From Allobosea sp. ASV33 (GTDB taxonomy: Bacteria > Pseudomonadota > Alphaproteobacteria > Rhizobiales > Beijerinckiaceae): DNA of 64,000 nt. A program made the translations under genes and the position numbers. Positions within the stretch are counted from its first letter, which is position 1; each line of letters begins with the position of its first letter. The stretch is taken from positions 1-64,000 of the forward strand of contig NZ_JAELTI010000010.1 of the NCBI RefSeq assembly GCF_016428755.1, written 5' to 3'. Shown one piece after another: positions 1 to 64,000 of the stretch. The notes beneath the pieces are model-generated. The model was not told the DNA's origin. It saw only the letters and a list, made by a program, of their open reading frames with translations, and did no database searches.

Positions 1-509
1 GAGCCGGTGGCGATGACGACGGCCGGACGGCCTTGCGTACAAAGCTCCGGCAGGAAGGCGGCGAGCCGGGCCCGCGCCTCGGCATCGAGCGCGGCGAAGG
101 GCTCATCGATCATCAACAGCCTTGGCCTGACCAGCAGCAGGCGGGCGATGGCGAGCCGCAGCAGCCCCTCCGGCGAGAGCTCGGCCGGCCGCTGCGTCGC
201 CTGCCCGGCGAGGCCGAGCCGAACCAGCACATTGGCGATCAGGCCTTCACGCTCGAACGGCGTCGCCTTCGGCAGGACGAAAGCCAGGTTTTCGGTGAGA
301 TCGAGCCAGGGAAAGAAGCGCGGCCTGGCGCAGAGCAGGCCTATCTCCGCCGTCGGGATCGCTCCCTCCTCGGAGCTCACGCCGGCGAAGGCCTGCAACG
401 CCGCGCCCCGCGTCTCGGCCGGACCAAGCAGCGCGACGACCTCGCCGGCCCTGGGACGCGCCGGACTATTTTCGAGAGCACAGGAGAAATCGTGAAGAGA
501 GGCCGACAT
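1..509 (-). CDS. ABC transporter ATP-binding-like protein, degenerate, partial
   Basis: The reading frame is open from ATG at 509 (GGAG seven bases upstream) to the left window edge, so the C-terminus is missing. It resembles NitT/TauT-type (SsuB-like) ATPases: a PWLDLTENL segment after the Q-loop position and an intact Walker B with D-loop (LLMIDEPFAALD). The nucleotide-binding motifs are otherwise eroded. The Walker A position reads LLGPAETRGAAL with no GKS/T, the Q-loop glutamine is absent, and the signature reads LSPEG instead of LSGG. It is divergent from glnD. It may be a non-hydrolysing or regulatory paralogue of a nitrate/taurine-type importer. No permease is visible in the window. 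Confidence 0.75.
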   Translation of the reverse strand, partial: MSASLHDFSCALENSPARPRAGEVVALLGPAETRGAALQAFAGVSSEEGAIPTAEIGLLCARPRFFPWLDLTENLAFVLPKATPFEREGLIANVLVRLGLAGQATQRPAELSPEGLLRLAIARLLLVRPRLLMIDEPFAALDAEARARLAAFLPELCTQGRPAVVIATG

Positions 510-546
510 CGCTGACTCCATCCATAGACAAAGCGGAAGGAGCACC

Positions 547-563
547 GACGACCTCAGGTCGTC
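547..563. promoter_or_regulatory. Inverted repeat between divergent genes
   Basis: GACGACC and GGTCGTC, separated by TCA, form a perfect 7-base inverted repeat in the gap between the ABC-like gene and glnD. There is no T-run, so an operator or mRNA hairpin is more likely than a terminator. Function is unknown. Confidence 0.3.
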
Positions 564-777
564 CCGTCGTCCCGCGCTTTAGCTGCATTTGTTTCGCGCC
601 CGCAAGCTGAGGCTCAAATCGGCGCGTGTCCTCTTCTAAGGTCCGGATGTCCGTTTTGTCAAACGACGCAGACCGAGGCGCCACCTCTATTCCACACACT
701 CCAAACGTTTAATTTTATCCTCTCCCCTCACCTTCTCCCATGTTACGAAAGGCGATGTCTGCCGGAACGGAGCCTTC

Positions 778-3588
778 GTGACCGCGCCTCACGCCAAGCC
801 TGCCCTGCCGCTCGCCGAGATGCTGCACCATCCCGACGCAGGCGTCGCACGGCTGTTCGAAGGGATAAACCGGCGCGACAAGGCCAAGATGCGGCAGACG
901 CTGATCGCCGGGCTCAGGCAGGTGCTGGACGACGGGCATGCCTCGGCCCGGGCGATCCTGGCCGGCCCGCGCGGCGGGTTGGCCTGCGCGCATCGCCTCT
1001 CGGCCGTGATGGACGCCGTGGTGCGGGCGCTGCACAGCGCCGCGATCACCTATTTCTATCCGGCCGACAATCCGTCGCAGTCGGAGCGGATCGCAGTCGT
1101 CGCCGTCGGCGGCTACGGGCGCGGCACGCTGGCGCCGGGCTCCGATGTCGATCTGCTCTTCCTGTTCCCGCACAAGCAGACCGCCTGGGGCGAGAGCGTG
1201 GTCGAATCCATGCTCTATCCGCTCTGGGACCTGAAGCTGAAGACCGGCCATTCCGTGCGTTCGATCGACGATTGCGTGCGGGAGGCCCGCGCCGACATGA
1301 CGATCCGCACCGCCCTGCTGGAAGCGCGCTTCCTGGTGGGCGACCGCGCGCTCTTCGACGAGATGGTCGGCCGGTTCGACGCGGAGGTGGTCGAGGGCAC
1401 GGCCCAGGCCTTCACCGAGGCCAAGCTCGCCGAACGCGAGCTCAGGGTGCAGCGGGCCGGCGCCTCGCGCTATCTGGTCGAGCCCAACGTCAAGGACGGC
1501 AAGGGCGGCCTGCGTGACCTCAACACGCTGTTCTGGATCGCCAAATACGCCTACCGCGTCCACGATGTGCGCGAGCTGGTCGAAGCCGGGCTGTTCGACC
1601 AGCAGGAATTGCAGATGTTCCAGCGTTCGGAGGAATTCCTCTGGCGCGTGCGGTGCTGGCTGCATTTCATCACCGGGCGGGCGGAGGAGCGCTTGTCCTT
1701 CGACCTGCAAAGGCAGGTCGCGGCCGAGATCGGCTATGCCGGCCGCAGCGGGCAGGCGCCGGTCGAGCGCTTCATGAAGGCCTACTTCCTGATCGCCAAG
1801 GATGTCGGCGACCTCACCGCCATCGTCTGCGCCGCCCTGGAGGCGCGCCAGCAGAAGCCGCGCGCGACGCTCTCGCGGCTGTTCGACTCGCTCGCCAAGC
1901 GCAAGCGCGAGCGCTCGCTCGGCCATCCCGATTTCAAGCTGACCAGCCAGCGCCTCAATGTCGTCGACGACAGCGCCTTCGAGCGCGATCCGGTCAACCT
2001 GCTCCGGCTCTACGCCATCGCCAGCCGCGAGGACCTCGCCATCCACCCCGATGCCAGCCGGCTGGTCACGCAGTCGCTCCGGCTGGTGACGCCAGGCCTG
2101 CGCAACGAGCCGGAAGCCAACCGCATCTTCCTGGAGATCCTGACCGGGCGGCGTTCGCCGGAGGTGGTGCTGCGGCGCATGAACGAATCCGGGTTGCTCG
2201 GTCGATTCGTGCCGGATTTCGGCCGCGTCGTCGCGATGATGCAGTTCAACATGTACCATCACTATACGGTGGATGAGCACCTGATCCGCGCCATGGGTGT
2301 GCTGGCCGAGATCGATGCCGGCGTGCTGGAGGCCGAGCATCCCCTGGCCAACGAGATCATGCCGACCATCGCCAACCGGCGGGCGCTCTATGTCGCGCTC
2401 TTCCTGCACGACATCGCCAAGGGCCGGCCGGAGGACCATTCGCTCGCCGGCGCCCGGATCGCCCGCAAGCTCGGCCCGCGCTTCGGCCTGACCCCGGCGC
2501 AGACGGAGACCGTGGCCTGGCTGGTCGAGCATCATCTGGACATGTCGACGGTGGCGCAGAGCCGCGATCTCGGCGACCCCAAGACGATCGAGAGCTTCGC
2601 CGCGACCGTCCAGACGCTGGAACGCCTGAAGCTCCTGCTCGTCCTCACCGTCGCCGACATCAAGGCGGTCGGCCCCGGCGTCTGGAATGGCTGGAAGGGG
2701 CAGTTGCTGCGCACGCTCTATTACGAGACCGAGCTCGTGCTCACCGGAGGCCATTCTGGTGTCGAGCGCAAGGCGCGCATCGCCATGAAGCAGGACGAAT
2801 TGCGCCGGCGCCTCGCCGACTGGGACGAGGCGGAACGCGACGCCTATGTCGCACGTCACTACCCCGCCTATTGGATCAAGGTCGATCCCGAGCAGCAGGA
2901 GAAGCACGCCCGCTTCCTGCGCGATGCCGAAGCTGCCGGGCGCACCACGGCGACCATCGTCGAGACAGATAAATTCCGTGGCGTGACCGAACTCACCGTG
3001 CTCGCCCCGGACCATCCGCGCCTGCTCGCAATCGTCACCGGCGCCTGCGCCGCGGCCGGCGGCAATATCGTCGATGCGCAGATCTTCACGACCAGCGACG
3101 GGCTCGTGCTCGACACGATCTCGGTCTCGCGCGCCTTCGACCGCGACGACGACGAACTGCGCCGGGCCGAGCGCATCGCCGCCGCCATCGAGCGGGCGCT
3201 TAAGGGCGAGATCAAGATCGCCGATCTCGTGGCGCAGCGGCGTGCGCCGCCGCCGCGCGGGCAGACCTTCCAGGTCGAGCCCGAGGTCGTGATCGACAAC
3301 GTGCTCTCGGCCCGCCACACCGTGCTGGAGGTCTCGGGCCTCGACCGGCCGGGCCTGCTCTACGACCTCACCACCGCCATCGGGAAGCTCAACCTCAACA
3401 TCGCCTCGGCCCATATCGCGACCTTCGGCGAGAAGGCGGTCGACGTGTTTTACGTCACCGACCTGACCCATGCGAAGATCGTCTCGACCGGCCGGCAACT
3501 GACGATCCGCAAGGCGCTCATCGACGTGTTCAAGTTCGAGGCCGAGAAGCCGGCCCCGGCGAAGGCGAAAATGCCGGCCCGCGCTTGA
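778..3588 (+). CDS. glnD: [Protein-PII] uridylyltransferase / uridylyl-removing enzyme GlnD
   Basis: Bifunctional nitrogen sensor that uridylylates PII proteins (GlnB/GlnK) when glutamine is low and removes UMP when it is high. The 936-residue length is typical. Visible domains are: the nucleotidyltransferase motif GGYGRG at residues 111-116 followed by GSDVDLL (Asp123 and Asp125 as metal ligands); an HD hydrolase domain with His544-Asp545 (FLHDIAKG); and two C-terminal ACT domains at about 738-815 and 848-925, which bind glutamine. The start is GTG, chosen because GGAG lies five bases upstream and no ATG nearby is in frame. grpE follows 93 bases later. Confidence 0.97.
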   Translation: MTAPHAKPALPLAEMLHHPDAGVARLFEGINRRDKAKMRQTLIAGLRQVLDDGHASARAILAGPRGGLACAHRLSAVMDAVVRALHSAAITYFYPADNPSQSERIAVVAVGGYGRGTLAPGSDVDLLFLFPHKQTAWGESVVESMLYPLWDLKLKTGHSVRSIDDCVREARADMTIRTALLEARFLVGDRALFDEMVGRFDAEVVEGTAQAFTEAKLAERELRVQRAGASRYLVEPNVKDGKGGLRDLNTLFWIAKYAYRVHDVRELVEAGLFDQQELQMFQRSEEFLWRVRCWLHFITGRAEERLSFDLQRQVAAEIGYAGRSGQAPVERFMKAYFLIAKDVGDLTAIVCAALEARQQKPRATLSRLFDSLAKRKRERSLGHPDFKLTSQRLNVVDDSAFERDPVNLLRLYAIASREDLAIHPDASRLVTQSLRLVTPGLRNEPEANRIFLEILTGRRSPEVVLRRMNESGLLGRFVPDFGRVVAMMQFNMYHHYTVDEHLIRAMGVLAEIDAGVLEAEHPLANEIMPTIANRRALYVALFLHDIAKGRPEDHSLAGARIARKLGPRFGLTPAQTETVAWLVEHHLDMSTVAQSRDLGDPKTIESFAATVQTLERLKLLLVLTVADIKAVGPGVWNGWKGQLLRTLYYETELVLTGGHSGVERKARIAMKQDELRRRLADWDEAERDAYVARHYPAYWIKVDPEQQEKHARFLRDAEAAGRTTATIVETDKFRGVTELTVLAPDHPRLLAIVTGACAAAGGNIVDAQIFTTSDGLVLDTISVSRAFDRDDDELRRAERIAAAIERALKGEIKIADLVAQRRAPPPRGQTFQVEPEVVIDNVLSARHTVLEVSGLDRPGLLYDLTTAIGKLNLNIASAHIATFGEKAVDVFYVTDLTHAKIVSTGRQLTIRKALIDVFKFEAEKPAPAKAKMPARA

Positions 3589-3681
3589 TTTAACCGGCCA
3601 TAAGGCCGATATCCGGCACGAACGCGGCTGCGGCCCCGCGAGGGGCGATGCAGCCAGCCAGGAAAGGGACGTGACGATAAA

Positions 3682-4284
3682 ATGACGCAGAACCCTGCGA
3701 CGGAAGACCCCAACCTCGAAGCCGGCGCGGACGCGCCCGAGCAGGCGGCCACCGCCGAGGCAGGCCTCGCGGCGCAGCTCGCCAAGATCGAGGCCGAACG
3801 CGACGACCTCAAGGACAAGCTGCTGCGCACGCTCGCCGAGATGGAGAACCTGCGCCGCCGTACCGAGCGCGAGATCGCCGATGCCAAGGCCTATGCGGCG
3901 ACCAGCTTCGCCCGCGACATGCTCGGCTCCGCCGACAATCTGCGCCGGGCGCTGGAAAGCCTGCCGGCGGATGCCATGAAGACGGCCGATGCAGCCGTGA
4001 AGGCGTTGCACGAAGGCGTCGAGCTGACCGAGCGCGAATTGCTCAAGACGCTTGAGCGCCACGGCGTGCGCCGCATCGATCCGCAGGGCGAGAAATTCGA
4101 CCCCAACCTGCACCAGGCCATGTTCGAGGCGCCCGACGCCACGATCGCCAAGGGGCTGATCTCGAAGGTCGTACAGATCGGCTACAAGATCGGCGAGCGC
4201 GTGCTGCGCCCGGCGCTCGTCGGCGTCTCCGCCGGGGCGCCCAAGGCTCCGGAAGCGCCGGCCGGCGAACCGACCCAGCACTGA
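3682..4284 (+). CDS. grpE: Nucleotide exchange factor GrpE
   Basis: Co-chaperone that releases ADP from DnaK in the cytoplasmic Hsp70 cycle. The 200-residue protein has the family layout: an acidic disordered N-terminus (to about 30), a long coiled coil around 33-75 ([18 protein letters not shown]), and the C-terminal beta domain with the NPNLHQAM-like segment [10 protein letters not shown]. An AGGAAAGGGA stretch lies upstream of the ATG. It stops four bases before the next gene, so the two are probably co-transcribed. No CIRCE or heat-shock element was recognised upstream. Confidence 0.95.
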
Positions 4285-4288
4285 CGCC

Positions 4289-4909
4289 GTGTTCGAGGTC
4301 GCCGGCGTCGCCATCTTCGCGCTGACCGGCGCCCTCGTCGCCGCCCGCAAGGGCATGGACCCGTTTGGCTTCATCCTGCTGGCGGTCGTGACCGGCGTCG
4401 GGGGCGGCACCTTGCGCGACGTCCTGCTCGGGCGCGGCATCTTCTGGGTGCGCGACCCCAGCGACGTCATCACCTGCACCATCGTCGCGCTCGCCTGCTG
4501 GCTGCTGGCCTATCTCCGCCCCGGCGTGCTCGAAGGCTGGGGCGGCCGCAAGCTCCTGATCTGGGCCGACGCCGCCGGCCTCTCCCTCTTCGCCGTTATC
4601 GGCACGCTCAAGGGTCTCGATGCGGCCGTGCCGGTGCTTTCGGCCGTCGCGCTCGGCGCGATGACCGCGACCTTCGGCGGCATCCTGCGCGACATCCTCG
4701 CCGGCGACCGGCCGATGGTGCTGTGGAGCCGCGATTTCTATGTCACTGCCGCCACGGCAGGCGCCGCCATGACGGCCTTGCTCACCGGCCTCGGCCTCTC
4801 CGGCCCGCTCGTAATGCTTGGTGGCCTTGCGGCCTGCTTCGGCCTCAGGGCGGGATCGCTGCTGTTCGGCTGGTCCTTCCCGAACCTGCCGCGCAAATCG
4901 GCCGATTAG
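4289..4909 (+). CDS. Trimeric intracellular cation (TRIC) channel family protein, UPF0126/YadS-like
   Basis: A 206-residue polytopic inner-membrane protein with about seven hydrophobic segments. It has the duplicated family motif, GVGGGTLRDVLL in the first half and GGILRDIL in the second, as expected of TRIC-type proteins, which are built from two three-helix repeats. Archaeal and bacterial TRIC homologues conduct monovalent cations; the substrate here is not known. The start is GTG, four bases after the grpE stop, which indicates translational coupling. Confidence 0.88.
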   Translation: MFEVAGVAIFALTGALVAARKGMDPFGFILLAVVTGVGGGTLRDVLLGRGIFWVRDPSDVITCTIVALACWLLAYLRPGVLEGWGGRKLLIWADAAGLSLFAVIGTLKGLDAAVPVLSAVALGAMTATFGGILRDILAGDRPMVLWSRDFYVTAATAGAAMTALLTGLGLSGPLVMLGGLAACFGLRAGSLLFGWSFPNLPRKSAD

Positions 4910-4927
4910 GCGGCTCGATCCACCGTT

Positions 4928-5059
4928 GTCATTCCGGGGCTTCGCGGAGCGAAGAACCCGGAACCCACGACTGGGCGAGACATTCGGTGCCAAAAAAATA
5001 CAAGCAAGCCACCCCGTCGTGGGTTCCGGGTTCGCGCCTGCGGCGCGCCCCGGAATGAC
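4928..5059. repeat. Palindromic intergenic repeat (GTCATTCCGGGG family)
   Basis: Begins GTCATTCCGGGG and ends with the reverse complement CCCCGGAATGAC. Inner arms (GAACCCGGAACCCACGA and its near-complement TCGTGGGTTCCGGGTTC) flank an A-rich centre. The same family occurs at 9927-10020 and 16686-16830. It separates the convergent TRIC and alkB genes and could form a large hairpin ending both transcripts. Confidence 0.85.
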
Positions 5060-5086
5060 AAGGGGCGTGCCTCGCGAAGGCAAAGT

Positions 5087-5707
5087 TTATTTCGACTTCG
5101 TCACGCGCCGCATGGTCAGGTTGATCCGCCCGCCTTCCGGCAGCAGCGTCGAGGACCCGGTCAGGATACGGTCGATGCCGTGATAGGCCAGCCGCGCCTC
5201 GCCGCCGAAGAGCAGCACGTCGCCGGACGCGAGCTTGAGCGACGTCGTCTTGCCACCGCGCGTCGTGCCGCCGATGCGGAAGAGCGCGGCGTCGCCAAGC
5301 GAGACCGACAGGACCGGCGCGTCGAAATCCTGCTCGTCGCGGTCCTGATGCAGGCCCATCTTGGCGCCCCCGGCATAGAAATTGACGAGGCAGGCCTCCG
5401 GCGGATGCGGATAATCCGCCAGTTCCCGCCAGAGATCGAGCAGCGGCGCCGGCATGATCGGCCAGGGCTCGCCGGTCTCGGGATGCTCCGCCTGATAGCG
5501 ATAGCCGTCGATATCGGAGACCCAGCCGAGCGAGCCGCAATTGGTCATGCGCACCGAGAACGGCGTGCCGCTCTTGGGCATGCGCGGCTGAAAGAACGGC
5601 GCCTTGCGCGCGACCGCGCGCAGTTCCGCGACCAGGGCCGCCTGCTCCTCCGGCGCCAGCCGGCCCGGCCAGTGAACGACGCCCGGCGCGACGGTGACGC
5701 GGGTCAT
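5087..5707 (-). CDS. alkB: DNA oxidative demethylase AlkB (2OG-Fe(II) oxygenase)
   Basis: Repairs alkylated bases (1-methyladenine, 3-methylcytosine) by oxidative demethylation with 2-oxoglutarate and Fe(II). The 206-residue protein has iron ligands His120 and Asp122 in HQDRDE and His176 in AYHGIDR, and the oxoglutarate-binding RINLTMRR near residues 194-201. The substrate-lid region has the family string RMTNCGSLGWVSD. It starts two bases after the dapB stop, so the two genes form a tight transcription unit although their functions look unrelated. Confidence 0.94.
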   Translation of the reverse strand: MTRVTVAPGVVHWPGRLAPEEQAALVAELRAVARKAPFFQPRMPKSGTPFSVRMTNCGSLGWVSDIDGYRYQAEHPETGEPWPIMPAPLLDLWRELADYPHPPEACLVNFYAGGAKMGLHQDRDEQDFDAPVLSVSLGDAALFRIGGTTRGGKTTSLKLASGDVLLFGGEARLAYHGIDRILTGSSTLLPEGGRINLTMRRVTKSK

Positions 5708-5709
5708 GG

Positions 5710-6525
5710 TCAGAACGCGTCGAGGCCGAGCACGTCGGCCATCGAATAGAGGCCAGCCTTGCGCCCCCGGCCCCAGAGCGCGGCCTTGATCGCGCCCTGC
5801 GCGAAAAGGCTGCGATCCTCCGCCACATGGGCGAGCTCGAGCCGCTCGCCGGCGCCGGCGAAGATGACCTTGTGATCGCCGACGACAGTGCCGCCGCGCA
5901 GCGCCGCGAAGCCGATCGTGCCGGGTTCCCGCGCGCCGGTGATGCCGTCGCGGCCGGCGACGCGTGTCTGCGCGAGATCGACCGCGCGGCCTTCCGCCGC
6001 CGCCTCGCCGAGCAAGACGGCCGTGCCGGAGGGTGCATCGACCTTCATGCGGTGATGCATCTCGACGATCTCGATGTCCCAGTCGGTGCCGAGCGTCGCG
6101 GCGACCTTGCGCACCAGCGCCGCCAGCAGGTTGACGCCGAGGCTCATGTTGCCGGAGCGGACGATCGGCGTGCGCTTGGCCGCCTCGGCCAGCTCGGCCA
6201 GATGCTTGGGCTCCAGCCCGGTGGTGCCGACGACATGCAGGATGCCGGCGTCAGCCGCCAGCCTGGCGAAGGCGACGGTCGCATCCGGCGCGGTGAAGTC
6301 GAGCACGCCATCGGCGGAAGCAAAGGCAGCGGCGGCATCGCTCGTCACCTTGACGCCGGAGGCCGGCAGGCCGGCGAGAATCCCGGCATCGTCGCCCAGC
6401 ACGGGGGAGCCCGGGCGCTCGATGGCGGCCACGAGGGTGCAGCCTTGCGCCTGATCGATGGCACGGATCAGCATCCGGCCCATCCGCCCGGCGGCCCCGA
6501 CGACGACGAGACGCATATCACTCAT
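5710..6525 (-). CDS. dapB: 4-hydroxy-tetrahydrodipicolinate reductase DapB
   Basis: NAD(P)H-dependent step of the diaminopimelate/lysine pathway. The 271-residue protein has the N-terminal Rossmann motif [13 protein letters not shown] (7-19) and the catalytic signature [15 protein letters not shown], with His157/His158 and Lys161. Length and motifs are standard. It is the first gene of a unit with alkB, and the Tim44-domain gene upstream is separated from it by a terminator. Confidence 0.96.
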
Positions 6526-6625
6526 GGAAGGGGGGCTCCGGTCTGGCTCTGCGACGGCAGATATCTTCGCCAGTAGCGCAATAGGCCGGGCTTCGCCAGC
6601 GGAACACCCGAAAGCCGCCTATAGC

Positions 6626-6649
6626 AAAACGGCCGGGTTGCCCCGGCCG
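6626..6649 (-). terminator. Intrinsic terminator of the Tim44-domain gene
   Basis: CGGCCGGG and CCCGGCCG form an 8-base stem with loop TTGC. On the minus strand it is followed by TTTT. It lies just downstream of the Tim44-domain stop codon. Confidence 0.75.
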
Positions 6650-6675
6650 CTTCGTGTTCCTCACGCTGTCGGCGC

Positions 6676-7668
6676 TCAGGCCGCCTGCTGGATGCCCGAG
6701 AGCTTCCAGGCGCCGCCACGCTCGCGCACGAAGGTCCAGTACTCGCTGACCTCCTGAGGCTGCGTGGAGCTGCCGTCGACGATCTTGCCGGTCTTGCGGT
6801 CATAGGCCGCGTTGATCAGGCTGAAGCGCATCGCGACGGTCGCGTAGTCGAGATCACCCTCGCGCCAGGCCTGAGACAGGTCGCCCTGCAGCAGCTTGAC
6901 GTCGGAGACGCGGTCGGCGACGCCGCGGCGGGCGTTGTCGCTGAGATCCTCGTCGAAATAGCCGAACATCTCGGGCGTCGTGCGCTGACGCAGGCCGGCC
7001 TCGTCCTCGCTCGAATAGGCGGCGTTGATCTCGCCGAGCAGGCGCTCGAACGCGTTGAAATCATCCCCCGCGAGCTCGATCGGCTGCGGCTGCACGGCGG
7101 CAGCGGCGGCACCGCCACCGAAACCACCCATGCGGGCAGCAGTCTGCTGGGGCTGCGGCGCGTCATAGCCCTGGCGGGCATAGGGCGCGCCCGCGCCGGC
7201 GAGCTGCGGCTCGGAACGGCGGCGGAAGAAGCGGATGGCGAGCATGATGATGCCCGCGATCAGGCCGATCTGCAGCAGGAAGCCGAGCATGCCGGCAAGC
7301 GAAGCCAGGCCGCCGAAGAAGCCGGAGCCTGAGAGCATGCCGAACAGGCCCGCGCCGAGCAGGCCCGCGCCGATGCCCATCATCATGTTGCGCGCGAAGG
7401 ACGGACGGGCGGCCTGCGCAGCCGCGCCGGCGGCCGAGGGGCCTGCCATGGAGGGCGAAGCGGGCGAAGACGGCGCGGAGCGCTGGAACGTCTGGGCGCC
7501 GCCGGGCGTCGTATTGGTCGACGGCGGCGCGCTATTGGTGAACGACCCACGGCTGCCCGAGCTGCGGCCGCCGCCCGGACGGGCTTCGGCAACGAGCGGC
7601 ACGAGCAACAGAGCCCCGGTGATCAGGGCGACGGCACGTCCACGGCGGGCGAGCGAAATCAGAGACAT
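6676..7668 (-). CDS. Tim44-like domain-containing exported/membrane protein
   Basis: The start is ATG at 7668 because GGGAGG lies six bases upstream; an upstream extension of the frame lacks such a site. The 330-residue product has a cleavable-looking signal (residues 1-28, ending AEARP), a Gly/Ser/Pro-rich stretch, a glycine-rich hydrophobic segment with a membrane helix (about 110-150, LLQIGLIAGIIMLAIRFF), and a C-terminal Tim44-like domain (about 195-328). Bacterial Tim44-domain proteins are membrane associated; no specific role can be stated here. Confidence 0.85.
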   Translation of the reverse strand: MSLISLARRGRAVALITGALLLVPLVAEARPGGGRSSGSRGSFTNSAPPSTNTTPGGAQTFQRSAPSSPASPSMAGPSAAGAAAQAARPSFARNMMMGIGAGLLGAGLFGMLSGSGFFGGLASLAGMLGFLLQIGLIAGIIMLAIRFFRRRSEPQLAGAGAPYARQGYDAPQPQQTAARMGGFGGGAAAAAVQPQPIELAGDDFNAFERLLGEINAAYSSEDEAGLRQRTTPEMFGYFDEDLSDNARRGVADRVSDVKLLQGDLSQAWREGDLDYATVAMRFSLINAAYDRKTGKIVDGSSTQPQEVSEYWTFVRERGGAWKLSGIQQAA

Positions 7669-7860
7669 TGTTCCTCCCGGGGCCCACAATGGGCCCACCG
7701 GCACACAATATGGAGAGAGCCTGCATCCCGCGCAAGGCCCCATCCGGCTAACAGACTGAAATGCCTTACTATTTCAAACCAGTACATAATCATTCGTTGC
7801 GAACGGGCCTATATGTTAAGCTCCGGGTAGTCTCGCCATGCGAGGCGCAGGGAGAGAGCC

Positions 7861-8160
7861 ATGACCGGATCCGGACCGAGGCCTCACCGACATCGCGTGC
7901 TGAGCTGCATGCTCGCGTTCGCTGTCATCCTCCTGTTCAGCGAAGCGGCGGCAGCCGGCGATGCCGCCGTCGCGCTCGACAAGCCGCGCCTCGCCCAGGC
8001 GCCTGAGCCGCTCTGCTTCTGCTGGAACGGTGGCCGCAAGATCGCCGAGGGCTTGAAGTCCTGCATCAGGACCACGCAAGGCCCCCGGGTCGCGACCTGC
8101 GGGCGGGTCGTCAACATGATGTCCTGGGACGTGTCGGAAACGGCCTGTCCGGAAAGCTGA
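7861..8160 (+). CDS. Small secreted cysteine-containing protein, function unknown
   Basis: A 99-residue product with GGGAGAG upstream of its ATG and a clear signal peptide (hydrophobic core LAFAVILLFSEAAAA). The mature part contains five cysteines (CFCW, KSC, ATC, TAC) in about 50 residues, which suggests disulfides in the periplasm. A strong terminator follows at 8196. No family was recognised. Confidence 0.7.
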   Translation: MTGSGPRPHRHRVLSCMLAFAVILLFSEAAAAGDAAVALDKPRLAQAPEPLCFCWNGGRKIAEGLKSCIRTTQGPRVATCGRVVNMMSWDVSETACPES

Positions 8161-8195
8161 GCGCTTTCGCCTCCGACGTCCCAGCCACAAACGAA

Positions 8196-8223
8196 AGCGC
8201 CGCCGGGATTACCCGGCGGCGCT
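8196..8223. terminator. Bidirectional intrinsic terminator
   Basis: AGCGCCGCCGGG and its complement CCCGGCGGCGCT form a 12-base stem with loop ATTA. It is followed by GCTTTTA on the plus strand and TTTCGTTT on the minus strand, serving the two converging small genes. Confidence 0.85.
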
Positions 8224-8270
8224 GCTTTTATTGCTCTTGTGGTCCTAGCGACTTCGAGCCTGACCCGTTG

Positions 8271-8354
8271 TCAGAACGCTCCCAGAACGATCGCCATCAT
8301 GAAAACGAAAGCCGCACCCATGATCAATCGGTCGAGACGTAGCGTGACACTCAT
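8271..8354 (-). CDS. 27-residue single-pass membrane micro-protein
   Basis: A 28-codon frame beginning ATGAGTGTC with a near-perfect Shine-Dalgarno (AGGAGGGTG) just upstream. The peptide has a short basic N-terminus (MSVTLRLDRL) followed by one hydrophobic helix ending FMMAIVLGAF. An in-frame upstream extension to 8465 exists but lacks a comparable site. The bidirectional terminator at 8196 ends it. Function is unknown. The ribosome binding site, terminator and membrane-helix composition together support it as a real gene. Confidence 0.65.
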   Translation of the reverse strand: MSVTLRLDRLIMGAAFVFMMAIVLGAF

Positions 8355-8457
8355 CACACCCTCCTGTGTCATTGACCTGTCGTGGAAGCTAGCAGAACTG
8401 ACGGAGGCCGCAAGGGGGCGACATCGTGGCAGGGCCGGGATGCAGGGTAGATCACCC

Positions 8458-8472
8458 TTAATCAAGGGTTAA
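8458..8472. promoter_or_regulatory. Candidate CtrA-binding site
   Basis: TTAA-TCAAGGG-TTAA matches the TTAA-N7-TTAA consensus of the alphaproteobacterial cell-cycle regulator CtrA. It lies about 105 bases upstream of the 27-residue membrane protein gene and about 270 bases upstream of the extensin-like gene. The remainder of 8473-8745 holds no gene I can support. Confidence 0.5.
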
Positions 8473-8745
8473 ATCTTTGATTAGATTTGGGGATATTTCT
8501 GGCTGCGCGATTTCGCCGCGAGCACTGTCCGGCGCTTCGCCACGGTTGCGCCATAATTAACCTCGGCACTCGCGGCGCTGATCTTGTCGACATCGCCGCG
8601 ATGGCTCCGCGCCAGGAAAACCGCCTTGGTTAAGGCCGAAAACGCGCGATTAAGGCCCCGTTCACCACAGCGCCAAAGTTAATGCGCCTGTGGCGGCCTG
8701 GACGCAGTCGGTTGAGAAACCGTTCACCAAGCGCTTCGCATTTGA

Positions 8746-9903
8746 ATGGTCATGCGACGCGCACATCTCGCCCTCATCGCACTCGGCATCGCCGGCGCAA
8801 CCGGCCTGGCGGGCTGCGGCAAATTCCAGAAGCCCCAGCGCGCCGCCTGGCGCGACCAGGCGGAGGCCGCCTGCATGTCGTCCCGCCAGGTGCAGCTCTC
8901 CTCCTATGTCAGCCTGCGCGGCAAGCCGATCGACGGGCCGGGGACCTGCGGCATGCAGCAGCCCCTGAAGGTCACAGCCCTGCAGAACGGCAACGTCAGC
9001 CTGACGAGCCCTGCCCTGCTGGCCTGTCCGGTCGTGGCGACCACCGACCAGTGGTTCGCGGAGGTCGTGCAACCTGCGGCGATGAACATCCTCGGCGCGC
9101 AGGTGATCGAGATCCGGTCCGGCTCCTATTCCTGCCGCGCCATGAACAACGGCACGGCGACGACCCGCACCTCAGAGCATGCCTTCGGCAATGCCGTCGA
9201 CGTGTTCTCCTTCCGGCTGAACGACAACCGCGTCGTCACGGTCAAGGAGGGCTGGCGCGGCTCGCCCGAGGAACAGAACTTCCTGCGCGAGATCTTCGTC
9301 GGCGCCTGCACCTATTTCGGCACGGTGCTCGGCCCGGGCGCCGACCCGATGCATTACGACCATCTCCATATCGACCTCGCCCGGCATTCCAAGGGCCGGC
9401 ACATCTGCAAGCCGATCATCAAATACACGCCGAACTACAACCTGCCGCCGCCGGACCCGGCACGCCCCTATATCTCGGCGCAAGGCGCTCCCGCGCCTCA
9501 ATCCCAGCGCGGCAACAGCCAGACCGCCACCGCCTATGCCGGGGAGTCGATGCTGCGCCAGCCGAGCGGCGGCCTGCGCCCGCCCGGCGCCGTGCAGGGC
9601 GGCTATCCGGTCGCCAACAACGGACGCGGCCAGGACAACAGCCTCGACGCGCAGCAGCGCTTCCTGCAGCAATACGACGCGCGTCAGCAACAGGGGCACT
9701 ACCAGCCGCAGCCTCTGCCGAGCGAGCGGCGCGGGCCGCTTTCCCTGCCCGGCGCCGTCGAGCCCTCGGAGGAGGAAACCGCGTTCGGCGATGGCGGCAG
9801 CTCCGGCTTCGTCGACCAGCAGGGCTCGGAGGAAGCCTTGCCGATCAGCCCCGAGCGCGACCCCTTCGCCTATAGTTCGGCGCGCGTGCCGCCGCGGCGC
9901 TGA
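8746..9903 (+). CDS. Extensin-like C-terminal domain lipoprotein
   Basis: A 385-residue lipoprotein: hydrophobic signal followed by lipobox LAGC (Cys near residue 24). The extensin-like C domain spans about 40-235. It contains the probable zinc/peptidase motifs HAFGNAVDV and HYDHLHIDL, which resemble D-Ala-D-Ala or LAS-type metallopeptidases, and several cysteines. The last 150 residues are Gln/Pro-rich and low complexity. A cell-wall role is inferred from the family. Translation may begin at this ATG or two codons later. Confidence 0.87.
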   Translation: MVMRRAHLALIALGIAGATGLAGCGKFQKPQRAAWRDQAEAACMSSRQVQLSSYVSLRGKPIDGPGTCGMQQPLKVTALQNGNVSLTSPALLACPVVATTDQWFAEVVQPAAMNILGAQVIEIRSGSYSCRAMNNGTATTRTSEHAFGNAVDVFSFRLNDNRVVTVKEGWRGSPEEQNFLREIFVGACTYFGTVLGPGADPMHYDHLHIDLARHSKGRHICKPIIKYTPNYNLPPPDPARPYISAQGAPAPQSQRGNSQTATAYAGESMLRQPSGGLRPPGAVQGGYPVANNGRGQDNSLDAQQRFLQQYDARQQQGHYQPQPLPSERRGPLSLPGAVEPSEEETAFGDGGSSGFVDQQGSEEALPISPERDPFAYSSARVPPRR

Positions 9904-9926
9904 CGAGCACGAACGACACCCTGTCC

Positions 9927-10020
9927 GTCATTCCGGACAAGCCGCGTCAGCGGCGCCGATCCGGAATCCATCGTAAGGCGCAGTTCCCTCCGATGGATTC
10001 CGGGTCAAGCCCGGAATGAC
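9927..10020. repeat. Palindromic intergenic repeat (GTCATTCCGG family)
   Basis: Outer ends are GTCATTCCGG and CCGGAATGAC, with inner arms CCGGAATCCATCG and CGATGGATTCCGG. It lies between the converging extensin-like and mepA genes. It is related to the elements at 4928 and 16686. Confidence 0.85.
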
Positions 10021-10057
10021 ACGTGATTCAGAACAACACGAAGATCGAACTGATCTC

Positions 10058-10996
10058 TCAGCGCGAGACCAGCACCTGCCGGCATTCCGGCGGCAGGGCA
10101 TCGAGCGACATCGGCGGTTTGGGCTTGGGCTTCGGCCCGGGCTTGGGCTTCGGCGGGTTGAAGATGGCGTCGTGCTGGCGCTCGACCCAACCGCTCAGTT
10201 CGGCACCGCAGCCGTCGCCGAAATTCGGCGGCTCCTGGCCCTGGCAGCTCGCCATGCCCGCCGGACAGGCCAGCCGGATGTGGAAATGGTAGTTGTGGCC
10301 CCAGATCGGCCGCACCTTGTCCAGCCAGCCCTTGTCAGCCCCAGCCTCGCGGCAGAGCGCGACCTTGATCGCCGGATTGACGAAGATGCGCTCGACCTTG
10401 GGCTCGGCCGCCACGGCGCGGATCAGCCGGGTATGGGCCGGGGTCCAGTTGCGGGGATCGACATCGCGCCAGTCCGAGCGGGCCATGTTGACCGCCGACA
10501 TATTCTCGCGCTGCTCGCGGTCGAGACGGCCGCGCGGCATCGGCGTCAGCCAGACATCGGCATCGAGCCCGATCTGGTGCGAGGCATGGCCGGTCAGCAT
10601 CGGCCCGCCGCGCGGCTGCGACATGTCGCCGACGAGCAGGCCCGCCCAACCGGTGATGCGCGGCACGTCGCGGGCGAGCTTCTCCAGATAATCGATCAGG
10701 GCGGGGTGGCCCCAGTTGCGGTTGCGGTTGAGCCGCATGACCTGCCAGCTCGGCCCGTCGACCGGCAAAGCCTCGGCGCCGGCAAGGCAGCCGCGCGCAT
10801 AGGAGCCGATGGCGCGGGCCTGCATGCTCGCAGGCTCCGTCTTCTGGCCGAAGAGCGAGCGGGCCGCATCGGGCCAGGCCGCGATATTGGCGGCACGGGT
10901 CTTCGCTTCCTGGTCGGCGGTCGACTGGGCGAGCGCCGCTGACGGCAGGAGGGCGAGCACGGCGAGAGAGCCTGCGATTCGGGCGATGGTGCGCAT
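10058..10996 (-). CDS. mepA: Penicillin-insensitive murein endopeptidase MepA
   Basis: Zinc LAS-family peptidase that cuts D-alanyl-meso-diaminopimelyl cross-links in periplasmic peptidoglycan. The frame stays open well upstream; I chose ATG at 10996 because it gives a good signal peptide (MRTIARIAGS to ALAQS), although no clear Shine-Dalgarno is visible. In the 312-residue product the motif GHASHQIGLDADV carries zinc ligands His140 and Asp147, and HNYHFHI carries His237/His239. The C-terminal part is Pro/Lys-rich (PKPKPGPKPK). Divergent from the following Bug-type gene. Confidence 0.92.
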   Translation of the reverse strand: MRTIARIAGSLAVLALLPSAALAQSTADQEAKTRAANIAAWPDAARSLFGQKTEPASMQARAIGSYARGCLAGAEALPVDGPSWQVMRLNRNRNWGHPALIDYLEKLARDVPRITGWAGLLVGDMSQPRGGPMLTGHASHQIGLDADVWLTPMPRGRLDREQRENMSAVNMARSDWRDVDPRNWTPAHTRLIRAVAAEPKVERIFVNPAIKVALCREAGADKGWLDKVRPIWGHNYHFHIRLACPAGMASCQGQEPPNFGDGCGAELSGWVERQHDAIFNPPKPKPGPKPKPKPPMSLDALPPECRQVLVSR

Positions 10997-11114
10997 GACG
11001 GGAGAATCGCCGCGACCATCCATGGCGGTCAAGCGCGATGGCTGGACAAGCGCCGCGGCGAATTGCAGCCTTGCGCGAAAGGCGACGCAGCGCGCCGCTC
11101 CGGGAGGACCATCG

Positions 11115-12095
11115 ATGACCGTCACGATCGACCGCCGCGCGCTTCTCGCCGGCACCAGCGCCCTGCTCGCCGCCCCCTCCGTCGGCCTCAGCCAGCAGCC
11201 CTGGCCGCAGGGGCGGGTCGTCAAGCTCGTCGTGCCGTTCACGCCCGGCGGCGCGACCGACGTGCTCGGCCGCCTGATCGCGGACAAGCTCGGCCAGACA
11301 TGGGGCACGAGCGTCATCGTCGAGAACCGGCCCGGCGCCGGCAGCAATATCGGGACGGAAGCCGTGGCCAAGGCCGAGCCCAATGGCGAGACGCTGCTGA
11401 TCGTCTCGGTCGGGCTCGCGACGAACCAGTATCTCTACGCCAAGGTCAATTACGACCCGATCAAGGATTTCGCACCGATCACCATGGTTGCGCTGGTGCC
11501 CAATCTGCTGGTCGTCCGCAACGACCTGCCGGTGAAGGATGTCGCCGAGCTCATCGCCTATGCCAAGGCCAATCCGGGCAAGCTCACCTATGCCTCCTCC
11601 GGCGTCGGCACCTCGCTGCATCTCTCCGGCGAGCTGTTCCAGAAGCTGACGGGCACGAAGATGGTCCATGTCCCCTATCGTGGCTCGGCCCAGGCGATCC
11701 AGGACCTGATGGGCGGGCGCGTCGACCTGATCTTCGACAACATCACCTCGGCGCTGCCGCAGGCGAAGGCCGGCGCGATCCGCGGGCTCGGCGTTACTAC
11801 GGCGAAGCGCGCACCGACCGCGCCGGAATTCCCGCCGATCGCGGAGACGGTGCCGGGCTTCGACGTCTCCTCATGGTTCGCCCTGTTCGCGCCGGCCAAG
11901 ACACCGCCCGCGATCATCGCGAAGATCCAGGCCGACACCAAGGCCGGCGTCGCCGATCCCGCGCTGCGGGCGAAGATGGACGCGCTGGCGGCCGAGCCCG
12001 GCGGCTGGACGCAGGAGGAGCTCGCCGCCTTCCTGCGCTCCGAGCTGAAGAAATGGGGCGACCTGATCAAGGAAGCCGGCATCAAGGCCGAGTGA
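11115..12095 (+). CDS. Bug family tripartite tricarboxylate transporter substrate-binding protein
   Basis: Periplasmic solute-binding protein of the TctC/Bug family (326 residues). The ATG is preceded by GGGAGGA at good spacing. The signal contains a twin arginine (DRRALLAG), suggesting Tat export. The motifs VVPFTPGGATDVLGR, VENRPGAGSNIGT and HVPYRGSAQAIQDLMGG are typical. No TctA/TctB membrane genes are nearby, so it is an orphan binding protein and its ligand is unknown. Confidence 0.93.
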   Translation: MTVTIDRRALLAGTSALLAAPSVGLSQQPWPQGRVVKLVVPFTPGGATDVLGRLIADKLGQTWGTSVIVENRPGAGSNIGTEAVAKAEPNGETLLIVSVGLATNQYLYAKVNYDPIKDFAPITMVALVPNLLVVRNDLPVKDVAELIAYAKANPGKLTYASSGVGTSLHLSGELFQKLTGTKMVHVPYRGSAQAIQDLMGGRVDLIFDNITSALPQAKAGAIRGLGVTTAKRAPTAPEFPPIAETVPGFDVSSWFALFAPAKTPPAIIAKIQADTKAGVADPALRAKMDALAAEPGGWTQEELAAFLRSELKKWGDLIKEAGIKAE

Positions 12096-12105
12096 CGGCG
12101 ACGCT

Positions 12106-12208
12106 GAAGCATCGGGCCGAAAAGTGGATTCCACTTTTCGGACAAATCCGATGCGATAACGCATCGATAGATCATCGTTATCGCGCCCTATCGGTCGCAC
12201 GATGATCT
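12106..12208. repeat. Rhizobiales-type interspersed palindromic repeat
   Basis: Contains the perfect palindrome CCGAAAAGTGG/CCACTTTTCGG (centre ATT) flanked by GCATCGG and CCGATGC, then GATGATCT-type arms. I recall this sequence family as common between genes in Bosea, Mesorhizobium and Bradyrhizobium. It follows the Bug-type gene. Confidence 0.8.
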
Positions 12209-12286
12209 AAGGGAACCGCGGGTTCCTAGCCGGCGTTTCCCGCTGGACCGCGCCCGAAACGAGGCGCCTCCAAACGGGAGTTCGCC

Positions 12287-12457
12287 ATGTCCACCCTGCT
12301 CATCATCGTGCTGCTGATCCTGCTTCTGGGCGGCGGCGGCTATTACGGCCATCGCAGCTATGGAACGGCAGGGCTCGGCGGCGTTCTGGGCCTCGTGATC
12401 GTGATCGTTCTGATCCTGTGGCTGCTCGGCGCCATTGGCGGTGCACGCATCGCCTGA
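12287..12457 (+). CDS. Small two-helix membrane protein, DUF3309-like
   Basis: A 56-residue product with GGGAG seven bases before ATG. It has two hydrophobic segments (LLIIVLLILLLGGGG and LGLVIVIVLILWLLG) separated by a short YYGHRSYGTAG loop. Length and layout match DUF3309-type small membrane proteins common in alphaproteobacteria. Function is unknown. Confidence 0.75.
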   Translation: MSTLLIIVLLILLLGGGGYYGHRSYGTAGLGGVLGLVIVIVLILWLLGAIGGARIA

Positions 12458-12544
12458 GCCTGACGGGCGAACCGTCAGCCAAGCTGCACGAAAGGCCTCG
12501 CGATCGGGACGGTGGGATTTCCCGCGGCCCGGTCGCCCCAGGCT

Positions 12545-13492
12545 TCAGGAACGATTCTCCCAGACGGCGACGGCAGCCGCCAGATCTTCCAGCGCGACGC
12601 CGACCGACTTGAACAGCGTGATCCCGCCGCCCTCGACCGGCCCGGCGATCCGGCCATGGCAGAGATCGGCCAGCGTGCCCGCCACCTTGTCGGCGCTGTA
12701 GCTGCCTTCGGCGATCGCGACGGCGACATCGCCGCCCTCGTCGATCGCCTTGCTGGAATCGACGATGACCCGCGCACGATGCAGCGCATCGGCATCCGCC
12801 TCGCGCATCTGCATGGTGAAGCCGCCGATCAGGTCGAGATGCGCCTCACGCTTCAGCCAGTGGCCGTGGATCAAGGGCTCGGTCGCGTTGGTCGCGCAGG
12901 AGATGATGTCGGCGGTGCGGGCCTCGCCTTCGAGATCGGTCGTGGCGCGGGCTTCGATGCCGTCGTTCGCCAGTTCGGCGACGGTCGCCTCCGCGGCTTC
13001 GGGACGCCTGGCCCAGACCGCGATCTCCGTCAGCGGGCGGACGGAGCGATGCGCCTTGATGATGAAGGGCGCGAGCGCGCCGGCCCCGACCATCAGCATG
13101 CGGCTGGCCGCGGGGTTCGACATGTAGCGCGAGGCCAGCGCGGACGCCGCCGCCGTGCGCCAGGTCGTCAGCCGGTTGCCGTCCATCACCGCGAGCGGCT
13201 TGCCGGTCGCGCCGTCCATCAGGAGATAGGCGCCCATGACGCCCGGCAGGTTGCGCTTGCCGTTGCCGAAGAAGACCGAGACGATCTTGGTGCCGATATA
13301 GGGATTGGTGACGTCCGGCCCGCTCCAGGCCGGCATGGTCAGCAGGATGGCGTCGGTCTCGTCCGGCCGCTGGATCGCGTATTGGCCGCGCTTGGGTGCG
13401 ATGACCTCGCTGCGGAAGGCGTCGTCGAGAATGTCGATCAGGCCGGGATAGCTCAGGGCCGCGTCAATCTCGGCCACATCGAAAAGTCGCAT
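12545..13492 (-). CDS. Ornithine cyclodeaminase / mu-crystallin family protein
   Basis: NAD(P)-dependent enzyme of the OCD/mu-crystallin family (315 residues from ATG at 13492). It has an N-terminal substrate domain (GTKIVSVFFGNG; DGNRLTTWRTAAASALA) and a Rossmann motif (MLMVGAGALAP). The family includes ornithine cyclodeaminases, alanine dehydrogenases and ketimine reductases, so the substrate cannot be named. The start overlaps the lapA stop as TGATG, indicating translational coupling and membership of the sppA-ihfB-lapA operon. Confidence 0.88.
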   Translation of the reverse strand: MRLFDVAEIDAALSYPGLIDILDDAFRSEVIAPKRGQYAIQRPDETDAILLTMPAWSGPDVTNPYIGTKIVSVFFGNGKRNLPGVMGAYLLMDGATGKPLAVMDGNRLTTWRTAAASALASRYMSNPAASRMLMVGAGALAPFIIKAHRSVRPLTEIAVWARRPEAAEATVAELANDGIEARATTDLEGEARTADIISCATNATEPLIHGHWLKREAHLDLIGGFTMQMREADADALHRARVIVDSSKAIDEGGDVAVAIAEGSYSADKVAGTLADLCHGRIAGPVEGGGITLFKSVGVALEDLAAAVAVWENRS

Positions 13493-13830
13493 CAATTCCG
13501 TCCGTTGGTCAGTGCCGGCAGCGCCGAGTCGGGCACGGCGGAGCGCAGCGCCTGTGTTTCGGAGCGCAGTGCCTCGGCCTCGCGGCGGTTGCGGCGCGCC
13601 GCCTTGCGGTGCTTGCCCTGCGCGATCCAGGAGGCCAGGCCGCCGACGAGGACGCCGACGGCGATGGCCGCCAGCACCACCACGAAGAGCGGCACTTCAT
13701 AGGAAAGCACCGGCAGGTCGCGGCTGAAGGGATCGAGCGAAACGCGCACCGCTCCGCGATTGGCGACCGAAAACAGCACGATCACCAGCGCGACGGGAAC
13801 CAGCACCAGTGCCTTGAAAAAGGCCTTCAT
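13492..13830 (-). CDS. lapA: LapA domain-containing (DUF1049) membrane protein
   Basis: A 112-residue inner-membrane protein with two transmembrane segments (about 5-24 and 44-66) and a basic cytoplasmic tail (KHRKAARRNRREAEAL). The hairpin and the SVANRGAVRVSLDPF stretch are typical of LapA/YciS-like proteins, which in enterobacteria help control LPS assembly. It sits between ihfB and the OCD-like gene. Confidence 0.85.
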   Translation of the reverse strand: MKAFFKALVLVPVALVIVLFSVANRGAVRVSLDPFSRDLPVLSYEVPLFVVVLAAIAVGVLVGGLASWIAQGKHRKAARRNRREAEALRSETQALRSAVPDSALPALTNGRN

Positions 13831-13857
13831 CGGGTTTGTGCCCTTTGCATGTGCGAG

Positions 13858-13973
13858 CCCTCATCCTGAGGAGAAAGCCGGAGGCTTGTGTCTCGAGGGG
13901 ATGCTCCGGATGCCACCGGAGCGTCCCGGACCATCCTGCGAGGCGCCGCCGCCGTGGCTCCTCGGGATGAGGG
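13858..13973. repeat. CCCTCATCCTGAGG palindromic repeat
   Basis: Begins CCCTCATCCTGAGGAG and ends CTCCTCGGGATGAGGG (near-perfect reverse complement). Internal arms GATGCTCCGG and CCGGAGCGTC surround the centre. It lies inside the operon, between ihfB and lapA, so its hairpin would be transcribed. Confidence 0.8.
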
Positions 13974-14008
13974 CTGGAGATGGAACCAGCCCTGAAAGGC
14001 GCCTGCGC

Positions 14009-14293
14009 TCAATCCTTGCCGTTCAGGCGCAGGCGCAGCTCCTTGCCCGTCTTGAAGACGGGGACGAACTTCTCCTCGACTTCCACCGCGTCGCCCGTGC
14101 GCGGGTTGCGGCCGATGCGGGCCGAGCGGCCCTTGCGCGAGAAGGCACCGAAGCCGCGCAGCTCCACCCGGTCACCCCGCGCCAGCGCCTTCACGATCTC
14201 GTCCAGGATAGCCGAGACGATGTTCTCGATGTCGCGCTGGTAGAGGTGGGTGTTGCGGTCCGCGATCCGCTGAACGAGTTCGGATTTAATCAT
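14009..14293 (-). CDS. ihfB: Integration host factor subunit beta
   Basis: Nucleoid protein that bends DNA as a heterodimer with IHF-alpha. The 94-residue product begins [14 protein letters not shown]. It has the DNABII signature [22 protein letters not shown] with the intercalating Pro64. ATG at 14293 matches the family start, and longer in-frame extensions are not homologous. It starts 28 bases after the sppA stop. Confidence 0.95.
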
Positions 14294-14321
14294 CGCTGGA
14301 GTATAACCATTTGTATCAACA

Positions 14322-15293
14322 TCACTTTTCAGCGGCAGGCTGCCAGAGCGCCAAGGGCGCGTCAAGCCGTAAGCCGACCGGCTGGTCGGCCGCCCGCGCG
14401 ATCGTCGCCGCAAGCGCATCGAGGCCGGCGCCACGCGCCATCGCCTCGGCGAGACTCCACAGGCCGTAGGAGGAGGATTCGCTGCGACGGCGCCAGTCGC
14501 GGACCTTCAGATCCTTCGCGACGCTCTTCTCGCGCTCCAGCCAGGCGATGGCGTCCTGCTCGCCCCCGATCTGGTCGACGAGCTTCAGGCCCAGGGCCTG
14601 GCGGCCGGAATAGACCCGCCCGTCCGAGGCGGTGGTCACCTCGCTCTCGGCGAGATGACGGCGGTCGCGCACCATGTCCTTGAACCAGGTGTAGTTGTCG
14701 TTGACGACGCGCTGCAGGGCCTCGCGCGCTTCCGGCGAGGTCGGCTCGAAGCCGCTCGGCGCGGCCTTGAGCGGGCTCGACTTGATCGACTCGACCTTGA
14801 CGCCGACGGTGTCGAGCAATTGCGAGACGTTCGGGAACTGGAAGAGCACGCCGATCGAGCCGACGAGCGAGGTCTGGCGCGCGACGATGCGGTCGGCGCC
14901 CATCGCGGCGATGTAGCCACCCGAAGCCGCAAGGCCGTCGACGACCGCGACCATCGGCTTCTTCGCGGCGAGCTGGCGCAGGGCGAGATGCAGCGCCTCG
15001 GAGCCGGACGTGGTGCCGCCGGGGCTGTCGACGCGCAGGACGACGGCGGAGACGGCCTTGCTGTCCTCGACCGACTTGATCAGGTCGAGCGTGCGGCGGT
15101 CACCGGAGATGAAGCCGGAAATCGTGATGCGTGCGATATGGGGGCTCGACAGGCCGGACAGGCTGTCTCCCTTCCAGGCGAAGCCGCCGATCACCGCCGC
15201 GGCGATGACGCCGAGCACGGCGAGGACGCGCCAGAGCGTCAGCTTGCGGCGCAGGCTGCGACGGTCTGCGAGCAGATCGGCATCGGATGACAT
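14322..15293 (-). CDS. sppA: Signal peptide peptidase SppA (short form)
   Basis: Membrane-anchored serine protease that degrades signal peptides (323 residues). AGGAG lies seven bases before ATG 15293. It has one N-terminal membrane helix (about 19-38) and the family core [15 protein letters not shown]. Nucleophile Ser124 lies in [16 protein letters not shown], and a likely general base Lys176 follows ESIKSSPL. It is the first gene of the sppA-ihfB-lapA-OCD unit. Confidence 0.94.
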
Positions 15294-15364
15294 CGGAAGG
15301 CTCCTGGGACTGGGTCCGTGATGTAGACCCGCCGGGCCGGCCGGGCAAGGCGCCAGGCGCCGCC

Positions 15365-16654
15365 TCAGGCCGCGACCGAGGCGCGCGCCCGATCGAGCGC
15401 AAGGAGGGCGAGACCGCTCGCCACGGAACGGAAGGCGTCGCCGATATGCACCTTGCCGGCGCCGAAGCGACGGTCGAACAGGCTGCGCACGGCGGGGACA
15501 TAGGAGGTGCCGCCGGTCATGAAGACCGCCTCGATGCGGTCGCCACCGAGCCCGGCCTCGGCGAGCGCGCGGTCGAGCGCGCTCTCGATCGCGCCGACGT
15601 CGTCGGCGATCCAGCGCTCGAAATCGGCGCGGCGGATCGGCTTCTCGATGGTGACGCCCATCTGGTTGAAGCTCAGCGTCGTCGCCTCCTTGTCGGAGAG
15701 CGCGACCTTGGTGGCCGAGACCGCGCGGTAGAGTTCGTAGCCGAGATCGTATTCGATCACCGTCAGCAGGTCCTCGAGCTTGCCGGGCTCGACCGCCTCG
15801 CGGATCAGGGCGTTCAGCTCGGCCATGGTCTCGCGGCTCTTCATCAGGGAGAGCTTGTGCCATTGCGCGAAGGCAGCGTGATAATGGGCCGGCACCGGCA
15901 AGAGCTTGCCGAAGGAGCGGTAATCCGTGCCCTTGCCCAGCGCAGGCGAGACCGCATGCTCGATGATGCGGTAGTCGAAGGTGTCGCCGGCGACGCCGAC
16001 ACCGGCATGTGAGAGCGGGATCGCTTCAAGGCCGCCGCGCTTGCCGGGCTCGAAGCGCATCACCGAGAAGTCGCTGGTGCCGCCGCCGAAATCCGCGACC
16101 AGCATGGTCTGCGGCGTCTTCAGGTCGCGGGCGTACCAATAGGCGGCGCCGAGCGGCTCATAGGCGAAATCGACCTGGTTCATGCCGGCCTTGCCATAGG
16201 AGCCCTTCAGGCGACCGACCGCCAGCTCCTCGTCCGGACGCTCGCCGGCGAAGACGACCGGGCGGCCGGAAACCAGCGGCAGCGTGTCATGGCCGGGCAG
16301 GTCCGTCGTGAGATCGGACAAGAAAACGCCGATCAGGTCCTCCAGCTTGAAGAGCTTGCCGAAGAGCCGGGTCTCCTGGAAGGCGCGGCTTGAGAGATGG
16401 GTCTTGAGCGATTGCAGGAAGCGATGCTCGGTCGTCATGCCCAAGGCCATGTCGAGCGCATCGGGACCGCTGACATGGGTGATGCGGGTCTCAGGGGGGC
16501 GCCCCTCGCGCCAGAACATCAGCGCCGAGCGATAGGCGTCGACCGCGCCCTGCTTCGTGGCGAAGGAGCGCGTCATGACCGATCCGTCGGCGCCAGCCAG
16601 CGCAACGACGCTGTTGGTGGTGCCGAAGTCGATGCCGATGGCGGCGGGGGTCAT
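15365..16654 (-). CDS. Hsp70 family protein (YegD-like)
   Basis: A 429-residue actin-fold ATPase with only the nucleotide-binding domain. Phosphate-1 motif is GIDFGTTNSVVAL, phosphate-2 is VADFGGGTSDFSVM, and the adenosine motif is FMTGGTSYVPAV. It lacks the substrate-binding domain of DnaK, as in the YegD subfamily, whose clients are poorly known. ATG 16654 has AGGAG eight bases upstream. It is flanked by a palindromic repeat and appears monocistronic. Confidence 0.9.
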   Translation of the reverse strand: MTPAAIGIDFGTTNSVVALAGADGSVMTRSFATKQGAVDAYRSALMFWREGRPPETRITHVSGPDALDMALGMTTEHRFLQSLKTHLSSRAFQETRLFGKLFKLEDLIGVFLSDLTTDLPGHDTLPLVSGRPVVFAGERPDEELAVGRLKGSYGKAGMNQVDFAYEPLGAAYWYARDLKTPQTMLVADFGGGTSDFSVMRFEPGKRGGLEAIPLSHAGVGVAGDTFDYRIIEHAVSPALGKGTDYRSFGKLLPVPAHYHAAFAQWHKLSLMKSRETMAELNALIREAVEPGKLEDLLTVIEYDLGYELYRAVSATKVALSDKEATTLSFNQMGVTIEKPIRRADFERWIADDVGAIESALDRALAEAGLGGDRIEAVFMTGGTSYVPAVRSLFDRRFGAGKVHIGDAFRSVASGLALLALDRARASVAA

Positions 16655-16685
16655 GGCGCTTCTCCTGATGCATGGAAACACCACC

Positions 16686-16830
16686 GTCATTCCGGGGCTT
16701 CGCGAAGCGAAGAGCCCGGAATCCAGAACCGATGCAGTGGACGAGAAGGCGGAACGACGTTCAGCGTCTTCGGGTCGGTGTCATTGGTTCTGGATTCCGG
16801 GCTCGAGCCTTCGGCCCGCCCCGGAATGAC
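16686..16830. repeat. Palindromic intergenic repeat (GTCATTCCGGGG family)
   Basis: Outer ends are GTCATTCCGGGG and CCCCGGAATGAC, with inner arms CCCGGAATCCAGAACC and GGTTCTGGATTCCGGG. Third copy of the family seen at 4928 and 9927. Located between rpsA and the Hsp70-like gene. Confidence 0.85.
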
Positions 16831-16847
16831 GGGGTGTGTTTCGAAAC

Positions 16848-16878
16848 AAAAGCCCGCGCGGATCGCTCCGCGCGGGCT
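16848..16878 (-). terminator. Intrinsic terminator of rpsA
   Basis: AGCCCGCGCGGA and its complement form a 12-base GC-rich stem with loop TCGC. On the minus strand it is followed by TTTTG, about 35 bases after the rpsA stop. Confidence 0.85.
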
Positions 16879-16913
16879 GTCTTGGATGTCCGGCTGCTGA
16901 CGCAGCCGAAACC

Positions 16914-18623
16914 TCACTTTTTGTCGGTGGTCGTGGCCTTCTTGAGGGCCGCGCCCAGGATGTCGCCGAGCGAGGCACCGGAATCGGCGGAGCCGTACTG
17001 GGCCATCGCTTCCTTCTCCTCGGCCATCTCGAGAGCCTTGACCGAGACCTGGATCTTGCGAGCCTTCTTGTCGAAGAGCACGACGCGGGCGTCGATGCGC
17101 TCGCCGGCCGCGAAGCGCTCGGGGCGCTGCTCGGAGCGATCGCGGGCCAGCTCGGCGCGCTTGATGAAGGTCATCATGTCGGTGTCGGCGATCTTCACGT
17201 CGAGACCCGACTCCTTCACCTCGACCACCTCACAGGTGACGATCTGGCCCTTCTTGAACTCGCCGGCATCCACGAAGGGATCGCCACCGAGCTGCTTCAG
17301 GCCGAGCGAGATACGCTCCTTCTCGACGTCCACATCGAGAACGACGGCCTGCAGGACGTCGCCCTTCTTGTATTCCTCGATGACCTGCTCGCCCGGACGG
17401 TTCCAGTCGAGATCCGAGAGATGGATCATGCCGTCGATATCGCCTTCGAGACCCAGGAACAGGCCGAACTCGGTCTTGTTCTTGACTTCGCCCTCGACCG
17501 TCGAACCGGCCGGGTGCTGCTCCGCGAAGAGCTCCCACGGGTTGCGCAGGGTCTGCTTGAGGCCGAGCGAGATGCGGCGCTTGACCGGATCGACCTCGAG
17601 GATCGCGACGTCGACTTCCTGCGAGGTCGAGACGATCTTGCCGGGGTGGACGTTCTTCTTGGTCCAGGACATCTCGGAGACGTGGATGAGGCCTTCGATG
17701 CCCGGCTCCACTTCGACGAACGCGCCGTAGTCCGTGATGTTGGTCACGCGGCCCTTGAGACGGGTGCCGACCGGGTAACGCTCGGCGATGCCATCCCACG
17801 GATCGGCCAGCAGCTGCTTGATGCCGAGGGAGATGCGGTGCGTGTCCTGGTTGATCTTGATGATCTTGACCTTGACCGTCTGGCCGATGGTCACGACCTC
17901 GGACGGATGGTTCACGCGGCGCCACGCCATGTCGGTGACGTGCAGCAGGCCGTCGATGCCGCCGAGGTCAACGAACGCACCGTATTCGGTGATGTTCTTG
18001 ACGACGCCGTCGATGACCTGGCCCTCTTCGAGCGAGGCGACCAGCTCGGAACGAGCCTCGGCGCGGGTCTCTTCGAGGACGGTGCGGCGCGACACGACGA
18101 TGTTGCCGCGGCGGCGATCCATCTTGAGGATCTCGAAGGGCTGCGGCTGGCCCATCAGCGGGCCGACGTCGCGGATCGGACGGATGTCGACCTGCGAGCG
18201 CGGCAGGAACGCCACGGCGCCGTCGAGATCGACGGTGTAGCCGCCCTTGACGGTGTTGAAGATCATGCCGGTGACCTTCTCGCGGGCCTCGAAGGCCTTC
18301 TCGAGCTTGACCCAGCTCTCTTCGCGGCGAGCCTTGTCGCGCGAGATGACGGCTTCGCCGAGCGCGTTCTCGATCCGGTCAAGATAGACCTCGACCTCGT
18401 CGCCGACGTTCAGTTCCTGCTCACGGCCGGGGCCGGTGAATTCCTTGAGCGCGACGCGACCTTCGGTCTTCAGACCGACGTCGATGATCGCCATATCCTT
18501 CTCGATGGCGACGACCTTGCCCTTGATGACGGAGCCTTCGAGGGCCTCGTTCCGGGTGAAGGACTCTTCGAGCAGGGCGGCGAAATCCTCGCGACCCGCG
18601 CTGTAGCTTTCAACTGCAGACAT
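16914..18623 (-). CDS. rpsA: 30S ribosomal protein S1
   Basis: mRNA-binding protein of the small ribosomal subunit that helps initiation on weakly structured leaders. The 569-residue product has six S1 OB-fold repeats, e.g. GKVVAIEKDMAIIDVGLKTEG, KNITEYGAFVDLGGIDGLLHV and TNITDYGAFVEVEPGIEGLIHV. ATG 18623 is chosen because AGGAG is six bases upstream and MSAVESYSAGREDFAALLEE is the family start; the frame stays open upstream without homology. A strong terminator follows at 16848. Confidence 0.97.
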   Translation of the reverse strand: MSAVESYSAGREDFAALLEESFTRNEALEGSVIKGKVVAIEKDMAIIDVGLKTEGRVALKEFTGPGREQELNVGDEVEVYLDRIENALGEAVISRDKARREESWVKLEKAFEAREKVTGMIFNTVKGGYTVDLDGAVAFLPRSQVDIRPIRDVGPLMGQPQPFEILKMDRRRGNIVVSRRTVLEETRAEARSELVASLEEGQVIDGVVKNITEYGAFVDLGGIDGLLHVTDMAWRRVNHPSEVVTIGQTVKVKIIKINQDTHRISLGIKQLLADPWDGIAERYPVGTRLKGRVTNITDYGAFVEVEPGIEGLIHVSEMSWTKKNVHPGKIVSTSQEVDVAILEVDPVKRRISLGLKQTLRNPWELFAEQHPAGSTVEGEVKNKTEFGLFLGLEGDIDGMIHLSDLDWNRPGEQVIEEYKKGDVLQAVVLDVDVEKERISLGLKQLGGDPFVDAGEFKKGQIVTCEVVEVKESGLDVKIADTDMMTFIKRAELARDRSEQRPERFAAGERIDARVVLFDKKARKIQVSVKALEMAEEKEAMAQYGSADSGASLGDILGAALKKATTTDKK

Positions 18624-18840
18624 GTAATCTCCTGGGAGCCGGCCGCGTATCCCGCGGATGTCCGGCATGGGCGCCGTGGTTGGTGCTGCGATCCGGATCG
18701 CGGCCGTCGGCACCTCCTCTCGGAGGTTTCCGCCTCCCCGTCGGGCGGGGGCAGCGGAGGCGCCAGGACCAGCGGCTCGATCCGTATCCGGCAGGCCCGG
18801 CTCAAACACGAAACGGGAGCAGGTCTTGCAGACCGCCCCC
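18624..18840 (-). promoter_or_regulatory. rpsA 5' leader with GGAGG/CCTCC hairpins
   Basis: About 100 bases upstream of rpsA, the minus-strand sequence reads GGAGG-CGGAAA-CCTCC and then GAGAGGAGG. Thus several Shine-Dalgarno-like and anti-Shine-Dalgarno stretches lie in a GC-rich inverted-repeat region (18711-18760). S1 autoregulates its own synthesis in enterobacteria, so a structured leader is plausible here. The rest of 18841-19078 shows no gene I can support. Confidence 0.35.
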
Positions 18841-19078
18841 GGCGCATGATCGATCACGGCCCTTCGGACAGGGGCGATGTACTGCAAGCCGGGCGCCGGA
18901 GCAAGGCCGAAGCCCGGCCGGGAGCATCAATATCGCCCCATTCGGCCCACGCGAGGCCGCATCACGCGGCATCCCCTATTCGAGGGAGCCCGCACCACCC
19001 GATATCGCGTAGCTTCCCCGGCCTCATGCTTCATGCAAGGCTACAAGCGGATTTCATCTGCGATTTGGGAGGAGTGCC

Positions 19079-19636
19079 ATGGGCTGGGCCATTCTGGGGC
19101 TGATCGTCGTCCTCGTCGTCTATCTGATCATGACCTATAACGGCCTCGTCGCGATGCGGCAGCGCGTCAATCAGGCCTTCGCCGATATCGACGTCCAGCT
19201 GAAGCAGCGCCACGACCTGATCCCGAACCTGGTCGAGACGGTGAAGGGCTATGCGACCCACGAGAAATCGACGCTCGATGCCGTCATCGCCGCCCGCAAC
19301 GCGGCGCAAGGGGCGAGCAGCGTCCATGACAAGGCCGCCGCCGAGCAGCAGCTTTCCGGCGCCGTCGGCCGGCTGCTGGCGCTGGGCGAGGCCTATCCAG
19401 ACCTCAAGGCCAGCGCCAATTTCCAGCAGCTGCAAGTGGATCTCGGCAATGTCGAGGACAAGCTCGCGGCGGCGCGGCGCTTCTTCAACAATGCGGTCGG
19501 CGAGTTCAACGCCGCGATCCAGGCCTTCCCGGCCGTGCTGTTCGCCCCGCAGATGGGCTTCACCCAGCGCGAATTCTTCGATGTCGGCCCCGAGACCAGG
19601 GCGCAGATCGAGGTCGCGCCCAGCGTGAAGTTCTGA
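19079..19636 (+). CDS. lemA: LemA family protein
   Basis: A 185-residue membrane protein with an N-terminal helix (residues 3-19) and a long helical cytoplasmic or periplasmic part. Family motifs are QRVNQAFADIDVQLKQRHDLIPNLVETVKGY and FNNAVGEFN (the longer one spans about residues 27-57). GGGAGGAG precedes ATG. It is followed 34 bases later by an M48 metalloprotease gene, a common lemA neighbour. The biochemical role of the family is unknown. Confidence 0.92.
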   Translation: MGWAILGLIVVLVVYLIMTYNGLVAMRQRVNQAFADIDVQLKQRHDLIPNLVETVKGYATHEKSTLDAVIAARNAAQGASSVHDKAAAEQQLSGAVGRLLALGEAYPDLKASANFQQLQVDLGNVEDKLAAARRFFNNAVGEFNAAIQAFPAVLFAPQMGFTQREFFDVGPETRAQIEVAPSVKF

Positions 19637-19670
19637 CGGCGCGTCCTTCGAGGCAGCGGGAGCGGCTGCG

Positions 19671-20744
19671 ATGGCCCAGGCCTTCGGGCTCTATACCCAC
19701 CAGCGCAACAACCGGATCAGGTCGAACCTCCTGATCGCCGGCCTCTTCCTGCTGGTCTACCTCACCGCCTGGGGCCTGCTGCTCGTCGCCTTTGGCTATG
19801 GCGGGGTGCCGCGCGGGCGCACCGCCTTCGGCGAGGCGGCCCGCGTCTTCCGCTCCTGGTTCCCCTTCATCACTGCGGCGGCGATGCTCTGGGTCTTTAT
19901 CGGCTTCCGCATGAATGTCGCGATGATCAACGCGGTCACGGGATCGAAGGGGCTGGCGCGTGAGGACAATCCCAAGCTCTACCGGATACTGGAAAACCTC
20001 TGCATCTCGCGCGGGCTGCCGATGCCGAAGCTCGCCATCGTCGAGAGCGAGGCACTGAACGCCTTCGCCAGCGGCGTCAACGACAGCCAGTTCACGGTCA
20101 GCGTGACGACCGGGCTGCTGGCCCAGCTCAACGACGCCGAGGTCGAGGCGGTGCTGGCGCATGAACTGACCCATATCCGCAATGGCGATGTCCGCCTGAT
20201 GGTGATCGCCGTGGTGATCGCCGGCGTGGTCTCGTTCGTGGGAGAACTCGTCTTCCGCGGCTTCGGGCGCAGCCGGATCAGGGTGTCCTCCGACGATGCC
20301 AAGAAGGGCAACGGGCTTGCCATCGTCGTCGGCATCGCGGTGATCGCGATCTCCTGGTTCCTGGCCGTGCTGATCCGGCTCTCGCTTTCGCGCTCGCGCG
20401 AATATCTCGCCGATGCCGGGGCGGTCGAACTGACCAAGAACCCCGATGCGATGATCTCCGCTTTGCTCAAGATTTCCGGCCGGGCCGATATCGAGGGCGT
20501 GCCGTCGGGCGTGATGGATATGTGCTTCGAGAACGACCCGGACGATTTCGCCGACCTGTTCTCGACCCACCCCTCCGTCACCAAGCGCGTGCAGGCGCTG
20601 ATCGAGACCGCCGGCGGGCGGATGCCGGCGATGCCGCCCCATCCACCGAAGATCGGCGAGCGCCAGGACCTGCCGACGATGGTCGAGGAAACCGCGGCGC
20701 GGGGGCCATGGGCCCGGTCCCCGCAGGGGCCAGGCTCGCAATAA
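19671..20744 (+). CDS. M48 family membrane metallopeptidase (HtpX-like)
   Basis: A 357-residue integral-membrane zinc protease. The HExxH motif is His164-Glu165-Leu-Thr-His168 (LAHELTHIRNGD), and the third zinc ligand is Glu244 in SREYLADAGAVELT. It has two N-terminal membrane helices and a further pair in the middle (about 178-240). It pairs with lemA upstream, suggesting a shared membrane quality-control role. It ends three bases from the stop of the convergent gene at 20748. Confidence 0.92.
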   Translation: MAQAFGLYTHQRNNRIRSNLLIAGLFLLVYLTAWGLLLVAFGYGGVPRGRTAFGEAARVFRSWFPFITAAAMLWVFIGFRMNVAMINAVTGSKGLAREDNPKLYRILENLCISRGLPMPKLAIVESEALNAFASGVNDSQFTVSVTTGLLAQLNDAEVEAVLAHELTHIRNGDVRLMVIAVVIAGVVSFVGELVFRGFGRSRIRVSSDDAKKGNGLAIVVGIAVIAISWFLAVLIRLSLSRSREYLADAGAVELTKNPDAMISALLKISGRADIEGVPSGVMDMCFENDPDDFADLFSTHPSVTKRVQALIETAGGRMPAMPPHPPKIGERQDLPTMVEETAARGPWARSPQGPGSQ

Positions 20745-20747
20745 AGT

Positions 20748-21653
20748 TCAAGCGACCAGCTTCGCCGGGTCGATCTCGAAAACCACGGGATAGAAGGTGC
20801 TCCAGCGGTTCCAGCGCTGCGTGCCGGCTTCGCTGACAGCCCAGAGCTTGCCGTCGGAGGCGAGGCCGAGATCCTCGATGCCGCCGGGCACGGGATAACG
20901 CGCGAGCACTCCGCCCGTCGCGGGATCGAGCTGCGACAGGAAGGCTGGCCGGTTGCCGGAACTCTGCGAGATCCAGACCTTGCCCGCCCTGTCGAAGGCC
21001 GCGCCCTGCGCGAAGAGCGGTAGCGGCAGGATGGAACGGCTGTCGCCCAGGCCGATCGGCGCCTCGCCGCCGGCCAGGATGCGGTCAACCGGGACGGCGT
21101 GCAGGTTCGGGGCGCCCTCACGGCGATAGGGGCCGAACCAGAGCGCATCTCCGAAAGCCGCCAGGAAGGATGGCCCCATCTGCTTGTCGACGCGCACCTC
21201 CTTCAACGGCGCGCATTCGCCCGTCCGGCAGGATTCCTTGAAATCCAGCGCCAGCAGCCGGCCGGAATTGGCGACGAACAGCGTGTCGCGGGCCGTGGCG
21301 AGGCCGCCGGGATGGCCATAGGTCGCCGGCAGCGCGAAGCTGCCGAGCAGGCGCCCGTCTCGGCGCGCAAGCCGGAACACCCGTGCCGGGCCGGTATCCT
21401 GGTCTCGCTCGGTGCTGCGATAGCAGGCGATCAGGATCTCGTCGCCGAACACGGTCAGACCTTGCGGGACATAGCCCTCGTTGAGGCCGGGCGACCAGTA
21501 GCGACGGCCGATCGCCGGGGCATTGGGCACATCCGTGAGTTCGCGTGCATCATAGGCCGGCGCATCGCCGGGCAAGGGCGGGCGCGCCCGCGCGGCAGAC
21601 GCGAAGCACAGGCCGGCGCCCGCCATCAGGATGCGACGCCGGTCCAGGATCAT
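20748..21653 (-). CDS. Exported beta-propeller-like protein, function unknown
   Basis: A 301-residue protein with a twin-arginine-like signal (DRRRILMAGAGLC). The mature part contains regularly spaced Gly/Asp/Trp-rich segments (VPQGLTVFGDEIL, GHPGGLATARDTLFVA, FAQGAAFDRAGKVWIS, IEDLGLASDGKLWAV), as in SMP-30/NHL-type propellers. No catalytic residues can be assigned. It begins four bases after the stop of the isomerase-like gene, so the two are probably one operon. Confidence 0.75.
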   Translation of the reverse strand: MILDRRRILMAGAGLCFASAARARPPLPGDAPAYDARELTDVPNAPAIGRRYWSPGLNEGYVPQGLTVFGDEILIACYRSTERDQDTGPARVFRLARRDGRLLGSFALPATYGHPGGLATARDTLFVANSGRLLALDFKESCRTGECAPLKEVRVDKQMGPSFLAAFGDALWFGPYRREGAPNLHAVPVDRILAGGEAPIGLGDSRSILPLPLFAQGAAFDRAGKVWISQSSGNRPAFLSQLDPATGGVLARYPVPGGIEDLGLASDGKLWAVSEAGTQRWNRWSTFYPVVFEIDPAKLVA

Positions 21654-21657
21654 GATG

Positions 21658-22266
21658 TCAACGCCCGTCCTGCGCCCATTCGAGCGCTTCCTCGAGACGA
21701 TCGTCGCCCCAGAACAGCTCGCCGTCGCCCGCGACGAAGAACGGCGCGCCGAAGATGCCGATCGACTTGGCGTATTCGATCTCGGCCCGCAGCCGGCCCT
21801 TGACCTCCTCGCTGCGCGAAAGCGGCATCGCGACGTTCGGTTCGCTGCCAGCCTCCTTCAACGCTGCTGCCAGCACCGCCTCCTCCGAGATGTTCTTTCC
21901 TTCGGAGAACTGCGCCCGGAACAAGGCCTGCGAGAAAGCTGGCGTCCAGCCGCCGTCGCGACCGGCCAGGGCCAAACGCGTGGCGGTCAAGGAATTCTGG
22001 GGAAAGTTCTCCGGCTTAACGAAGTTCACCCCCTGCCGCCGCGCACGACGCGCCGTATCGCGCCACATATAGCGGCCCTTGCTGGGGTAGAGCGCGAAGG
22101 GCGAGGTGTTCCAGCCCTGCGCCGCGAAGATCGGCCCCAGCAAAAAGGGGCGCCAGCGCAGGGTGACACCGGCATCTCCGGCCAGCTTCTCGATTCTGAG
22201 GGCACTCAGGCAGGAATAGGGCGACGCAAACTCATACCAGAAGTCCAGAACGGGACGATTCGGCAT
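21658..22266 (-). CDS. 2-hydroxychromene-2-carboxylate isomerase family protein (DsbA fold)
   Basis: A 202-residue thioredoxin-fold protein of the HCCA isomerase / kappa-class GST group. The active-site region FWYEFASPYSCLSA carries Ser in place of a catalytic CxxC. The family tail GIFGAPFFVAGDGELFWGDDRLE is clear. The known reaction is glutathione-dependent isomerisation in naphthalene catabolism, but no catabolic genes lie nearby, so the true substrate is open. First gene of a two-gene unit. Confidence 0.9.
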   Translation of the reverse strand: MPNRPVLDFWYEFASPYSCLSALRIEKLAGDAGVTLRWRPFLLGPIFAAQGWNTSPFALYPSKGRYMWRDTARRARRQGVNFVKPENFPQNSLTATRLALAGRDGGWTPAFSQALFRAQFSEGKNISEEAVLAAALKEAGSEPNVAMPLSRSEEVKGRLRAEIEYAKSIGIFGAPFFVAGDGELFWGDDRLEEALEWAQDGR

Positions 22267-22530
22267 TCAGCCTCCGAACAGGTCGTCATGTCGTGTCGCG
22301 CCCGATCGAGCCTGCGCTCTTCGCAACGCGACCGCAAGCACCGCAAATGGGTGCCTGTGGAATGGAGGGACGACGCACCCGCCGGCGCCGATCCATCAAT
22401 GGACGACGCGGGATCGATCAGAAGGTTCCGATTGCTTCGCCCCGAGTGCTGCGATAGTGCGCCATTGCGTCCGAAACGCGGCCCATGGGGGCTGTTGACG
22501 CATCTTCGCGTTTCTCCGAACCGTGGAGAT

Positions 22531-22600
22531 GCTCTAGGTCGTTGTTTTGTCGCATTTTCTTCATGCGAACCGGCATCCACTTCGCTTGAAAACGCTCTAG
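22531..22600. repeat. Rhizobiales-type repeat with GCTCTAG ends
   Basis: Runs from GCTCTAGGTCGTTGTTTTG to CTTGAAAACGCTCTAG. I recall this element as frequent between genes in Rhizobiales. It lies directly upstream of argG and probably within its leader. The rest of 22267-22615 shows no gene. Confidence 0.75.
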
Positions 22601-22615
22601 CAGGAAAATGAACAG

Positions 22616-23848
22616 ATGGCTGACAGCAGCGTGAAAAAGGTCGTCCTCGCCTATTCCGGCGGTCTCGACACCTCGATCATACTCAAATGGCTGCAGACCA
22701 CCTATCGATGCGAGGTCGTGACCTTCACCGCCGATCTCGGCCAGGGCGAGGAGCTCGGGCCGGCGCGGGACAAGGCGCTGCTGCTCGGCATCAAGCCGGA
22801 GAACATCTATATCGAGGACCTGCGCGAGGAATTCGTGCGCGATTACGTCTTCCCGATGTTCCGCGCGAACGCCGCCTATGAGGGCGTCTATCTGCTGGGC
22901 ACCTCGATCGCGCGGCCGCTGATCGCCAAGAAGCTGATCGAGATCGCCGAGAAGACCGGCGCCGACGCCGTCTCGCACGGCGCAACCGGCAAGGGCAACG
23001 ACCAGGTCCGCTTCGAATTGACCGCCTACGCGCTCAAGCCCGACGTGGTCGTGATCGCGCCCTGGCGCGAATGGGACCTGCGCTCGCGCGAGCAGCTGAT
23101 CGCCTTCGCCGAGCAGCACCAGATCCCGATCGCCAAGAACAAGCGCGGCGAGGCGCCCTTCTCCGTCGACGCCAACCTGCTGCATGCCTCCTCGGAAGGC
23201 CGCGTGCTGGAGGATCCGGCGGTCGAGGTGCCCGATTACGTCTATTCGCGCACGATCTCGCCGGAAGACGCGCCGGACAAGCCGACGATCGTCACGGTCT
23301 CCTTCGAGAGGGGCGACGCGGTCGCGATCGACGGCGAGAAGCTCTCGCCCGCGACGCTGCTCGCCAAGCTCAACGATCTCGGCCGCGACAACGGCATCGG
23401 CCGGCTCGACCTGGTCGAGAACCGCTTCGTCGGCATGAAGTCGCGCGGCATGTACGAGACGCCCGGCGGCACGATCCTGCATGCGGCGCATCGCGCGATC
23501 GAGTCGATCACGCTCGACCGCGGCGCGGCCCATCTCAAGGACCAGATCATGCCGCAATATGCCGAGCTGATCTATAACGGCTTCTGGTTCTCGCCCGAGC
23601 GCGAGATGCTGCAGGCACTGATCGACAAGAGCCAGGAGTTCGTGACGGGCGACGTGCGCCTCAAGGTCTACAAGGGCGGCGTCCATGTCATCGGCCGTTC
23701 CAGCGACTACTCGCTCTACGACCAGGACCTCGTCACCTTCGAGGAAGGCGCCGTGGCCTATGACCACCGCGACGCGGCCGGCTTCATCAAGCTGAATGCG
23801 CTGCGCCTGCGCACGCTCGGCCAGCGCAAGAAGAAGCTGGGTCTCTGA
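22616..23848 (+). CDS. argG: Argininosuccinate synthase
   Basis: Joins citrulline and aspartate using ATP in arginine synthesis. The 410-residue product has the P-loop-like PPi motif [12 protein letters not shown] (10-21) and the family strings [15 protein letters not shown] and [17 protein letters not shown]. Length is typical. ATG is preceded by AGGAAAA. A repeat element sits immediately upstream and a terminator follows at 23977. Confidence 0.97.
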
Positions 23849-23904
23849 AGCCCGACTATCGCGGCGCGCCTCGCGAGCGCTGCGACGCGCCGCCTCCGGG
23901 TGTC

Positions 23905-23951
23905 ATCCCGCACGCGTTGCAGCACGAAGTGCTGCGGCGCAGATGCGGGAT
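23905..23951. repeat. Palindromic repeat downstream of argG
   Basis: ATCCCGCA and TGCGGGAT are the outer arms. GCAGCAC and GTGCTGC, with loop GAA, form the inner hairpin. It lies between argG and its terminator. Confidence 0.6.
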
Positions 23952-23973
23952 CGCAAGACGATAGAGACTCCAA

Positions 23974-24257
23974 TCACCCGGCGAGGTCAGACCACGCCGG
24001 GTTTTCCTTTTCTATGAGCGCGATTTTCCAGGCACGGCGCCACGTCTTCAGAACCTTCTCGCGTTCGATCGCTTGGTTCGGGTCATCGAAGGTCTCGACA
24101 TAGACGAGGCGCTCGATGTTTTACTTGGCCGCGTGTCCTGTGATCGCGCGGGACTTGTGCTCAGCAACCCGGCGCTCGATATCGCTGGTGATGCCGATAT
24201 AGAGCGGCCGTCCTTACGCATCGCGAGGATGTAGACGGCGTAGATGCGGGCGGTCAT
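23974..24257 (-). pseudogene. GIY-YIG nuclease-like gene, broken
   Basis: The frame starts ATGACCGCCCGC at 24257 (ARIYAVYILAMRKDGR) and then loses frame near 24200. One frame over, the expected GIY-YIG continuation appears: IGITSDIERRVAEHK, then IERLVYVETFDDPNQAIERE and KVLKTWRRAWKIALIE. That second part is itself cut by TAA at 24123-24121, where the family has Tyr (AAK-stop-NIERL). So there is a one-base deletion plus a nonsense codon. Intact relatives are about 95-residue UPF0213-type endonuclease-like proteins. Confidence 0.8.
23977..24011 (+). terminator. Intrinsic terminator of argG
   Basis: CCCGGCG and CGCCGGG form a 7-base stem with an 11-base loop, followed by TTTTCCTTTT. It overlaps the 3' end of the convergent GIY-YIG pseudogene. 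Confidence 0.7.
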
Positions 24258-24300
24258 ATCAGCTCCGATCTTGAGAAACGGAGCCTAATCCGGCACACGG

Positions 24301-24351
24301 TCCCGTGTCTGCGCAGCGGCACTGCGCGCCGCAGCGCGCACGGGAAGACAC
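24301..24351. repeat. Palindromic repeat TCCCGTGTCT / AGACAC
   Basis: TCCCGTG pairs with CACGGGA and GTGTCT with AGACAC, around a GCGC-rich centre. It lies between the pseudogene and the small secreted protein gene, and looks like another interspersed repeat family. Confidence 0.55.
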
Positions 24352-24451
24352 GCTTTATCAATGGTCGCCTCATGAACCGCGGCAAGCCGCTTCATGAACC
24401 TGGGCCGCGTTCGCGCGTTCAGCACTCACCGATCAACCCGAGTGCTCCCGC

Positions 24452-24808
24452 ATGTCGCGCCTTTTCGCCACTGTCCTGATCTCCGTCGCCCTCTGCGCGC
24501 CCGTCGCGGCACTCGCCCAGGAAGTCCCTCCCAAAAGCGAAAAGCCGGCAACGCCGGAGGTCGCGACCTGCAAGGCGGCCGCGCTGCAGACGCTCCACGC
24601 CAAGGAGCCGGAGATCAAGGACATCTATATCGACGAGGACGGCGCCACGGTCGCAGTCTCGGAATCGAAGATCGAGGACATTCCGGTCACGCGGATCGTC
24701 ATGAGCGAGGCTTATCTGCGGACCGACCGTTCGGACAAGCCGCGCCGCTTCCTTTGCCTGCTCGGCGAAAAGAACAAGGTGCTTCTGACCTTCTTCACCG
24801 CGCGCTGA
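24452..24808 (+). CDS. Small periplasmic protein, function unknown
   Basis: A 118-residue product with a clear signal peptide (MSRLFATVLISVALCAPVAA, cleavage near LAQ). The mature part is polar with two cysteines (ATCKAA and RFLCLLG), which could form a disulfide, and a predicted beta-rich core (IKDIYIDEDGATVAVSES). No family was recognised. It converges on the DUF2188 gene. Confidence 0.7.
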   Translation: MSRLFATVLISVALCAPVAALAQEVPPKSEKPATPEVATCKAAALQTLHAKEPEIKDIYIDEDGATVAVSESKIEDIPVTRIVMSEAYLRTDRSDKPRRFLCLLGEKNKVLLTFFTAR

Positions 24809-24830
24809 GGTGTCGTCGGCGGGCCAAGCG

Positions 24831-24850
24831 AAAGGGCCGCCCTGCGGCCC
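24831..24850 (-). terminator. Possible terminator between convergent genes
   Basis: GGGCCG and CGGCCC form a short stem with loop CCCTG. On the minus strand it is followed by TTT. Weak; it would serve the DUF2188 gene. Confidence 0.4.
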
Positions 24851-24879
24851 TGTTGCCGGTCACAACAGCGAAGCGACGC

Positions 24880-25125
24880 TCAGCCGCCGTCGACCACGCG
24901 GGTCGCGGGGCGGTCATGGCCATCCGCCAGCTCTTCGTGCCAGCGGCCGTTCTGGTCCTGGTAGACGATCCCGTCGGTGTTCCCCGCCACGGTCTGGCGC
25001 GCGGCGGCGCGGGTCGCCGCCTTCAAGGCCGCGTCATGCGTCGGAAAGGTTTCCGACAGCGCGCCGCCTGCCTTGTAGGCCCAGCCGCCGTCGTGCTCGA
25101 CCACCTCGTATTTGACCATGACCAT
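24880..25125 (-). CDS. DUF2188 domain-containing protein
   Basis: An 81-residue cytoplasmic protein with the DUF2188 pattern: a beta hairpin (YEVVEHDGGWAYKAGG), a helix after SETFPTHDAALKAATRAA, and a final strand pair (GIVYQDQNGRWHEE). AAGGAAGG precedes the start. Function is unknown. It lies 54 bases downstream of fabI on the same strand. Confidence 0.8.
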   Translation of the reverse strand: MVMVKYEVVEHDGGWAYKAGGALSETFPTHDAALKAATRAAARQTVAGNTDGIVYQDQNGRWHEELADGHDRPATRVVDGG

Positions 25126-25179
25126 CGCGCACCTTCCTTTCGATCAAAGGAAAACCGCGCTCCGGCCTGCGGGTTCCGG

Positions 25180-26013
25180 CTAGTCGCCATTGCCGCTATC
25201 GGCCGCGCGCAGCGAATCCAGCACCGGCATCGAGGTGATGTGATAGCCGGCATCGACATGATGGATATCGCCGGTGACACCTCCGGAGAGATCCGAGAGG
25301 TAATAGAGCGCCGAGCCGCCGATCTCTTCAAGCGAAACCGACTTGCGCAAGGGCGAATTGGCACGCTGCCAAGACAGCATGGCGCGCGCGTCCGAGATGC
25401 CGGCGCCGGCCAGGGTCCGCACCGGCCCGGGCGAGAGCGCGTTGACGCGAATGCCGCGCGGGCCGTAATCGCCGGCGAGATAGCGCACGCTCGCCTCCAG
25501 CGCCGCCTTGGCGACGCCCATGACGTTGTAGTTCGGCATGATCCGGGTCGAGCCGCCATAGGTCAGCGTGATCATGCTGCCGCCCTTGGGCATGCGCTCC
25601 GCCGCGCGCCTGGCGATCTCGGTGAAGGAGAAGCAGGAGATCACCATGGTCCGCGAGAAATTCTCGCGGGTGGTGTCGGCATAGAGGCCCTTGAGCTCGT
25701 TCTTGTCGGAGAAGCCGATGGCATGAACGATGAAATCGAGCGTGTTGCGCTCGGGATCGCCGCCCCAGGCCTCGTCCAGCGCCGCGAAGGTGGCATCGAC
25801 CGAGGCGGCGTCCTCGACATCGCAAGGCACGACCAGCTTCGAGCCGATGCTCTCCGCCAGCGGCCGGACACGCTTGCCGAGCGCGTCGCCCTGGTAGGTG
25901 AAGGCGATCTCGGCGCCATGGGCGTGCAGGGTGCGGGCAATGCCCCAGGCGATGGAATTCTGATTGGCGACGCCCATGATGAGGCCGCGCTTGTTGTGCA
26001 TCAGCGGGAGCAT
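25180..26013 (-). CDS. fabI: Enoyl-[acyl-carrier-protein] reductase FabI
   Basis: NADH-dependent last step of each fatty-acid elongation cycle. The 277-residue SDR-type protein has the N-terminal cofactor motif GVANQNSIAWGIA and the FabI-specific Tyr-x6-Lys (Tyr162, Lys169 in NYNVMGVAKAAL), plus the SPGPVRTLAGAGI loop. It is encoded downstream of fabA-fabB, with a DUF3303 gene and a 129-base gap between fabB and fabI. FabI is the target of triclosan-type inhibitors. Confidence 0.96.
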   Translation of the reverse strand: MLPLMHNKRGLIMGVANQNSIAWGIARTLHAHGAEIAFTYQGDALGKRVRPLAESIGSKLVVPCDVEDAASVDATFAALDEAWGGDPERNTLDFIVHAIGFSDKNELKGLYADTTRENFSRTMVISCFSFTEIARRAAERMPKGGSMITLTYGGSTRIMPNYNVMGVAKAALEASVRYLAGDYGPRGIRVNALSPGPVRTLAGAGISDARAMLSWQRANSPLRKSVSLEEIGGSALYYLSDLSGGVTGDIHHVDAGYHITSMPVLDSLRAADSGNGD

Positions 26014-26142
26014 GGCAAACTCGGAAGCGGCTTCAGGATCTGGCCCGAAGGCGGGAGAACGGAAGGACAGTCGGCTGGTCTGGTCGGTCTAACTCTGAAC
26101 GGCATATCCGCATTGCCCGGCCATTGCCGGTGCGGGAAACAG

Positions 26143-26415
26143 CTAGTCAGTCTTGTTGATCGCGGCAGCGGCTGCCTTCGAAGTGGAAACCGGCACGATC
26201 TCGAAACGCACGAGGTCGTTCCACTGCCGGACCCATTCCTGCAGCAGGGCGATATCGTCGCATTCCATGATCTGGAAGCAGCGGCCGAGATCGGCCGAGA
26301 CCCAGCTATCGACATAGCGCAGCCCGGCCGGAGCCATCCGCCCGCTATGCTGGAAGCGGGCGTAGACGTCCTTCACACGGGCCTGATCGAAATGCTCGAT
26401 CACCATGAAGAGCAT
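26143..26415 (-). CDS. DUF3303 family protein
   Basis: A 90-residue protein with a ferredoxin-like alpha/beta pattern typical of DUF3303: MLFMVIEHF start, then GLRYVDSWVSADLGRCFQIMEC and VRQWNDLVRFEIVPV. Function is unknown. It starts eight bases after the fabB stop and so appears to be translated from the fab transcript. This is an unusual insertion between fabB and fabI. Confidence 0.82.
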   Translation of the reverse strand: MLFMVIEHFDQARVKDVYARFQHSGRMAPAGLRYVDSWVSADLGRCFQIMECDDIALLQEWVRQWNDLVRFEIVPVSTSKAAAAAINKTD

Positions 26416-26423
26416 GGCGCTTC

Positions 26424-27650
26424 TCAGACCTCCAGCCGCTTCATCACGATGGTGGCGTTGGTGCCGCCGAAACCGAAGGAGTTCGAGAGCACGGTGCCGA
26501 GGCCCGCATTGTCGATGCGCTTGCGCACGATCGGCATGTCGGCGAAGGCCGGGTCGAGCTCGTCGATATGGGCGCTCTCGCAGATGAAGTCGTTGTTGAG
26601 CATCAGCAGCGAATAGATCGCCTCCTGCACGCCGGTGGCGCCGAGCGAGTGGCCGGTCAGCGACTTGGTCGCCGAGATCGGCGGCGCCTTGTCGCCGGCA
26701 CCGAAGACCTCGCGGATCGCCTCGATCTCCTTGGCGTCGCCGACCGGGGTCGAGGTGCCGTGCGGGTTGATGTAGTCGACCTTGGACTTCACGCCTTCCA
26801 GCGCCATGCGCATGCAGCGTACCGCGCCCTCGCCGGACGGAGCGACCATATCGTAGCCATCAGAGGTGGCGCCATAGCCGACGATCTCGCCATAGATCTT
26901 GGCGCCGCGGGCCTTGGCGTGCTCCAGCTCTTCCAGCACGACGACGCCGGCGCCGCCGGCGATGACGAAGCCGTCGCGGGCGACGTCATAGGCGCGCGAG
27001 GCGCGGGCCGGGGTCGCATTGAAGTCGGAGGACATCGCGCCCATCGCGTCGAAGAGGACGGAGAGCGTCCAGTCCAGCTCCTCGCAGCCGCCGGCGAAGA
27101 TCATGTCCTGCTTGCCCCACTGGATCAGCTCGTAGGCATTGCCGATGCAGTGGTTGGAGGTCGCGCAGGCCGAGGAGATCGAATAGTTGACGCCCTTGAT
27201 CTTGAACCAGGTCGCCAGCGTCGCCGAGGCGGTCGAGGACATGCCCTTGGGCACGGCGAAGGGGCCGACCTTCTTCGAGGAGCCGCTCTCGCGGGCCTTG
27301 TCATAGGCGTCGATCAGGGCACGGGTCGAGGGACCGCCTGAGCCCATGATGATGCCGGTGCGCTCGTTGCTGATCTCGGCCGGCTCCAAGCCCGCATCGA
27401 CGATCGCCTGCTCCATCGCGACCTGGTTCCAGGCCGAGCCGCCGCCATGGAAGCGCATGGCGCGCCGGTCGAGCACCGTCGCGGGATCGAGCGAAGGCAC
27501 GCCGGCAACCTGGCTACGGAAGCCGTGCTCGGCAAAGTCGGTGACATGGGAGATGCCCGATTTCGCCGAATGCAGCGAGGCCAGGACCTCCTGCGTGTTG
27601 TTGCCGATGGACGAGACGATGCCCATCCCGGTGACCACGACGCGTCTCAT
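26424..27650 (-). CDS. fabB: 3-oxoacyl-[acyl-carrier-protein] synthase I FabB
   Basis: Condensing enzyme for elongation of unsaturated acyl chains. The 408-residue product has nucleophile Cys162 in [10 protein letters not shown], and the two catalytic histidines in [11 protein letters not shown] and [14 protein letters not shown] 27650 has GGAG eight bases upstream and gives the family start [10 protein letters not shown]. It lies between fabA and the DUF3303 gene. Confidence 0.96.
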
Positions 27651-27763
27651 GCTCGCTACTCCAGCTGTCAGCACGCGGCGGGACCAAGCCCCGCCGCTTC
27701 TGGATTCCTATCGCGCAAATGGACCGAGCGGCAGCTGCACGCAAGGCCGGCTTACGTTTTTCC

Positions 27764-28276
27764 TCAGGCCGCTTCCGGCTTGAACAGGCCGACGCGCATG
27801 TCGCTGACCGTATAGATGCGCTTGCCGTCGGCCTCGAGCCAGCCATCGGCGATGCCGAGGACGAGCTTCGACTTGAAGACGCGCTTGAAGTCGACGCCGT
27901 AGACGACCTTCTTGACGGTCGGCAGGACCTGATCGGCGAACTTGACCTCGCCCACGCCGAGCGCGCGGCCGCGGCCGGGCAGGCCGAGCCAACCGAGGAA
28001 GAAGCCGGTGAGCTGCCAGAGCGCATCGAGCCCGAGGCAGCCCGGCATCACCGGGTCACCCTTGAAATGGCAATCGAAGAACCAGAGGTCGGGCTTGATG
28101 TCGAACTCGGCGCGGACCATGCCCTTGCCGTGCTCGCCGCCCTCTTCGGCGATCGCGACGATCCGGTCGAACATCAGCATCGGCGGCAGCGGCAACTGCG
28201 CATTGCCCGGCCCGAACAGTTCCCCACGACCGCAGGCGAGGATCTCCTCGTAGCTGAAAGACGACTGACGCTGCAT
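27764..28276 (-). CDS. fabA: 3-hydroxyacyl-[acyl-carrier-protein] dehydratase FabA
   Basis: Dehydratase/isomerase that introduces the cis double bond in anaerobic-type unsaturated fatty-acid synthesis. From ATG 28276 the product has 170 residues, with catalytic His70 ([11 protein letters not shown]) and Asp84 ([11 protein letters not shown]), the same positions as in the E. coli enzyme. That agreement supports this start over a GTG seven codons upstream. First gene of the fabA-fabB-DUF3303-fabI unit and divergent from irr. Confidence 0.96.
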
Positions 28277-28568
28277 TCCCGTTAGGCTCCCTGGCACCGG
28301 CTGGATTCGGCCGGCGTCTCGCCTGCCGTGCTAACACAGCGTCAGCCGGAAACGAAAGGGCGCAGGCGCGCTTCCACGAGATGGACGCTCAAAATCCGCC
28401 TGCGACAGGTTCGGCGTTATGGGAGCCATGCCGGACAGGGGTCGTCAGGAGCGCCACGGCGTTCCGCGCTTGCGACGCCGGAACCGAGACCTTACATCTA
28501 TTCTAGGAAGATCCACTCGACTGGCGGAGCATCCGAATCTCGTTGTGCACAAGGGGCAAGAATACGGC

Positions 28569-29033
28569 ATGAGCGACCTGACCTCCCAGGACCAAGGCTA
28601 CGGGATGCCGGCGCGGCAGGGTTGCCCCTTTCACGATATCCGCCAGAAGCTCCGGCGCGTCGGATTGCGGCCGACCCGCCAGCGCGTCTCGCTGGGCTGG
28701 GTGCTGTTCGCCAAAGGCCAGCGCCATGTCAGCGCCGAGATGCTGTTCGAAGAGGCGATGAAGGAGCGGATTCCGGTCTCGCTCGCGACGATCTACAACA
28801 CCTTGCGCCAGTTCACCGAGGCCGGCTTGCTGCGCGAACTGACCCTCGACGGCGCCAAGGCCTATTTCGACACGGCCGATCACGACCACCACCATTTCGT
28901 GGTCGACGGCGAGAACCGGGTGATCGACATCCCCGCCGACGAGATCGACGTCGCGACCCTGCCGGTCCCGCCCGAGGGCTATGAGATCGCACGAGTCGAC
29001 GTCGTGGTGCGGCTGCGCAAGATCGACGGCTGA
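28569..29033 (+). CDS. irr: Fur-family iron response regulator Irr
   Basis: Heme-responsive transcription factor of Rhizobiales that controls iron and heme genes. The 154-residue product (ATG 28569; only a weak AAGGGG upstream) carries a heme-regulatory Cys19-Pro20 motif in RQGCPFHDI, the winged-helix segment GLRPTRQRVSLGW and IYNTLRQFTEAGLL, and the His-rich second heme site HDHHHF (105-110). The N-terminal Cys-Pro motif is the feature linked to heme-triggered degradation in Bradyrhizobium Irr. It is divergent from fabA. Confidence 0.94.
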   Translation: MSDLTSQDQGYGMPARQGCPFHDIRQKLRRVGLRPTRQRVSLGWVLFAKGQRHVSAEMLFEEAMKERIPVSLATIYNTLRQFTEAGLLRELTLDGAKAYFDTADHDHHHFVVDGENRVIDIPADEIDVATLPVPPEGYEIARVDVVVRLRKIDG

Positions 29034-29059
29034 CCGCCTCTCCTCCGCTCCCGGAGACG

Positions 29060-29836
29060 ATGTCCATGCGCTTCACCGATTCGCCGATCTCGCGCCGTGC
29101 GCTTGCAGGCCTTCTGCTCGCAGCCGCCGCTCCCGCCACGCCGGCGCTGGCCGCGCCTCGGGTGATGCGCGGCACCGTCTTCTATCGCGAGCGCATGGCG
29201 CTGCCACCCACAGCGGTGATCGAGGTCGCGCTCCTCGACATCTCGCTGGCCGATGCGCCCTCGCGCGCCATCGCCAGGACGCGCGTTTCCGGCCGCCGCA
29301 TCCCGGCGCGCTGGACCTTGCGCTTCGATGATCGCCGGATCGTGCCGCGAAACCGCTACGCCCTCCAGGCCCGGATCACCGATGGCGGCCAATTGCTGTT
29401 CATCAACACGACCCAGCACACGGTCCTGGCCGGCGGCCCCGACGATACGGAGATCCTGGTCGAGCGCGTCTCCGGGCAGGATCAGCCGCCTGCGGCAGCG
29501 CCCTCCCCCGTGGGAAGCTGGCGCCTCGCCAGCCTCGGCGGCAAGGATGTTCCAACCGCGATCTCCACGACCCTGGAGATCGCGGCAGACGGCAAGGTGT
29601 CAGGCCGCGGCGGCTGCAACGGCTTCGGCGGCAACGCCACGCTCAAAGGCCGGGCGATCCGGTTCTCGCGCATGGTCTCGACGATGATGGCCTGTGCGCC
29701 GGACATCATGGCACAGGAGCGCGGCTTCCTCGACGGGCTCGGGAAGGTCCGCCGTTGGGATATCCATCGCGGCTCCGGCCTGCTCGCCCTGCTCGACGGG
29801 CGCGGCCGGCCGGTCATGGTGCTGGCGCGGCAGTAA
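29060..29836 (+). CDS. YbaY-like plus META domain exported protein
   Basis: A 258-residue protein with a twin-arginine-like signal (SRRALAGLLLAAAAP). It has a YbaY-type beta domain (about 36-140: RGTVFYRERMALPPTAVIEVAL, IPARWTLRFD) and a META/HslJ-like domain (about 150-257: GSWRLASLGG, GRGGCNGFGG, RMVSTMMACAP). Such two-domain proteins are predicted periplasmic; META domains are linked to heat-inducible HslJ. It starts 26 bases after irr and may be co-transcribed. Confidence 0.82.
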   Translation: MSMRFTDSPISRRALAGLLLAAAAPATPALAAPRVMRGTVFYRERMALPPTAVIEVALLDISLADAPSRAIARTRVSGRRIPARWTLRFDDRRIVPRNRYALQARITDGGQLLFINTTQHTVLAGGPDDTEILVERVSGQDQPPAAAPSPVGSWRLASLGGKDVPTAISTTLEIAADGKVSGRGGCNGFGGNATLKGRAIRFSRMVSTMMACAPDIMAQERGFLDGLGKVRRWDIHRGSGLLALLDGRGRPVMVLARQ

Positions 29837-29841
29837 GGTCG

Positions 29842-30372
29842 TCAGTCGACCTTCTCGTTCGGATAGACGCCCCAGAGGCGCTCCTGGCGGATGAAGCCGT
29901 TGACGTTGCCGACGCTGACCCGGCACCACATGTTGGTGCAGGATGCTACGCTGGCGACGACGCCGGGCTGCAGCCGGGCGACGACGGCCGCCTCCTCGTT
30001 CGCGGCGCTGCGCATGGGGAATATCTCGTCCTTCTTCTTCGACCAGGGCGCGACGAGCGCGGTGCGGCGGCCGGACAGCAGGCTGTGCAGCACCCAGCCC
30101 TCGGTCCCGTCGGCATCGCGCACGCGGCGCCAGGTCTCGAATTCCGCGGTGACCTCCATCGGCAAGCCGGCGCGCTGATAGACCCAGCGCGTGCGGTGCT
30201 CCTTCGAAGGGCCTTCGCGCAGGTTCACGCGGTCCGTCTTGAGGCTGACATAGCGCGGCACCGGCAGCCCGGTGACCGATCCGGCCTGCATGTCCTGGGC
30301 CGACGCGATCGCGGGCAAGCCGATGAGGGCCAATGCAGCCAGGGACAGGCAGCGCATCGACGGGACCTTCAT
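29842..30372 (-). CDS. SH3 domain-containing exported protein
   Basis: A 176-residue protein with a signal peptide (MRCLSLAALALIGLPAIASAQ region). It has a bacterial SH3-type domain starting LKTDRVNLREGPSKEHRTRWVYQRAGLPMEV (about 44-75) and a second SH3-like half (AAVVARLQPGVVASVASC to NGFIRQERLWGVYP). AGGAG lies ten bases before ATG. SH3b domains commonly bind cell wall; the ligand is unknown. Confidence 0.85.
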   Translation of the reverse strand: MKVPSMRCLSLAALALIGLPAIASAQDMQAGSVTGLPVPRYVSLKTDRVNLREGPSKEHRTRWVYQRAGLPMEVTAEFETWRRVRDADGTEGWVLHSLLSGRRTALVAPWSKKKDEIFPMRSAANEEAAVVARLQPGVVASVASCTNMWCRVSVGNVNGFIRQERLWGVYPNEKVD

Positions 30373-30551
30373 GGCGCCATTCTCCTTCGTATTCCACTCG
30401 CCCCCCGGCGAAGGGGCAAGTTGTCATCCGTCGCGCCGCCGCCTAGACACGCATATGGTGCCGCGCAACAACTCCCATTCCTGGGCCACCAGGGTTAATG
30501 GCGGGTTGAGGATATCAGGCCGATACGGCCAATGACGGAGGTGTGACCGCC

Positions 30552-31547
30552 ATGTCGAAGAAGAAGCCTTTGGTGGTGGTGACGCGCAAACTGCCCGCCG
30601 TGGTGGAAACCCGGATGCGCGAATTGTTCGACGCCCAGCTCAACATCGACGATAAGCCGATGTCGCAGGCAGCGCTGGTCGAGGCCGTGAAGACCGCCGA
30701 CGTGCTCGTTCCGACCGTCACCGACAAGATCGACGCCGCCATCATCGCGCAGGCCGGCGACCAATTGCGCCTGATCGCCAATTTCGGCAACGGCGTCGAC
30801 AATATCGACGTCGCCAGCGCCGTGCAGCGCGGCATCACCGTGACCAACACGCCGGGCGTGCTCACCGACGACACCGCCGACATGACGATCGCGCTGATCC
30901 TTGCCGTCGCGCGCCGCATCGCCGAGGGCGCCCGCGTCATCCCCGACGACGACTGGGCCGGCTGGTCGCCGACCTGGATGCTCGGCCGGCGCATCACCGG
31001 CAAGCGCCTCGGCATCGTCGGCATGGGCCGCATCGGCCAGGCGCTGGCGAAGCGCGCCGCCGCCTTCGGCCTGTCGATCCACTATCACAACCGCCGCCGC
31101 GTCGACCCGCGCATCGAGGAGAAGCTCGACGCGACCTATTGGGATTCGCTCGACCAGATGCTGGCGCGGATGGACATCGTCTCGGTCAACTGCCCGCATA
31201 CGCCGGCGACCTACCACCTGCTCTCGGCGCGCCGCCTCAAGCTGATGAAGCCTGACGCTATCCTGGTGAACACCGCCCGCGGCGAGGTCGTCGACGAGAC
31301 GGCGCTGGCCCGCATGCTGGAAGCGGGCGAGCTCGCCGGCGCCGGCCTCGACGTGTTCGAGAGCGAGCCGGCGGTCAATCCGCGCCTGCTCAAGCTCGCA
31401 CGCCAGCACAAGGTCGTAGTGCTCCCGCATATGGGCTCGGCCACGCATGAAGGCCGCGCCGACATGGGCGAGAAGGTCATCGTCAACATCAAGACCTTCA
31501 TGGACGGGCACAAGCCGCCGGACCGCGTGCTGCCCAGCATGCTCTGA
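30552..31547 (+). CDS. D-isomer-specific 2-hydroxyacid dehydrogenase (glyoxylate/hydroxypyruvate reductase-like)
   Basis: A 331-residue NAD(P)H-dependent dehydrogenase. The cofactor motif is GIVGMGRIGQALAKRAA. The catalytic residues lie in NTARGEVVDETAL (Arg), LDVFESEPAVNP (Glu) and VLPHMGSATHEGR (His). ATG 30552 is preferred to an upstream GTG because GGAGG is correctly spaced only for the ATG. The closest named activity is D-glycerate dehydrogenase, which is an inference. Confidence 0.92.
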   Translation: MSKKKPLVVVTRKLPAVVETRMRELFDAQLNIDDKPMSQAALVEAVKTADVLVPTVTDKIDAAIIAQAGDQLRLIANFGNGVDNIDVASAVQRGITVTNTPGVLTDDTADMTIALILAVARRIAEGARVIPDDDWAGWSPTWMLGRRITGKRLGIVGMGRIGQALAKRAAAFGLSIHYHNRRRVDPRIEEKLDATYWDSLDQMLARMDIVSVNCPHTPATYHLLSARRLKLMKPDAILVNTARGEVVDETALARMLEAGELAGAGLDVFESEPAVNPRLLKLARQHKVVVLPHMGSATHEGRADMGEKVIVNIKTFMDGHKPPDRVLPSML

Positions 31548-31557
31548 GGCGGGACGC

Positions 31558-32238
31558 TCAGGCGGCGCGCAGGTCCGCGAGGCGCGCCGCTTCTCCCGGC
31601 CAATCCTTGTAGTCATCGACGACGGCAGCCGCGCCGGCGGTCAGCAGCCGTTCGCGCATGCGCCGCTTGTCGTGGGAAGCGCCGGTGAAGCCGGCGACCT
31701 GCATGCCGGCCGCACGCGCCGCCAGCACACCCGGGACCGAATCCTCCAGCACCAGGCAGCGCCCGGCTTCCGCACCCATCTGCGACGCCGCGAACAGGAA
31801 GACGTCCGGCGCCGGCTTGCCGCGCGCCACCTGCGAGGCTGAGAAGACATGAGGCTCGAACAGGTCGCTCAAGCCCGCCAGCACGAGATTGCGGCGCAGC
31901 GGCTCGAGCACCGTCGAGGATGCGACGCAGCGGCGCTCCGCCATGGCGGAGATCGCTTCCCGCACGCCGGGAAGCACACGCAATTCGCTTTCCAGCCGCG
32001 ACGCGACGGCATCCTCGATCCGCGTCTCGAAATCGGCCGGAAGCGGACGGCCTAAAGCCGATTCGATGATCTTCATGCCGTCGGCCCAGGGAATGCCGAC
32101 GAGCTGCTCGACATAATGGTCGAGTGTCCAGTGGCTCAGGCCGATCTCCCGGCAGATGGCGAGGCTGATCTCGCCATAGAGCGTCTCGGTGTCGATCAGC
32201 GTGCCGTCGCAATCGTAGATGACGAGGTCGAACGACAC
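31558..32238 (-). CDS. HAD-superfamily hydrolase, subfamily IA (phosphatase/phosphomutase-like)
   Basis: A 226-residue protein with HAD motif I YDCDGTLIDTE (nucleophile Asp9, Asp11), motif II SSTVL, motif III Lys in RGKPAPDVFLFAA, and motif IV VLEDSVPGVLAA. An alpha-helical cap lies between motifs I and II. It resembles phosphoglycolate phosphatases and beta-phosphoglucomutases; the substrate cannot be settled. It begins 21 bases after the stop of the NDUFA9-like gene. Confidence 0.9.
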   Translation of the reverse strand: MSFDLVIYDCDGTLIDTETLYGEISLAICREIGLSHWTLDHYVEQLVGIPWADGMKIIESALGRPLPADFETRIEDAVASRLESELRVLPGVREAISAMAERRCVASSTVLEPLRRNLVLAGLSDLFEPHVFSASQVARGKPAPDVFLFAASQMGAEAGRCLVLEDSVPGVLAARAAGMQVAGFTGASHDKRRMRERLLTAGAAAVVDDYKDWPGEAARLADLRAA

Positions 32239-32259
32239 GAGGCCAGCTCCGTCCGTCGC

Positions 32260-33264
32260 TCAGCGGGCCTGGAGCGTGTCGAACTGGCCGGTCTTGCGGA
32301 AGCGCCAGAGATAGGACGAGATCACCGCCTCGGACGAGGTCGGCGCCAGCCCGAGCCCAGCGAAATCGCGGCCCTCGGCCTTGGCTTCCGGCGAGACGAC
32401 ATTGTCGCTCGCAAGCAGCGTGACCTGGTCGCGGGTCATGACCAGCTCGTCGGGGATCAGGCCGAGCGTCAGCGTATCGACGACCTGGAGGACACTGCCC
32501 ATCAGCCGCGCCAGCGGGAAGGGCAGCGGCGCGAGCAGGCGCTTGCGGCCGGTCACCTTGCAGACCTCCGCGACGATCTCGCGCAGGCTCTGCACCTCCG
32601 GCCCGCCGAGTTCGTAGACGCGGCCGCCCTGGACCGCGCCGTCGACGGCGCGCGCGACGATCTCGGCGACATCGCCGACGAAGGCCGGCTGGAACTTCGT
32701 CGCGCCGTCGCCGACCAGCGGCAGCACCGGCAGCATCCGGGCCAGCGAGGCGAAACGGTTGAAGAAAGTGTCTTCCGGCCCGAACATCACCGACGGCCGC
32801 AGCACGATCGCGCCCGGCACGGAGGCGAACATGGCGGCCTCGCCCTCGGCCTTGGAACGGGCATAGGCGGAAGCCGATTCGGCGGAGGCGCCGAGCGCCG
32901 AGACATGGACCAGCCGCTTGATGCCGACAGTGGCACAGGCCTGGGCGACGGCGCGGGCGCCGTTCGCCTGAACGGCCGAGAAGTTCTGGCGGCCCTGCTC
33001 CTGCAGGATGCCGACCAGATTGACCACGGCATCGGCGCCCTTAACCGCCCCCGTGACCGAGGCGGGATAGCGCAGATTCGCCTGTACGGCGTGGATCTGG
33101 CCGACGGTGCCGATCGGCTGGAGGAAATTGGCGAGGTCCGGCCGGCGCACGGCGACGCGCACCCGATAGCCGCGCTTGACGAGCGCGCGCACGACATGGC
33201 GGCCGACGAAACCGGAGCCGCCGAAGACCGTGACGAGTTGCTGGGCCGGGGCTTGGGAAGCCAT
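32260..33264 (-). CDS. Complex I NDUFA9-type NAD(P)-binding protein
   Basis: A 334-residue atypical short-chain dehydrogenase with N-terminal GGSGFVGRHVVRALVKRGY and the NAD(P) fold. The family string AMFASVPGAIVLRPSVMFGPEDTFFNRF is present near 150-180. The SDR catalytic YxxxK appears as YARSK. In alphaproteobacteria the family is homologous to the mitochondrial complex I accessory subunit NDUFA9; it is not part of the nuo operon here. Confidence 0.88.
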   Translation of the reverse strand: MASQAPAQQLVTVFGGSGFVGRHVVRALVKRGYRVRVAVRRPDLANFLQPIGTVGQIHAVQANLRYPASVTGAVKGADAVVNLVGILQEQGRQNFSAVQANGARAVAQACATVGIKRLVHVSALGASAESASAYARSKAEGEAAMFASVPGAIVLRPSVMFGPEDTFFNRFASLARMLPVLPLVGDGATKFQPAFVGDVAEIVARAVDGAVQGGRVYELGGPEVQSLREIVAEVCKVTGRKRLLAPLPFPLARLMGSVLQVVDTLTLGLIPDELVMTRDQVTLLASDNVVSPEAKAEGRDFAGLGLAPTSSEAVISSYLWRFRKTGQFDTLQAR

Positions 33265-33511
33265 TGCGAAAGCTCCGTTTAGAATGCTTCTGCCCTCCTA
33301 GATCATGTTCCGCCAAAGTGAAATGCCTTTTGCGGCTGGGCCCGCCCGCGCCTCACGCCCTGCGGCGTTGCACCCTGTCCGGAAGTGAAGCCCGGAACGT
33401 GCCATGCCAGCTAACTGGCCCGGCCGGATAATCGGCCGATCGGCGCGAGCTGTTCGAATGGGGTTTCCACAGGCTCCCCGAAAACAAATTCATTTCGCCG
33501 CGACAGGGCCG

Positions 33512-33540
33512 TTGACAGGACGACTCGGCCCCCGTAAACG
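33512..33540 (+). promoter_or_regulatory. Sigma-70-type promoter of tRNA-Leu
   Basis: TTGACA (33512-33517), a 17-base spacer and TAAACG (33535-33540) lie 10 bases before the tRNA gene. The -35 box is a perfect consensus. Confidence 0.65.
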
Positions 33541-33550
33541 AACCGCCGTT

Positions 33551-33637
33551 GCCCAGGTGGCGGAATTGGTAGACGCACCAGCTTCAGGTGCTGGCGCCTG
33601 CAAGGGCGTGGAGGTTCGAGTCCTCTCCTGGGCACCA
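33551..33637 (+). tRNA. tRNA-Leu (anticodon CAG)
   Basis: An 87-base gene including encoded CCA. The acceptor stem GCCCAGG pairs with CCTGGGC, with discriminator A. The D-arm is GGCGGAATTGGTAGAC, and the anticodon stem-loop CCAGC-TTCAGGT-GCTGG gives CAG. It has the long class II variable arm and T-loop GTTCGAGTC. A T-rich hairpin (33638-33663) follows. Confidence 0.97.
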
Positions 33638-34360
33638 CTCTTTTTCCTCAGCAGGAGAAAGAGACGAGCATTGAGAATGAGTTAGGGAGACCCGCTTCCG
33701 TAAGGCGGTCTCGCATACCGGCTCTCACAATGCCTTATCCCGACGCTACCAAGTCGGGGTTATCCTGCACTGATACGGAGGTCATGCCGGCCCTTCGCGC
33801 GCTTGCCGAGAGGCCGGGCGCGGGCTTGTCCGTTGCGCGGGCGCCACCTTGGCAGGGAAGCCCGGCTGACTGTGGTCCGACGGCTGCAACACCCCTGCCT
33901 TTCCCCAAGGGGAAACATCGCGCAAGCCCCCAGCCGCGAAGCCGGGGTTGAGGGCGGGGATCTCCCTGCGATGCTGGCCCTCGCGCGCGACAAGGCCTGG
34001 GATATCCCGATCGAGTTCCATGTCTTCCGCTCGCGGGCGCGGTTGCCGCCGACAGCGGAGCGCTTGTGGAACGCCATCCTGGCGCAACCCGCCCTCGGAT
34101 GGATGCCCACGCCCGATCGCGCGGTCTCATGCAGGCAGCCGATCCATCGCGGATTCCGTGCAGGATTTCGGCCCGGCGCAGGACCTCTCCGGTCCCGGAA
34201 CGGGAGCCGCCTCCCCCCGGGGCCAGCATTTCTCCTGGCAAAAACGAGTAATCCGAAAGGGGTACCTCTCCTGTGCGAACGGGAATCCCTTTGCTCGCTT
34301 CGCCACGCACCTAACCTGACGTAACCTGAATGCTGTTTCTGGTTAGTTGAGGGTGATGCT
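33638..34360. other. Gene-poor stretch between tRNA-Leu and DUF3102 gene
   Basis: A hairpin lies directly after the tRNA (CTCTTTTTCCT with AGGAGAAAGAG). Otherwise about 720 bases hold no gene I can support. Open frames exist on both strands but look like by-products of GC-rich DNA. A short plus-strand segment around 33990-34075 (IPIEFHVFRSRARLPPTAE) faintly recalls the C-terminus of a LysR-type regulator and may be a remnant. The ground looks like an eroded insertion beside a tRNA. Confidence 0.4.
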
Positions 34361-35086
34361 GTGTCTTCGGGCGATAAAATCTTGGAACCCCAACTTTCGG
34401 CAGCGGAGCTACAAGCATCCGCACAGAAGATCAAGGATCTTCGTCGTTCCGCGACCGAACATGCCATCGAGATCGGCCGCGAGCTTCTCCGCGTCAAAGC
34501 AAAAACCCCTCATGGCGCCTTCGTCAAATGGGTCGAAAAATCCTGCGAGTTCAAAATCCGAACCGCCCAGGATTTGATGAAGCTTGCCCGCGAGGCGGAA
34601 ACCGACACGAAACTCGTCGCCTTGATGCTCCCATCGACCTTGCGGGTCTATCTCTCGAAGAAGACCCCGCCTGCGGTTCGCGACACCATCCTGAAACGCA
34701 TCGAGAACGGCGAGCATGTGTCGCGCAGCGACCTGTACGCCCAGGCCTCGGGCGCGAACGGGCGGACAAAGGCGAAAGCCGATGACGACCCGCTGCGCGA
34801 AGGCTTCTCCTCGTCCTTCATCCCTTCCGGGTTTCTGGGGACTTCCGGAGAGCGGCGCCGCAATGCCGGCGGCGACCGGGCTCGCATGGTGGCGGAGCTG
34901 CTTCTCCGTCATCTCAGCCCAGCGGACTACGCCCTGATCATGGAAGAAATCAATTGGGAGGTCTGGAACCGAGTGTTCGTCTGGATGAAGGCGGCGCGGG
35001 TGGTGGATTCCGAGCGCGTTGCGCTCGCTCTTCCCAACGCACCTCCGACGCAAGCCATCGAAGTTCTATCCGCCAAACTGCAATGA
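34361..35086 (+). CDS. DUF3102 domain-containing protein
   Basis: A 241-residue protein starting at GTG (GAGGG seven bases upstream). The N-terminal DUF3102 part is recognisable: IEIGRELLRVKAKTPHGAFV and ERSCEFKIRTAQDLMKLA-type text (here EKSCEFKIRTAQDLMKLA), then LPSTLRVYLSKKTPPAVRD. The family occurs largely in phages, plasmids and genomic islands and may bind DNA. The gene has visibly lower GC than its neighbours, and lies downstream of a tRNA, which fits horizontal acquisition. Confidence 0.82.
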   Translation: MSSGDKILEPQLSAAELQASAQKIKDLRRSATEHAIEIGRELLRVKAKTPHGAFVKWVEKSCEFKIRTAQDLMKLAREAETDTKLVALMLPSTLRVYLSKKTPPAVRDTILKRIENGEHVSRSDLYAQASGANGRTKAKADDDPLREGFSSSFIPSGFLGTSGERRRNAGGDRARMVAELLLRHLSPADYALIMEEINWEVWNRVFVWMKAARVVDSERVALALPNAPPTQAIEVLSAKLQ

Positions 35087-35213
35087 ACAGGCCTTCGATT
35101 GCCTATGCCTGATCGTCCTCCGTCCGAGGCGAGACAACCTTGAATTTGGCTTCCCGAGCGGCGATGCGTGATGCGGGCATGGCTCGATCGGTGGATAGAG
35201 AACGGAAGTCCCC

Positions 35214-36773
35214 ATGCCGGGCTATCGTATTGACCGTCAGCCATCGTCGACGCTCGGACCGCTCACGCTCCGCCGTCGCTGGAAAATCATCTGCACCTGC
35301 GTCGCAATATCGTTAGCGGCTGCCGGGGCCTTCATCCTGCTCAAGGGCGCGGCCTATACCGCCACGACGCAGTTCCTGGTCTACGTCAAGGAAGTCCAGC
35401 CCGGCTCGGAGCTCGTCGTTTCGCTTGGGCGTGCCGATCTCACCCAGGTCGAGAACGAGATCGAGATCATCCGCTCGCGCGGCACGCTCGCCAAGGTCGT
35501 CAACGCCCTCGATCTGGCCGACGACCCCGAATTCGTCCCTGCCGCGACGCTGCCCCTGGATCTGGTCCGCAACCTTTTCGGCCTGCGGCAAACGTCGCCC
35601 GACGAGAGCCGCAACCGGCAGGAAATCGCGATCGAATCCCTCGCGAAACAGGTCGCGCTGCAGCGGGTCGGGACGAGCCATGCCATCCAGCTCAAGGTCA
35701 CCACGTCCGCAGCGGAAAAGTCCGCGCTGATCGCCAGCGAGATCAGCCAGGTCATGCTGCAGGCGCGCGTCAGCGCCGATCAGGACGGCGAGCGCTCGCC
35801 GCTCCTGCGCGAGCGCCTCCAGGGACTGGGTCCGGCCGTCTATGTGATGACGCCCGCCCTCATCCCGGACAACCCTAACGGCCCCCGCAAGATTCTCGTC
35901 CTGCTCGGTGCGCTCGCCGCCGGCTTCGGGATCGGGGCGGTGCTTGCCCTGCTCCTCGACCTCAGGGACAGGTCGATCCGCACGGCGGCGCAGGTCGAGC
36001 AATTCGGGCTGGAGTGCCTCGGCGCGATTCCCTGGCTCTCACGCGAGAAGCCCGTGCCTTCGGGCCGCGGCAACGCCCTTCGCGCCCAGGCGGCGCAGGA
36101 CGGGCTCCACCCCGCCCCTCTGCTGACCCAGACGCTTCTGCGGATGGCGGTGGCCACCGAAGCGGCGAAGGCGCGCGTCGTCGGCATCGCATCGCCGATC
36201 GCCGGAGACGGTGCGACGACCGTGGCGCGGCATTTCGCCGAGGCCGCCGCCCGTAACCAGAAAGTGCTGCTCGTCGAGGCAGGCCGGGGCGCGACGGCAA
36301 CGCCCGGCGCGGCAATTCCCGGTGACAGCCATCCGGAGCCGCGCGACGGCGACCTCTGGCACGACGATGCGGGCGGCCCCGACGTCCTGACCATCGCGGC
36401 CTCGGCCGGCGGCGACGGCTGCGCGAACTGGTGGATGCATTGCGGCCGCAAGTCGCTCGCCGCCTATGACCTGATCGTCGTCGGCCTGCCGCCTCTCGAA
36501 CAGGGCGCCGCCTTCCGCATCGCCGCGCAGAGCATCGACGGCATCCTGCTGGTGATGAAATGGGGCGGTGCCGATGTCGAGCGGATCGAGCGCGCCTTCG
36601 CCATCTCGGGGGCGATGCCGACGGATTTCATCGGCGCGGTCCTGAACGGCATCGACGGCCGGATGATCGGGCTGTTCGGAGACAAGCTCTGGAAAGCCGA
36701 AACCGTCGTGGGGGCTCGCCGCAGCCCGTTCGCCTTTGAAATGCCGGCCGAGCCGGCTGCTGGATCAGCGTGA
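35214..36773 (+). CDS. Polysaccharide co-polymerase with degenerate tyrosine-kinase domain (Wzz/ExoP-like)
   Basis: A 519-residue inner-membrane protein controlling polymer length and export. Membrane helices at about 25-45 and 226-245 flank a periplasmic Wzz domain, whose C-terminal border has the proline motif TPALIPDNPNGPRK. The cytoplasmic BY-kinase-like domain has Walker A changed to GDGATT (Ala334 where Lys is expected), and no C-terminal tyrosine cluster is visible, so kinase activity is doubtful. It is followed by the OPX gene 14 bases later. Resembles the second co-polymerase at 56520. Confidence 0.87.
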   Translation: MPGYRIDRQPSSTLGPLTLRRRWKIICTCVAISLAAAGAFILLKGAAYTATTQFLVYVKEVQPGSELVVSLGRADLTQVENEIEIIRSRGTLAKVVNALDLADDPEFVPAATLPLDLVRNLFGLRQTSPDESRNRQEIAIESLAKQVALQRVGTSHAIQLKVTTSAAEKSALIASEISQVMLQARVSADQDGERSPLLRERLQGLGPAVYVMTPALIPDNPNGPRKILVLLGALAAGFGIGAVLALLLDLRDRSIRTAAQVEQFGLECLGAIPWLSREKPVPSGRGNALRAQAAQDGLHPAPLLTQTLLRMAVATEAAKARVVGIASPIAGDGATTVARHFAEAAARNQKVLLVEAGRGATATPGAAIPGDSHPEPRDGDLWHDDAGGPDVLTIAASAGGDGCANWWMHCGRKSLAAYDLIVVGLPPLEQGAAFRIAAQSIDGILLVMKWGGADVERIERAFAISGAMPTDFIGAVLNGIDGRMIGLFGDKLWKAETVVGARRSPFAFEMPAEPAAGSA

Positions 36774-36787
36774 AACGGAGAAATGCT

Positions 36788-38077
36788 ATGATGAAGCGGA
36801 ACCGTTCATGGGTAAATCTCGTCGGCACAGCCTCGCTCCTGCTGTGCATGCTCGACGGCAATGCCGTCCGCGCGACGTCGGACTATATCGTCCGCGCGGA
36901 CGACAAGCTGAAGATCAAGGTCTTCCAATACCCCGAGCTGAGCGGCGACTATAAGGTCCGCGCGAACGGAACGATCTCGATCGCGCCGATCGGCGATATC
37001 CCGGTCACCGGCCTCTCGACCAAGGAGATCGCGACCCAGATCTCGGAGCGCTTCGTGCGCTCGGGCATTTCCGACAAGCCCGGCACCTCGGTCGAGGTTC
37101 TCGAGACGCGGCCGGTCTATGTGCTGGGCGACGTCCAGAAGCCCGGCGAATACCAGTTCCGCCCGGGGATGACGGTGCTGCAGGTCGTCAGCCTGGCCGG
37201 CGGCTGGCTGCGCTTCAACGACCCCGCCCTGATGCGGCTCGACCGCGACAGCATCACCATCAGCGGCGAGATGCGCAACCTGGTCCGGCGCTACTACGAG
37301 CTGACGGCACGCCGGGCACGGCTGAATGCCGAGCTCGCGATGCGGACGGACATCCAGTTCTCGAACGATCTCGTCCTGCGCTCGCAGGTCGATCCCGCCG
37401 TGCGGCAACTGATCGACGAGGAGCGCTCGCTGCTCAACATCCATGTCGACGCGCTGAAGACCCAGATCGACAGCCTGGAGCAGAATCGCGGCCTCTACGA
37501 ACGCGAGATCGACGCGATCAAGCGCCAGATCGAGGCCAACAAGGTCCAATCGGCCAGCGTCGAGCGGGAGCTCGTCGAGGTGCGGAACCTCGTCAAGCGC
37601 GGCCTGACGACCATCAGCCGCCTCGCCAATCTCGAACGCATGCAGGCCCAGCTCGAGATGAACGAACAGGGCTTCCAGACCCTGATCCTGCGCTCGCGCC
37701 AGAACATCACGCAGGCCGACCAGCGGATCTTCGACCTCAAGAGCCAGCGCAATGCCGCGGTGACCGCCGAAGTCCAGAAGGTCCGGATGGATATCGACGA
37801 TGTCAGCGTCAGGTTCGACACCAACCGCAGCCTGCTCGTCGAGGCCAAGGTGACCGTGCCAGCCCTGGTCGGCGTTTCCGACGGCGCCGTCGAGACCAAG
37901 AGCCTCGTGGTCGTGCGCATGCTGGACGGCAAGACGCAGACGATCGACGCGACCGAGAACACCGAACTCCTGCCCGGCGACGTGCTGCGCATCCAGAGGA
38001 CCATCCTTCCGGGCACGCTGGGCATCGGCACGCTCGAGCAGACCAGCATGATGACGCCTGTCGGCGTCAAGCAGTGA
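36788..38077 (+). CDS. Polysaccharide export (OPX) protein, Wza/ExoF-like
   Basis: A 429-residue exported protein; GGAG lies upstream of ATG 36788, and a hydrophobic signal covers residues 8-30. It has a polysaccharide-export domain (DYIVRADDKLKIKVFQYPELSGDY), a SLBB domain (VYVLGDVQKPGEYQFRPGM), and a long coiled coil (about 170-330) before a second SLBB-like end. No lipobox was seen, so it is more ExoF-like than Wza-like. It forms the outer-membrane or periplasmic exit with the upstream co-polymerase. Confidence 0.88.
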   Translation: MMKRNRSWVNLVGTASLLLCMLDGNAVRATSDYIVRADDKLKIKVFQYPELSGDYKVRANGTISIAPIGDIPVTGLSTKEIATQISERFVRSGISDKPGTSVEVLETRPVYVLGDVQKPGEYQFRPGMTVLQVVSLAGGWLRFNDPALMRLDRDSITISGEMRNLVRRYYELTARRARLNAELAMRTDIQFSNDLVLRSQVDPAVRQLIDEERSLLNIHVDALKTQIDSLEQNRGLYEREIDAIKRQIEANKVQSASVERELVEVRNLVKRGLTTISRLANLERMQAQLEMNEQGFQTLILRSRQNITQADQRIFDLKSQRNAAVTAEVQKVRMDIDDVSVRFDTNRSLLVEAKVTVPALVGVSDGAVETKSLVVVRMLDGKTQTIDATENTELLPGDVLRIQRTILPGTLGIGTLEQTSMMTPVGVKQ

Positions 38078-38083
38078 CCTAGC

Positions 38084-38104
38084 GGCTGCGCGCTCCGCGC
38101 AGCC
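38084..38104 (+). terminator. Hairpin after OPX gene
   Basis: GGCTGCGC and GCGCAGCC form an 8-base stem with loop GCTCC, seven bases after the OPX stop. No T-run follows, so it may be a weak or factor-dependent terminator or an mRNA stabiliser. Confidence 0.4.
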
Positions 38105-38173
38105 GGTTCCCAGCCCGGTTCCGTTGCGTTCGGTGGATTGTTTCGTCCCGTGTTTCGAGTGGGGAGATCGACT

Positions 38174-38779
38174 ATGGCCTTCATGAACGGCGATACCGGA
38201 CAGAACGGAGCAGGCGGCCCTTCCCTTCAACAGCAGATATTGGCGCACCAGCCGCAATTGCGGGCCTATGCCATGTCGTTGAGCCGCAGCGCCGACCGCT
38301 CGGATGATCTCGTGCAGGAAACGATGCTGCGCGCGATCAGCAAGATCGAGAGCTTCCGGCCAGGCACCAATATGGGCGCCTGGCTCACGACGATCCTGCG
38401 CAACTGCTACCTCTCCGACCTACGCCGGCGCCGCCACGAGGTCGAGGATGCCGATGGCTGCTATTCGGAGTCGCTGCGCTCGGCGCCGGAGCAGGAAGGC
38501 CATATGGAATACCGGGAATTCTGCTACGCCCTCAGGGCGATCCCCTTCGACCAGCGCGAGGCGCTGATGCTGGTGGGCGCGGCCGGCCTCTCCTACGAGG
38601 ACACAGCGACGCTGTGCCGGACCACGACCGGGACGATCAAGAGCCGGATCAACCGCGCCCGTTCCAGGCTGGCCGCCCTGCTCTCGATCGAGAGCCTCGA
38701 CGAAATCGGCTTCGACAGCCGAACGCGCGCCGTGATGGCCGGCACTCCCAATAGCAATCCAAAGCGCTGGTCTTTCTGA
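38174..38779 (+). CDS. ECF sigma factor, EcfG-like (general-stress type)
   Basis: A 201-residue RNA polymerase sigma factor; GGGGAGA precedes ATG 38174. Region 2 spans about 20-85 (DRSDDLVQETMLRAISKI, NMGAWLTTILRNCYLSDLRR) and region 4 about 115-168 (PFDQREALMLVGAAGLSYED, TGTIKSRINRARSRL). The text strongly resembles the alphaproteobacterial EcfG/SigT group. Those genes usually neighbour nepR and phyR, which are absent here. It sits between the EPS export genes and the type I secretion operon, and probably controls one of them (inference). Confidence 0.88.
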   Translation: MAFMNGDTGQNGAGGPSLQQQILAHQPQLRAYAMSLSRSADRSDDLVQETMLRAISKIESFRPGTNMGAWLTTILRNCYLSDLRRRRHEVEDADGCYSESLRSAPEQEGHMEYREFCYALRAIPFDQREALMLVGAAGLSYEDTATLCRTTTGTIKSRINRARSRLAALLSIESLDEIGFDSRTRAVMAGTPNSNPKRWSF

Positions 38780-38799
38780 GAGCAGCGCGAGGATCGGCC

Positions 38800-38832
38800 G
38801 CCGGCAAGGGACGCCCGCCCTTGTCGGCGTTT
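38800..38832 (+). terminator. Terminator of the sigma factor gene
   Basis: GCCGGCAAGGG and CCCTTGTCGGC form an 11-base stem (one G-T pair) with a 7-base loop, followed by GTTTC. Confidence 0.5.
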
Positions 38833-38843
38833 CGACTTTCACG

Positions 38844-38873
38844 AAAGCATGGCCGCCATCGGCAGCCATGCTT
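38844..38873 (-). terminator. Terminator of the type I secretion operon
   Basis: AAGCATGGC and GCCATGCTT form a perfect 9-base stem with an 11-base loop. On the minus strand it is followed by TTTCGT, just beyond the HlyD-like stop codon. Confidence 0.5.
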
Positions 38874-38881
38874 CCGTCGGC

Positions 38882-40810
38882 TCAACGCTCCCGCAAGCTG
38901 TCGTGCTGGTAGCGGGCGAGCGGCGAGAGCAGATAGCTGATGATCCGCCGCCGGCCCGTCTTGATCTCCGCCGTCACGGCCATGCCGGGCGACAGATTGA
39001 CCTGCTTGTCCTCGACCGCGAGCTGCGTGCGATCCAGCGAGATCCGGGCGGAATAGAGCAGTTCCTGGCCACGCGGCTCGCTGCTCTCGTTCCCGGCCCC
39101 CGACGTCTTGTCTCCGCCATTGCCGGGCGCCTTGTCGCGCGCGATCGCATCCTGTGAGATGCTCAGGATCGTGCCGTGCAGCAGGCCGTAGCGCGTGAAG
39201 TTGAAGGTATCGACCTTGACCGCCGCAGCCTGGCCCGCACTGACGAAGCCGATATCGCGGTTCGAGATCATCGCCTCGATTTCGAGCCGGCTATCGGCCG
39301 GGACGATGTAGAGCAAGGTCTGCGCGGGGGTCACGACGCCGCCGACCGTGTGGATCGCGAGCTGCTGGACCATGCCGTCGACCGGCGCCGTCAGCCGTTG
39401 CAGGCTCTTGCGCTGCTCGGTCTTGACGATATCGCGCGCGAGGCCGGCCGCCTTCTGCCGGGCCTTGCTGAGCTCGTCGAACAGGGTCCGCTCGTATTCG
39501 GCGATGGTCTTGGTGCGGGTCTCCATCAACGCCACGACCGCGGCATTGGTCTCGCTGCCGCGCTTCTCCTGAACCAGGATGTCCTGGCGCTGACCGACCA
39601 GGTCCTGCAATTCGGTGAGATAGGTCACCTTGGAGCCAAGCTCCTTCTGGAAGAGCTGCTCGCGAATCTCGACCCGCTGCTGAAGCGGCACGATCGTCGA
39701 CTTGAGCTTGTCGACGGAGGCCTGGATCGTGTCGCGCTCCGCCACCTTCTGGGCAAGCTGGCCGTCGATCGTGGCGAGCTTGGCCTTCTGCTCGCTGCTC
39801 TGGCTGATCAGCAGCCCGCGATAGACCTGGAGCAGATCGGGCGGCGCATCCGCCGGCGGCTTGAAGGCCGCCAGGGCATTGTCCTTGTCGTCGATCGCGG
39901 CCTGCAATCTGGCCATGTCGAGGCGCGCGGCCATCAGGTCGCCCTGCAGGTGGCCGAGCTCAGCTTCGACAGCGGTCGTGTCGAGATCGACCAGCACGTC
40001 GCCGGCCTTGACGCTCTGGCCGTCGCGGACCCGGATCGCCCGCACGACGCCGGTCTCGAAAGGCTGGATCATCTTGATCCGGTCGCTCGGGATGATCTTG
40101 CCCGGCGCGACGGCGACGATGTCGACCGTGCCGATACAGGCCCAGGCCAGCGCCGCGGCGAAGACCGAGATGATGCTGAACCCGATGATGCGCCCCAAGG
40201 GTGACGGCGGCGTCTCGACGATCTCGAGCGCGGCCGGCAGGAAGGCGAGCTCCAGCGAGCGCAGGCGCTTCTCGTCGGTCGAGCGGGTGATGATCGCCTG
40301 CTGCAGCGCCTGCGAGCGCATGGCGATGCCGCTCACGGCGCTGCGGGTGTTTTCCGCGCCCCAGCGCGCCGTCGTCACGAGGGCCTGGCGCGCCCGCTCC
40401 GTCACCGCCTCGTCGAAGCGCGGGATCAAGCCCGCCTTGGCCGGCTCCAGCAGGATGACGCGGCCATTCCATTCGGCCTCGAACTCTTCCCGCGTCATCA
40501 GGACCGGCCGCGGGCTGTCGGCGCCGACGACCAGAACCTTCTCCTCATTGGCCTTGCCGAGCAGGAGGAACCCGCCGTTGCGAAGCCCGGCGATGCAGGG
40601 CAACGACAGGCCGGCGAGCTTCTCCCAGCCGACGGAGCGGGAGCGGCCCCGGAAGCCGTGGGCCCGCGCTCCGCGCAGAATCTCGGCCGGCCCGATGTCC
40701 CCCTCGCCCATCTGCTGGCGAAGCTCATCGGTCGTGACGGAGGCGCCGCGCAGGCGCAGCAGCATTTCCAGGGCGAACAGCCCCGATTGATTATGTGTGG
40801 ACGCTTGCAT
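38882..40810 (-). CDS. HlyD-family type I secretion adaptor with N-terminal C39-like domain
   Basis: A 642-residue membrane fusion protein, longer than the usual 400-480. Residues about 8-122 form a peptidase-C39-like domain resembling the N-terminus of the partner ABC transporter (SGLFALEMLLRLRGASVTT; GGFLLLGKANEEKVLVV). The catalytic Cys is Ser9 and the His position is lost. A membrane helix (about 208-226), a biotinyl-lipoyl-like segment (RVRDGQSVKAGDVLVDLDTT), long coiled coils (about 285-480) and the HlyD C-terminal beta domain follow. It is last in the operon substrate-ABC-HlyD. Confidence 0.9.
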   Translation of the reverse strand: MQASTHNQSGLFALEMLLRLRGASVTTDELRQQMGEGDIGPAEILRGARAHGFRGRSRSVGWEKLAGLSLPCIAGLRNGGFLLLGKANEEKVLVVGADSPRPVLMTREEFEAEWNGRVILLEPAKAGLIPRFDEAVTERARQALVTTARWGAENTRSAVSGIAMRSQALQQAIITRSTDEKRLRSLELAFLPAALEIVETPPSPLGRIIGFSIISVFAAALAWACIGTVDIVAVAPGKIIPSDRIKMIQPFETGVVRAIRVRDGQSVKAGDVLVDLDTTAVEAELGHLQGDLMAARLDMARLQAAIDDKDNALAAFKPPADAPPDLLQVYRGLLISQSSEQKAKLATIDGQLAQKVAERDTIQASVDKLKSTIVPLQQRVEIREQLFQKELGSKVTYLTELQDLVGQRQDILVQEKRGSETNAAVVALMETRTKTIAEYERTLFDELSKARQKAAGLARDIVKTEQRKSLQRLTAPVDGMVQQLAIHTVGGVVTPAQTLLYIVPADSRLEIEAMISNRDIGFVSAGQAAAVKVDTFNFTRYGLLHGTILSISQDAIARDKAPGNGGDKTSGAGNESSEPRGQELLYSARISLDRTQLAVEDKQVNLSPGMAVTAEIKTGRRRIISYLLSPLARYQHDSLRER

Positions 40811-40900
40811 GGCGTTTTTCTTGCTGCGGCTCCCTATCCGGAGATCAACGCAGCACTGGGTTCCCCGGTACAGTGGAAAGGACGATCATCAGACGGCGTC

Positions 40901-43123
40901 TCAGCGCTGGTGGCCCGCCAGCGCCGGCAGCGTCGCCGCTTCGGAGCGCATGCCCGCGTGGCCTGCCCCCGCTGCGACGCCGCTATTCTCCGGCAGGCCC
41001 GACTGGAGCCGGTGCAGCGTGGCGTATCGCCCGCCTGTCCGCACCAGCTTCTCATGCGTGCCGTCCTCGATCAGCCGGCCGCTCTCGATCGTGACGATGC
41101 GATCGGCCATCCGGAGCGTCGAGAGACGATGCGCGATGATGAGCACGGTGCGGGACCGCGCGATCTGCGCCATGTTCTGCTGGATGATGTGCTCGCTCTC
41201 GTAGTCGAGCGCGCTGGTCGCTTCGTCGAAGATCAGGATGCGCGGGTCGGTCGCCAGCGCACGGGCGATGGCGATGCGCTGGCGCTGCCCGCCCGACAGG
41301 CTGCCGCCGCGCTCGCCGACGACCGTGTCATAGCCCTCGGGCAGCTTCAGGATGAAGTCATGCGCGCCGGCGAGCTTGGCGGCCTCGATCACCTTGTCGG
41401 CCGGCAAGGCCGGATCGGCCAAGGCGATATTGTCGCGGATCGAGCGGTTGAACAGGATGTTGTCCTGCAGGACCACGCCGATCTGGCGGCGAAGCCAGGA
41501 CGGATCGATCTGGGCGACATCCACCCCGTCGATCAGGACCCGGCCGCTTTCCGGCACGTAGAGGCGCTGGGCGAGCTTGGCCAGCGTGCTCTTGCCTGAA
41601 CCGGACGGCCCGACGATCCCGATCATCTGCCCGGCCGGAATGGTCAGGTTGATGTTGTGCAGGATCTCCGGCCCGTCGACCCGGTACCGGAAGGTGACAT
41701 GCTCGAAGCTGATGTCGCCGCGGATCGCAGGCAGCGCCGTCCGGTTCGGATTGTAGGACGGCTCCGGCGTGGTGTTGAGGATGTCGCCGAGACGGGCGAT
41801 CGACAGGCGCGTCTGGTGGAAATCCTGCCAGATCTGAGCCAGCCGCAGGACCGGGCCGCTGACGCGGCCCGCGAGCAGGTTGAACGCCACGAGCTCGCCG
41901 ACCGAGAGCTCCCCCCCGATGACCAGCTTGGCGCCGACATAGAGGATCGCGGCGGTCACCAGCTTGCTGACGAGCTGGACGGACTGGCTCGCGATATTGC
42001 CCAGGCTCAGCACCCGGAAGCTCGCCGCGACGTAGGCCGCCAGTTGCTCCTCCCAGCGCTGCTGCATCTGGGGTTCGATCGCCATCGACTTGAGCGTCTC
42101 GACCGCCGTGACGCTTTCGACCAGGAAGGCCTGGTTCTCGGCGCCGCGGGCGAACTTGTCGTCGAGATAGCGCCGGAACAGCGGGGTCACGCCGACCGAT
42201 ATGCCGATATAGACCGGCAGCGAGGCCAGCACGATCCAGGTCAGCGTCGGTGAGTAGAAGAACAGCGCCGCGACGAAGACGAGCGTGAAGAACAGGTCGA
42301 TGACGAGCGTCAGGCCCGAACTGGTCAGGAAGTTGCGGATATTCTCGAGCTCGCGCACGCGGGCGACGGAATCGCCGACACGCCGCGCCTGGAAATAGCC
42401 GATCGGCAGCGCCAGCAGATGGCGGAACAGGCGCGCGCCGAGCTCGACGTCGATCCGGTTCGTGGTGTGCGAGAACAGATAGGTCCTCAGCGCGCCGAGC
42501 ACGACCTCGAACAGGGCGATCGCCACGAGCCCGACCACGAGCACGTCGAGCGTGCTGATGCTGTGATGCACCAGGACCTTGTCGATGACGACCTGGAAGA
42601 AGAGCGGCGAGATCAGGCCGAAGAGCTGGAGGAAGAAGGACGCGACCAGCACCTCGGCGAGGAGCGCGCGATATTTATGGATGGCGCCCATGAACCAGGT
42701 GATATCGAAGCGGCGCGCGAGATCGGTCAGCGTCGCGCGCTTCGTCATCAGGACGAGGCGCCCGTCCCAGATCGCTTCCAGCTCGGCACGCGAGAGCATG
42801 CTCGGGCGCGGAGCGTTCGGCGCCTGGACGAGGATGCTGTCCTCGCCGACACGGCCGAGCACGAGGAAACCGCCATCGCTCAGCGCCGCGATCACCGGCA
42901 TCGGCGTCTTGGCCAGGCGTTCCCAGTTCGTGGAGAGAACGCGCGCCTTGAGACCGAGGCCCTTGGCGCAGCGCACCATCTCGGTGACCCCGATGGGCCG
43001 CCCCGGGAACTGGTGCTGGATCTGCTCGGGAAGGACGCTGACGCCCTGACCGCGCAGGATGAAGAGCAGCGCGACGAGACCGTCGTCAGAGATCGGATGG
43101 GTATCGTTATCGGGATTTTTCAA
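40901..43123 (-). CDS. Type I secretion ABC transporter with inactive C39-like domain (HlyB-like)
   Basis: Exporter half-transporter of about 740 residues. The N-terminal C39-like domain has Asp14 in place of the catalytic Cys (SDDGLVALLFILRG), so it should bind rather than cleave substrate. Six membrane helices span about 145-420. The ATPase has Walker A GPSGSGKST, signature LSGGQRQRIA and Walker B ILIFDEATSALD. The start is uncertain: I use TTG at 43123 (AGGG upstream), but the frame continues to an ATG at 43189 without a good ribosome site. Upstream is the repeat-protein substrate; downstream is the HlyD-like adaptor. Confidence 0.9.
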   Translation of the reverse strand: MKNPDNDTHPISDDGLVALLFILRGQGVSVLPEQIQHQFPGRPIGVTEMVRCAKGLGLKARVLSTNWERLAKTPMPVIAALSDGGFLVLGRVGEDSILVQAPNAPRPSMLSRAELEAIWDGRLVLMTKRATLTDLARRFDITWFMGAIHKYRALLAEVLVASFFLQLFGLISPLFFQVVIDKVLVHHSISTLDVLVVGLVAIALFEVVLGALRTYLFSHTTNRIDVELGARLFRHLLALPIGYFQARRVGDSVARVRELENIRNFLTSSGLTLVIDLFFTLVFVAALFFYSPTLTWIVLASLPVYIGISVGVTPLFRRYLDDKFARGAENQAFLVESVTAVETLKSMAIEPQMQQRWEEQLAAYVAASFRVLSLGNIASQSVQLVSKLVTAAILYVGAKLVIGGELSVGELVAFNLLAGRVSGPVLRLAQIWQDFHQTRLSIARLGDILNTTPEPSYNPNRTALPAIRGDISFEHVTFRYRVDGPEILHNINLTIPAGQMIGIVGPSGSGKSTLAKLAQRLYVPESGRVLIDGVDVAQIDPSWLRRQIGVVLQDNILFNRSIRDNIALADPALPADKVIEAAKLAGAHDFILKLPEGYDTVVGERGGSLSGGQRQRIAIARALATDPRILIFDEATSALDYESEHIIQQNMAQIARSRTVLIIAHRLSTLRMADRIVTIESGRLIEDGTHEKLVRTGGRYATLHRLQSGLPENSGVAAGAGHAGMRSEAATLPALAGHQR

Positions 43124-43270
43124 TCGCCGGACCCTGCATTGATGATGTTGAGCGCGTGCACGCGGGGAACAGCCCCGCGTGCACGGCATTGAGAGCGTAG
43201 GACGCTCCGGTGGGATAAAGCAGCGGGCGAGGCCGGGCTCGGCGCAAGGCCTGCCCAGCCCCGCCCACGG

Positions 43271-45733
43271 TCAGGCCTGCGCCTTCGCGAGCGTCTGAGC
43301 CGTGTTGTTCAGCCAGTCCTGCGCCTGGGCGGTGGTGCCCGTCGCGGGGATGGCGAAACTCGACGCCGCATACTGGTCGAGCAAGGCCAGCCGGGACATC
43401 GCGGAGCTTTGCGCCGGCGCAGCCGTGGCTGCGCCGTCGAACGCGTTGACCCCGGCGTCCGAAGCACTGGCTCCGGACTCCGCAGCACCGGGATAGCCGA
43501 CCGTCCTGCGGTTGCCGAAGGAGAAGTCGCCTCCCCAAGCCGCATGACCGCCGAACCAGTCGCTCCAAGGAGTCGGTGCCGCGGCCGGCGAGGTCGCAGC
43601 CGTGTCCGGGCCTGTCGCGGCGGGCGCCGGAGCGGCCGGAGCGACGAGATCGGTCGCGGAAGCCAGCGTCGTCGGCTGGCTGGCCGCGACCGTCGCAGCC
43701 GTCGTTGCGCTAACAGCCAGCGTCCCGGCAGGCTGATGCGGCGCGCCGGCAACATTGACGGCGTTCCCGGCCCGATCCCTGACACCATTCAGGTTGTAGC
43801 TGGAGACCTCGAGATCGGCAGCCTTTTCGCCGGCCTGCACCTTGTAGTCGAACTGCAAGGTGCTGGTGCCGGCGCCACCGACATATTTGGCGGTGCCCTT
43901 GCTGTTCAGCGACAGGGTCGGCGTGCCGTTGACCGTCACCACCTCGTTGAAGTTGACCGACAACCTGACGATATCGCCGACGCCGACGGTACCGCTGCTG
44001 TTGGTGAGCTTCGACCCGGTGGCGGCGATCCACTGGACCTTCGGCGCCGTGGTGTCGCCAGCGGCCACGGCGTTGACGACCAGCGTTCCGGCGGGCTGAT
44101 GCGGCGCCCCGGAAACATTGACGGCATTACCGGCCTGATCCTTGACGCCGTTCAGGTTGTAGCTGGAGACCTCCAGGTCGGACGCCTTTTCGCCAGCCTG
44201 CACCTTGTAGTCGAACTGCAAGGTGCTGGTGCCGGCGCCGCCGACATATTTGGCGGTGCCCTTGCTGTTCAACGACAGGGTCGGCGTGCCGTCGACGGTC
44301 ATCACCTCGTTGAAGTTGACCGACAGCCGGACGGTATCGCCAGCGCCGACGGTGCCGCTGCTGTTGGTGAGCTTCGACCCGGTGGCGGCGATCCACTGGA
44401 CCTTCGGCGCCGTGGTGTCGCCAGCGGCCTTGGTATCGACGACCAGCGTTCCGGCAGGCTGATACGGGGCGCCCGACAGGCTGAGCGCATTGCCGGCCTT
44501 GTCCTTCACTCCGCTCAGGTTATAGGCGCTGATCGCCAGATCGGCCGTGTTCTGACCGGCCGCTACCTTGTACTCGAACTGCAAGGTATCGGTGCCGGCG
44601 CCGCTCACATATTTGGCCGTGCCCTTGTCGTTGAGCGACAGGGTCGGCGTACCACTCACATTCACCGCTTCGCTGAACTTCAGCGTCAGCCTGACGGTAT
44701 CGCCGGCATGGACCGTGCCGGTGCCGTTCGTGACGCCGGGGCCGTTGGCCGCCACCCACTGCACGGTCGGCTTGGTCGTATCGGGAGACGTGCCGGTCGG
44801 CGGAGTCGTGACCGGCGGCGTGGTGACGGGGGGCGTGACGACCGGCGGGGTGGTCACCGGGGGATTAGTGCCGTTGCCGCCGGACGAACCGCCCGTGTTG
44901 CCCGAAGGGGTACCGCCGCTCACGCCCTGGAGCAAAGGCGTGATGCTGCCCATGTCATGCCAGAGCTGGGTCATCGTCGCGTCGTCGAAGGCATTCGCCT
45001 GCGCACGAACGTTGGTGACGCCACCGGCGACGTCGACGACATAGGCGCCGTATTGCTGCATGGCCTTGAAGACCTGCTGGCCCAGCGGAGAAAGGCCGGC
45101 AGGCATCGGCGTGCCCGGCGGAATGCCGAGAAGCTGCCCTTCCTTGACGATACCCGACGCGCTGCCGCCGTCGCTGGAGATCGCCTGGCCGACGGCACCC
45201 GCCTTGACGAGCGTACCGTCGACGACGAGTTGCAGCGCGTGATCGATCGAGCCGTCCTTGACTTCGTCCTGAACGATCAGGCCGCCAAGCTGGCTTGCCC
45301 CGACGGCGGTGATCCCCGCCGCCAGGAAGGGCGAACTGCTGCCCCATCCGTCGCCGGTGACGATATTTTCGTAGGCCATCGAAACGGCAGACGCAGTCGT
45401 CGTGCTGGTCCGTTTGAATTGCCAGAAATTGTACGCGATGTCGCCATCGATGACGACCAGCTCACCATCGGTGCCCGCGGCGCCATTGGCGGCTGCCGGC
45501 ATGTGAACGCTGATGGTGCCGCCAGGATATCCCCAACCCGCGGGGTAAGTGACCTGGACGAGCGGATCTGAAGCGGAAGCAACGTAAACCGAAGGGGAAT
45601 ATCCATCCCAGGCTACACTGTAGTTATACCCAGTCGAAGAAGGCCAACCCAGTTTGGTGAAAGTTGCGTCGCTGGCTAGTGGTGTATTCCAACTCGAAGA
45701 AGCGGTGAATGGCCGGGTTTCGAGTGAGGTCAT
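43271..45733 (-). CDS. Large repeat protein, probable type I secretion substrate
   Basis: An 820-residue protein without a signal peptide; TAAGGAA precedes ATG. Residues 1-265 form an uncharacterised domain (SSWNTPL, YVASASDP, GTDGELVVIDGD, YNFWQFKR, DHALQLVVD, YGAYVVDVAGGVTN), shared with the Sec-exported protein at 47399. A Pro/Thr/Gly linker (about 285-325) leads into three 121-residue Ig-like repeats (310-672), e.g. RLSVNFNEVMTVDGTPTLSL, of the type common in giant type I adhesins. The Ala-rich C-terminus ends AQDWLNNTAQTLAKAQA and may carry the secretion signal. No RTX nonapeptides are present. First gene of the secretion operon. Confidence 0.8.
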   Translation of the reverse strand: MTSLETRPFTASSSWNTPLASDATFTKLGWPSSTGYNYSVAWDGYSPSVYVASASDPLVQVTYPAGWGYPGGTISVHMPAAANGAAGTDGELVVIDGDIAYNFWQFKRTSTTTASAVSMAYENIVTGDGWGSSSPFLAAGITAVGASQLGGLIVQDEVKDGSIDHALQLVVDGTLVKAGAVGQAISSDGGSASGIVKEGQLLGIPPGTPMPAGLSPLGQQVFKAMQQYGAYVVDVAGGVTNVRAQANAFDDATMTQLWHDMGSITPLLQGVSGGTPSGNTGGSSGGNGTNPPVTTPPVVTPPVTTPPVTTPPTGTSPDTTKPTVQWVAANGPGVTNGTGTVHAGDTVRLTLKFSEAVNVSGTPTLSLNDKGTAKYVSGAGTDTLQFEYKVAAGQNTADLAISAYNLSGVKDKAGNALSLSGAPYQPAGTLVVDTKAAGDTTAPKVQWIAATGSKLTNSSGTVGAGDTVRLSVNFNEVMTVDGTPTLSLNSKGTAKYVGGAGTSTLQFDYKVQAGEKASDLEVSSYNLNGVKDQAGNAVNVSGAPHQPAGTLVVNAVAAGDTTAPKVQWIAATGSKLTNSSGTVGVGDIVRLSVNFNEVVTVNGTPTLSLNSKGTAKYVGGAGTSTLQFDYKVQAGEKAADLEVSSYNLNGVRDRAGNAVNVAGAPHQPAGTLAVSATTAATVAASQPTTLASATDLVAPAAPAPAATGPDTAATSPAAAPTPWSDWFGGHAAWGGDFSFGNRRTVGYPGAAESGASASDAGVNAFDGAATAAPAQSSAMSRLALLDQYAASSFAIPATGTTAQAQDWLNNTAQTLAKAQA
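43717..44805 (-). repeat. Three tandem 363-base coding repeats
   Basis: Units at 44443-44805, 44080-44442 and 43717-44079 share exact 363-base spacing and encode 121-residue Ig-like modules. The second and third units are nearly identical over long stretches, suggesting recent duplication or gene conversion; the first is more divergent. Confidence 0.9.
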
Positions 45734-46236
45734 ATGCCAATTTCCTTAGATGTATACGAAAGGAACTGGACAGCGAGATTGGGGTAGGCCAGCCGGGTAG
45801 CTCTCGCCGATCCAGGGAGAACGCAGCGGTTAGACAGGCATGCCACGCTTAGGCGTCGGATGACGGGCCATCGCCAACGCCCGCGGCGAATCATTAGGCT
45901 CATCCGTCGATAAGCCTGGCGAGATATCGTGTTTGGAATGTGATGCCAAAACGAAATTGTTCAGATGTTCAAATCTGTGGATAAATTTCAGAAATTTTTA
46001 TGACCCTTGAGCATCATCGATTAACTTACGCGCCCTTCATAAAAATCGGCAATTCGGACGGCGAGAGCCCAAATATTGGAGCTACGCCTGCTGGGCCCAA
46101 CGCCAGCAGCGCGAAGTCGAAATCCGCGAATCACCCAAGGGCACCCGCGGCCCTCGAACCGCCTAGGCTCGAAAATCGGCCTGCCGGCGCGATTTATTTC
46201 CGCGCCTTTGGACGGATTTGGCGCGCATGAGCAGTA
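45734..46236. other. AT-rich intergenic region upstream of the secretion operon
   Basis: About 500 bases with much lower GC than the surroundings (for example ATAAATTTCAGAAATTTTTA near 45980). It holds the promoter of the leftward secretion operon and the 3' flank of the next glycosyltransferase. No gene is supported. The AT-rich character suits an H-NS-like or MucR-type silencer target (inference). Confidence 0.45.
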
Positions 46237-47274
46237 TCACCAATGGCCGGCGCCGGTCCCGCGCGCCATCTTGAACTGGGAATTGACAAAAACAATGCAA
46301 TCCATGCCGAAACCCAGTATCGCGATACTTGTCCTGCGGACGGTATAAGGGCCGCCCTTGAGAAATGCCGCCGTCCGGGAAAACAACCATGGCCATGGCA
46401 CCCAGCCAAAACGGGAATCCGGCAACAGCTTTCTCAATTTCTCCGGCAACCAGCGCGGCGAATTCGCGCTGGCAGAAAGTTCGTTCAGAACCCGCTGGCG
46501 GCCTTCCTGCCGATGAAGCCGGATGAAGTAGCGAAAAAGAGCTGCGTTGACGGCGCTGCCGATGACGATCCGCGTTTGATGCTTGAGAAGAGCCGCGATG
46601 CTTCGCTCTGATGGATAGACATGCGTCGCTTCCGGCGATTGAGCTATAAGGCTTTCGTCTTCCGGCCGCGAGAACAAAGACGTGATAATCGCGTGCCTAA
46701 TGAATCCGTCTTCTACGGGCAGTCCTATTGGAAGCTTGATTGCGCGCGCGGCTTCCGAGCGCATCGCATAAAGCTGTCCGCAAATTGCCGTCGTGAGATC
46801 GTGGCCGCTTGTTTTGCTGCCGTTGGCTATAGCCTTTTCGACAAGGCTCAGATCTTGAGGATAAAACTCGATATCCTTCAGAGGCAGGCTCGACGTTGCG
46901 ACGATGTCCTTTCGGCAGATTAGAAAATCAACAATATTCTTGATGGCTGAGCGGTCGGGCAAACCGATATCGGCGTCGATGAAGACCAGGATATCGGCGT
47001 CTTCCTGTGAAATCTCATGGACGAAGCGATTCCAGGTTCTCGACTTCCCACCCTCTTTCAAGTCGTGAACCACTGCTACGCCGGGGTTTTCAAACTTCGA
47101 TAACTCGCTTCGTGTCACGGCGACCGTATCGTCCGAGCACCCGTTCGCCAGAACAAACAGCCTCGTTGAAAAATCTTCGTGGGAGAATATCGTTTGACTG
47201 GAAAGATCGGCCAGCGTGCGCGCAATCCGATCCTGTTCGTTATGAGCGAATACCGCCAGATCTACATTGATCAT
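46237..47274 (-). CDS. Glycosyltransferase family 2
   Basis: A 345-residue GT-A enzyme; ATG 47274 has GGAG six to seven bases upstream, and the longer open frame upstream is only an overlap with the neighbour. The N-terminus VDLAVFAHNEQDRIARTLADL, the DxD motif FIDADIGLPD, and LPVEDGFIRHAI are typical. A hydrophobic segment near the C-terminus (AILGFGMDCIVFV) may anchor it. GC is near half, clearly below neighbouring genes, which suggests separate acquisition. Last in a four-gene leftward unit. Confidence 0.88.
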   Translation of the reverse strand: MINVDLAVFAHNEQDRIARTLADLSSQTIFSHEDFSTRLFVLANGCSDDTVAVTRSELSKFENPGVAVVHDLKEGGKSRTWNRFVHEISQEDADILVFIDADIGLPDRSAIKNIVDFLICRKDIVATSSLPLKDIEFYPQDLSLVEKAIANGSKTSGHDLTTAICGQLYAMRSEAARAIKLPIGLPVEDGFIRHAIITSLFSRPEDESLIAQSPEATHVYPSERSIAALLKHQTRIVIGSAVNAALFRYFIRLHRQEGRQRVLNELSASANSPRWLPEKLRKLLPDSRFGWVPWPWLFSRTAAFLKGGPYTVRRTSIAILGFGMDCIVFVNSQFKMARGTGAGHW

Positions 47275-47398
47275 CGATCGCTCCGACGCTGTGAAGCAAA
47301 GCGGCTCCGCCGGCGCGTCGAGGGCAACTTGCCCGGTCCGGCCTCCAACGGGGGCAGCGGATTTGGAATTGTCTCGACCGCGAACAACCGTGCCGCTC

Positions 47399-48403
47399 CT
47401 ACCGTGACGCCGTCGCAGGCGTCTTTTGCCCGGGATATCCGACGCGCTGAAGCAGCGGCGAAATCCGGACGAGATCCCGATCCAGCGCCGTGATCGTCGA
47501 CTGATCATAGGCGTTGGCCTGGGCTCGCAGATTGGTGACGCCTCCCGCGACGTCGATGACGAAAGCGCCATAGCGCTGATAGGCACGGAAGACCTTCTGC
47601 CCCAGCGGCGACAGCCCGTCCGGCATTCCGGCCGTGGCGGGGATGGCCAGGCGCTGACCTTCCTGGAGCAATCCTTTCGGGTTCGGTCCATCACCGCTGA
47701 TGGCTTCACCGATATGCCCCGGCTTCGCATAGTTCCAGTCGATGACGAGCTGCAGCGCATGCCCGATCTCGCCTTGATCCGTCTCCGCCTGAACCAGCAG
47801 GCCGGCGAGCTGGCTCGATCCCGCTGCCACGATGCCGGCGCCGAGAAAGGGCGACCTACGCCCCCAGCCGGTACCTGTTGCGACATTCGTCGCGGCATAG
47901 GATTGCGCCGTGGCCGCCTCTGGGCCCGTCCGCCGGAACTGCCAGAAGTTATGGACGGTGTCCCCGTCGATCACCAGCAGTTCCCCATCGGTTCCCGACG
48001 CCCCGTCGACACCGGCGGGAAGGCGCACCCTGACGGTGCCGGCCGGAAGGCCCCAGCTCGGCGGATAATCGATGGCCACGACCGGATCGGAAGCGGAGGC
48101 GATGTAGACAGCCGGAGAGTAGCTGCTCCAGGCGACACCGAAACGAGCGCTCGGCGGCCAGCCGACCTTGCGAAAAATCGCGCCCGCACGGATCGGCGTA
48201 TTCCAGGAGGAGGTCGCGGCGAATGGCCGCTTGCCGAGGGCGAAGCCGCGCCCCGGCGGATCGTCCTTCACCGTCTGTGGCTGCTGCGCGGCAGCGGACG
48301 ACGCCCATCCCAAGGCAGCGAAAAGGGCGAGGCACAGGGCAAGCCGGAGCCGGGCCACGATGATGGAGGCACGGAGGCCGGGTTGCGGGCGAGGCGACCT
48401 CAT
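47399..48403 (-). CDS. Sec-exported paralogue of the type I substrate domain
   Basis: A 334-residue protein with a signal peptide (LRLALCLALFAALGWASSAAAQ, cleavage near 40). The remainder is one domain (about 60-325) aligning with residues 1-265 of the protein at 43271: SSWNTPI, VYIASASDPVVAIDYP, GTDGELLVIDGD, NFWQFRR, HALQLVIDW, GLSPLGQKVFRAYQRYGAFV. It lies between two glycosyltransferase genes, which points to a role with the polysaccharide. The fold and activity are unknown to me; similar sequences occur, as far as I recall, in secreted proteins of actinobacteria. Confidence 0.8.
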   Translation of the reverse strand: MRSPRPQPGLRASIIVARLRLALCLALFAALGWASSAAAQQPQTVKDDPPGRGFALGKRPFAATSSWNTPIRAGAIFRKVGWPPSARFGVAWSSYSPAVYIASASDPVVAIDYPPSWGLPAGTVRVRLPAGVDGASGTDGELLVIDGDTVHNFWQFRRTGPEAATAQSYAATNVATGTGWGRRSPFLGAGIVAAGSSQLAGLLVQAETDQGEIGHALQLVIDWNYAKPGHIGEAISGDGPNPKGLLQEGQRLAIPATAGMPDGLSPLGQKVFRAYQRYGAFVIDVAGGVTNLRAQANAYDQSTITALDRDLVRISPLLQRVGYPGQKTPATASR

Positions 48404-48452
48404 CGCGCGATTTTCCAGCAAGGGTGGCTGCGACGGGTCTCGCGCGTCATGC

Positions 48453-49643
48453 TCATCGCTCCGTCCGGACCCAGCCGACCTGGCGGTGCACGAAGAAGCG
48501 GATGAAGGACGGAATCTTGGACAGGCAATAGCCCGGGCCCGCCGCCAGCTCGCGCCAGGACATGATCTCCCGGCCGAAACGCCACCATGCGGCGCCGATC
48601 GTCGCGACGAAGCCGGCCAGCGCAATCGAGGAGACGGCAAGCGGACCGGCAGACCTCGTCGCGCCGAACCACGCGAGGCTCGCGCCTTCCATCAGCATCA
48701 GCGATATCGCCAGCAGCGCCAGCGGCGGAATGCACAAGTCGAGTGTGAACGCCAGGAGGCGCAGGCTGCGCCGCGCGATCGCCTCTCTAATCATGGGAAG
48801 GAGGAATTCGCCGATGATCGCCAGGTGCCCATGTTCCCATCGCGTGCGCTGCTGGCGCTTTCCGGCCTCGGCCTCGGGGAATTGGCTGACGACCAATGCA
48901 TCGGGGCAGAACTGCGGCGACCGATGCCCCAGCACGAGCTCCGCGCTGATCTTCTGATCCTCCGTGAGGTGGCCGGTCGCGAGATCCAGCTTGCGGGCGA
49001 GATCGTAGGGCAGAGCCATGCCGGTCCCCATCAACTGGCATGGCCACCCCAGGCGCGTGGAGCCCAGCGGCCTCACGAAGGTCTTCACGGTCCATGCGAG
49101 CCGCGAAACCTTGTCGGCCGGGCTCGGGGATGGCGGCGCCAGCATCACATAGCGCGCCTGCATGGGGCGGCCCGTTGCAGCACAGCGTTTCGCCAGAAGC
49201 TCGAGCGTCCCCGGCGCGACCTCGCAATCGGCATCGATGACGATGACGACCTGCGGCGGATCGGATGTCAGGGAGCGGATGCCGTGATCCAGCGCATAGC
49301 CCTTTCCCGTGCGCGCGGGATCGCGACGGATGGTGACGCCGACGCCGGCACTCGCGGCAATCTGCGCGGTATCGTCGGTGCAATTGTCGGCCACGACCAG
49401 CAGGCGCCCTGTCGGCGGCATGCGGGACATGAGCGAAGCGATGGTGCGTGAGATGACCGCCTCCTCGTCATGGGCGGGCATCACGACCGTGAAGCGCGGG
49501 CAGGTAGCAAAGCTTTCCGATGCGAACCGGCGCGCAGGCAGGAGCGCCGCCCCGATCTGCAAGGCGAGGAAGGCGACCGGGATCGCCGTGAGAACCCCGA
49601 GCGCAAGCAGGGCAAGGTCAATTGCATCGACGATGACGGCCAT
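48453..49643 (-). CDS. Membrane glycosyltransferase family 2 (processive type)
   Basis: A 396-residue protein with one N-terminal and about three C-terminal membrane segments around a GT-A domain. Motifs are VVMPAHDEEAVISRTI, DADCEVAPG (DxD), LTEDQKISAEL (TED) and QQRTRWEHGH (the QxxRW motif of cellulose/hyaluronan-synthase-like enzymes). It may elongate the polymer or add a branch at the inner membrane. Stands 49 bases upstream of the Sec-exported domain gene. Confidence 0.9.
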   Translation of the reverse strand: MAVIVDAIDLALLALGVLTAIPVAFLALQIGAALLPARRFASESFATCPRFTVVMPAHDEEAVISRTIASLMSRMPPTGRLLVVADNCTDDTAQIAASAGVGVTIRRDPARTGKGYALDHGIRSLTSDPPQVVIVIDADCEVAPGTLELLAKRCAATGRPMQARYVMLAPPSPSPADKVSRLAWTVKTFVRPLGSTRLGWPCQLMGTGMALPYDLARKLDLATGHLTEDQKISAELVLGHRSPQFCPDALVVSQFPEAEAGKRQQRTRWEHGHLAIIGEFLLPMIREAIARRSLRLLAFTLDLCIPPLALLAISLMLMEGASLAWFGATRSAGPLAVSSIALAGFVATIGAAWWRFGREIMSWRELAAGPGYCLSKIPSFIRFFVHRQVGWVRTER

Positions 49644-49820
49644 GATGATCGCCCTCTGCGTGGTCGTACACCGCGACGTCCCGCCTTCGCCGCCTGAAGA
49701 CCTAACGGACGAAGCCGCCCGCCGGTTCGCGGACGGGCGCCTTCCGCCTGATCGGACGCGAACGGCCGCCAGCGACCATGTCTTCGCGGGCGCTTTCAGG
49801 CGCCTTGTGGTCGCGTGATC

Positions 49821-50723
49821 TCATCCCGGGAGATGATCGCCCATCGGCCATCGCGGACGTTGCACGTCCTTTCCCGGAAACGTTATGCCGCCGCTCTGCA
49901 GGTCCTTCGCAATGGCGCCGAAAACCTGCCAGGAATCGATGAAGTAGCGACGGAATAAGCGCTTCGGCTGCTGCGCAAAACGCCAAAACCACTCAAGCCC
50001 CGCTGCCTGCATCCAGACGGGAGCCCGACGCAGCGTGCCGGCATGAAAATCGAGGGCGGCCCCCACGGCCAGCCCATAGGCATCTCCGAGCACGGACCGG
50101 TGGTGGTCGATCCAGATTTCGGACTTGGGAGCCCCGACCCCGAAGAAGATATGCGTTGCATCCAGCGTCGTGATCCGGTTTGCCAAGGCCTGACTGGCGA
50201 CGGGATCGTTCTCGAAACCGAATTCCGGCACGCAGATGCCGATCTGCGTCTCGTCGAAACCAGCCGCCAGCAAACGATCGCGCAGGATGTTCGCGACCGT
50301 CTCGCTCGACGCGACGAAGAAGGGCCTGTGGATTCCAGGCCTGAGATTGTTGAAAATCAGCGGAAAGAGATCCGCACCCGTGACGCGCGCCTTGACGCCG
50401 ATCTTGCGCAGCTTTGCGTAGACCAGGATCGGCATGCCATCGATCGTCGTCTTCCACGAACTGCGATATGCGTCCCTGAAATCGGGATTCCGTCGCAAAT
50501 TCACGACGTGATCGAGATTCAGCGTCGTCAGCAACCGGATGCCAGCCCCTTTGGGGACGAGAGAGCTGCAAATCTCGCGAGCGATATCATCGATGGACTC
50601 GCAACTGAACTGCAGGCCGAACATTGGCCTTGAGATCGAATAATCCGTCAGCCTGACGCTGCGAGCCCCCTGGCGAGGCCTGAAGCCGAATACACTTCCC
50701 GAATGTAGTTTTATGATCCCCAT
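49821..50723 (-). CDS. WecG/TagA/CpsF family glycosyltransferase (GT26)
   Basis: A 300-residue cytoplasmic transferase that adds a second or later sugar to a lipid-linked acceptor. Family strings are LLTTLNLDHVVNLRRNPDF, IDGMPILVYAKL, FFGVGAPKSEIWI and GAALDFHAGTLRRAPVWMQ followed by GLEWFWR. The start is not supported by a clear Shine-Dalgarno. First gene of the leftward unit and divergent from the initiating transferase at 51020. Confidence 0.92.
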   Translation of the reverse strand: MGIIKLHSGSVFGFRPRQGARSVRLTDYSISRPMFGLQFSCESIDDIAREICSSLVPKGAGIRLLTTLNLDHVVNLRRNPDFRDAYRSSWKTTIDGMPILVYAKLRKIGVKARVTGADLFPLIFNNLRPGIHRPFFVASSETVANILRDRLLAAGFDETQIGICVPEFGFENDPVASQALANRITTLDATHIFFGVGAPKSEIWIDHHRSVLGDAYGLAVGAALDFHAGTLRRAPVWMQAAGLEWFWRFAQQPKRLFRRYFIDSWQVFGAIAKDLQSGGITFPGKDVQRPRWPMGDHLPG

Positions 50724-50872
50724 TTTACACCTCTGAATTATTGATTCGTTGCGCTAATGACTCCATTTATTGGATTAATTTCGATATATACTTTTATATA
50801 CTTATGTTTTACATAGAAATCCCGCGATACTAAGATAACGGAAGCGGCATTTCTGGAGGCATCGAGCGAGCA

Positions 50873-50896
50873 AAAAGCGCAACTGGTTGCGCTTTT
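50873..50896. promoter_or_regulatory. Perfect inverted repeat, probable operator
   Basis: AAAAGCGCAAC and its exact complement GTTGCGCTTTT are separated by TG (11+2+11). It lies between divergent genes, so a terminator is not expected. A dimeric regulator site or a leader hairpin for 51020 is more likely. Confidence 0.55.
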
Positions 50897-50944
50897 AACG
50901 CTCCAGGTCGGCTAAACGTCGCGTTTTCGAGGAAAATGAAGCAA

Positions 50945-50958
50945 CGCTTTTGAAAGCG
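50945..50958. promoter_or_regulatory. Second inverted repeat with related half-sites
   Basis: CGCTTT-TG-AAAGCG (6+2+6) lies 49 bases beyond the larger repeat and shares the GCGCTTT/AAAGCGC half-site and TG centre. Possibly a second binding site for the same regulator. Confidence 0.4.
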
Positions 50959-51019
50959 CAGAACTCGATATGTCTAATGGCGTTTAAACTGGAGGTATTC
51001 CCGCCTTTCGGGCAACGCA

Positions 51020-52474
51020 ATGTCACTCAATGCAATCCCTCATCAGGAGCAATATCGCTCCACAGCAGCCTCAAACCATGGCAGCCAGCTCCTCTGGACC
51101 GTGGTTGTGGCCACTCTTGAGTTCAGCGTGATCGCTGCCTGCGCGTTTCTCGCGTTTCTTGCCTATTCGGCCGCCATCTATGGGGTTCTGTTTTTCAAGA
51201 TCGACTACGCGCTCGCCTCCATTGGGTTGGCCGCGCTGTATTTCGTTTTCTGCTTCGTCGACAATCAGTACGATCTGCTTGGTCCCGAGTGGAACCGGCA
51301 CGGCTGTTCGCGCGGCTGCGCAGCGCTTGGCCTGTCATTCGTCATGTTATTGGCCGCCGGCTACCTGACCGACAATCTCGACGATTATTCCCGCGGCACG
51401 TTCCTCGCCCAATTGCTGGCGACCCTGCTGGGCCAGGTCACGACCAGGGCAACGCTGTGGGTGGTGATCGACCGCGTCCGCAGGCACGGGCAATGGCGCT
51501 GCGGCAACTTGGTCGTGCTGGCCATGCCCGGCGCGCCCGGCGCTGCGAGCATCCGCGCAGGTCTGGCGGCGCGGCACGAGCGCATCCTGCGCTGGTTCGA
51601 ACTCCCTTCAATGCGAAGCCGCACCAGTGGGAGTGCCTCCTTGGAGGTACAACTTTCAGCGATCCGGAACGAATGCCGCTCCCTGCCGATCGACGCGGTG
51701 CTGATCGTGTTCGGCTCCGACAGCATGCAGATCGTCACGAACACCGTGGAGGCGCTTTCGGAGCTTCCCGTCCGGATTCAGCTCCTGCCGGTCGGGCTGA
51801 CCGCCCTCATGAGGAGTAGCCGGGTCGGCAGCTATGGCGACCTGCGCGTCCTCGAACTGTTCTGCGGACCGTGCTGCCAGCGGGACCGGTTCCTGAAGCG
51901 GGCCTTCGACATCGTCGCGGCTGCGGCGCTGCTGATGATCCTGTGGCCGTTCCTGCTCATGGTCGCGATCCTGATCAAGCTCGATTCCGCCGGGCCGGTG
52001 CTCTTCAAGCAGATGCGGCTCGGCTTCAACAACGAGCCGATCCCGGTCCTGAAGTTCCGCAGCATGAGCTGCCTCGAGGATGCCCGGGAAGGCTTCAGCC
52101 AGGCCGTCCGGAACGACCCGCGCGTCACCCGCGTCGGGCGCGTGCTGCGGCGGACCAATATCGACGAGCTGCCGCAGCTCCTGAACGTGCTCAGAGGCGA
52201 GATGTCGCTCGTGGGCCCGCGGCCGCACGCCATCGCGCATAACCACATGTATGCCGATCAGATCACGCGGATGTTCCGGCGGCACAATGTCAGGCCAGGC
52301 ATCACCGGATGGGCGCAGGTCAACGGGCTGCGCGGCGAGACCGACACCTTCGAGAAGATGCAGAAGCGGATCGAGCACGATCTCTACTACGTCGACAACT
52401 GGTCGTTCTTTTTCGACCTCAAGATCCTGGTCAAGACCGTCGTCTCGAAGCGCGCACGCCTTAACGCCTATTGA
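51020..52474 (+). CDS. Initiating undecaprenyl-phosphate sugar phosphotransferase (WcaJ/ExoY family)
   Basis: A 484-residue polyisoprenyl-phosphate hexose-1-phosphate transferase that starts the repeat unit on the lipid carrier. Several N-terminal membrane helices (about 25-145), a CoA-binding-like middle, a re-entrant helix (AFDIVAAAALLMILWPFLL), and the catalytic end: KFRSM, IDELPQLLNVLRGEMSLVGP, PGITGWAQVNGLRG. Glucose or galactose is the usual sugar; the choice cannot be read here. First gene of the rightward unit. Confidence 0.93.
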   Translation: MSLNAIPHQEQYRSTAASNHGSQLLWTVVVATLEFSVIAACAFLAFLAYSAAIYGVLFFKIDYALASIGLAALYFVFCFVDNQYDLLGPEWNRHGCSRGCAALGLSFVMLLAAGYLTDNLDDYSRGTFLAQLLATLLGQVTTRATLWVVIDRVRRHGQWRCGNLVVLAMPGAPGAASIRAGLAARHERILRWFELPSMRSRTSGSASLEVQLSAIRNECRSLPIDAVLIVFGSDSMQIVTNTVEALSELPVRIQLLPVGLTALMRSSRVGSYGDLRVLELFCGPCCQRDRFLKRAFDIVAAAALLMILWPFLLMVAILIKLDSAGPVLFKQMRLGFNNEPIPVLKFRSMSCLEDAREGFSQAVRNDPRVTRVGRVLRRTNIDELPQLLNVLRGEMSLVGPRPHAIAHNHMYADQITRMFRRHNVRPGITGWAQVNGLRGETDTFEKMQKRIEHDLYYVDNWSFFFDLKILVKTVVSKRARLNAY

Positions 52475-52489
52475 GGAAGGGAAAGCCCG

Positions 52490-53764
52490 ATGCGCGTCTG
52501 CTACTTCGTCTCCGAGTATCCGACTGTCTCGCACACCTTCATCCGGCGCGAGATCGCCGAGCTGGAGCGGAATGGCATCTCGGTGGTGCGCGTGTCGGTG
52601 CGCGGCAACGACCGCAAGCTGGTCGATCCGGACGATATCCGCGAGAAGGCCCGGACGCGCTTCATCATGGAGGGCAGCAAGGCGAAGTTCGTCGTGGCCC
52701 TTGCGACGGCCATGATGCGCAGCCCGTCGACCCTGGCCAAGGCGACATGGGCGGCCATCAAGATGATGCGGCGCACGAGCCGGCCGGCACCGTTCCACCT
52801 GATCTATCTCGCGGAAGCGCTCGTCCTGGCGCAGTGGGTCATCGAGGAGAAGGCCCAGCATATCCATTCGCATTTCGCGATGAACGGCGCGGAAGTCGCC
52901 ATGCTCTGCCACATCCTGACCGGCGTCCCCTACAGCTTCACCGTGCATGGCTCCGACGAGTTCGACAGGCCCGAATATCTCGGCCTGCCCGCCAAGGTGA
53001 AGCATGCGGCCTTCGTCCCCGTCGTCAGCTCCTATACCGGCAGCCAGATGCGCCGCTGGATCCCCATCGAGGAGTGGGGGAAGCTCCTGCTCCTGCGCTG
53101 TGGGCTCGATGCCGCTTTCCTGGACACGCCGCTGCCGACGGTCGTGCCGAAATCCCGGTTCGTGATCGTCGCCCGGCTCAGCAGCGAGAAAGGCCATCTC
53201 GTCCTGCTCCAGGCGCTCGCGATCCTCGTGCGGGAGGGTGTGCCTTTCGAGATGACCGTGATCGGGGACGGTCCCATGCGACCGCAGATCGAACGGGCCA
53301 TCCAGGAGCTCGGCCTCGCGCAACATGTCGAGCTGGCAGGCGCGAGGAGCAATGCCGATGTCCGGACCGCCATCCGCGGGGCGCGCGCGCTCGTCCTGTC
53401 GAGCTTCATCGAAGGCGTGCCCATCGTCCTGATGGAAGCCATGGCTCTCGGCCGGCCGGTCATCGCGACCCATGTCGGCGGTATCCCGGAGCTGGTGGAC
53501 CGGGATTGCGGCTGGCTCGTTCCCGCGGGAAGCGCCGAGCGGCTCGCCGAGGCGATGAAGCAATGCCTCGACGCGCCCGACACCGTGATCCAGGCCATGG
53601 GGCGGTCGGGCCGAGGCCATGTGCTGGAACGGCACGACGTCGCCCGCCAGGGCCGGGAGCTGGCCGCGCTGTTCAGGGCGGAGCAGCGGGAGGAAGCGGC
53701 CGCCGTCGATCTCGCCGAACCGATCGTGCTCCAGTTCAGGCGCTCGGACCTGGTGAAGGGATGA
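52490..53764 (+). CDS. Glycosyltransferase family 4 (GT-B)
   Basis: A 424-residue retaining transferase. The N-terminal half has YFVSEYPTVSHTFIRREIAEL, IHSHFAMNGAEVA and TVHGSDEF, as in colanic-acid-type transferases. The C-terminal half has the donor-binding SSFIEGVPIVLMEAMALGRP (E-x7-E) and THVGGIPELV. AGGAAGGG precedes the ATG, 15 bases after the initiating transferase. Confidence 0.93.
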   Translation: MRVCYFVSEYPTVSHTFIRREIAELERNGISVVRVSVRGNDRKLVDPDDIREKARTRFIMEGSKAKFVVALATAMMRSPSTLAKATWAAIKMMRRTSRPAPFHLIYLAEALVLAQWVIEEKAQHIHSHFAMNGAEVAMLCHILTGVPYSFTVHGSDEFDRPEYLGLPAKVKHAAFVPVVSSYTGSQMRRWIPIEEWGKLLLLRCGLDAAFLDTPLPTVVPKSRFVIVARLSSEKGHLVLLQALAILVREGVPFEMTVIGDGPMRPQIERAIQELGLAQHVELAGARSNADVRTAIRGARALVLSSFIEGVPIVLMEAMALGRPVIATHVGGIPELVDRDCGWLVPAGSAERLAEAMKQCLDAPDTVIQAMGRSGRGHVLERHDVARQGRELAALFRAEQREEAAAVDLAEPIVLQFRRSDLVKG

Positions 53765-53795
53765 GCTTATCGCGACGCGAGCGGGGGAAGCCCGA

Positions 53796-54809
53796 ATGAT
53801 CGATGTCTCCGTCGTCGTTCCCACGCATAATCGCGTGCGAATCCTGCCGCAGACGATCCGTTCGATCCTGCGCCAGCAGGATGTCGCGATCGAGCTCATC
53901 GTGGTCGACGACGGCTGCACCGACGGGACCGGCCCCTGGCTCGACCGCTTCGCCGGCGCGGATGCGCGGATCACGGTCGTGCATCATGCCGAGCCGCGCT
54001 TCATCTCGGAGGCGCGCAATGCCGGCATCGCTCGGGCCAGCGGGCGCTGGATCGCCTTCTGCGACGACGACGATCTCTGGGCGCCGGACAAGCTCTCCGT
54101 CCAGCTCGCCGCCATGCGCGCCGACGCCGCACGATGGGCCTGCACCGGCGTCGCCGTGGTGAACGAGGATCTCCAGATCATCGGGCATCACCATGCGACG
54201 GGCGGCGACCTGCTGGCGGGCCTGCTGACGAGCAACCGCATTCCGGCGACCTCGTCGGTGATCGTCGAGCGCGACCTTGTCAGGGATGCCGGGGGCTTCG
54301 ATCCCGGCTTGCGCGGCTCCGAGGATTGGGATCTCTGGATCAGGCTGGCGCAGAGATCGCCCGTGGCGGCAGTCGACCGACCGCTGGTCGCCTATCGCCT
54401 CGGCCGGCAGTCCCTCTCCCTCGACGTTGCCCCGATGCGCATGGGACGCCGGATCATCGCCGAGCGCTACGCGGCACTGGCCAGGGCCCATGGCGTCCGC
54501 TCCGACGCGGCGGGACATGAACGCTACCTCGCCAAGCAGCTCCTGCGCAGCGGCGCGCGCTGGCGGGCTGCCTCCCTGTTCGCCGCGCTGGCGCTCAGGC
54601 ACGGCCGGTGGCGCGAGCTGCCCCGGGTGGCTGCCGCCCTGATCGCGCCGCGTATGACGGACCGGATCGGCCAGGCCCGCGCGTCCGCTGCCGTGCCCGG
54701 CGCCTGGCGCGAGGAGGCCGAGGCCTGGCTATCGCCGATCCGCGGCATGAGCCAGGCCGACAGGCCATACGGCCGTCCCGCAGGCCAAGCCAGGGAACTG
54801 GAAGCATGA
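53796..54809 (+). CDS. Glycosyltransferase family 2
   Basis: A 337-residue GT-A enzyme with VSVVVPTHNRVRILPQTI, VVDDGCTDGT, the DDDDLW metal-binding motif (CDDDDLWAPDKL) and GSEDWDLWIRLA. Soluble, inverting by family. The C-terminal third is Arg/Ala-rich. Its stop overlaps the start of the Wzy-like gene by ATGA, so translation is coupled. Confidence 0.92.
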   Translation: MIDVSVVVPTHNRVRILPQTIRSILRQQDVAIELIVVDDGCTDGTGPWLDRFAGADARITVVHHAEPRFISEARNAGIARASGRWIAFCDDDDLWAPDKLSVQLAAMRADAARWACTGVAVVNEDLQIIGHHHATGGDLLAGLLTSNRIPATSSVIVERDLVRDAGGFDPGLRGSEDWDLWIRLAQRSPVAAVDRPLVAYRLGRQSLSLDVAPMRMGRRIIAERYAALARAHGVRSDAAGHERYLAKQLLRSGARWRAASLFAALALRHGRWRELPRVAAALIAPRMTDRIGQARASAAVPGAWREEAEAWLSPIRGMSQADRPYGRPAGQARELEA

Positions 54810-56194
54810 AACCAGCACTCGGCTCCCTCGACCCGATCCATGGCGGCGAGTTTCGACAGGGGGCCGCTCAACCCTGGCCGACGACATCCGTGCGGGCGGC
54901 CAATATCGCGGCGATCGGGAATCTGCTGCGGGCCATCATCTTCGCCATCCTGCTCGTCCGCGCCTCGTCCGACCCGGTCTTCGGCATGCTGGGAGGCGGT
55001 GCCGACGCAATGGGCCTGGGGGCCGTCTTCAATGCGCTCGCGATCGCGATCGCCGGCATCCTTGTCCTGCAGGCGCCGGTGAAGGCTTCCTTTCCGGTCA
55101 TCGGCATTTGGGGGCCGTTCCTGCTGATCGCCTTCGGCTCGACGCTCTATGCCCCGGATTTCCAGTCGGCGGGGCGGCTCGCCTTCTCCCTCCTGACCTA
55201 CTGGGCCTTCTTCGCGATCCCGTTCTTCATCCTGCGCTCCTCGCTCGACGTGACCCGGCTGATCCTCGTGGCGATCGCCTCGTCGATCCCGCCCACGCTC
55301 TATGCCTTCGTCGATATCGCCCGCGGGCTGTCCGATTTCGGGGAATTCCGGCTGCAGAGCACCTTCTCGCATCCGAACATCTACGCGTTCTATCTCGTGC
55401 TGCTGCTGGGGCTTGGGCTCTATGTCCGATCCTCGCGGATCGTCAGCGTCTCCCCCCGCATCCGCATGCTGGTGACGCTCTACATCCCGCTGCTGATGCT
55501 GTTCCTGCTGCTCACCAAGACGCGCAGCGCCTGGGGGGCCTGCGGGGTGATGTTCCTGATCTACGCCGTCAGGATCGACCGCCGTTTTCTCGCAGGCCTG
55601 CTCCTGATCCCGGTGCTTTTCATCGCGAACCCGAGCCTGATGGACCGGCTGACGGATGTCACGGCCGCGACGGAGATCGACAGCTTCTCGCAGCTCAACG
55701 AGAGCACGCGGCTGAACTCCTATGTCTGGCGGCAGGTGCTGTGGGAATCCGCCATCCCGCAGGTGCTGGACCAGCCGCTGCTGGGCCATGGCCTCGACTC
55801 GTTCAAGCGCTCGACGCCGAGCTTCTTCCCGCTGGTGGGCCCCGAGGGGATGGACGCCCATAGCTTCTATCTGCAGATGAGCTTCGAGCTGGGGCTCCTG
55901 GGCGCCCTGTCGCTCGTCTGGCTGCTCGGCTCGGTGGCCTGGCGCCTGGCGCGGGGGCTGCGGCGCGATCCGCCCGGCATGCTGATCATGCTGTGTATCC
56001 TGCTGAGCTACATGCTCGAGTCCTATTCGGACAACATGCATTTCTACTTGGCGTTCAACTGGTATTTCTGGTTCGTCATGGGCACGATCTGCGCCTGGCT
56101 GCATCAGGGCGACCGCCTCGCCTTCGCCGCGCCGGGCGAGAGGCCGTCCGGGCTGCGCACCAAGGCCGCGATCCCCCTGCACCGCGCAGACTGA
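54806..56194 (+). CDS. O-antigen ligase/polymerase family protein (Wzy-like)
   Basis: A 462-residue polytopic protein with about 10-12 membrane helices. It has the Wzy_C/O-antigen-ligase pattern: a long periplasmic loop after LLTKTRSAWGACGVMF with LNSYVWRQVLWESAI and LLGHGLDSFK, then DAHSFYLQMSFELGLLG. In an EPS locus it most likely polymerises lipid-linked repeat units. ATG 54806 overlaps the previous stop (ATGA). A terminator follows at 56332. Confidence 0.9.
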   Translation: MKPALGSLDPIHGGEFRQGAAQPWPTTSVRAANIAAIGNLLRAIIFAILLVRASSDPVFGMLGGGADAMGLGAVFNALAIAIAGILVLQAPVKASFPVIGIWGPFLLIAFGSTLYAPDFQSAGRLAFSLLTYWAFFAIPFFILRSSLDVTRLILVAIASSIPPTLYAFVDIARGLSDFGEFRLQSTFSHPNIYAFYLVLLLGLGLYVRSSRIVSVSPRIRMLVTLYIPLLMLFLLLTKTRSAWGACGVMFLIYAVRIDRRFLAGLLLIPVLFIANPSLMDRLTDVTAATEIDSFSQLNESTRLNSYVWRQVLWESAIPQVLDQPLLGHGLDSFKRSTPSFFPLVGPEGMDAHSFYLQMSFELGLLGALSLVWLLGSVAWRLARGLRRDPPGMLIMLCILLSYMLESYSDNMHFYLAFNWYFWFVMGTICAWLHQGDRLAFAAPGERPSGLRTKAAIPLHRAD

Positions 56195-56331
56195 TCGACG
56201 GAGAACCCGCTCGATCGCACGGCCCCCGCGAATGCGCGTAGCTCGCGCTGCGAGCCTGCCACCCCGTGATCGCCCCCGTTCAAGCCGGAAGCCGACCCCT
56301 TCCCCTCATTCAAGCACCAGCCGCAGGAACG

Positions 56332-56353
56332 ACGCCGGAGGACCCGGCGTTTT
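56332..56353 (+). terminator. Intrinsic terminator after the Wzy-like gene
   Basis: ACGCCGG and CCGGCGT form a 7-base stem with loop AGGAC, followed by TTTT. It lies in the 325-base gap 56195-56519, which holds no supported gene, and separates the 51020-56194 unit from the next one. Confidence 0.7.
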
Positions 56354-56519
56354 CCTTGTGAATGCCACTGCAGGCGGAGGGCGCCGGGTGGGGGGAAGGC
56401 GGGCGTCGACGATCCCGGTCTCACCGGGAGGCTATCGCTCCGCCGGGATATCTCCCCTTACCCCCAAGTCTTTCGAGCTGAACCGGGCGCCGGACACGGA
56501 GCCCTTTTGGTTGGAAGAC

Positions 56520-58067
56520 ATGCTGGACACCATCAGCCATCCGCGGGTCATCCCCGACGCCGAAAGCCTCGAAAACCGGATCAACGTGCGGCCGCGGCCG
56601 TCCTTTGGTTTCCGCAGCCTCCGGAACCGCTGGTGGCTGCTGGCTGTCGGCGCCATCTCATGCCTGGTGCTCGCCGCGGTCTATGTCACCGTGCGTCCGA
56701 CGACCTACACCGCGTCGAGCCAGTTGCTGATCTATATCCGGCAGGTTCTGACAGGCCCCGACCAGGCAATCCTGCCGGGCCGCGCCGATCTTCCGATGGT
56801 GCAGAACCAGATCGAGCTGCTTCACTCCGGCAATGTACTGGCCAAGGTCGTCGACGCCATGAAGCTCACCGACGATCCCGAATTCGCCGGGCAACGCCGT
56901 TCCGCCGACACGCCGCAAGAGGGCGTCGCCGCGACTGCCTCCCAGAGCAACGCCGCTCACCGCGCAGCGCTGGTGGTCCTCAACAACAGGCTCAGCATTC
57001 GCCAGGTCGGAACGAGCCACATTGTCACGGTGAGCTTCAAGGCCTCGAACCCCGAGAAGGCCGCCCGAATCGTCAACACTGTGATCCGGATCTACCTGCA
57101 GGAGCGCGGCCGGGCATCCGAGGCGGCCTCGTCCAAGGCGCCGTCGCTACGCGAGATCTATCAGAATCTCGGCCCGAGCGCGCAGGTGGTCGCCGAGGCC
57201 GAGCCGCCGATCAAGGCAGACGGGCCGCCGGCCGCCATGCTCCTCGCCGCCGCGGCCCTGATCGGCCTGGTCGTGGCCAGCGCCATCGCGATCCTGCTCG
57301 ACGTGGTCGACGATACGGTCCGCAGCCCCGACCAGATGGAATATGTGCTCGGGCTGGAGTGCCTGGGCCTCGTGCCGGCCCTGCCGAATGTCCTGGCAGG
57401 GAGCGAGGACATCGCGGCGCGGCGTCTGCTCGCGGCGGAAGCGCCGCTCCTGCGCCGGGCCGCGGCGATGGTCCAGGACGTTTCCTCGGGTGGTCTGCGC
57501 ACGATCGGCGTGACCTCGACCTTGCCGGGCGAAGGCGCCTCGACGCTCGCCATCGGCCTGGCGATGGCGATGGCCGCGGCGAAGATGCGCGTCCTGCTCA
57601 TCGATGCCGTGCCGGAAGATCCTTCGCTCTCGCGATGGGCGGCCAATCTCTCGCGCGCTCCGCTGCGGCCGGGCGCGCATCCGGAAAGCGTGACGCTCGG
57701 TGATGCCGTCGCGGTCCAGGCAGGGCTGCATGTCCTGCCGCTGGCGGCGCAATTCGGCGGAGAATCCCGCCTGATGCGGCGCGGCTGGCTGGAAGAGATC
57801 CTGCGCGCCGCCGAAGCCTCCTACGACGTGGCGATCATCGACATGCCGTCGCTGGTCGAAAGCCCGCAGGTCCGGGCTGCCGCGCCGTCACTGGATGGCC
57901 TGCTGCTCGTCGTGAAATGGGGTGCGACCGAATCCGAGCTGATCCGGCAGGCCTTCCAGTCTTCGGGTCAGGCCAGGTCCAAGTTCATCGGCACAGTTCT
58001 GAACATGGCCGATGAAAACACCATCAAACGCCACGGAAGCCGAACTATTCGGACCGTGAAAACCTGA
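56520..58067 (+). CDS. Second polysaccharide co-polymerase with degenerate kinase domain
   Basis: A 515-residue Wzz/ExoP-like protein. The frame is open upstream to 56232, but ATG 56520 has GGAAG just before it and begins close to the first recognisable homology. Membrane helices are near 40-60 and 240-260, with a periplasmic Wzz domain between. The kinase-like half has SLAST-type text ending Walker A GEGAST (Ala340 for Lys) and Walker A' LLIDAVPED; no tyrosine tail is present. Shares layout and VQNQIELL/VENEIEII text with the protein at 35214. Confidence 0.85.
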   Translation: MLDTISHPRVIPDAESLENRINVRPRPSFGFRSLRNRWWLLAVGAISCLVLAAVYVTVRPTTYTASSQLLIYIRQVLTGPDQAILPGRADLPMVQNQIELLHSGNVLAKVVDAMKLTDDPEFAGQRRSADTPQEGVAATASQSNAAHRAALVVLNNRLSIRQVGTSHIVTVSFKASNPEKAARIVNTVIRIYLQERGRASEAASSKAPSLREIYQNLGPSAQVVAEAEPPIKADGPPAAMLLAAAALIGLVVASAIAILLDVVDDTVRSPDQMEYVLGLECLGLVPALPNVLAGSEDIAARRLLAAEAPLLRRAAAMVQDVSSGGLRTIGVTSTLPGEGASTLAIGLAMAMAAAKMRVLLIDAVPEDPSLSRWAANLSRAPLRPGAHPESVTLGDAVAVQAGLHVLPLAAQFGGESRLMRRGWLEEILRAAEASYDVAIIDMPSLVESPQVRAAAPSLDGLLLVVKWGATESELIRQAFQSSGQARSKFIGTVLNMADENTIKRHGSRTIRTVKT

Positions 58068-58118
58068 GATCAATCGTTTCTGGTCCTTGCCTGCGGGCAA
58101 TTTGGGAAGGAGGCTGTC

Positions 58119-58961
58119 ATGAAGGTCGTACTCTTCTGCGGCGGCATGGGCATGCGGCTGCGGGGCTATGTCGACGACGTTCCGAAGCCGATGGTGCAGA
58201 TCGGGTCCCGCCCCATCCTCTGGCACCTGATGAAGTACTATGCCCATTTCGGCCACAAGGACTTCATCCTCTGCCTCGGCCACAAGGGCGGCGCGATAAA
58301 GGATTATTTCCTGAAATACGACGAGTCGATCTCGAACGACTTCGTCTGGTCGCGCGGCGGCCGGAAGATCGATTTCATCAACCGGGACAGCGACGACTGG
58401 ACGATCACCTTCGTCGAGACCGGCCTGCATGCGACGATCGGCGAGCGGCTCAAGGCGGTCGAGCCCTATCTGCAGGGCGAGGAATACTTCCTGGCGAATT
58501 ACGGTGACGGGCTCAGCGACCTGCATCTGCCGACGATGATCGACGAGCTCAAGCAGAGCGATGCCGTCGGCTCGCTTCTGCTGGTGCAGCCGACGGCGAG
58601 CTTCGACATGGTCAGGATGACACCGGACGGCAAGGTCGCCGAGGTCGCGGCGCTCGCCCAGTCCGACATCTGGATCAATGGCGGCTTCTTCGTCTTCCGG
58701 CACGCGATCTTCGACTACATCAATCCGGGCGACGAGCTGGTGCGGGAGCCGTTCGCGCGGCTGATCGCGCGCCAGTCCCTGCTGGCGCATAAATGCACCG
58801 GCTTCTGGCAGTGCATGGACACGTTCAAGGACAAGCAGCGCCTCGAGGAGCTCCACGACACCAATCCGCCCTGGAAGGTCTGGAAGGACTGCGCCAACAT
58901 CGCCCATCCTGCTATGGCGATGGCGACGTCGGTCTCCCCCACGATCAACCAGGTGGCCTGA
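58119..58961 (+). CDS. rfbF: Glucose-1-phosphate cytidylyltransferase
   Basis: Makes CDP-glucose from CTP and glucose 1-phosphate. The 280-residue product has the nucleotidyltransferase start VVLFCGGMGMRLRGYVDDVPKPMV (about 3-26), FFLANYGDGLSDLHL-type text (EYFLANYGDGLSD) and INGGFFVFRHAIFDYI. GGAAGGAGG lies upstream. With rfbG at 63236 it opens the CDP-3,6-dideoxyhexose or branched-sugar route. Confidence 0.95.
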   Translation: MKVVLFCGGMGMRLRGYVDDVPKPMVQIGSRPILWHLMKYYAHFGHKDFILCLGHKGGAIKDYFLKYDESISNDFVWSRGGRKIDFINRDSDDWTITFVETGLHATIGERLKAVEPYLQGEEYFLANYGDGLSDLHLPTMIDELKQSDAVGSLLLVQPTASFDMVRMTPDGKVAEVAALAQSDIWINGGFFVFRHAIFDYINPGDELVREPFARLIARQSLLAHKCTGFWQCMDTFKDKQRLEELHDTNPPWKVWKDCANIAHPAMAMATSVSPTINQVA

Positions 58962-58963
58962 CC

Positions 58964-59617
58964 ATGCTGCGCCTGAGACCCGAGCGCGCCGGCGCTGCGC
59001 CGCTGCAGATATTGTGCCTGGGCTGCCACTCCGACGATATCGAGATCGGCTGTGGCGGCACGGTGCTGCAGATCGCGGAGGACCATCCGGACGCCGTGTT
59101 TCACTGGGTGGTCTTCAGCGCGAGCGGGATCCGCGCGGAGGAAGCGGCGAGCGGGGCCCGGCAATTCGTCGACCCCGCCCGCATGAAGCGCGTGGTGCTG
59201 AAGGAGTTCCGGGACGGCTACATGCCGTTCGACGGGGCCGAGATCAAGAACGTCTTCGAGGAGATCAAGCGGGAGGTGTCTCCGGACATCATCTTCACCC
59301 ATAACCGCCACGACTCCCACCAGGACCACCGGCTGATCGCCGAGCTGACCTGGAACACCTTCCGCAGCCACCTGATCCTGGAATACGAGATCCCGAAATA
59401 TGACGGCGATCTCGGGCAGCCCAGCGTCTTCAACGCGCTCTCGGACGACACCTGCGAAAAGAAGGTCGACCTCATCCTCGATACCTTCAAGTCGCAGGGC
59501 AACAAGCACTGGTTCGACCGCACCACCTTCATGGCGCTGATGCGGTTGCGCGGAATGGAATGCAACGCACCCAGCGGCTACGCGGAGGCCTTCTACGCCC
59601 GCAAGCTGATGCTCTGA
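58964..59617 (+). CDS. PIG-L family deacetylase
   Basis: A 217-residue zinc-dependent deacetylase-like protein; it starts two bases after the rfbF stop with AGGTGG upstream. Zinc-site motif is LGCHSDDIEIGCGG (His22, Asp24, Asp25) and the second ligand group is FTHNRHDSHQDHR. Family members remove N-acetyl groups from sugars or act in LPS/antibiotic pathways. Here it may modify the CDP-sugar or the finished repeat unit. Confidence 0.92.
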   Translation: MLRLRPERAGAAPLQILCLGCHSDDIEIGCGGTVLQIAEDHPDAVFHWVVFSASGIRAEEAASGARQFVDPARMKRVVLKEFRDGYMPFDGAEIKNVFEEIKREVSPDIIFTHNRHDSHQDHRLIAELTWNTFRSHLILEYEIPKYDGDLGQPSVFNALSDDTCEKKVDLILDTFKSQGNKHWFDRTTFMALMRLRGMECNAPSGYAEAFYARKLML

Positions 59618-59636
59618 ACCGGCGATCGAGAACGAC

Positions 59637-61097
59637 ATGCAGGACCTGAAGAGCAAGACCGTCCGCGCCGGGCTGATCAATGTCAGCTCGCGCGGAGCCG
59701 GCTTCGCCATCCGGATCGTGGCCCTCATGATCATGAGCCGCCTGCTCACGCCCAACGACTACGGGCTCGTCGCGATGGTCACGGCCTTCACGGGCGTGCT
59801 CAACATGTTCGGCTGCTTCGGGCTGTTTCAGGCCGCCGTCCAGCGCGACGTTCTGAGCGAAGACGAATCCTCGTCGCTGTTCTGGCTGAACCTGATGATC
59901 GGCGCCGCGATGACGACGCTCGCCATCATCGCCGCGCCCATGGTCGCCGCCTTCTACGGCGAGCCGCGCCTGATACCGATCATGGCCGTCATCTCCTTCA
60001 CCTTCGTCTTCACCGCCGCGGGCGTGCAGCATGGCGTGCTGCTCCAGAGGCGCATGGCCTTCGGCACTTCGGCCGCGATCGACATCAGCGCCATGGTGTT
60101 CGCCGTGCTCGCCTCGGTGGCGCTGGCCGAGTTCGGCTACAGCTACTGGGCGATCGTCTCGATGAATGTCAGCGTGCCGCTGGCCATCACGATCGGCCTT
60201 TGGCTCACGACCGGCTGGATTCCCGGTCGGCCGCGGATCATGCCGGGTCTGAGCTCGATGCTGCGCTTCGGCGGCGGCATGACGCTGACCGGCTTCCTCG
60301 CCTATATCACGGTCAATATCGACAAGCTTCTGCTTGGCCGCTTCTGGGGAACGGAAGCAACCGGCCTCTACACCCGCGCCTTCTTCCTGATCAGCTTCCC
60401 GACCGACAATCTCAACATGACGATCGGCGAAGTCGCCTTCGCGGCGCTGTCGCGGACCCGGGAGGATCTCGATCGCCTGCGGCGCTATTTCCTGAAGGGC
60501 TATTCGCTGACAGTGACCTTGACGCTGCCCCTGGCCGTCATCTGCGGGCTCTTCGCGGATGATATCGTCGCCGTGGTCCTGGGGCCGAAATGGACGAGCG
60601 CCACCGAAATCTTCCGGACATTCGCTCCGACCATCCTGGTCTTCGCGATCTCCAATCCGCTCGGCTGGCTGCTCAACGCGCTCGGCCTGATCAGGCGCTG
60701 CGTCTATATCGGCCTGTTCTCCGCCTCGTTCATGATCACCGGCGTGCTCATCGGGCTTCCCTACGGGCCGCACGGCGTCGCCTTGGCCTATTCCTCGGTC
60801 ATGGTGCTCAAGCTGATCCCGATCTCCGTCTGGGCGCTGCACGGCACGGGGGTACGGGTTCGTGACGTCCTCTTGGTGCTGGCGCATCCTCTGGCGGCCT
60901 GCGCGGCGGCGGGAGCGATCGGCTTCGGCGTCCATAGTCTGTGTCCGCCGACGATGTTGCCGGTGCTGCGCCTCATCCTAGATGTCGGATCGTTCGGCGC
61001 GACCTATGTCCTGGCCCTGCTGCTCATCGCGGGCGAGAAGGGGCTGTATCTCGACCTCTTCCGCGCCGCCAAGGCAGGCGCCGACCAGACCGCGTGA
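59637..61097 (+). CDS. Lipopolysaccharide biosynthesis protein, Wzx-like flippase
   Basis: A 486-residue MOP/PST-family transporter with about 12-14 membrane helices. Family text includes SRLLTPNDYGLVAMVTAFTGV, FGLFQAAVQR and GRFWGTEATGLYTRAFFL, as in WzxC. It flips lipid-linked repeat units to the periplasm, where the Wzy-like protein can polymerise them. Located in the CDP-sugar gene run. Confidence 0.92.
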   Translation: MQDLKSKTVRAGLINVSSRGAGFAIRIVALMIMSRLLTPNDYGLVAMVTAFTGVLNMFGCFGLFQAAVQRDVLSEDESSSLFWLNLMIGAAMTTLAIIAAPMVAAFYGEPRLIPIMAVISFTFVFTAAGVQHGVLLQRRMAFGTSAAIDISAMVFAVLASVALAEFGYSYWAIVSMNVSVPLAITIGLWLTTGWIPGRPRIMPGLSSMLRFGGGMTLTGFLAYITVNIDKLLLGRFWGTEATGLYTRAFFLISFPTDNLNMTIGEVAFAALSRTREDLDRLRRYFLKGYSLTVTLTLPLAVICGLFADDIVAVVLGPKWTSATEIFRTFAPTILVFAISNPLGWLLNALGLIRRCVYIGLFSASFMITGVLIGLPYGPHGVALAYSSVMVLKLIPISVWALHGTGVRVRDVLLVLAHPLAACAAAGAIGFGVHSLCPPTMLPVLRLILDVGSFGATYVLALLLIAGEKGLYLDLFRAAKAGADQTA

Positions 61098-61266
61098 CGC
61101 GCCCGCGGGCGTCCCTCTTCAAACACGCCTCGCCGATTCCGTGCTGCGCCGCACGCGCGCTTCTTCTGCCCGGCCAAATCCTTGAAACGATGCAGCTTCT
61201 GCACCGGAACACCGGCGCCGTGGCGGACATTATTCAAGTGAGACGCCTGAATGCGAGGGCTGGGGC

Positions 61267-61839
61267 ATGCATTTCGACGAGACCAATGTTTGCGGTGCGA
61301 TGGTCATCGAGCCCGCTCCGCATACCGATGCGCGCGGCCGCTTCATGCGGGCCTGGTGCCTCCGGGAATTCGCAGAGCACGGCATGGCCTTCACGCCCCT
61401 GCAGGCGAATATGGGCTTCAGCACGAAGCGCGGCACGATCCGCGGCATGCATTTCCAGGATGCGACCGCCAGCGAAGCGAAGCTGGTGCGCTGCACCCGC
61501 GGCGCCATCTTCGACGTCGTCCTCGATCTCAGGCCGGACTCGCCGAGCTACGGCGCCTGGCATGGCGTCAAGCTGAGCGATGAGAACGGCCGCATGCTCT
61601 ATCTGCCCGAGGGTTGCGCACACGGATACCAGACACTCGAGCCGGATACCGAGATGCACTACATGACCTCGGCCTTCTATGCGCCGGCGGCGGCAAAGGG
61701 CGTGCGCTTCGACGACCCGGCCTTCGATATCGCCTGGCCGCTTCCCGCCGCCGAAATCTCCGAACAGGACCGCAACTGGCCGCTGACGCAGCCCCTCTTC
61801 TCCGGCGCCGCTGCGCCGAAGCAGCGTCTGTCGGCCTGA
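61267..61839 (+). CDS. dTDP-4-dehydrorhamnose 3,5-epimerase family protein (RfbC-like)
   Basis: A 190-residue cupin-fold epimerase. Motifs are HTDARGRFMRAWC, GTIRGMHFQDATASEAKLVRC (catalytic His region) and LPEGCAHGYQTLEPDTEMHY. Because the locus makes CDP-glucose and no dTDP-sugar genes are visible, it probably epimerises a CDP-4-keto sugar; this is inferred from context. A 169-base gap separates it from the flippase. Confidence 0.88.
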   Translation: MHFDETNVCGAMVIEPAPHTDARGRFMRAWCLREFAEHGMAFTPLQANMGFSTKRGTIRGMHFQDATASEAKLVRCTRGAIFDVVLDLRPDSPSYGAWHGVKLSDENGRMLYLPEGCAHGYQTLEPDTEMHYMTSAFYAPAAAKGVRFDDPAFDIAWPLPAAEISEQDRNWPLTQPLFSGAAAPKQRLSA

Positions 61840-61864
61840 CGGCATCATCGAAAGGGAACGGGAC

Positions 61865-63193
61865 ATGGCTCTGGACATGGTGTTGCGGGACTACGAGGCC
61901 GCGGGGCGGCAGATCCGCGTCGGCATGGTCGGCGCCGGCGCCACCGGACGCGCCATCGCGCTTCAGCTCGGCACGCCGGTGCCGGGCATGCGTCTGGTCG
62001 CGATCGCCAACCGGACGCTCGGCAACGCCGAGCGCGCCTTCCGCGAAGCCAAGATCCACGGCTGGAGCCGGGTCTCGTCGGCGCGTGAGGCCGAGAGCGC
62101 CATCGCCCGCGGCGTGCCCGTCCTGACGGACGACGCCAGCGTGCTCACCGCCTGCGAGGCGATCGACATCATCCTTGAGGTCACCGGCACGGTCGAGGCG
62201 GGCGCGGCCGTGGTGCTCGACGCGATCGAGCATCGCAAGCATGTCGTGATGGTCAATGCCGAGCTCGATTCCCTGATCGGCCCGATTCTGAACGAGAAGG
62301 CCCGCGAGGCCGGCGTCGTCCTGACCAATACCGACGGCGACGAGCCTGGCGTGGCGATGACTTTGCTGCGCTATCTCAGGACGCTCGGCCTCAGGCCGGT
62401 CGCGGCCGGCAACATCAAGGGCATGGTCGACTATTACCGCAATCCCGAGACGCAGCGCGCCTTCGCCGAGAAGAACGACCAGGATCCGCGCAAGGTCACT
62501 TCCTTCGCCGATGCCACGAAGCTGTCGATGGAAACGACGGTGCTTGCCAATGCGACGGGCTTCCGTGCGGGCCGCCGCGGCATGCATGGACCGGCCTGCG
62601 GCGATGTCCGGGAGATCGCGGGGCGCCTGCCGGCCCAGGCGATGCTCGAGACGGGGCTGGTCGACTACGCCCTGGGGGCTGCGCCCCATACCGGAGCCTT
62701 CGTCGTCATCCACGAGGAGGATCCGCTAAAGCAGGCGCAGCTCGCCTATTACAAGCTGGGCGACGGGCCGTTCTACGTCTTGTATACGCCGTTCCACCTG
62801 CCGCATCTGCAGATCGCCTCGACGATCGCCCGCGCCGTGATCCAGCACGACCCGACGGTCGCGCCACTCGACGGCCCCGTCTGCGAGGTCGTCACCGTGG
62901 CGAAGCGCGACCTCAAGGCCGGCGAGAGCCTCGACGGCATCGGCGGGTTCACGGCCTACGGCCTGATCGAGAATGCCGCGGATGCGCGCGCCGCCGACGC
63001 GCTGCCGATCGGCCTGTCCGAGGACTGCGTCCTGCGCTGCGACAAGCGCAAAGACGAGGTCGTCTCCTTCGCCGACGTCGTGCTGCCGGCCGGGCGCCGG
63101 GCGGACGCCCTCTGGCGCGAGCAGCAGGCACGCTGGCCGCTGCGGGACGCGAAGGCCGCGCCGGCACGGGTCCTCGCCGAAGCGGCGTCCTGA
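61865..63193 (+). CDS. NAD(P)-dependent oxidoreductase with C-terminal SAF domain
   Basis: A 442-residue homoserine-dehydrogenase-like protein. The Rossmann motif is VGMVGAGATGRAIAL (19-33), the central part has VMVNAELDSLIGPIL and NTDGDEPGVAMTLLRYL, and the C-terminal SAF-type domain begins near CEVVTVAKRDLKAGESLDGIG. Genes of this kind occur in sugar clusters with rfbF/rfbG, where they are thought to help form branched or reduced sugars. It lies 42 bases before rfbG. Confidence 0.85.
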   Translation: MALDMVLRDYEAAGRQIRVGMVGAGATGRAIALQLGTPVPGMRLVAIANRTLGNAERAFREAKIHGWSRVSSAREAESAIARGVPVLTDDASVLTACEAIDIILEVTGTVEAGAAVVLDAIEHRKHVVMVNAELDSLIGPILNEKAREAGVVLTNTDGDEPGVAMTLLRYLRTLGLRPVAAGNIKGMVDYYRNPETQRAFAEKNDQDPRKVTSFADATKLSMETTVLANATGFRAGRRGMHGPACGDVREIAGRLPAQAMLETGLVDYALGAAPHTGAFVVIHEEDPLKQAQLAYYKLGDGPFYVLYTPFHLPHLQIASTIARAVIQHDPTVAPLDGPVCEVVTVAKRDLKAGESLDGIGGFTAYGLIENAADARAADALPIGLSEDCVLRCDKRKDEVVSFADVVLPAGRRADALWREQQARWPLRDAKAAPARVLAEAAS

Positions 63194-63235
63194 CATGAGC
63201 GCCCGGCCATTTCGTCGACATGGAGTTCCTCAGCC

Positions 63236-64000
63236 ATGCTGAACCGTTCTTTCTGGGAAGGCCGCAAGGTTTTCGTCACCGGGCACACCGGTTTCAAGGG
63301 CGCTTGGCTCTCGCTCTGGCTGGATGCGCTGGGCGCCGATGTCACGGGCTTCGCGCTCGCGCCGCCGTCGGAGCCGAGCCTCTTCGAGCAGGCCAAGGTG
63401 GGCGAATGCGTCCGCTCGATCCATGGCGACGTGCGTGACCTCGCGCATCTGCAATCGGCGATGGCGGCCTGCAAGCCCGATGTCGTGATCCATATGGCCG
63501 CCCAGTCGGTCGTCCGCGCCAGCTACGACGATCCGGTCGACACCTATGCGACCAACGTCATGGGCACGGTCCACCTGATGGAGGCGATACGCCGCCTCGA
63601 GCGCCCCTGCGTCGTGGTCAACGTCACCAGCGACAAATGCTACGAGAACCGCGAATGGGTCTGGGGCTATCGCGAGAGCGACCCGATGGGTGGCCACGAT
63701 CCCTATTCCAACTCCAAGGGCTGCTCGGAGCTGGTGACCAATGCCTATCGCGACTCTTTCTTTCCGCCGGAGACGCTGTCCCGGCACGGCGTAGCGGTGG
63801 CGAGCGCCCGGGCGGGGAATGCCATCGGCGGCGGCGACTGGACGGCCAACCAGCTCATTCCCGACCTGATCCGGGCCTTCATGGACCGTCGCCCCTGCCG
63901 CATCCGCAGCCCCCGGTCGATCCGCCCCTGGCAATTCGTCCTGATGCCGCTCCACGGCTATCTGCTGCTGTGCGAGAGGCTGGCGGAGGACGGCGCCGGC
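63236..64000 (+). CDS. rfbG: CDP-glucose 4,6-dehydratase, partial
   Basis: NAD-dependent SDR enzyme converting CDP-glucose to CDP-4-keto-6-deoxyglucose. 255 residues are visible before the right edge; full-length proteins have about 355-360. The cofactor motif is VFVTGHTGFKGAWLSLWL (13-30), the catalytic pair is Tyr157/Lys161 in DPYSNSKGCSE, and TSDKCYENREW is the family marker. ATG 63236 has GGAG about ten bases upstream. Confidence 0.95.
   Translation, partial: MLNRSFWEGRKVFVTGHTGFKGAWLSLWLDALGADVTGFALAPPSEPSLFEQAKVGECVRSIHGDVRDLAHLQSAMAACKPDVVIHMAAQSVVRASYDDPVDTYATNVMGTVHLMEAIRRLERPCVVVNVTSDKCYENREWVWGYRESDPMGGHDPYSNSKGCSELVTNAYRDSFFPPETLSRHGVAVASARAGNAIGGGDWTANQLIPDLIRAFMDRRPCRIRSPRSIRPWQFVLMPLHGYLLLCERLAEDGAG

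Follow-up and report, generated by a model that had tools for sequence, protein, structure and literature searches.

In the window (the whole 64,000-nucleotide stretch of DNA analysed here), we identified a type I exporter whose membrane fusion protein (MFP) of the HlyD family carries at its N-terminus a C39-like domain (CLD), a domain that the partner ABC transporter also bears. We further found 12 related exporters in which two CLDs stand in tandem on the ABC protein and the MFP is unfused. On balance, we think it probable, though by no means secure, that the accessory CLD is an extra substrate-receiving domain beside the canonical CLD of the ABC protein, with a substrate and a binding that we infer. 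No description of a CLD on an MFP or of tandem CLDs was found in the open-licence literature searched, including passages of PMC8277102, PMC11026475, PMC9751043, PMC12607715 and PMC8939145. An earlier note on this DNA had claimed that in known systems the CLD sits on the ABC protein only, and that literature, as far as those passages extend, indeed describes no CLD-bearing MFP. On this basis, the CLD on the MFP is a new arrangement in type I secretion, which may have been described elsewhere, and the tandem CLDs on the ABC protein are a second arrangement, likewise without a description in the passages searched. The earlier note had also proposed two CLDs in one exporter, one on each subunit; the second CLD on the MFP is real, but the proposal was incomplete, because the tandem on the ABC protein is another way of carrying two.

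The MFP gene (38882..40810, minus strand; 642 residues) was recognised from its open reading frame and from matches to Pfam and TIGR01843. The TIGR01843 match (390.9 bits; cut-off 208.65) starts only at residue 204 and covers the type I HlyD core, residues 204-642 (38885..40201, minus strand), while hydropathy places a membrane helix near residues 208-226 (40133..40189, minus strand). The N-terminal extension is therefore about 200 residues long, as had been estimated. With a TIGR01843 score above the cut-off, a helix before the periplasmic part and an adjoining ABC gene, the protein is otherwise an ordinary type I MFP. The extension begins with the accessory CLD, residues 1-125 (40436..40810, minus strand), delimited by Pfam, by alignment with the CLD of the ABC protein and by a fold model, and continues as a weakly conserved linker, residues 126-203 (40202..40435, minus strand), which is predicted to be helical, mostly with low confidence. 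PF03412 (Peptidase_C39) matches residues 4-125 of the MFP at 42.6 bits and the ABC protein at 46.0 bits (Pfam cut-off 22). Aligned with the CLD encoded by the neighbouring ABC gene, the first 122 or so residues of the MFP are identical at 48 of 119 positions (40%; E = 1e-25), and the resemblance to the partner's C39-like domain that the earlier note had seen by eye is thus well founded. In BLASTP the two CLDs scored 97.8 bits; when the same 125 residues were shuffled 500 times, the highest score was 27.3. Chance similarity is ruled out by these shuffles, by the Pfam score and by the fold match that follows.

The extension was modelled with AlphaFold2 from 23 accessory-type sequences, with no canonical ABC CLD among them. 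The model is of high confidence over residues 11-120, where block means are 88-97; elsewhere confidence is mostly low. A Foldseek search of the PDB with the CLD model returned the CLD of HlyB (3zua; E = 5.1e-8) as the top match, followed by C39 peptidases, and in VIA-align the model superposed on 3zua with a Z of 16.7 (rmsd 2.0 over 119 residues). The comparison with the HlyB CLD that had been suggested for this domain therefore came out in favour of a predicted C39 fold. The same N-terminal fold is found in the PCAT/AMS transporters PCAT1, ComA and LahT, and the model reached Z 17.7 against 6mpz and Z 17.2 against 3k8u. We regard the C39-like identity of the N-terminal domain of the MFP as close to certain.

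Could either CLD in the window be a peptidase? In the MFP, Ser9 occupies the position of HlyB Tyr9, which is that of the catalytic Cys, Phe81 that of HlyB His83 and Gly96 that of HlyB Asp100; in the ABC-borne CLD these three positions are occupied by Asp, Phe and Ala. Thus neither copy is the active Cys-His-Asp peptidase of a PCAT, Cys and His being missing from both, as previously noted for these sequences. The Asp in the Cys position of the ABC protein is residue 36 from the first ATG, and it becomes the Asp14 of the earlier note if translation starts at TTG codon 23. Across this exporter family, Cys and His are missing from 71 of 71 CLDs, and Asp is present in four. In contrast, according to passages of PMC8277102, PCAT/AMS transporters cleave double-glycine leaders with a working Cys peptidase. 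The same passages propose the stacking pair Trp77-His83 of HlyB as a possible hallmark of CLDs. Gly75 and Phe81 stand in its place in the CLD of the MFP, and none of the 71 CLDs, canonical ABC CLDs included, has the Trp or the His, a difference of the whole family from HlyB. We therefore class the domain of the MFP as a degenerate C39 domain and not as the HlyB subtype.

The HlyB-type ABC transporter is encoded at 40901..43189 (minus strand; 762 residues from the first ATG, a later start being possible) and matches TIGR01846 at 1032.9 bits (cut-off 725.55). Its canonical CLD, matched by PF03412, spans residues 35-152 (42734..43087, minus strand), and in all 12 loci with a fused MFP the ABC protein retains its own CLD. 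The pair resembles HlyB/HlyD in combining a TIGR01846 ABC protein that bears a degenerate CLD with a TIGR01843 MFP, in the order of the genes, ABC before MFP, and in the CLD fold. HlyD itself is not known to carry a CLD, and the passages of PMC8277102 and PMC11026475 mention none on it. Another difference from HlyB/HlyD is that the probable substrate in the window is devoid of RTX repeats. SiiCDF, which is encoded on Salmonella SPI-4 and exports SiiE, is similar in having an ABC-borne CLD and a non-RTX substrate with Ig repeats, but it has a single CLD, on the ABC protein, together with an extra SiiA/SiiB channel, and the passages of PMC12607715 that we used make no mention of a CLD on the MFP SiiD.

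In which lineage of CLDs does the accessory domain belong? A tree of 71 CLDs unites the 11 MFP-borne CLDs and the 12 first CLDs of the tandems in one group (96/95), which stands apart from the canonical CLDs. The fused locus L043 was omitted from trees and residue counts, which thus use 11 of the 12 fused loci, and the accessory and canonical HMMs were trained on the very rows that they separate. The tandem-CLD loci (L053-L057 of Bradyrhizobium, L100, L113, L116, L117, L118, L120 and L121) therefore share with the window a CLD of the accessory group but differ in bearing it on the ABC protein, before the canonical one. Their cores are close to those of the window, at 75-78% identity for the ABC protein and 52-62% for the MFP. 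A single CLD was found in 24 other loci of the same set (24 of the 47 in the core tree); since the loci were chosen as matches to this exporter, the numbers of fused and tandem loci are not prevalences. Both placements together, a fused MFP and a tandem ABC protein, were seen in none of the loci read, tandems being looked for in ABC genes of exporters from the genus up to the order level.

Within the accessory group of the full tree, neither the MFP-borne CLDs nor the first tandem CLDs form a clade. After removal of eight long-branched rows, six of them accessory (two MFP CLDs and four first tandem CLDs), the accessory group received 98/97, and the remaining nine MFP CLDs (98/80) and eight first tandem CLDs (100/94) each came together. 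For 47 loci, L058 and the remnant locus L123 being left out, we built a quick tree from the ABC and MFP cores. Systems with an MFP-borne CLD form a single clade there (SH-aLRT 99), tandem systems form a second (95), and single-CLD systems lie between the two. Two histories would fit these patterns: the accessory CLD may have a single origin and have since been relocated or transferred, or it may have originated twice, with later convergence. Grouping of the MFP CLDs with the CLDs of their own ABC proteins gave p = 0.256 in the AU test with the full set and p = 0.045 without the eight long-branched rows. Because the two CLDs of the window are only about 40% identical and fall into separate tree groups, the sequences disfavour a recent copying of the neighbouring ABC CLD onto the MFP. 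Plain local duplication of the tandem CLDs is not rejected by the AU test (p = 0.179 with the full set, 0.164 without the eight rows); with the full set, separate duplications are compatible with the test for both placements (p = 0.256 and 0.179).

What, then, could the second CLD do? The role of the CLD in type I secretion is debated, the domain being regarded as a substrate receptor, a chaperone or a holder of the MFP, and passages of PMC11026475 credit the one CLD of HlyB with all three. According to passages of PMC11026475 and PMC9751043, the HlyB CLD binds its substrate in the unfolded state, at sites outside the secretion signal, and specificity is determined mainly by this domain; three HlyB dimers and six HlyD make up the inner-membrane complex; without the CLD, export through HlyB stops altogether (PMC11026475, in the same passages). 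The exporter family described here has two CLD copies with different surfaces, the second on either subunit, and offers a way to tell these functions apart.

The residues that hold HlyD are informative in this respect. The structure of HlyB with HlyD shows an acidic cluster of HlyD in contact with five basic CLD residues, at positions 56, 58, 62, 66 and 128 (passages of PMC11026475). Position 56 is basic in all 48 canonical CLDs but in only 10 of the 23 accessory ones (2 of 11 on MFPs, 8 of 12 in tandems), and position 128 in 48 of 48 versus 5 of 23 (3 of 11 on MFPs). The difference is smaller at position 66 (46 of 48 versus 16 of 23; 8 of 11 on MFPs); position 58 offers no contrast (39 of 48 and 19 of 23), and position 62 is basic in a single one of the 71 CLDs. 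The rows are related by descent, so that these counts do not represent independent events. In the window itself the contrast is small, with three of the five positions basic in the MFP CLD and four in the ABC CLD. Judged by these residues, the HlyD-holding surface appears to be partly lost in the accessory CLDs as a group, at positions 56 and 128, and the ABC CLD of the window still has most of the basic set by which HlyB holds HlyD.

These residues also bear on the foremost alternative, in which the MFP CLD would bind the ABC protein or its CLD and so fasten the two subunits together, leaving the substrate to the canonical CLD. Such an assembly clamp would be in keeping with passages of PMC11026475, in which the CLD is already the part of HlyB that touches HlyD, and with the basic residues that accessory CLDs retain at position 58 and often at position 66, the window's copy having three of the five. 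However, the erosion of positions 56 and 128 speaks against it, as do the tandem exporters, in which a second CLD on the ABC protein adds no link between ABC protein and MFP and yet belongs to the same tree group. We consider this alternative unlikely.

We therefore return to the extra receiving domain. The gene pair would encode a type I exporter, composed of ABC protein and MFP, with two kinds of catalytically dead CLD. The accessory CLD at the N-terminus of the MFP would lie in the cytoplasm, separated from the membrane helix by a linker of some 60-80 residues, where it would bind a stretch of a large unfolded non-RTX substrate, most likely the 820-residue product of the gene upstream, and prevent it from folding next to the entrance of the ABC protein; the canonical CLD would, in addition, hold the complex together. 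If the stoichiometry is three dimers to six HlyD, as in HlyB/HlyD, the complex would contain 12 CLDs and not six. As ABC protein and MFP would be present 1:1, the number of CLDs would not depend on which subunit bears the accessory one, and this would explain the tandem placement on the ABC protein in relatives. Such a doubling of the CLD count and the partly lost MFP-holding residues both speak for an extra receiving domain, and the extra copy on the motor subunit of relatives suggests that some exporters profit from doubled receiving domains. Several observations run against this reading. According to passages of PMC8277102 and PMC9751043, known contacts between CLDs and substrates involve RTX stretches, of which the probable substrate has none; position 58 shows no contrast, the MFP CLD is under looser constraint than the ABC CLD, and the single-CLD loci of the core tree manage with one. 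More tentatively, we can imagine a wider picture in which a separate lineage of CLDs, largely freed from holding the MFP, constitutes a portable substrate-receiving module that can be mounted on either of two 1:1 subunits, giving 12 instead of six per complex for large non-RTX cargo. The fusion also shows that a complete folded domain can be borne by an MFP, on the side presumed to be cytoplasmic.

The probable substrate (43271..45733, minus strand; 820 residues) is encoded directly upstream of the ABC gene and in the same direction, and we base its status on this position and on a C-terminal motif. The last 39 residues (43274..43390, minus strand), starting with LALLDQYAASSF, form a putative export signal, similar ends being found in proteins near related exporters, including 11 of the 12 tandem-CLD loci. 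By eye, the protein contains Ig-like repeats, which no Pfam family backs. The RTX pattern GG.G.D has no match in it and a looser pattern has one; because the protein lacks GGxGxDxUx repeats, we do not class the exporter as an RTX exporter. A strict form of the C-terminal pattern, which was drawn up after two such ends had been seen, has 17 matches among 1,803 open frames, every one of them in a double-CLD locus. A looser form (four hydrophobic or small residues, x, Q, Y/F/A/H, x, A/S), placed 38-45 residues from the C-terminus, was found in 19 of the 23 double-CLD loci versus 8 of the 24 single-CLD loci. At least four RTX-like repeats were present in none of the recognised candidates of 19 double-CLD loci, as against 5 of 10 single-CLD loci, 4 of the 23 and 14 of the 24 loci, respectively, having no recognisable candidate. 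The double-CLD loci in this comparison comprise only two clades, and the link between a double CLD and non-RTX cargo is suggestive only. A variant of the C-terminal end also occurs on RTX-repeat proteins beside the single-CLD exporters of L102, L104 and L105; cargo with and without RTX repeats may therefore share an export signal.

Might the accessory CLD instead choose among substrates? It could recognise a second substrate or gate the first, acting as a specificity switch or brake and not as added capacity. In HlyB, specificity is determined chiefly by the CLD (passages of PMC11026475), and the accessory domains differ from the canonical ones at fixed positions, His32 being present in 48 of 48 canonical CLDs and in 1 of 23 accessory CLDs. 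On the other hand, each double-CLD locus encodes at most one candidate substrate with the motif, counting the genes at the locus only, and a nearby paralogue of Sec type is without the C-terminal motif. We find this account rather improbable.

How widespread is the fusion, and is it maintained? A search for HlyD proteins with a C39 fold before the membrane helix, as the earlier note had advised, yielded 12 loci with a CLD fused to the MFP. Fused MFPs were present in 7 of 67 genomes of the genus (the window's own included), 3 of 199 at the level of the family, 4 of 397 at that of the order, 1 of 385 at that of the class (its own only) and 2 of 299 at that of the phylum (its own and one already seen in a narrower survey), each survey scoring the best 5-18 of up to 140 candidates per genome, so that diverged fusions may escape. 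The 12 loci are made up of seven from the genus, Rhizobiales 62-17, Bradyrhizobium sp. URHD0069 and three further genomes of the order, and the relatives with the fusion include Bosea sp. 67-29, Bosea sp. UNC402CLCol and two Rhizobiales isolates; L036-L040 and L008 were counted as the same loci as L095/L096 and L043-L047 from their equal places or frame lengths. Between the window and six relatives, dN/dS was 0.28-0.46 for the MFP CLD (below 1 in all six comparisons), 0.25-1.35 for the linker, which is hardly constrained, 0.10-0.16 for the MFP core, 0.10-0.16 for the ABC protein's own CLD and 0.07-0.09 for the ABC core. The MFP CLD is under purifying selection and is kept, with a constraint two to three times looser than that on the ABC protein's own CLD. 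The same architecture in 12 loci and these ratios rule out a frameshift or an assembly artefact. A relic, in the sense of a CLD duplicate that came to the MFP by drift and is only tolerated there, would fit the higher ratios of the MFP CLD and its linker and the lack of the fusion in most genomes searched, but it is very doubtful in view of the ratios below 1 in six of six comparisons, a reading frame kept in 12 loci of several genera, the confident fold model and the positions that are invariant across the 23 accessory domains, among them W62, L65, P71, F110, W114 and G116.

We also looked for the accessory CLD on viral contigs and plasmids and as a gene of its own. Among viral contigs, 305 stretches matched a search pattern and none encoded a relative. 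With residues 1-185 as the query, 15 plasmid records had a match, none reaching 80% query coverage; with the whole protein, no fusion was recognised among the best 40 of 2,436 plasmid records, of which two cover at least 80% of the query, one being identified as a match that starts at residue 130. The lone candidate for a free-standing accessory CLD gene, G516 (209 residues), was rejected: by eye it reads as a truncated ABC gene, consisting of a canonical CLD and the start of the membrane domain. At L123 (3625-4440, minus strand), a 272-residue frame fuses a CLD fragment with the C-terminal portion of an MFP, and it looks like the remnant of a deletion between adjoining exporter genes.

The exporter lies in an exopolysaccharide cluster with Wzz-like and Poly_export/SLBB proteins and three glycosyltransferases. 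One of these genes (36770-38077, plus strand) encodes a polysaccharide export protein (Poly_export, SLBB), residues 160-376 of which also match TIGR01843 at 57.2 bits, below the cut-off. The N-terminal domain of the probable substrate (residues 1-272; 44918..45733, minus strand) matched a Pfam family in none of 14 members and had no convincing match in the PDB, its fold model being poor (mean pLDDT 55.5). A paralogue of this domain, 58% identical, is encoded at 47399-48640 (minus strand) and has an apparent Sec-type signal peptide and no C-terminal motif. The domain may thus leave the cytoplasm by two routes, and it is likewise present in two copies at each of the seven loci closest to the window's (L043-L047, L095 and L096).
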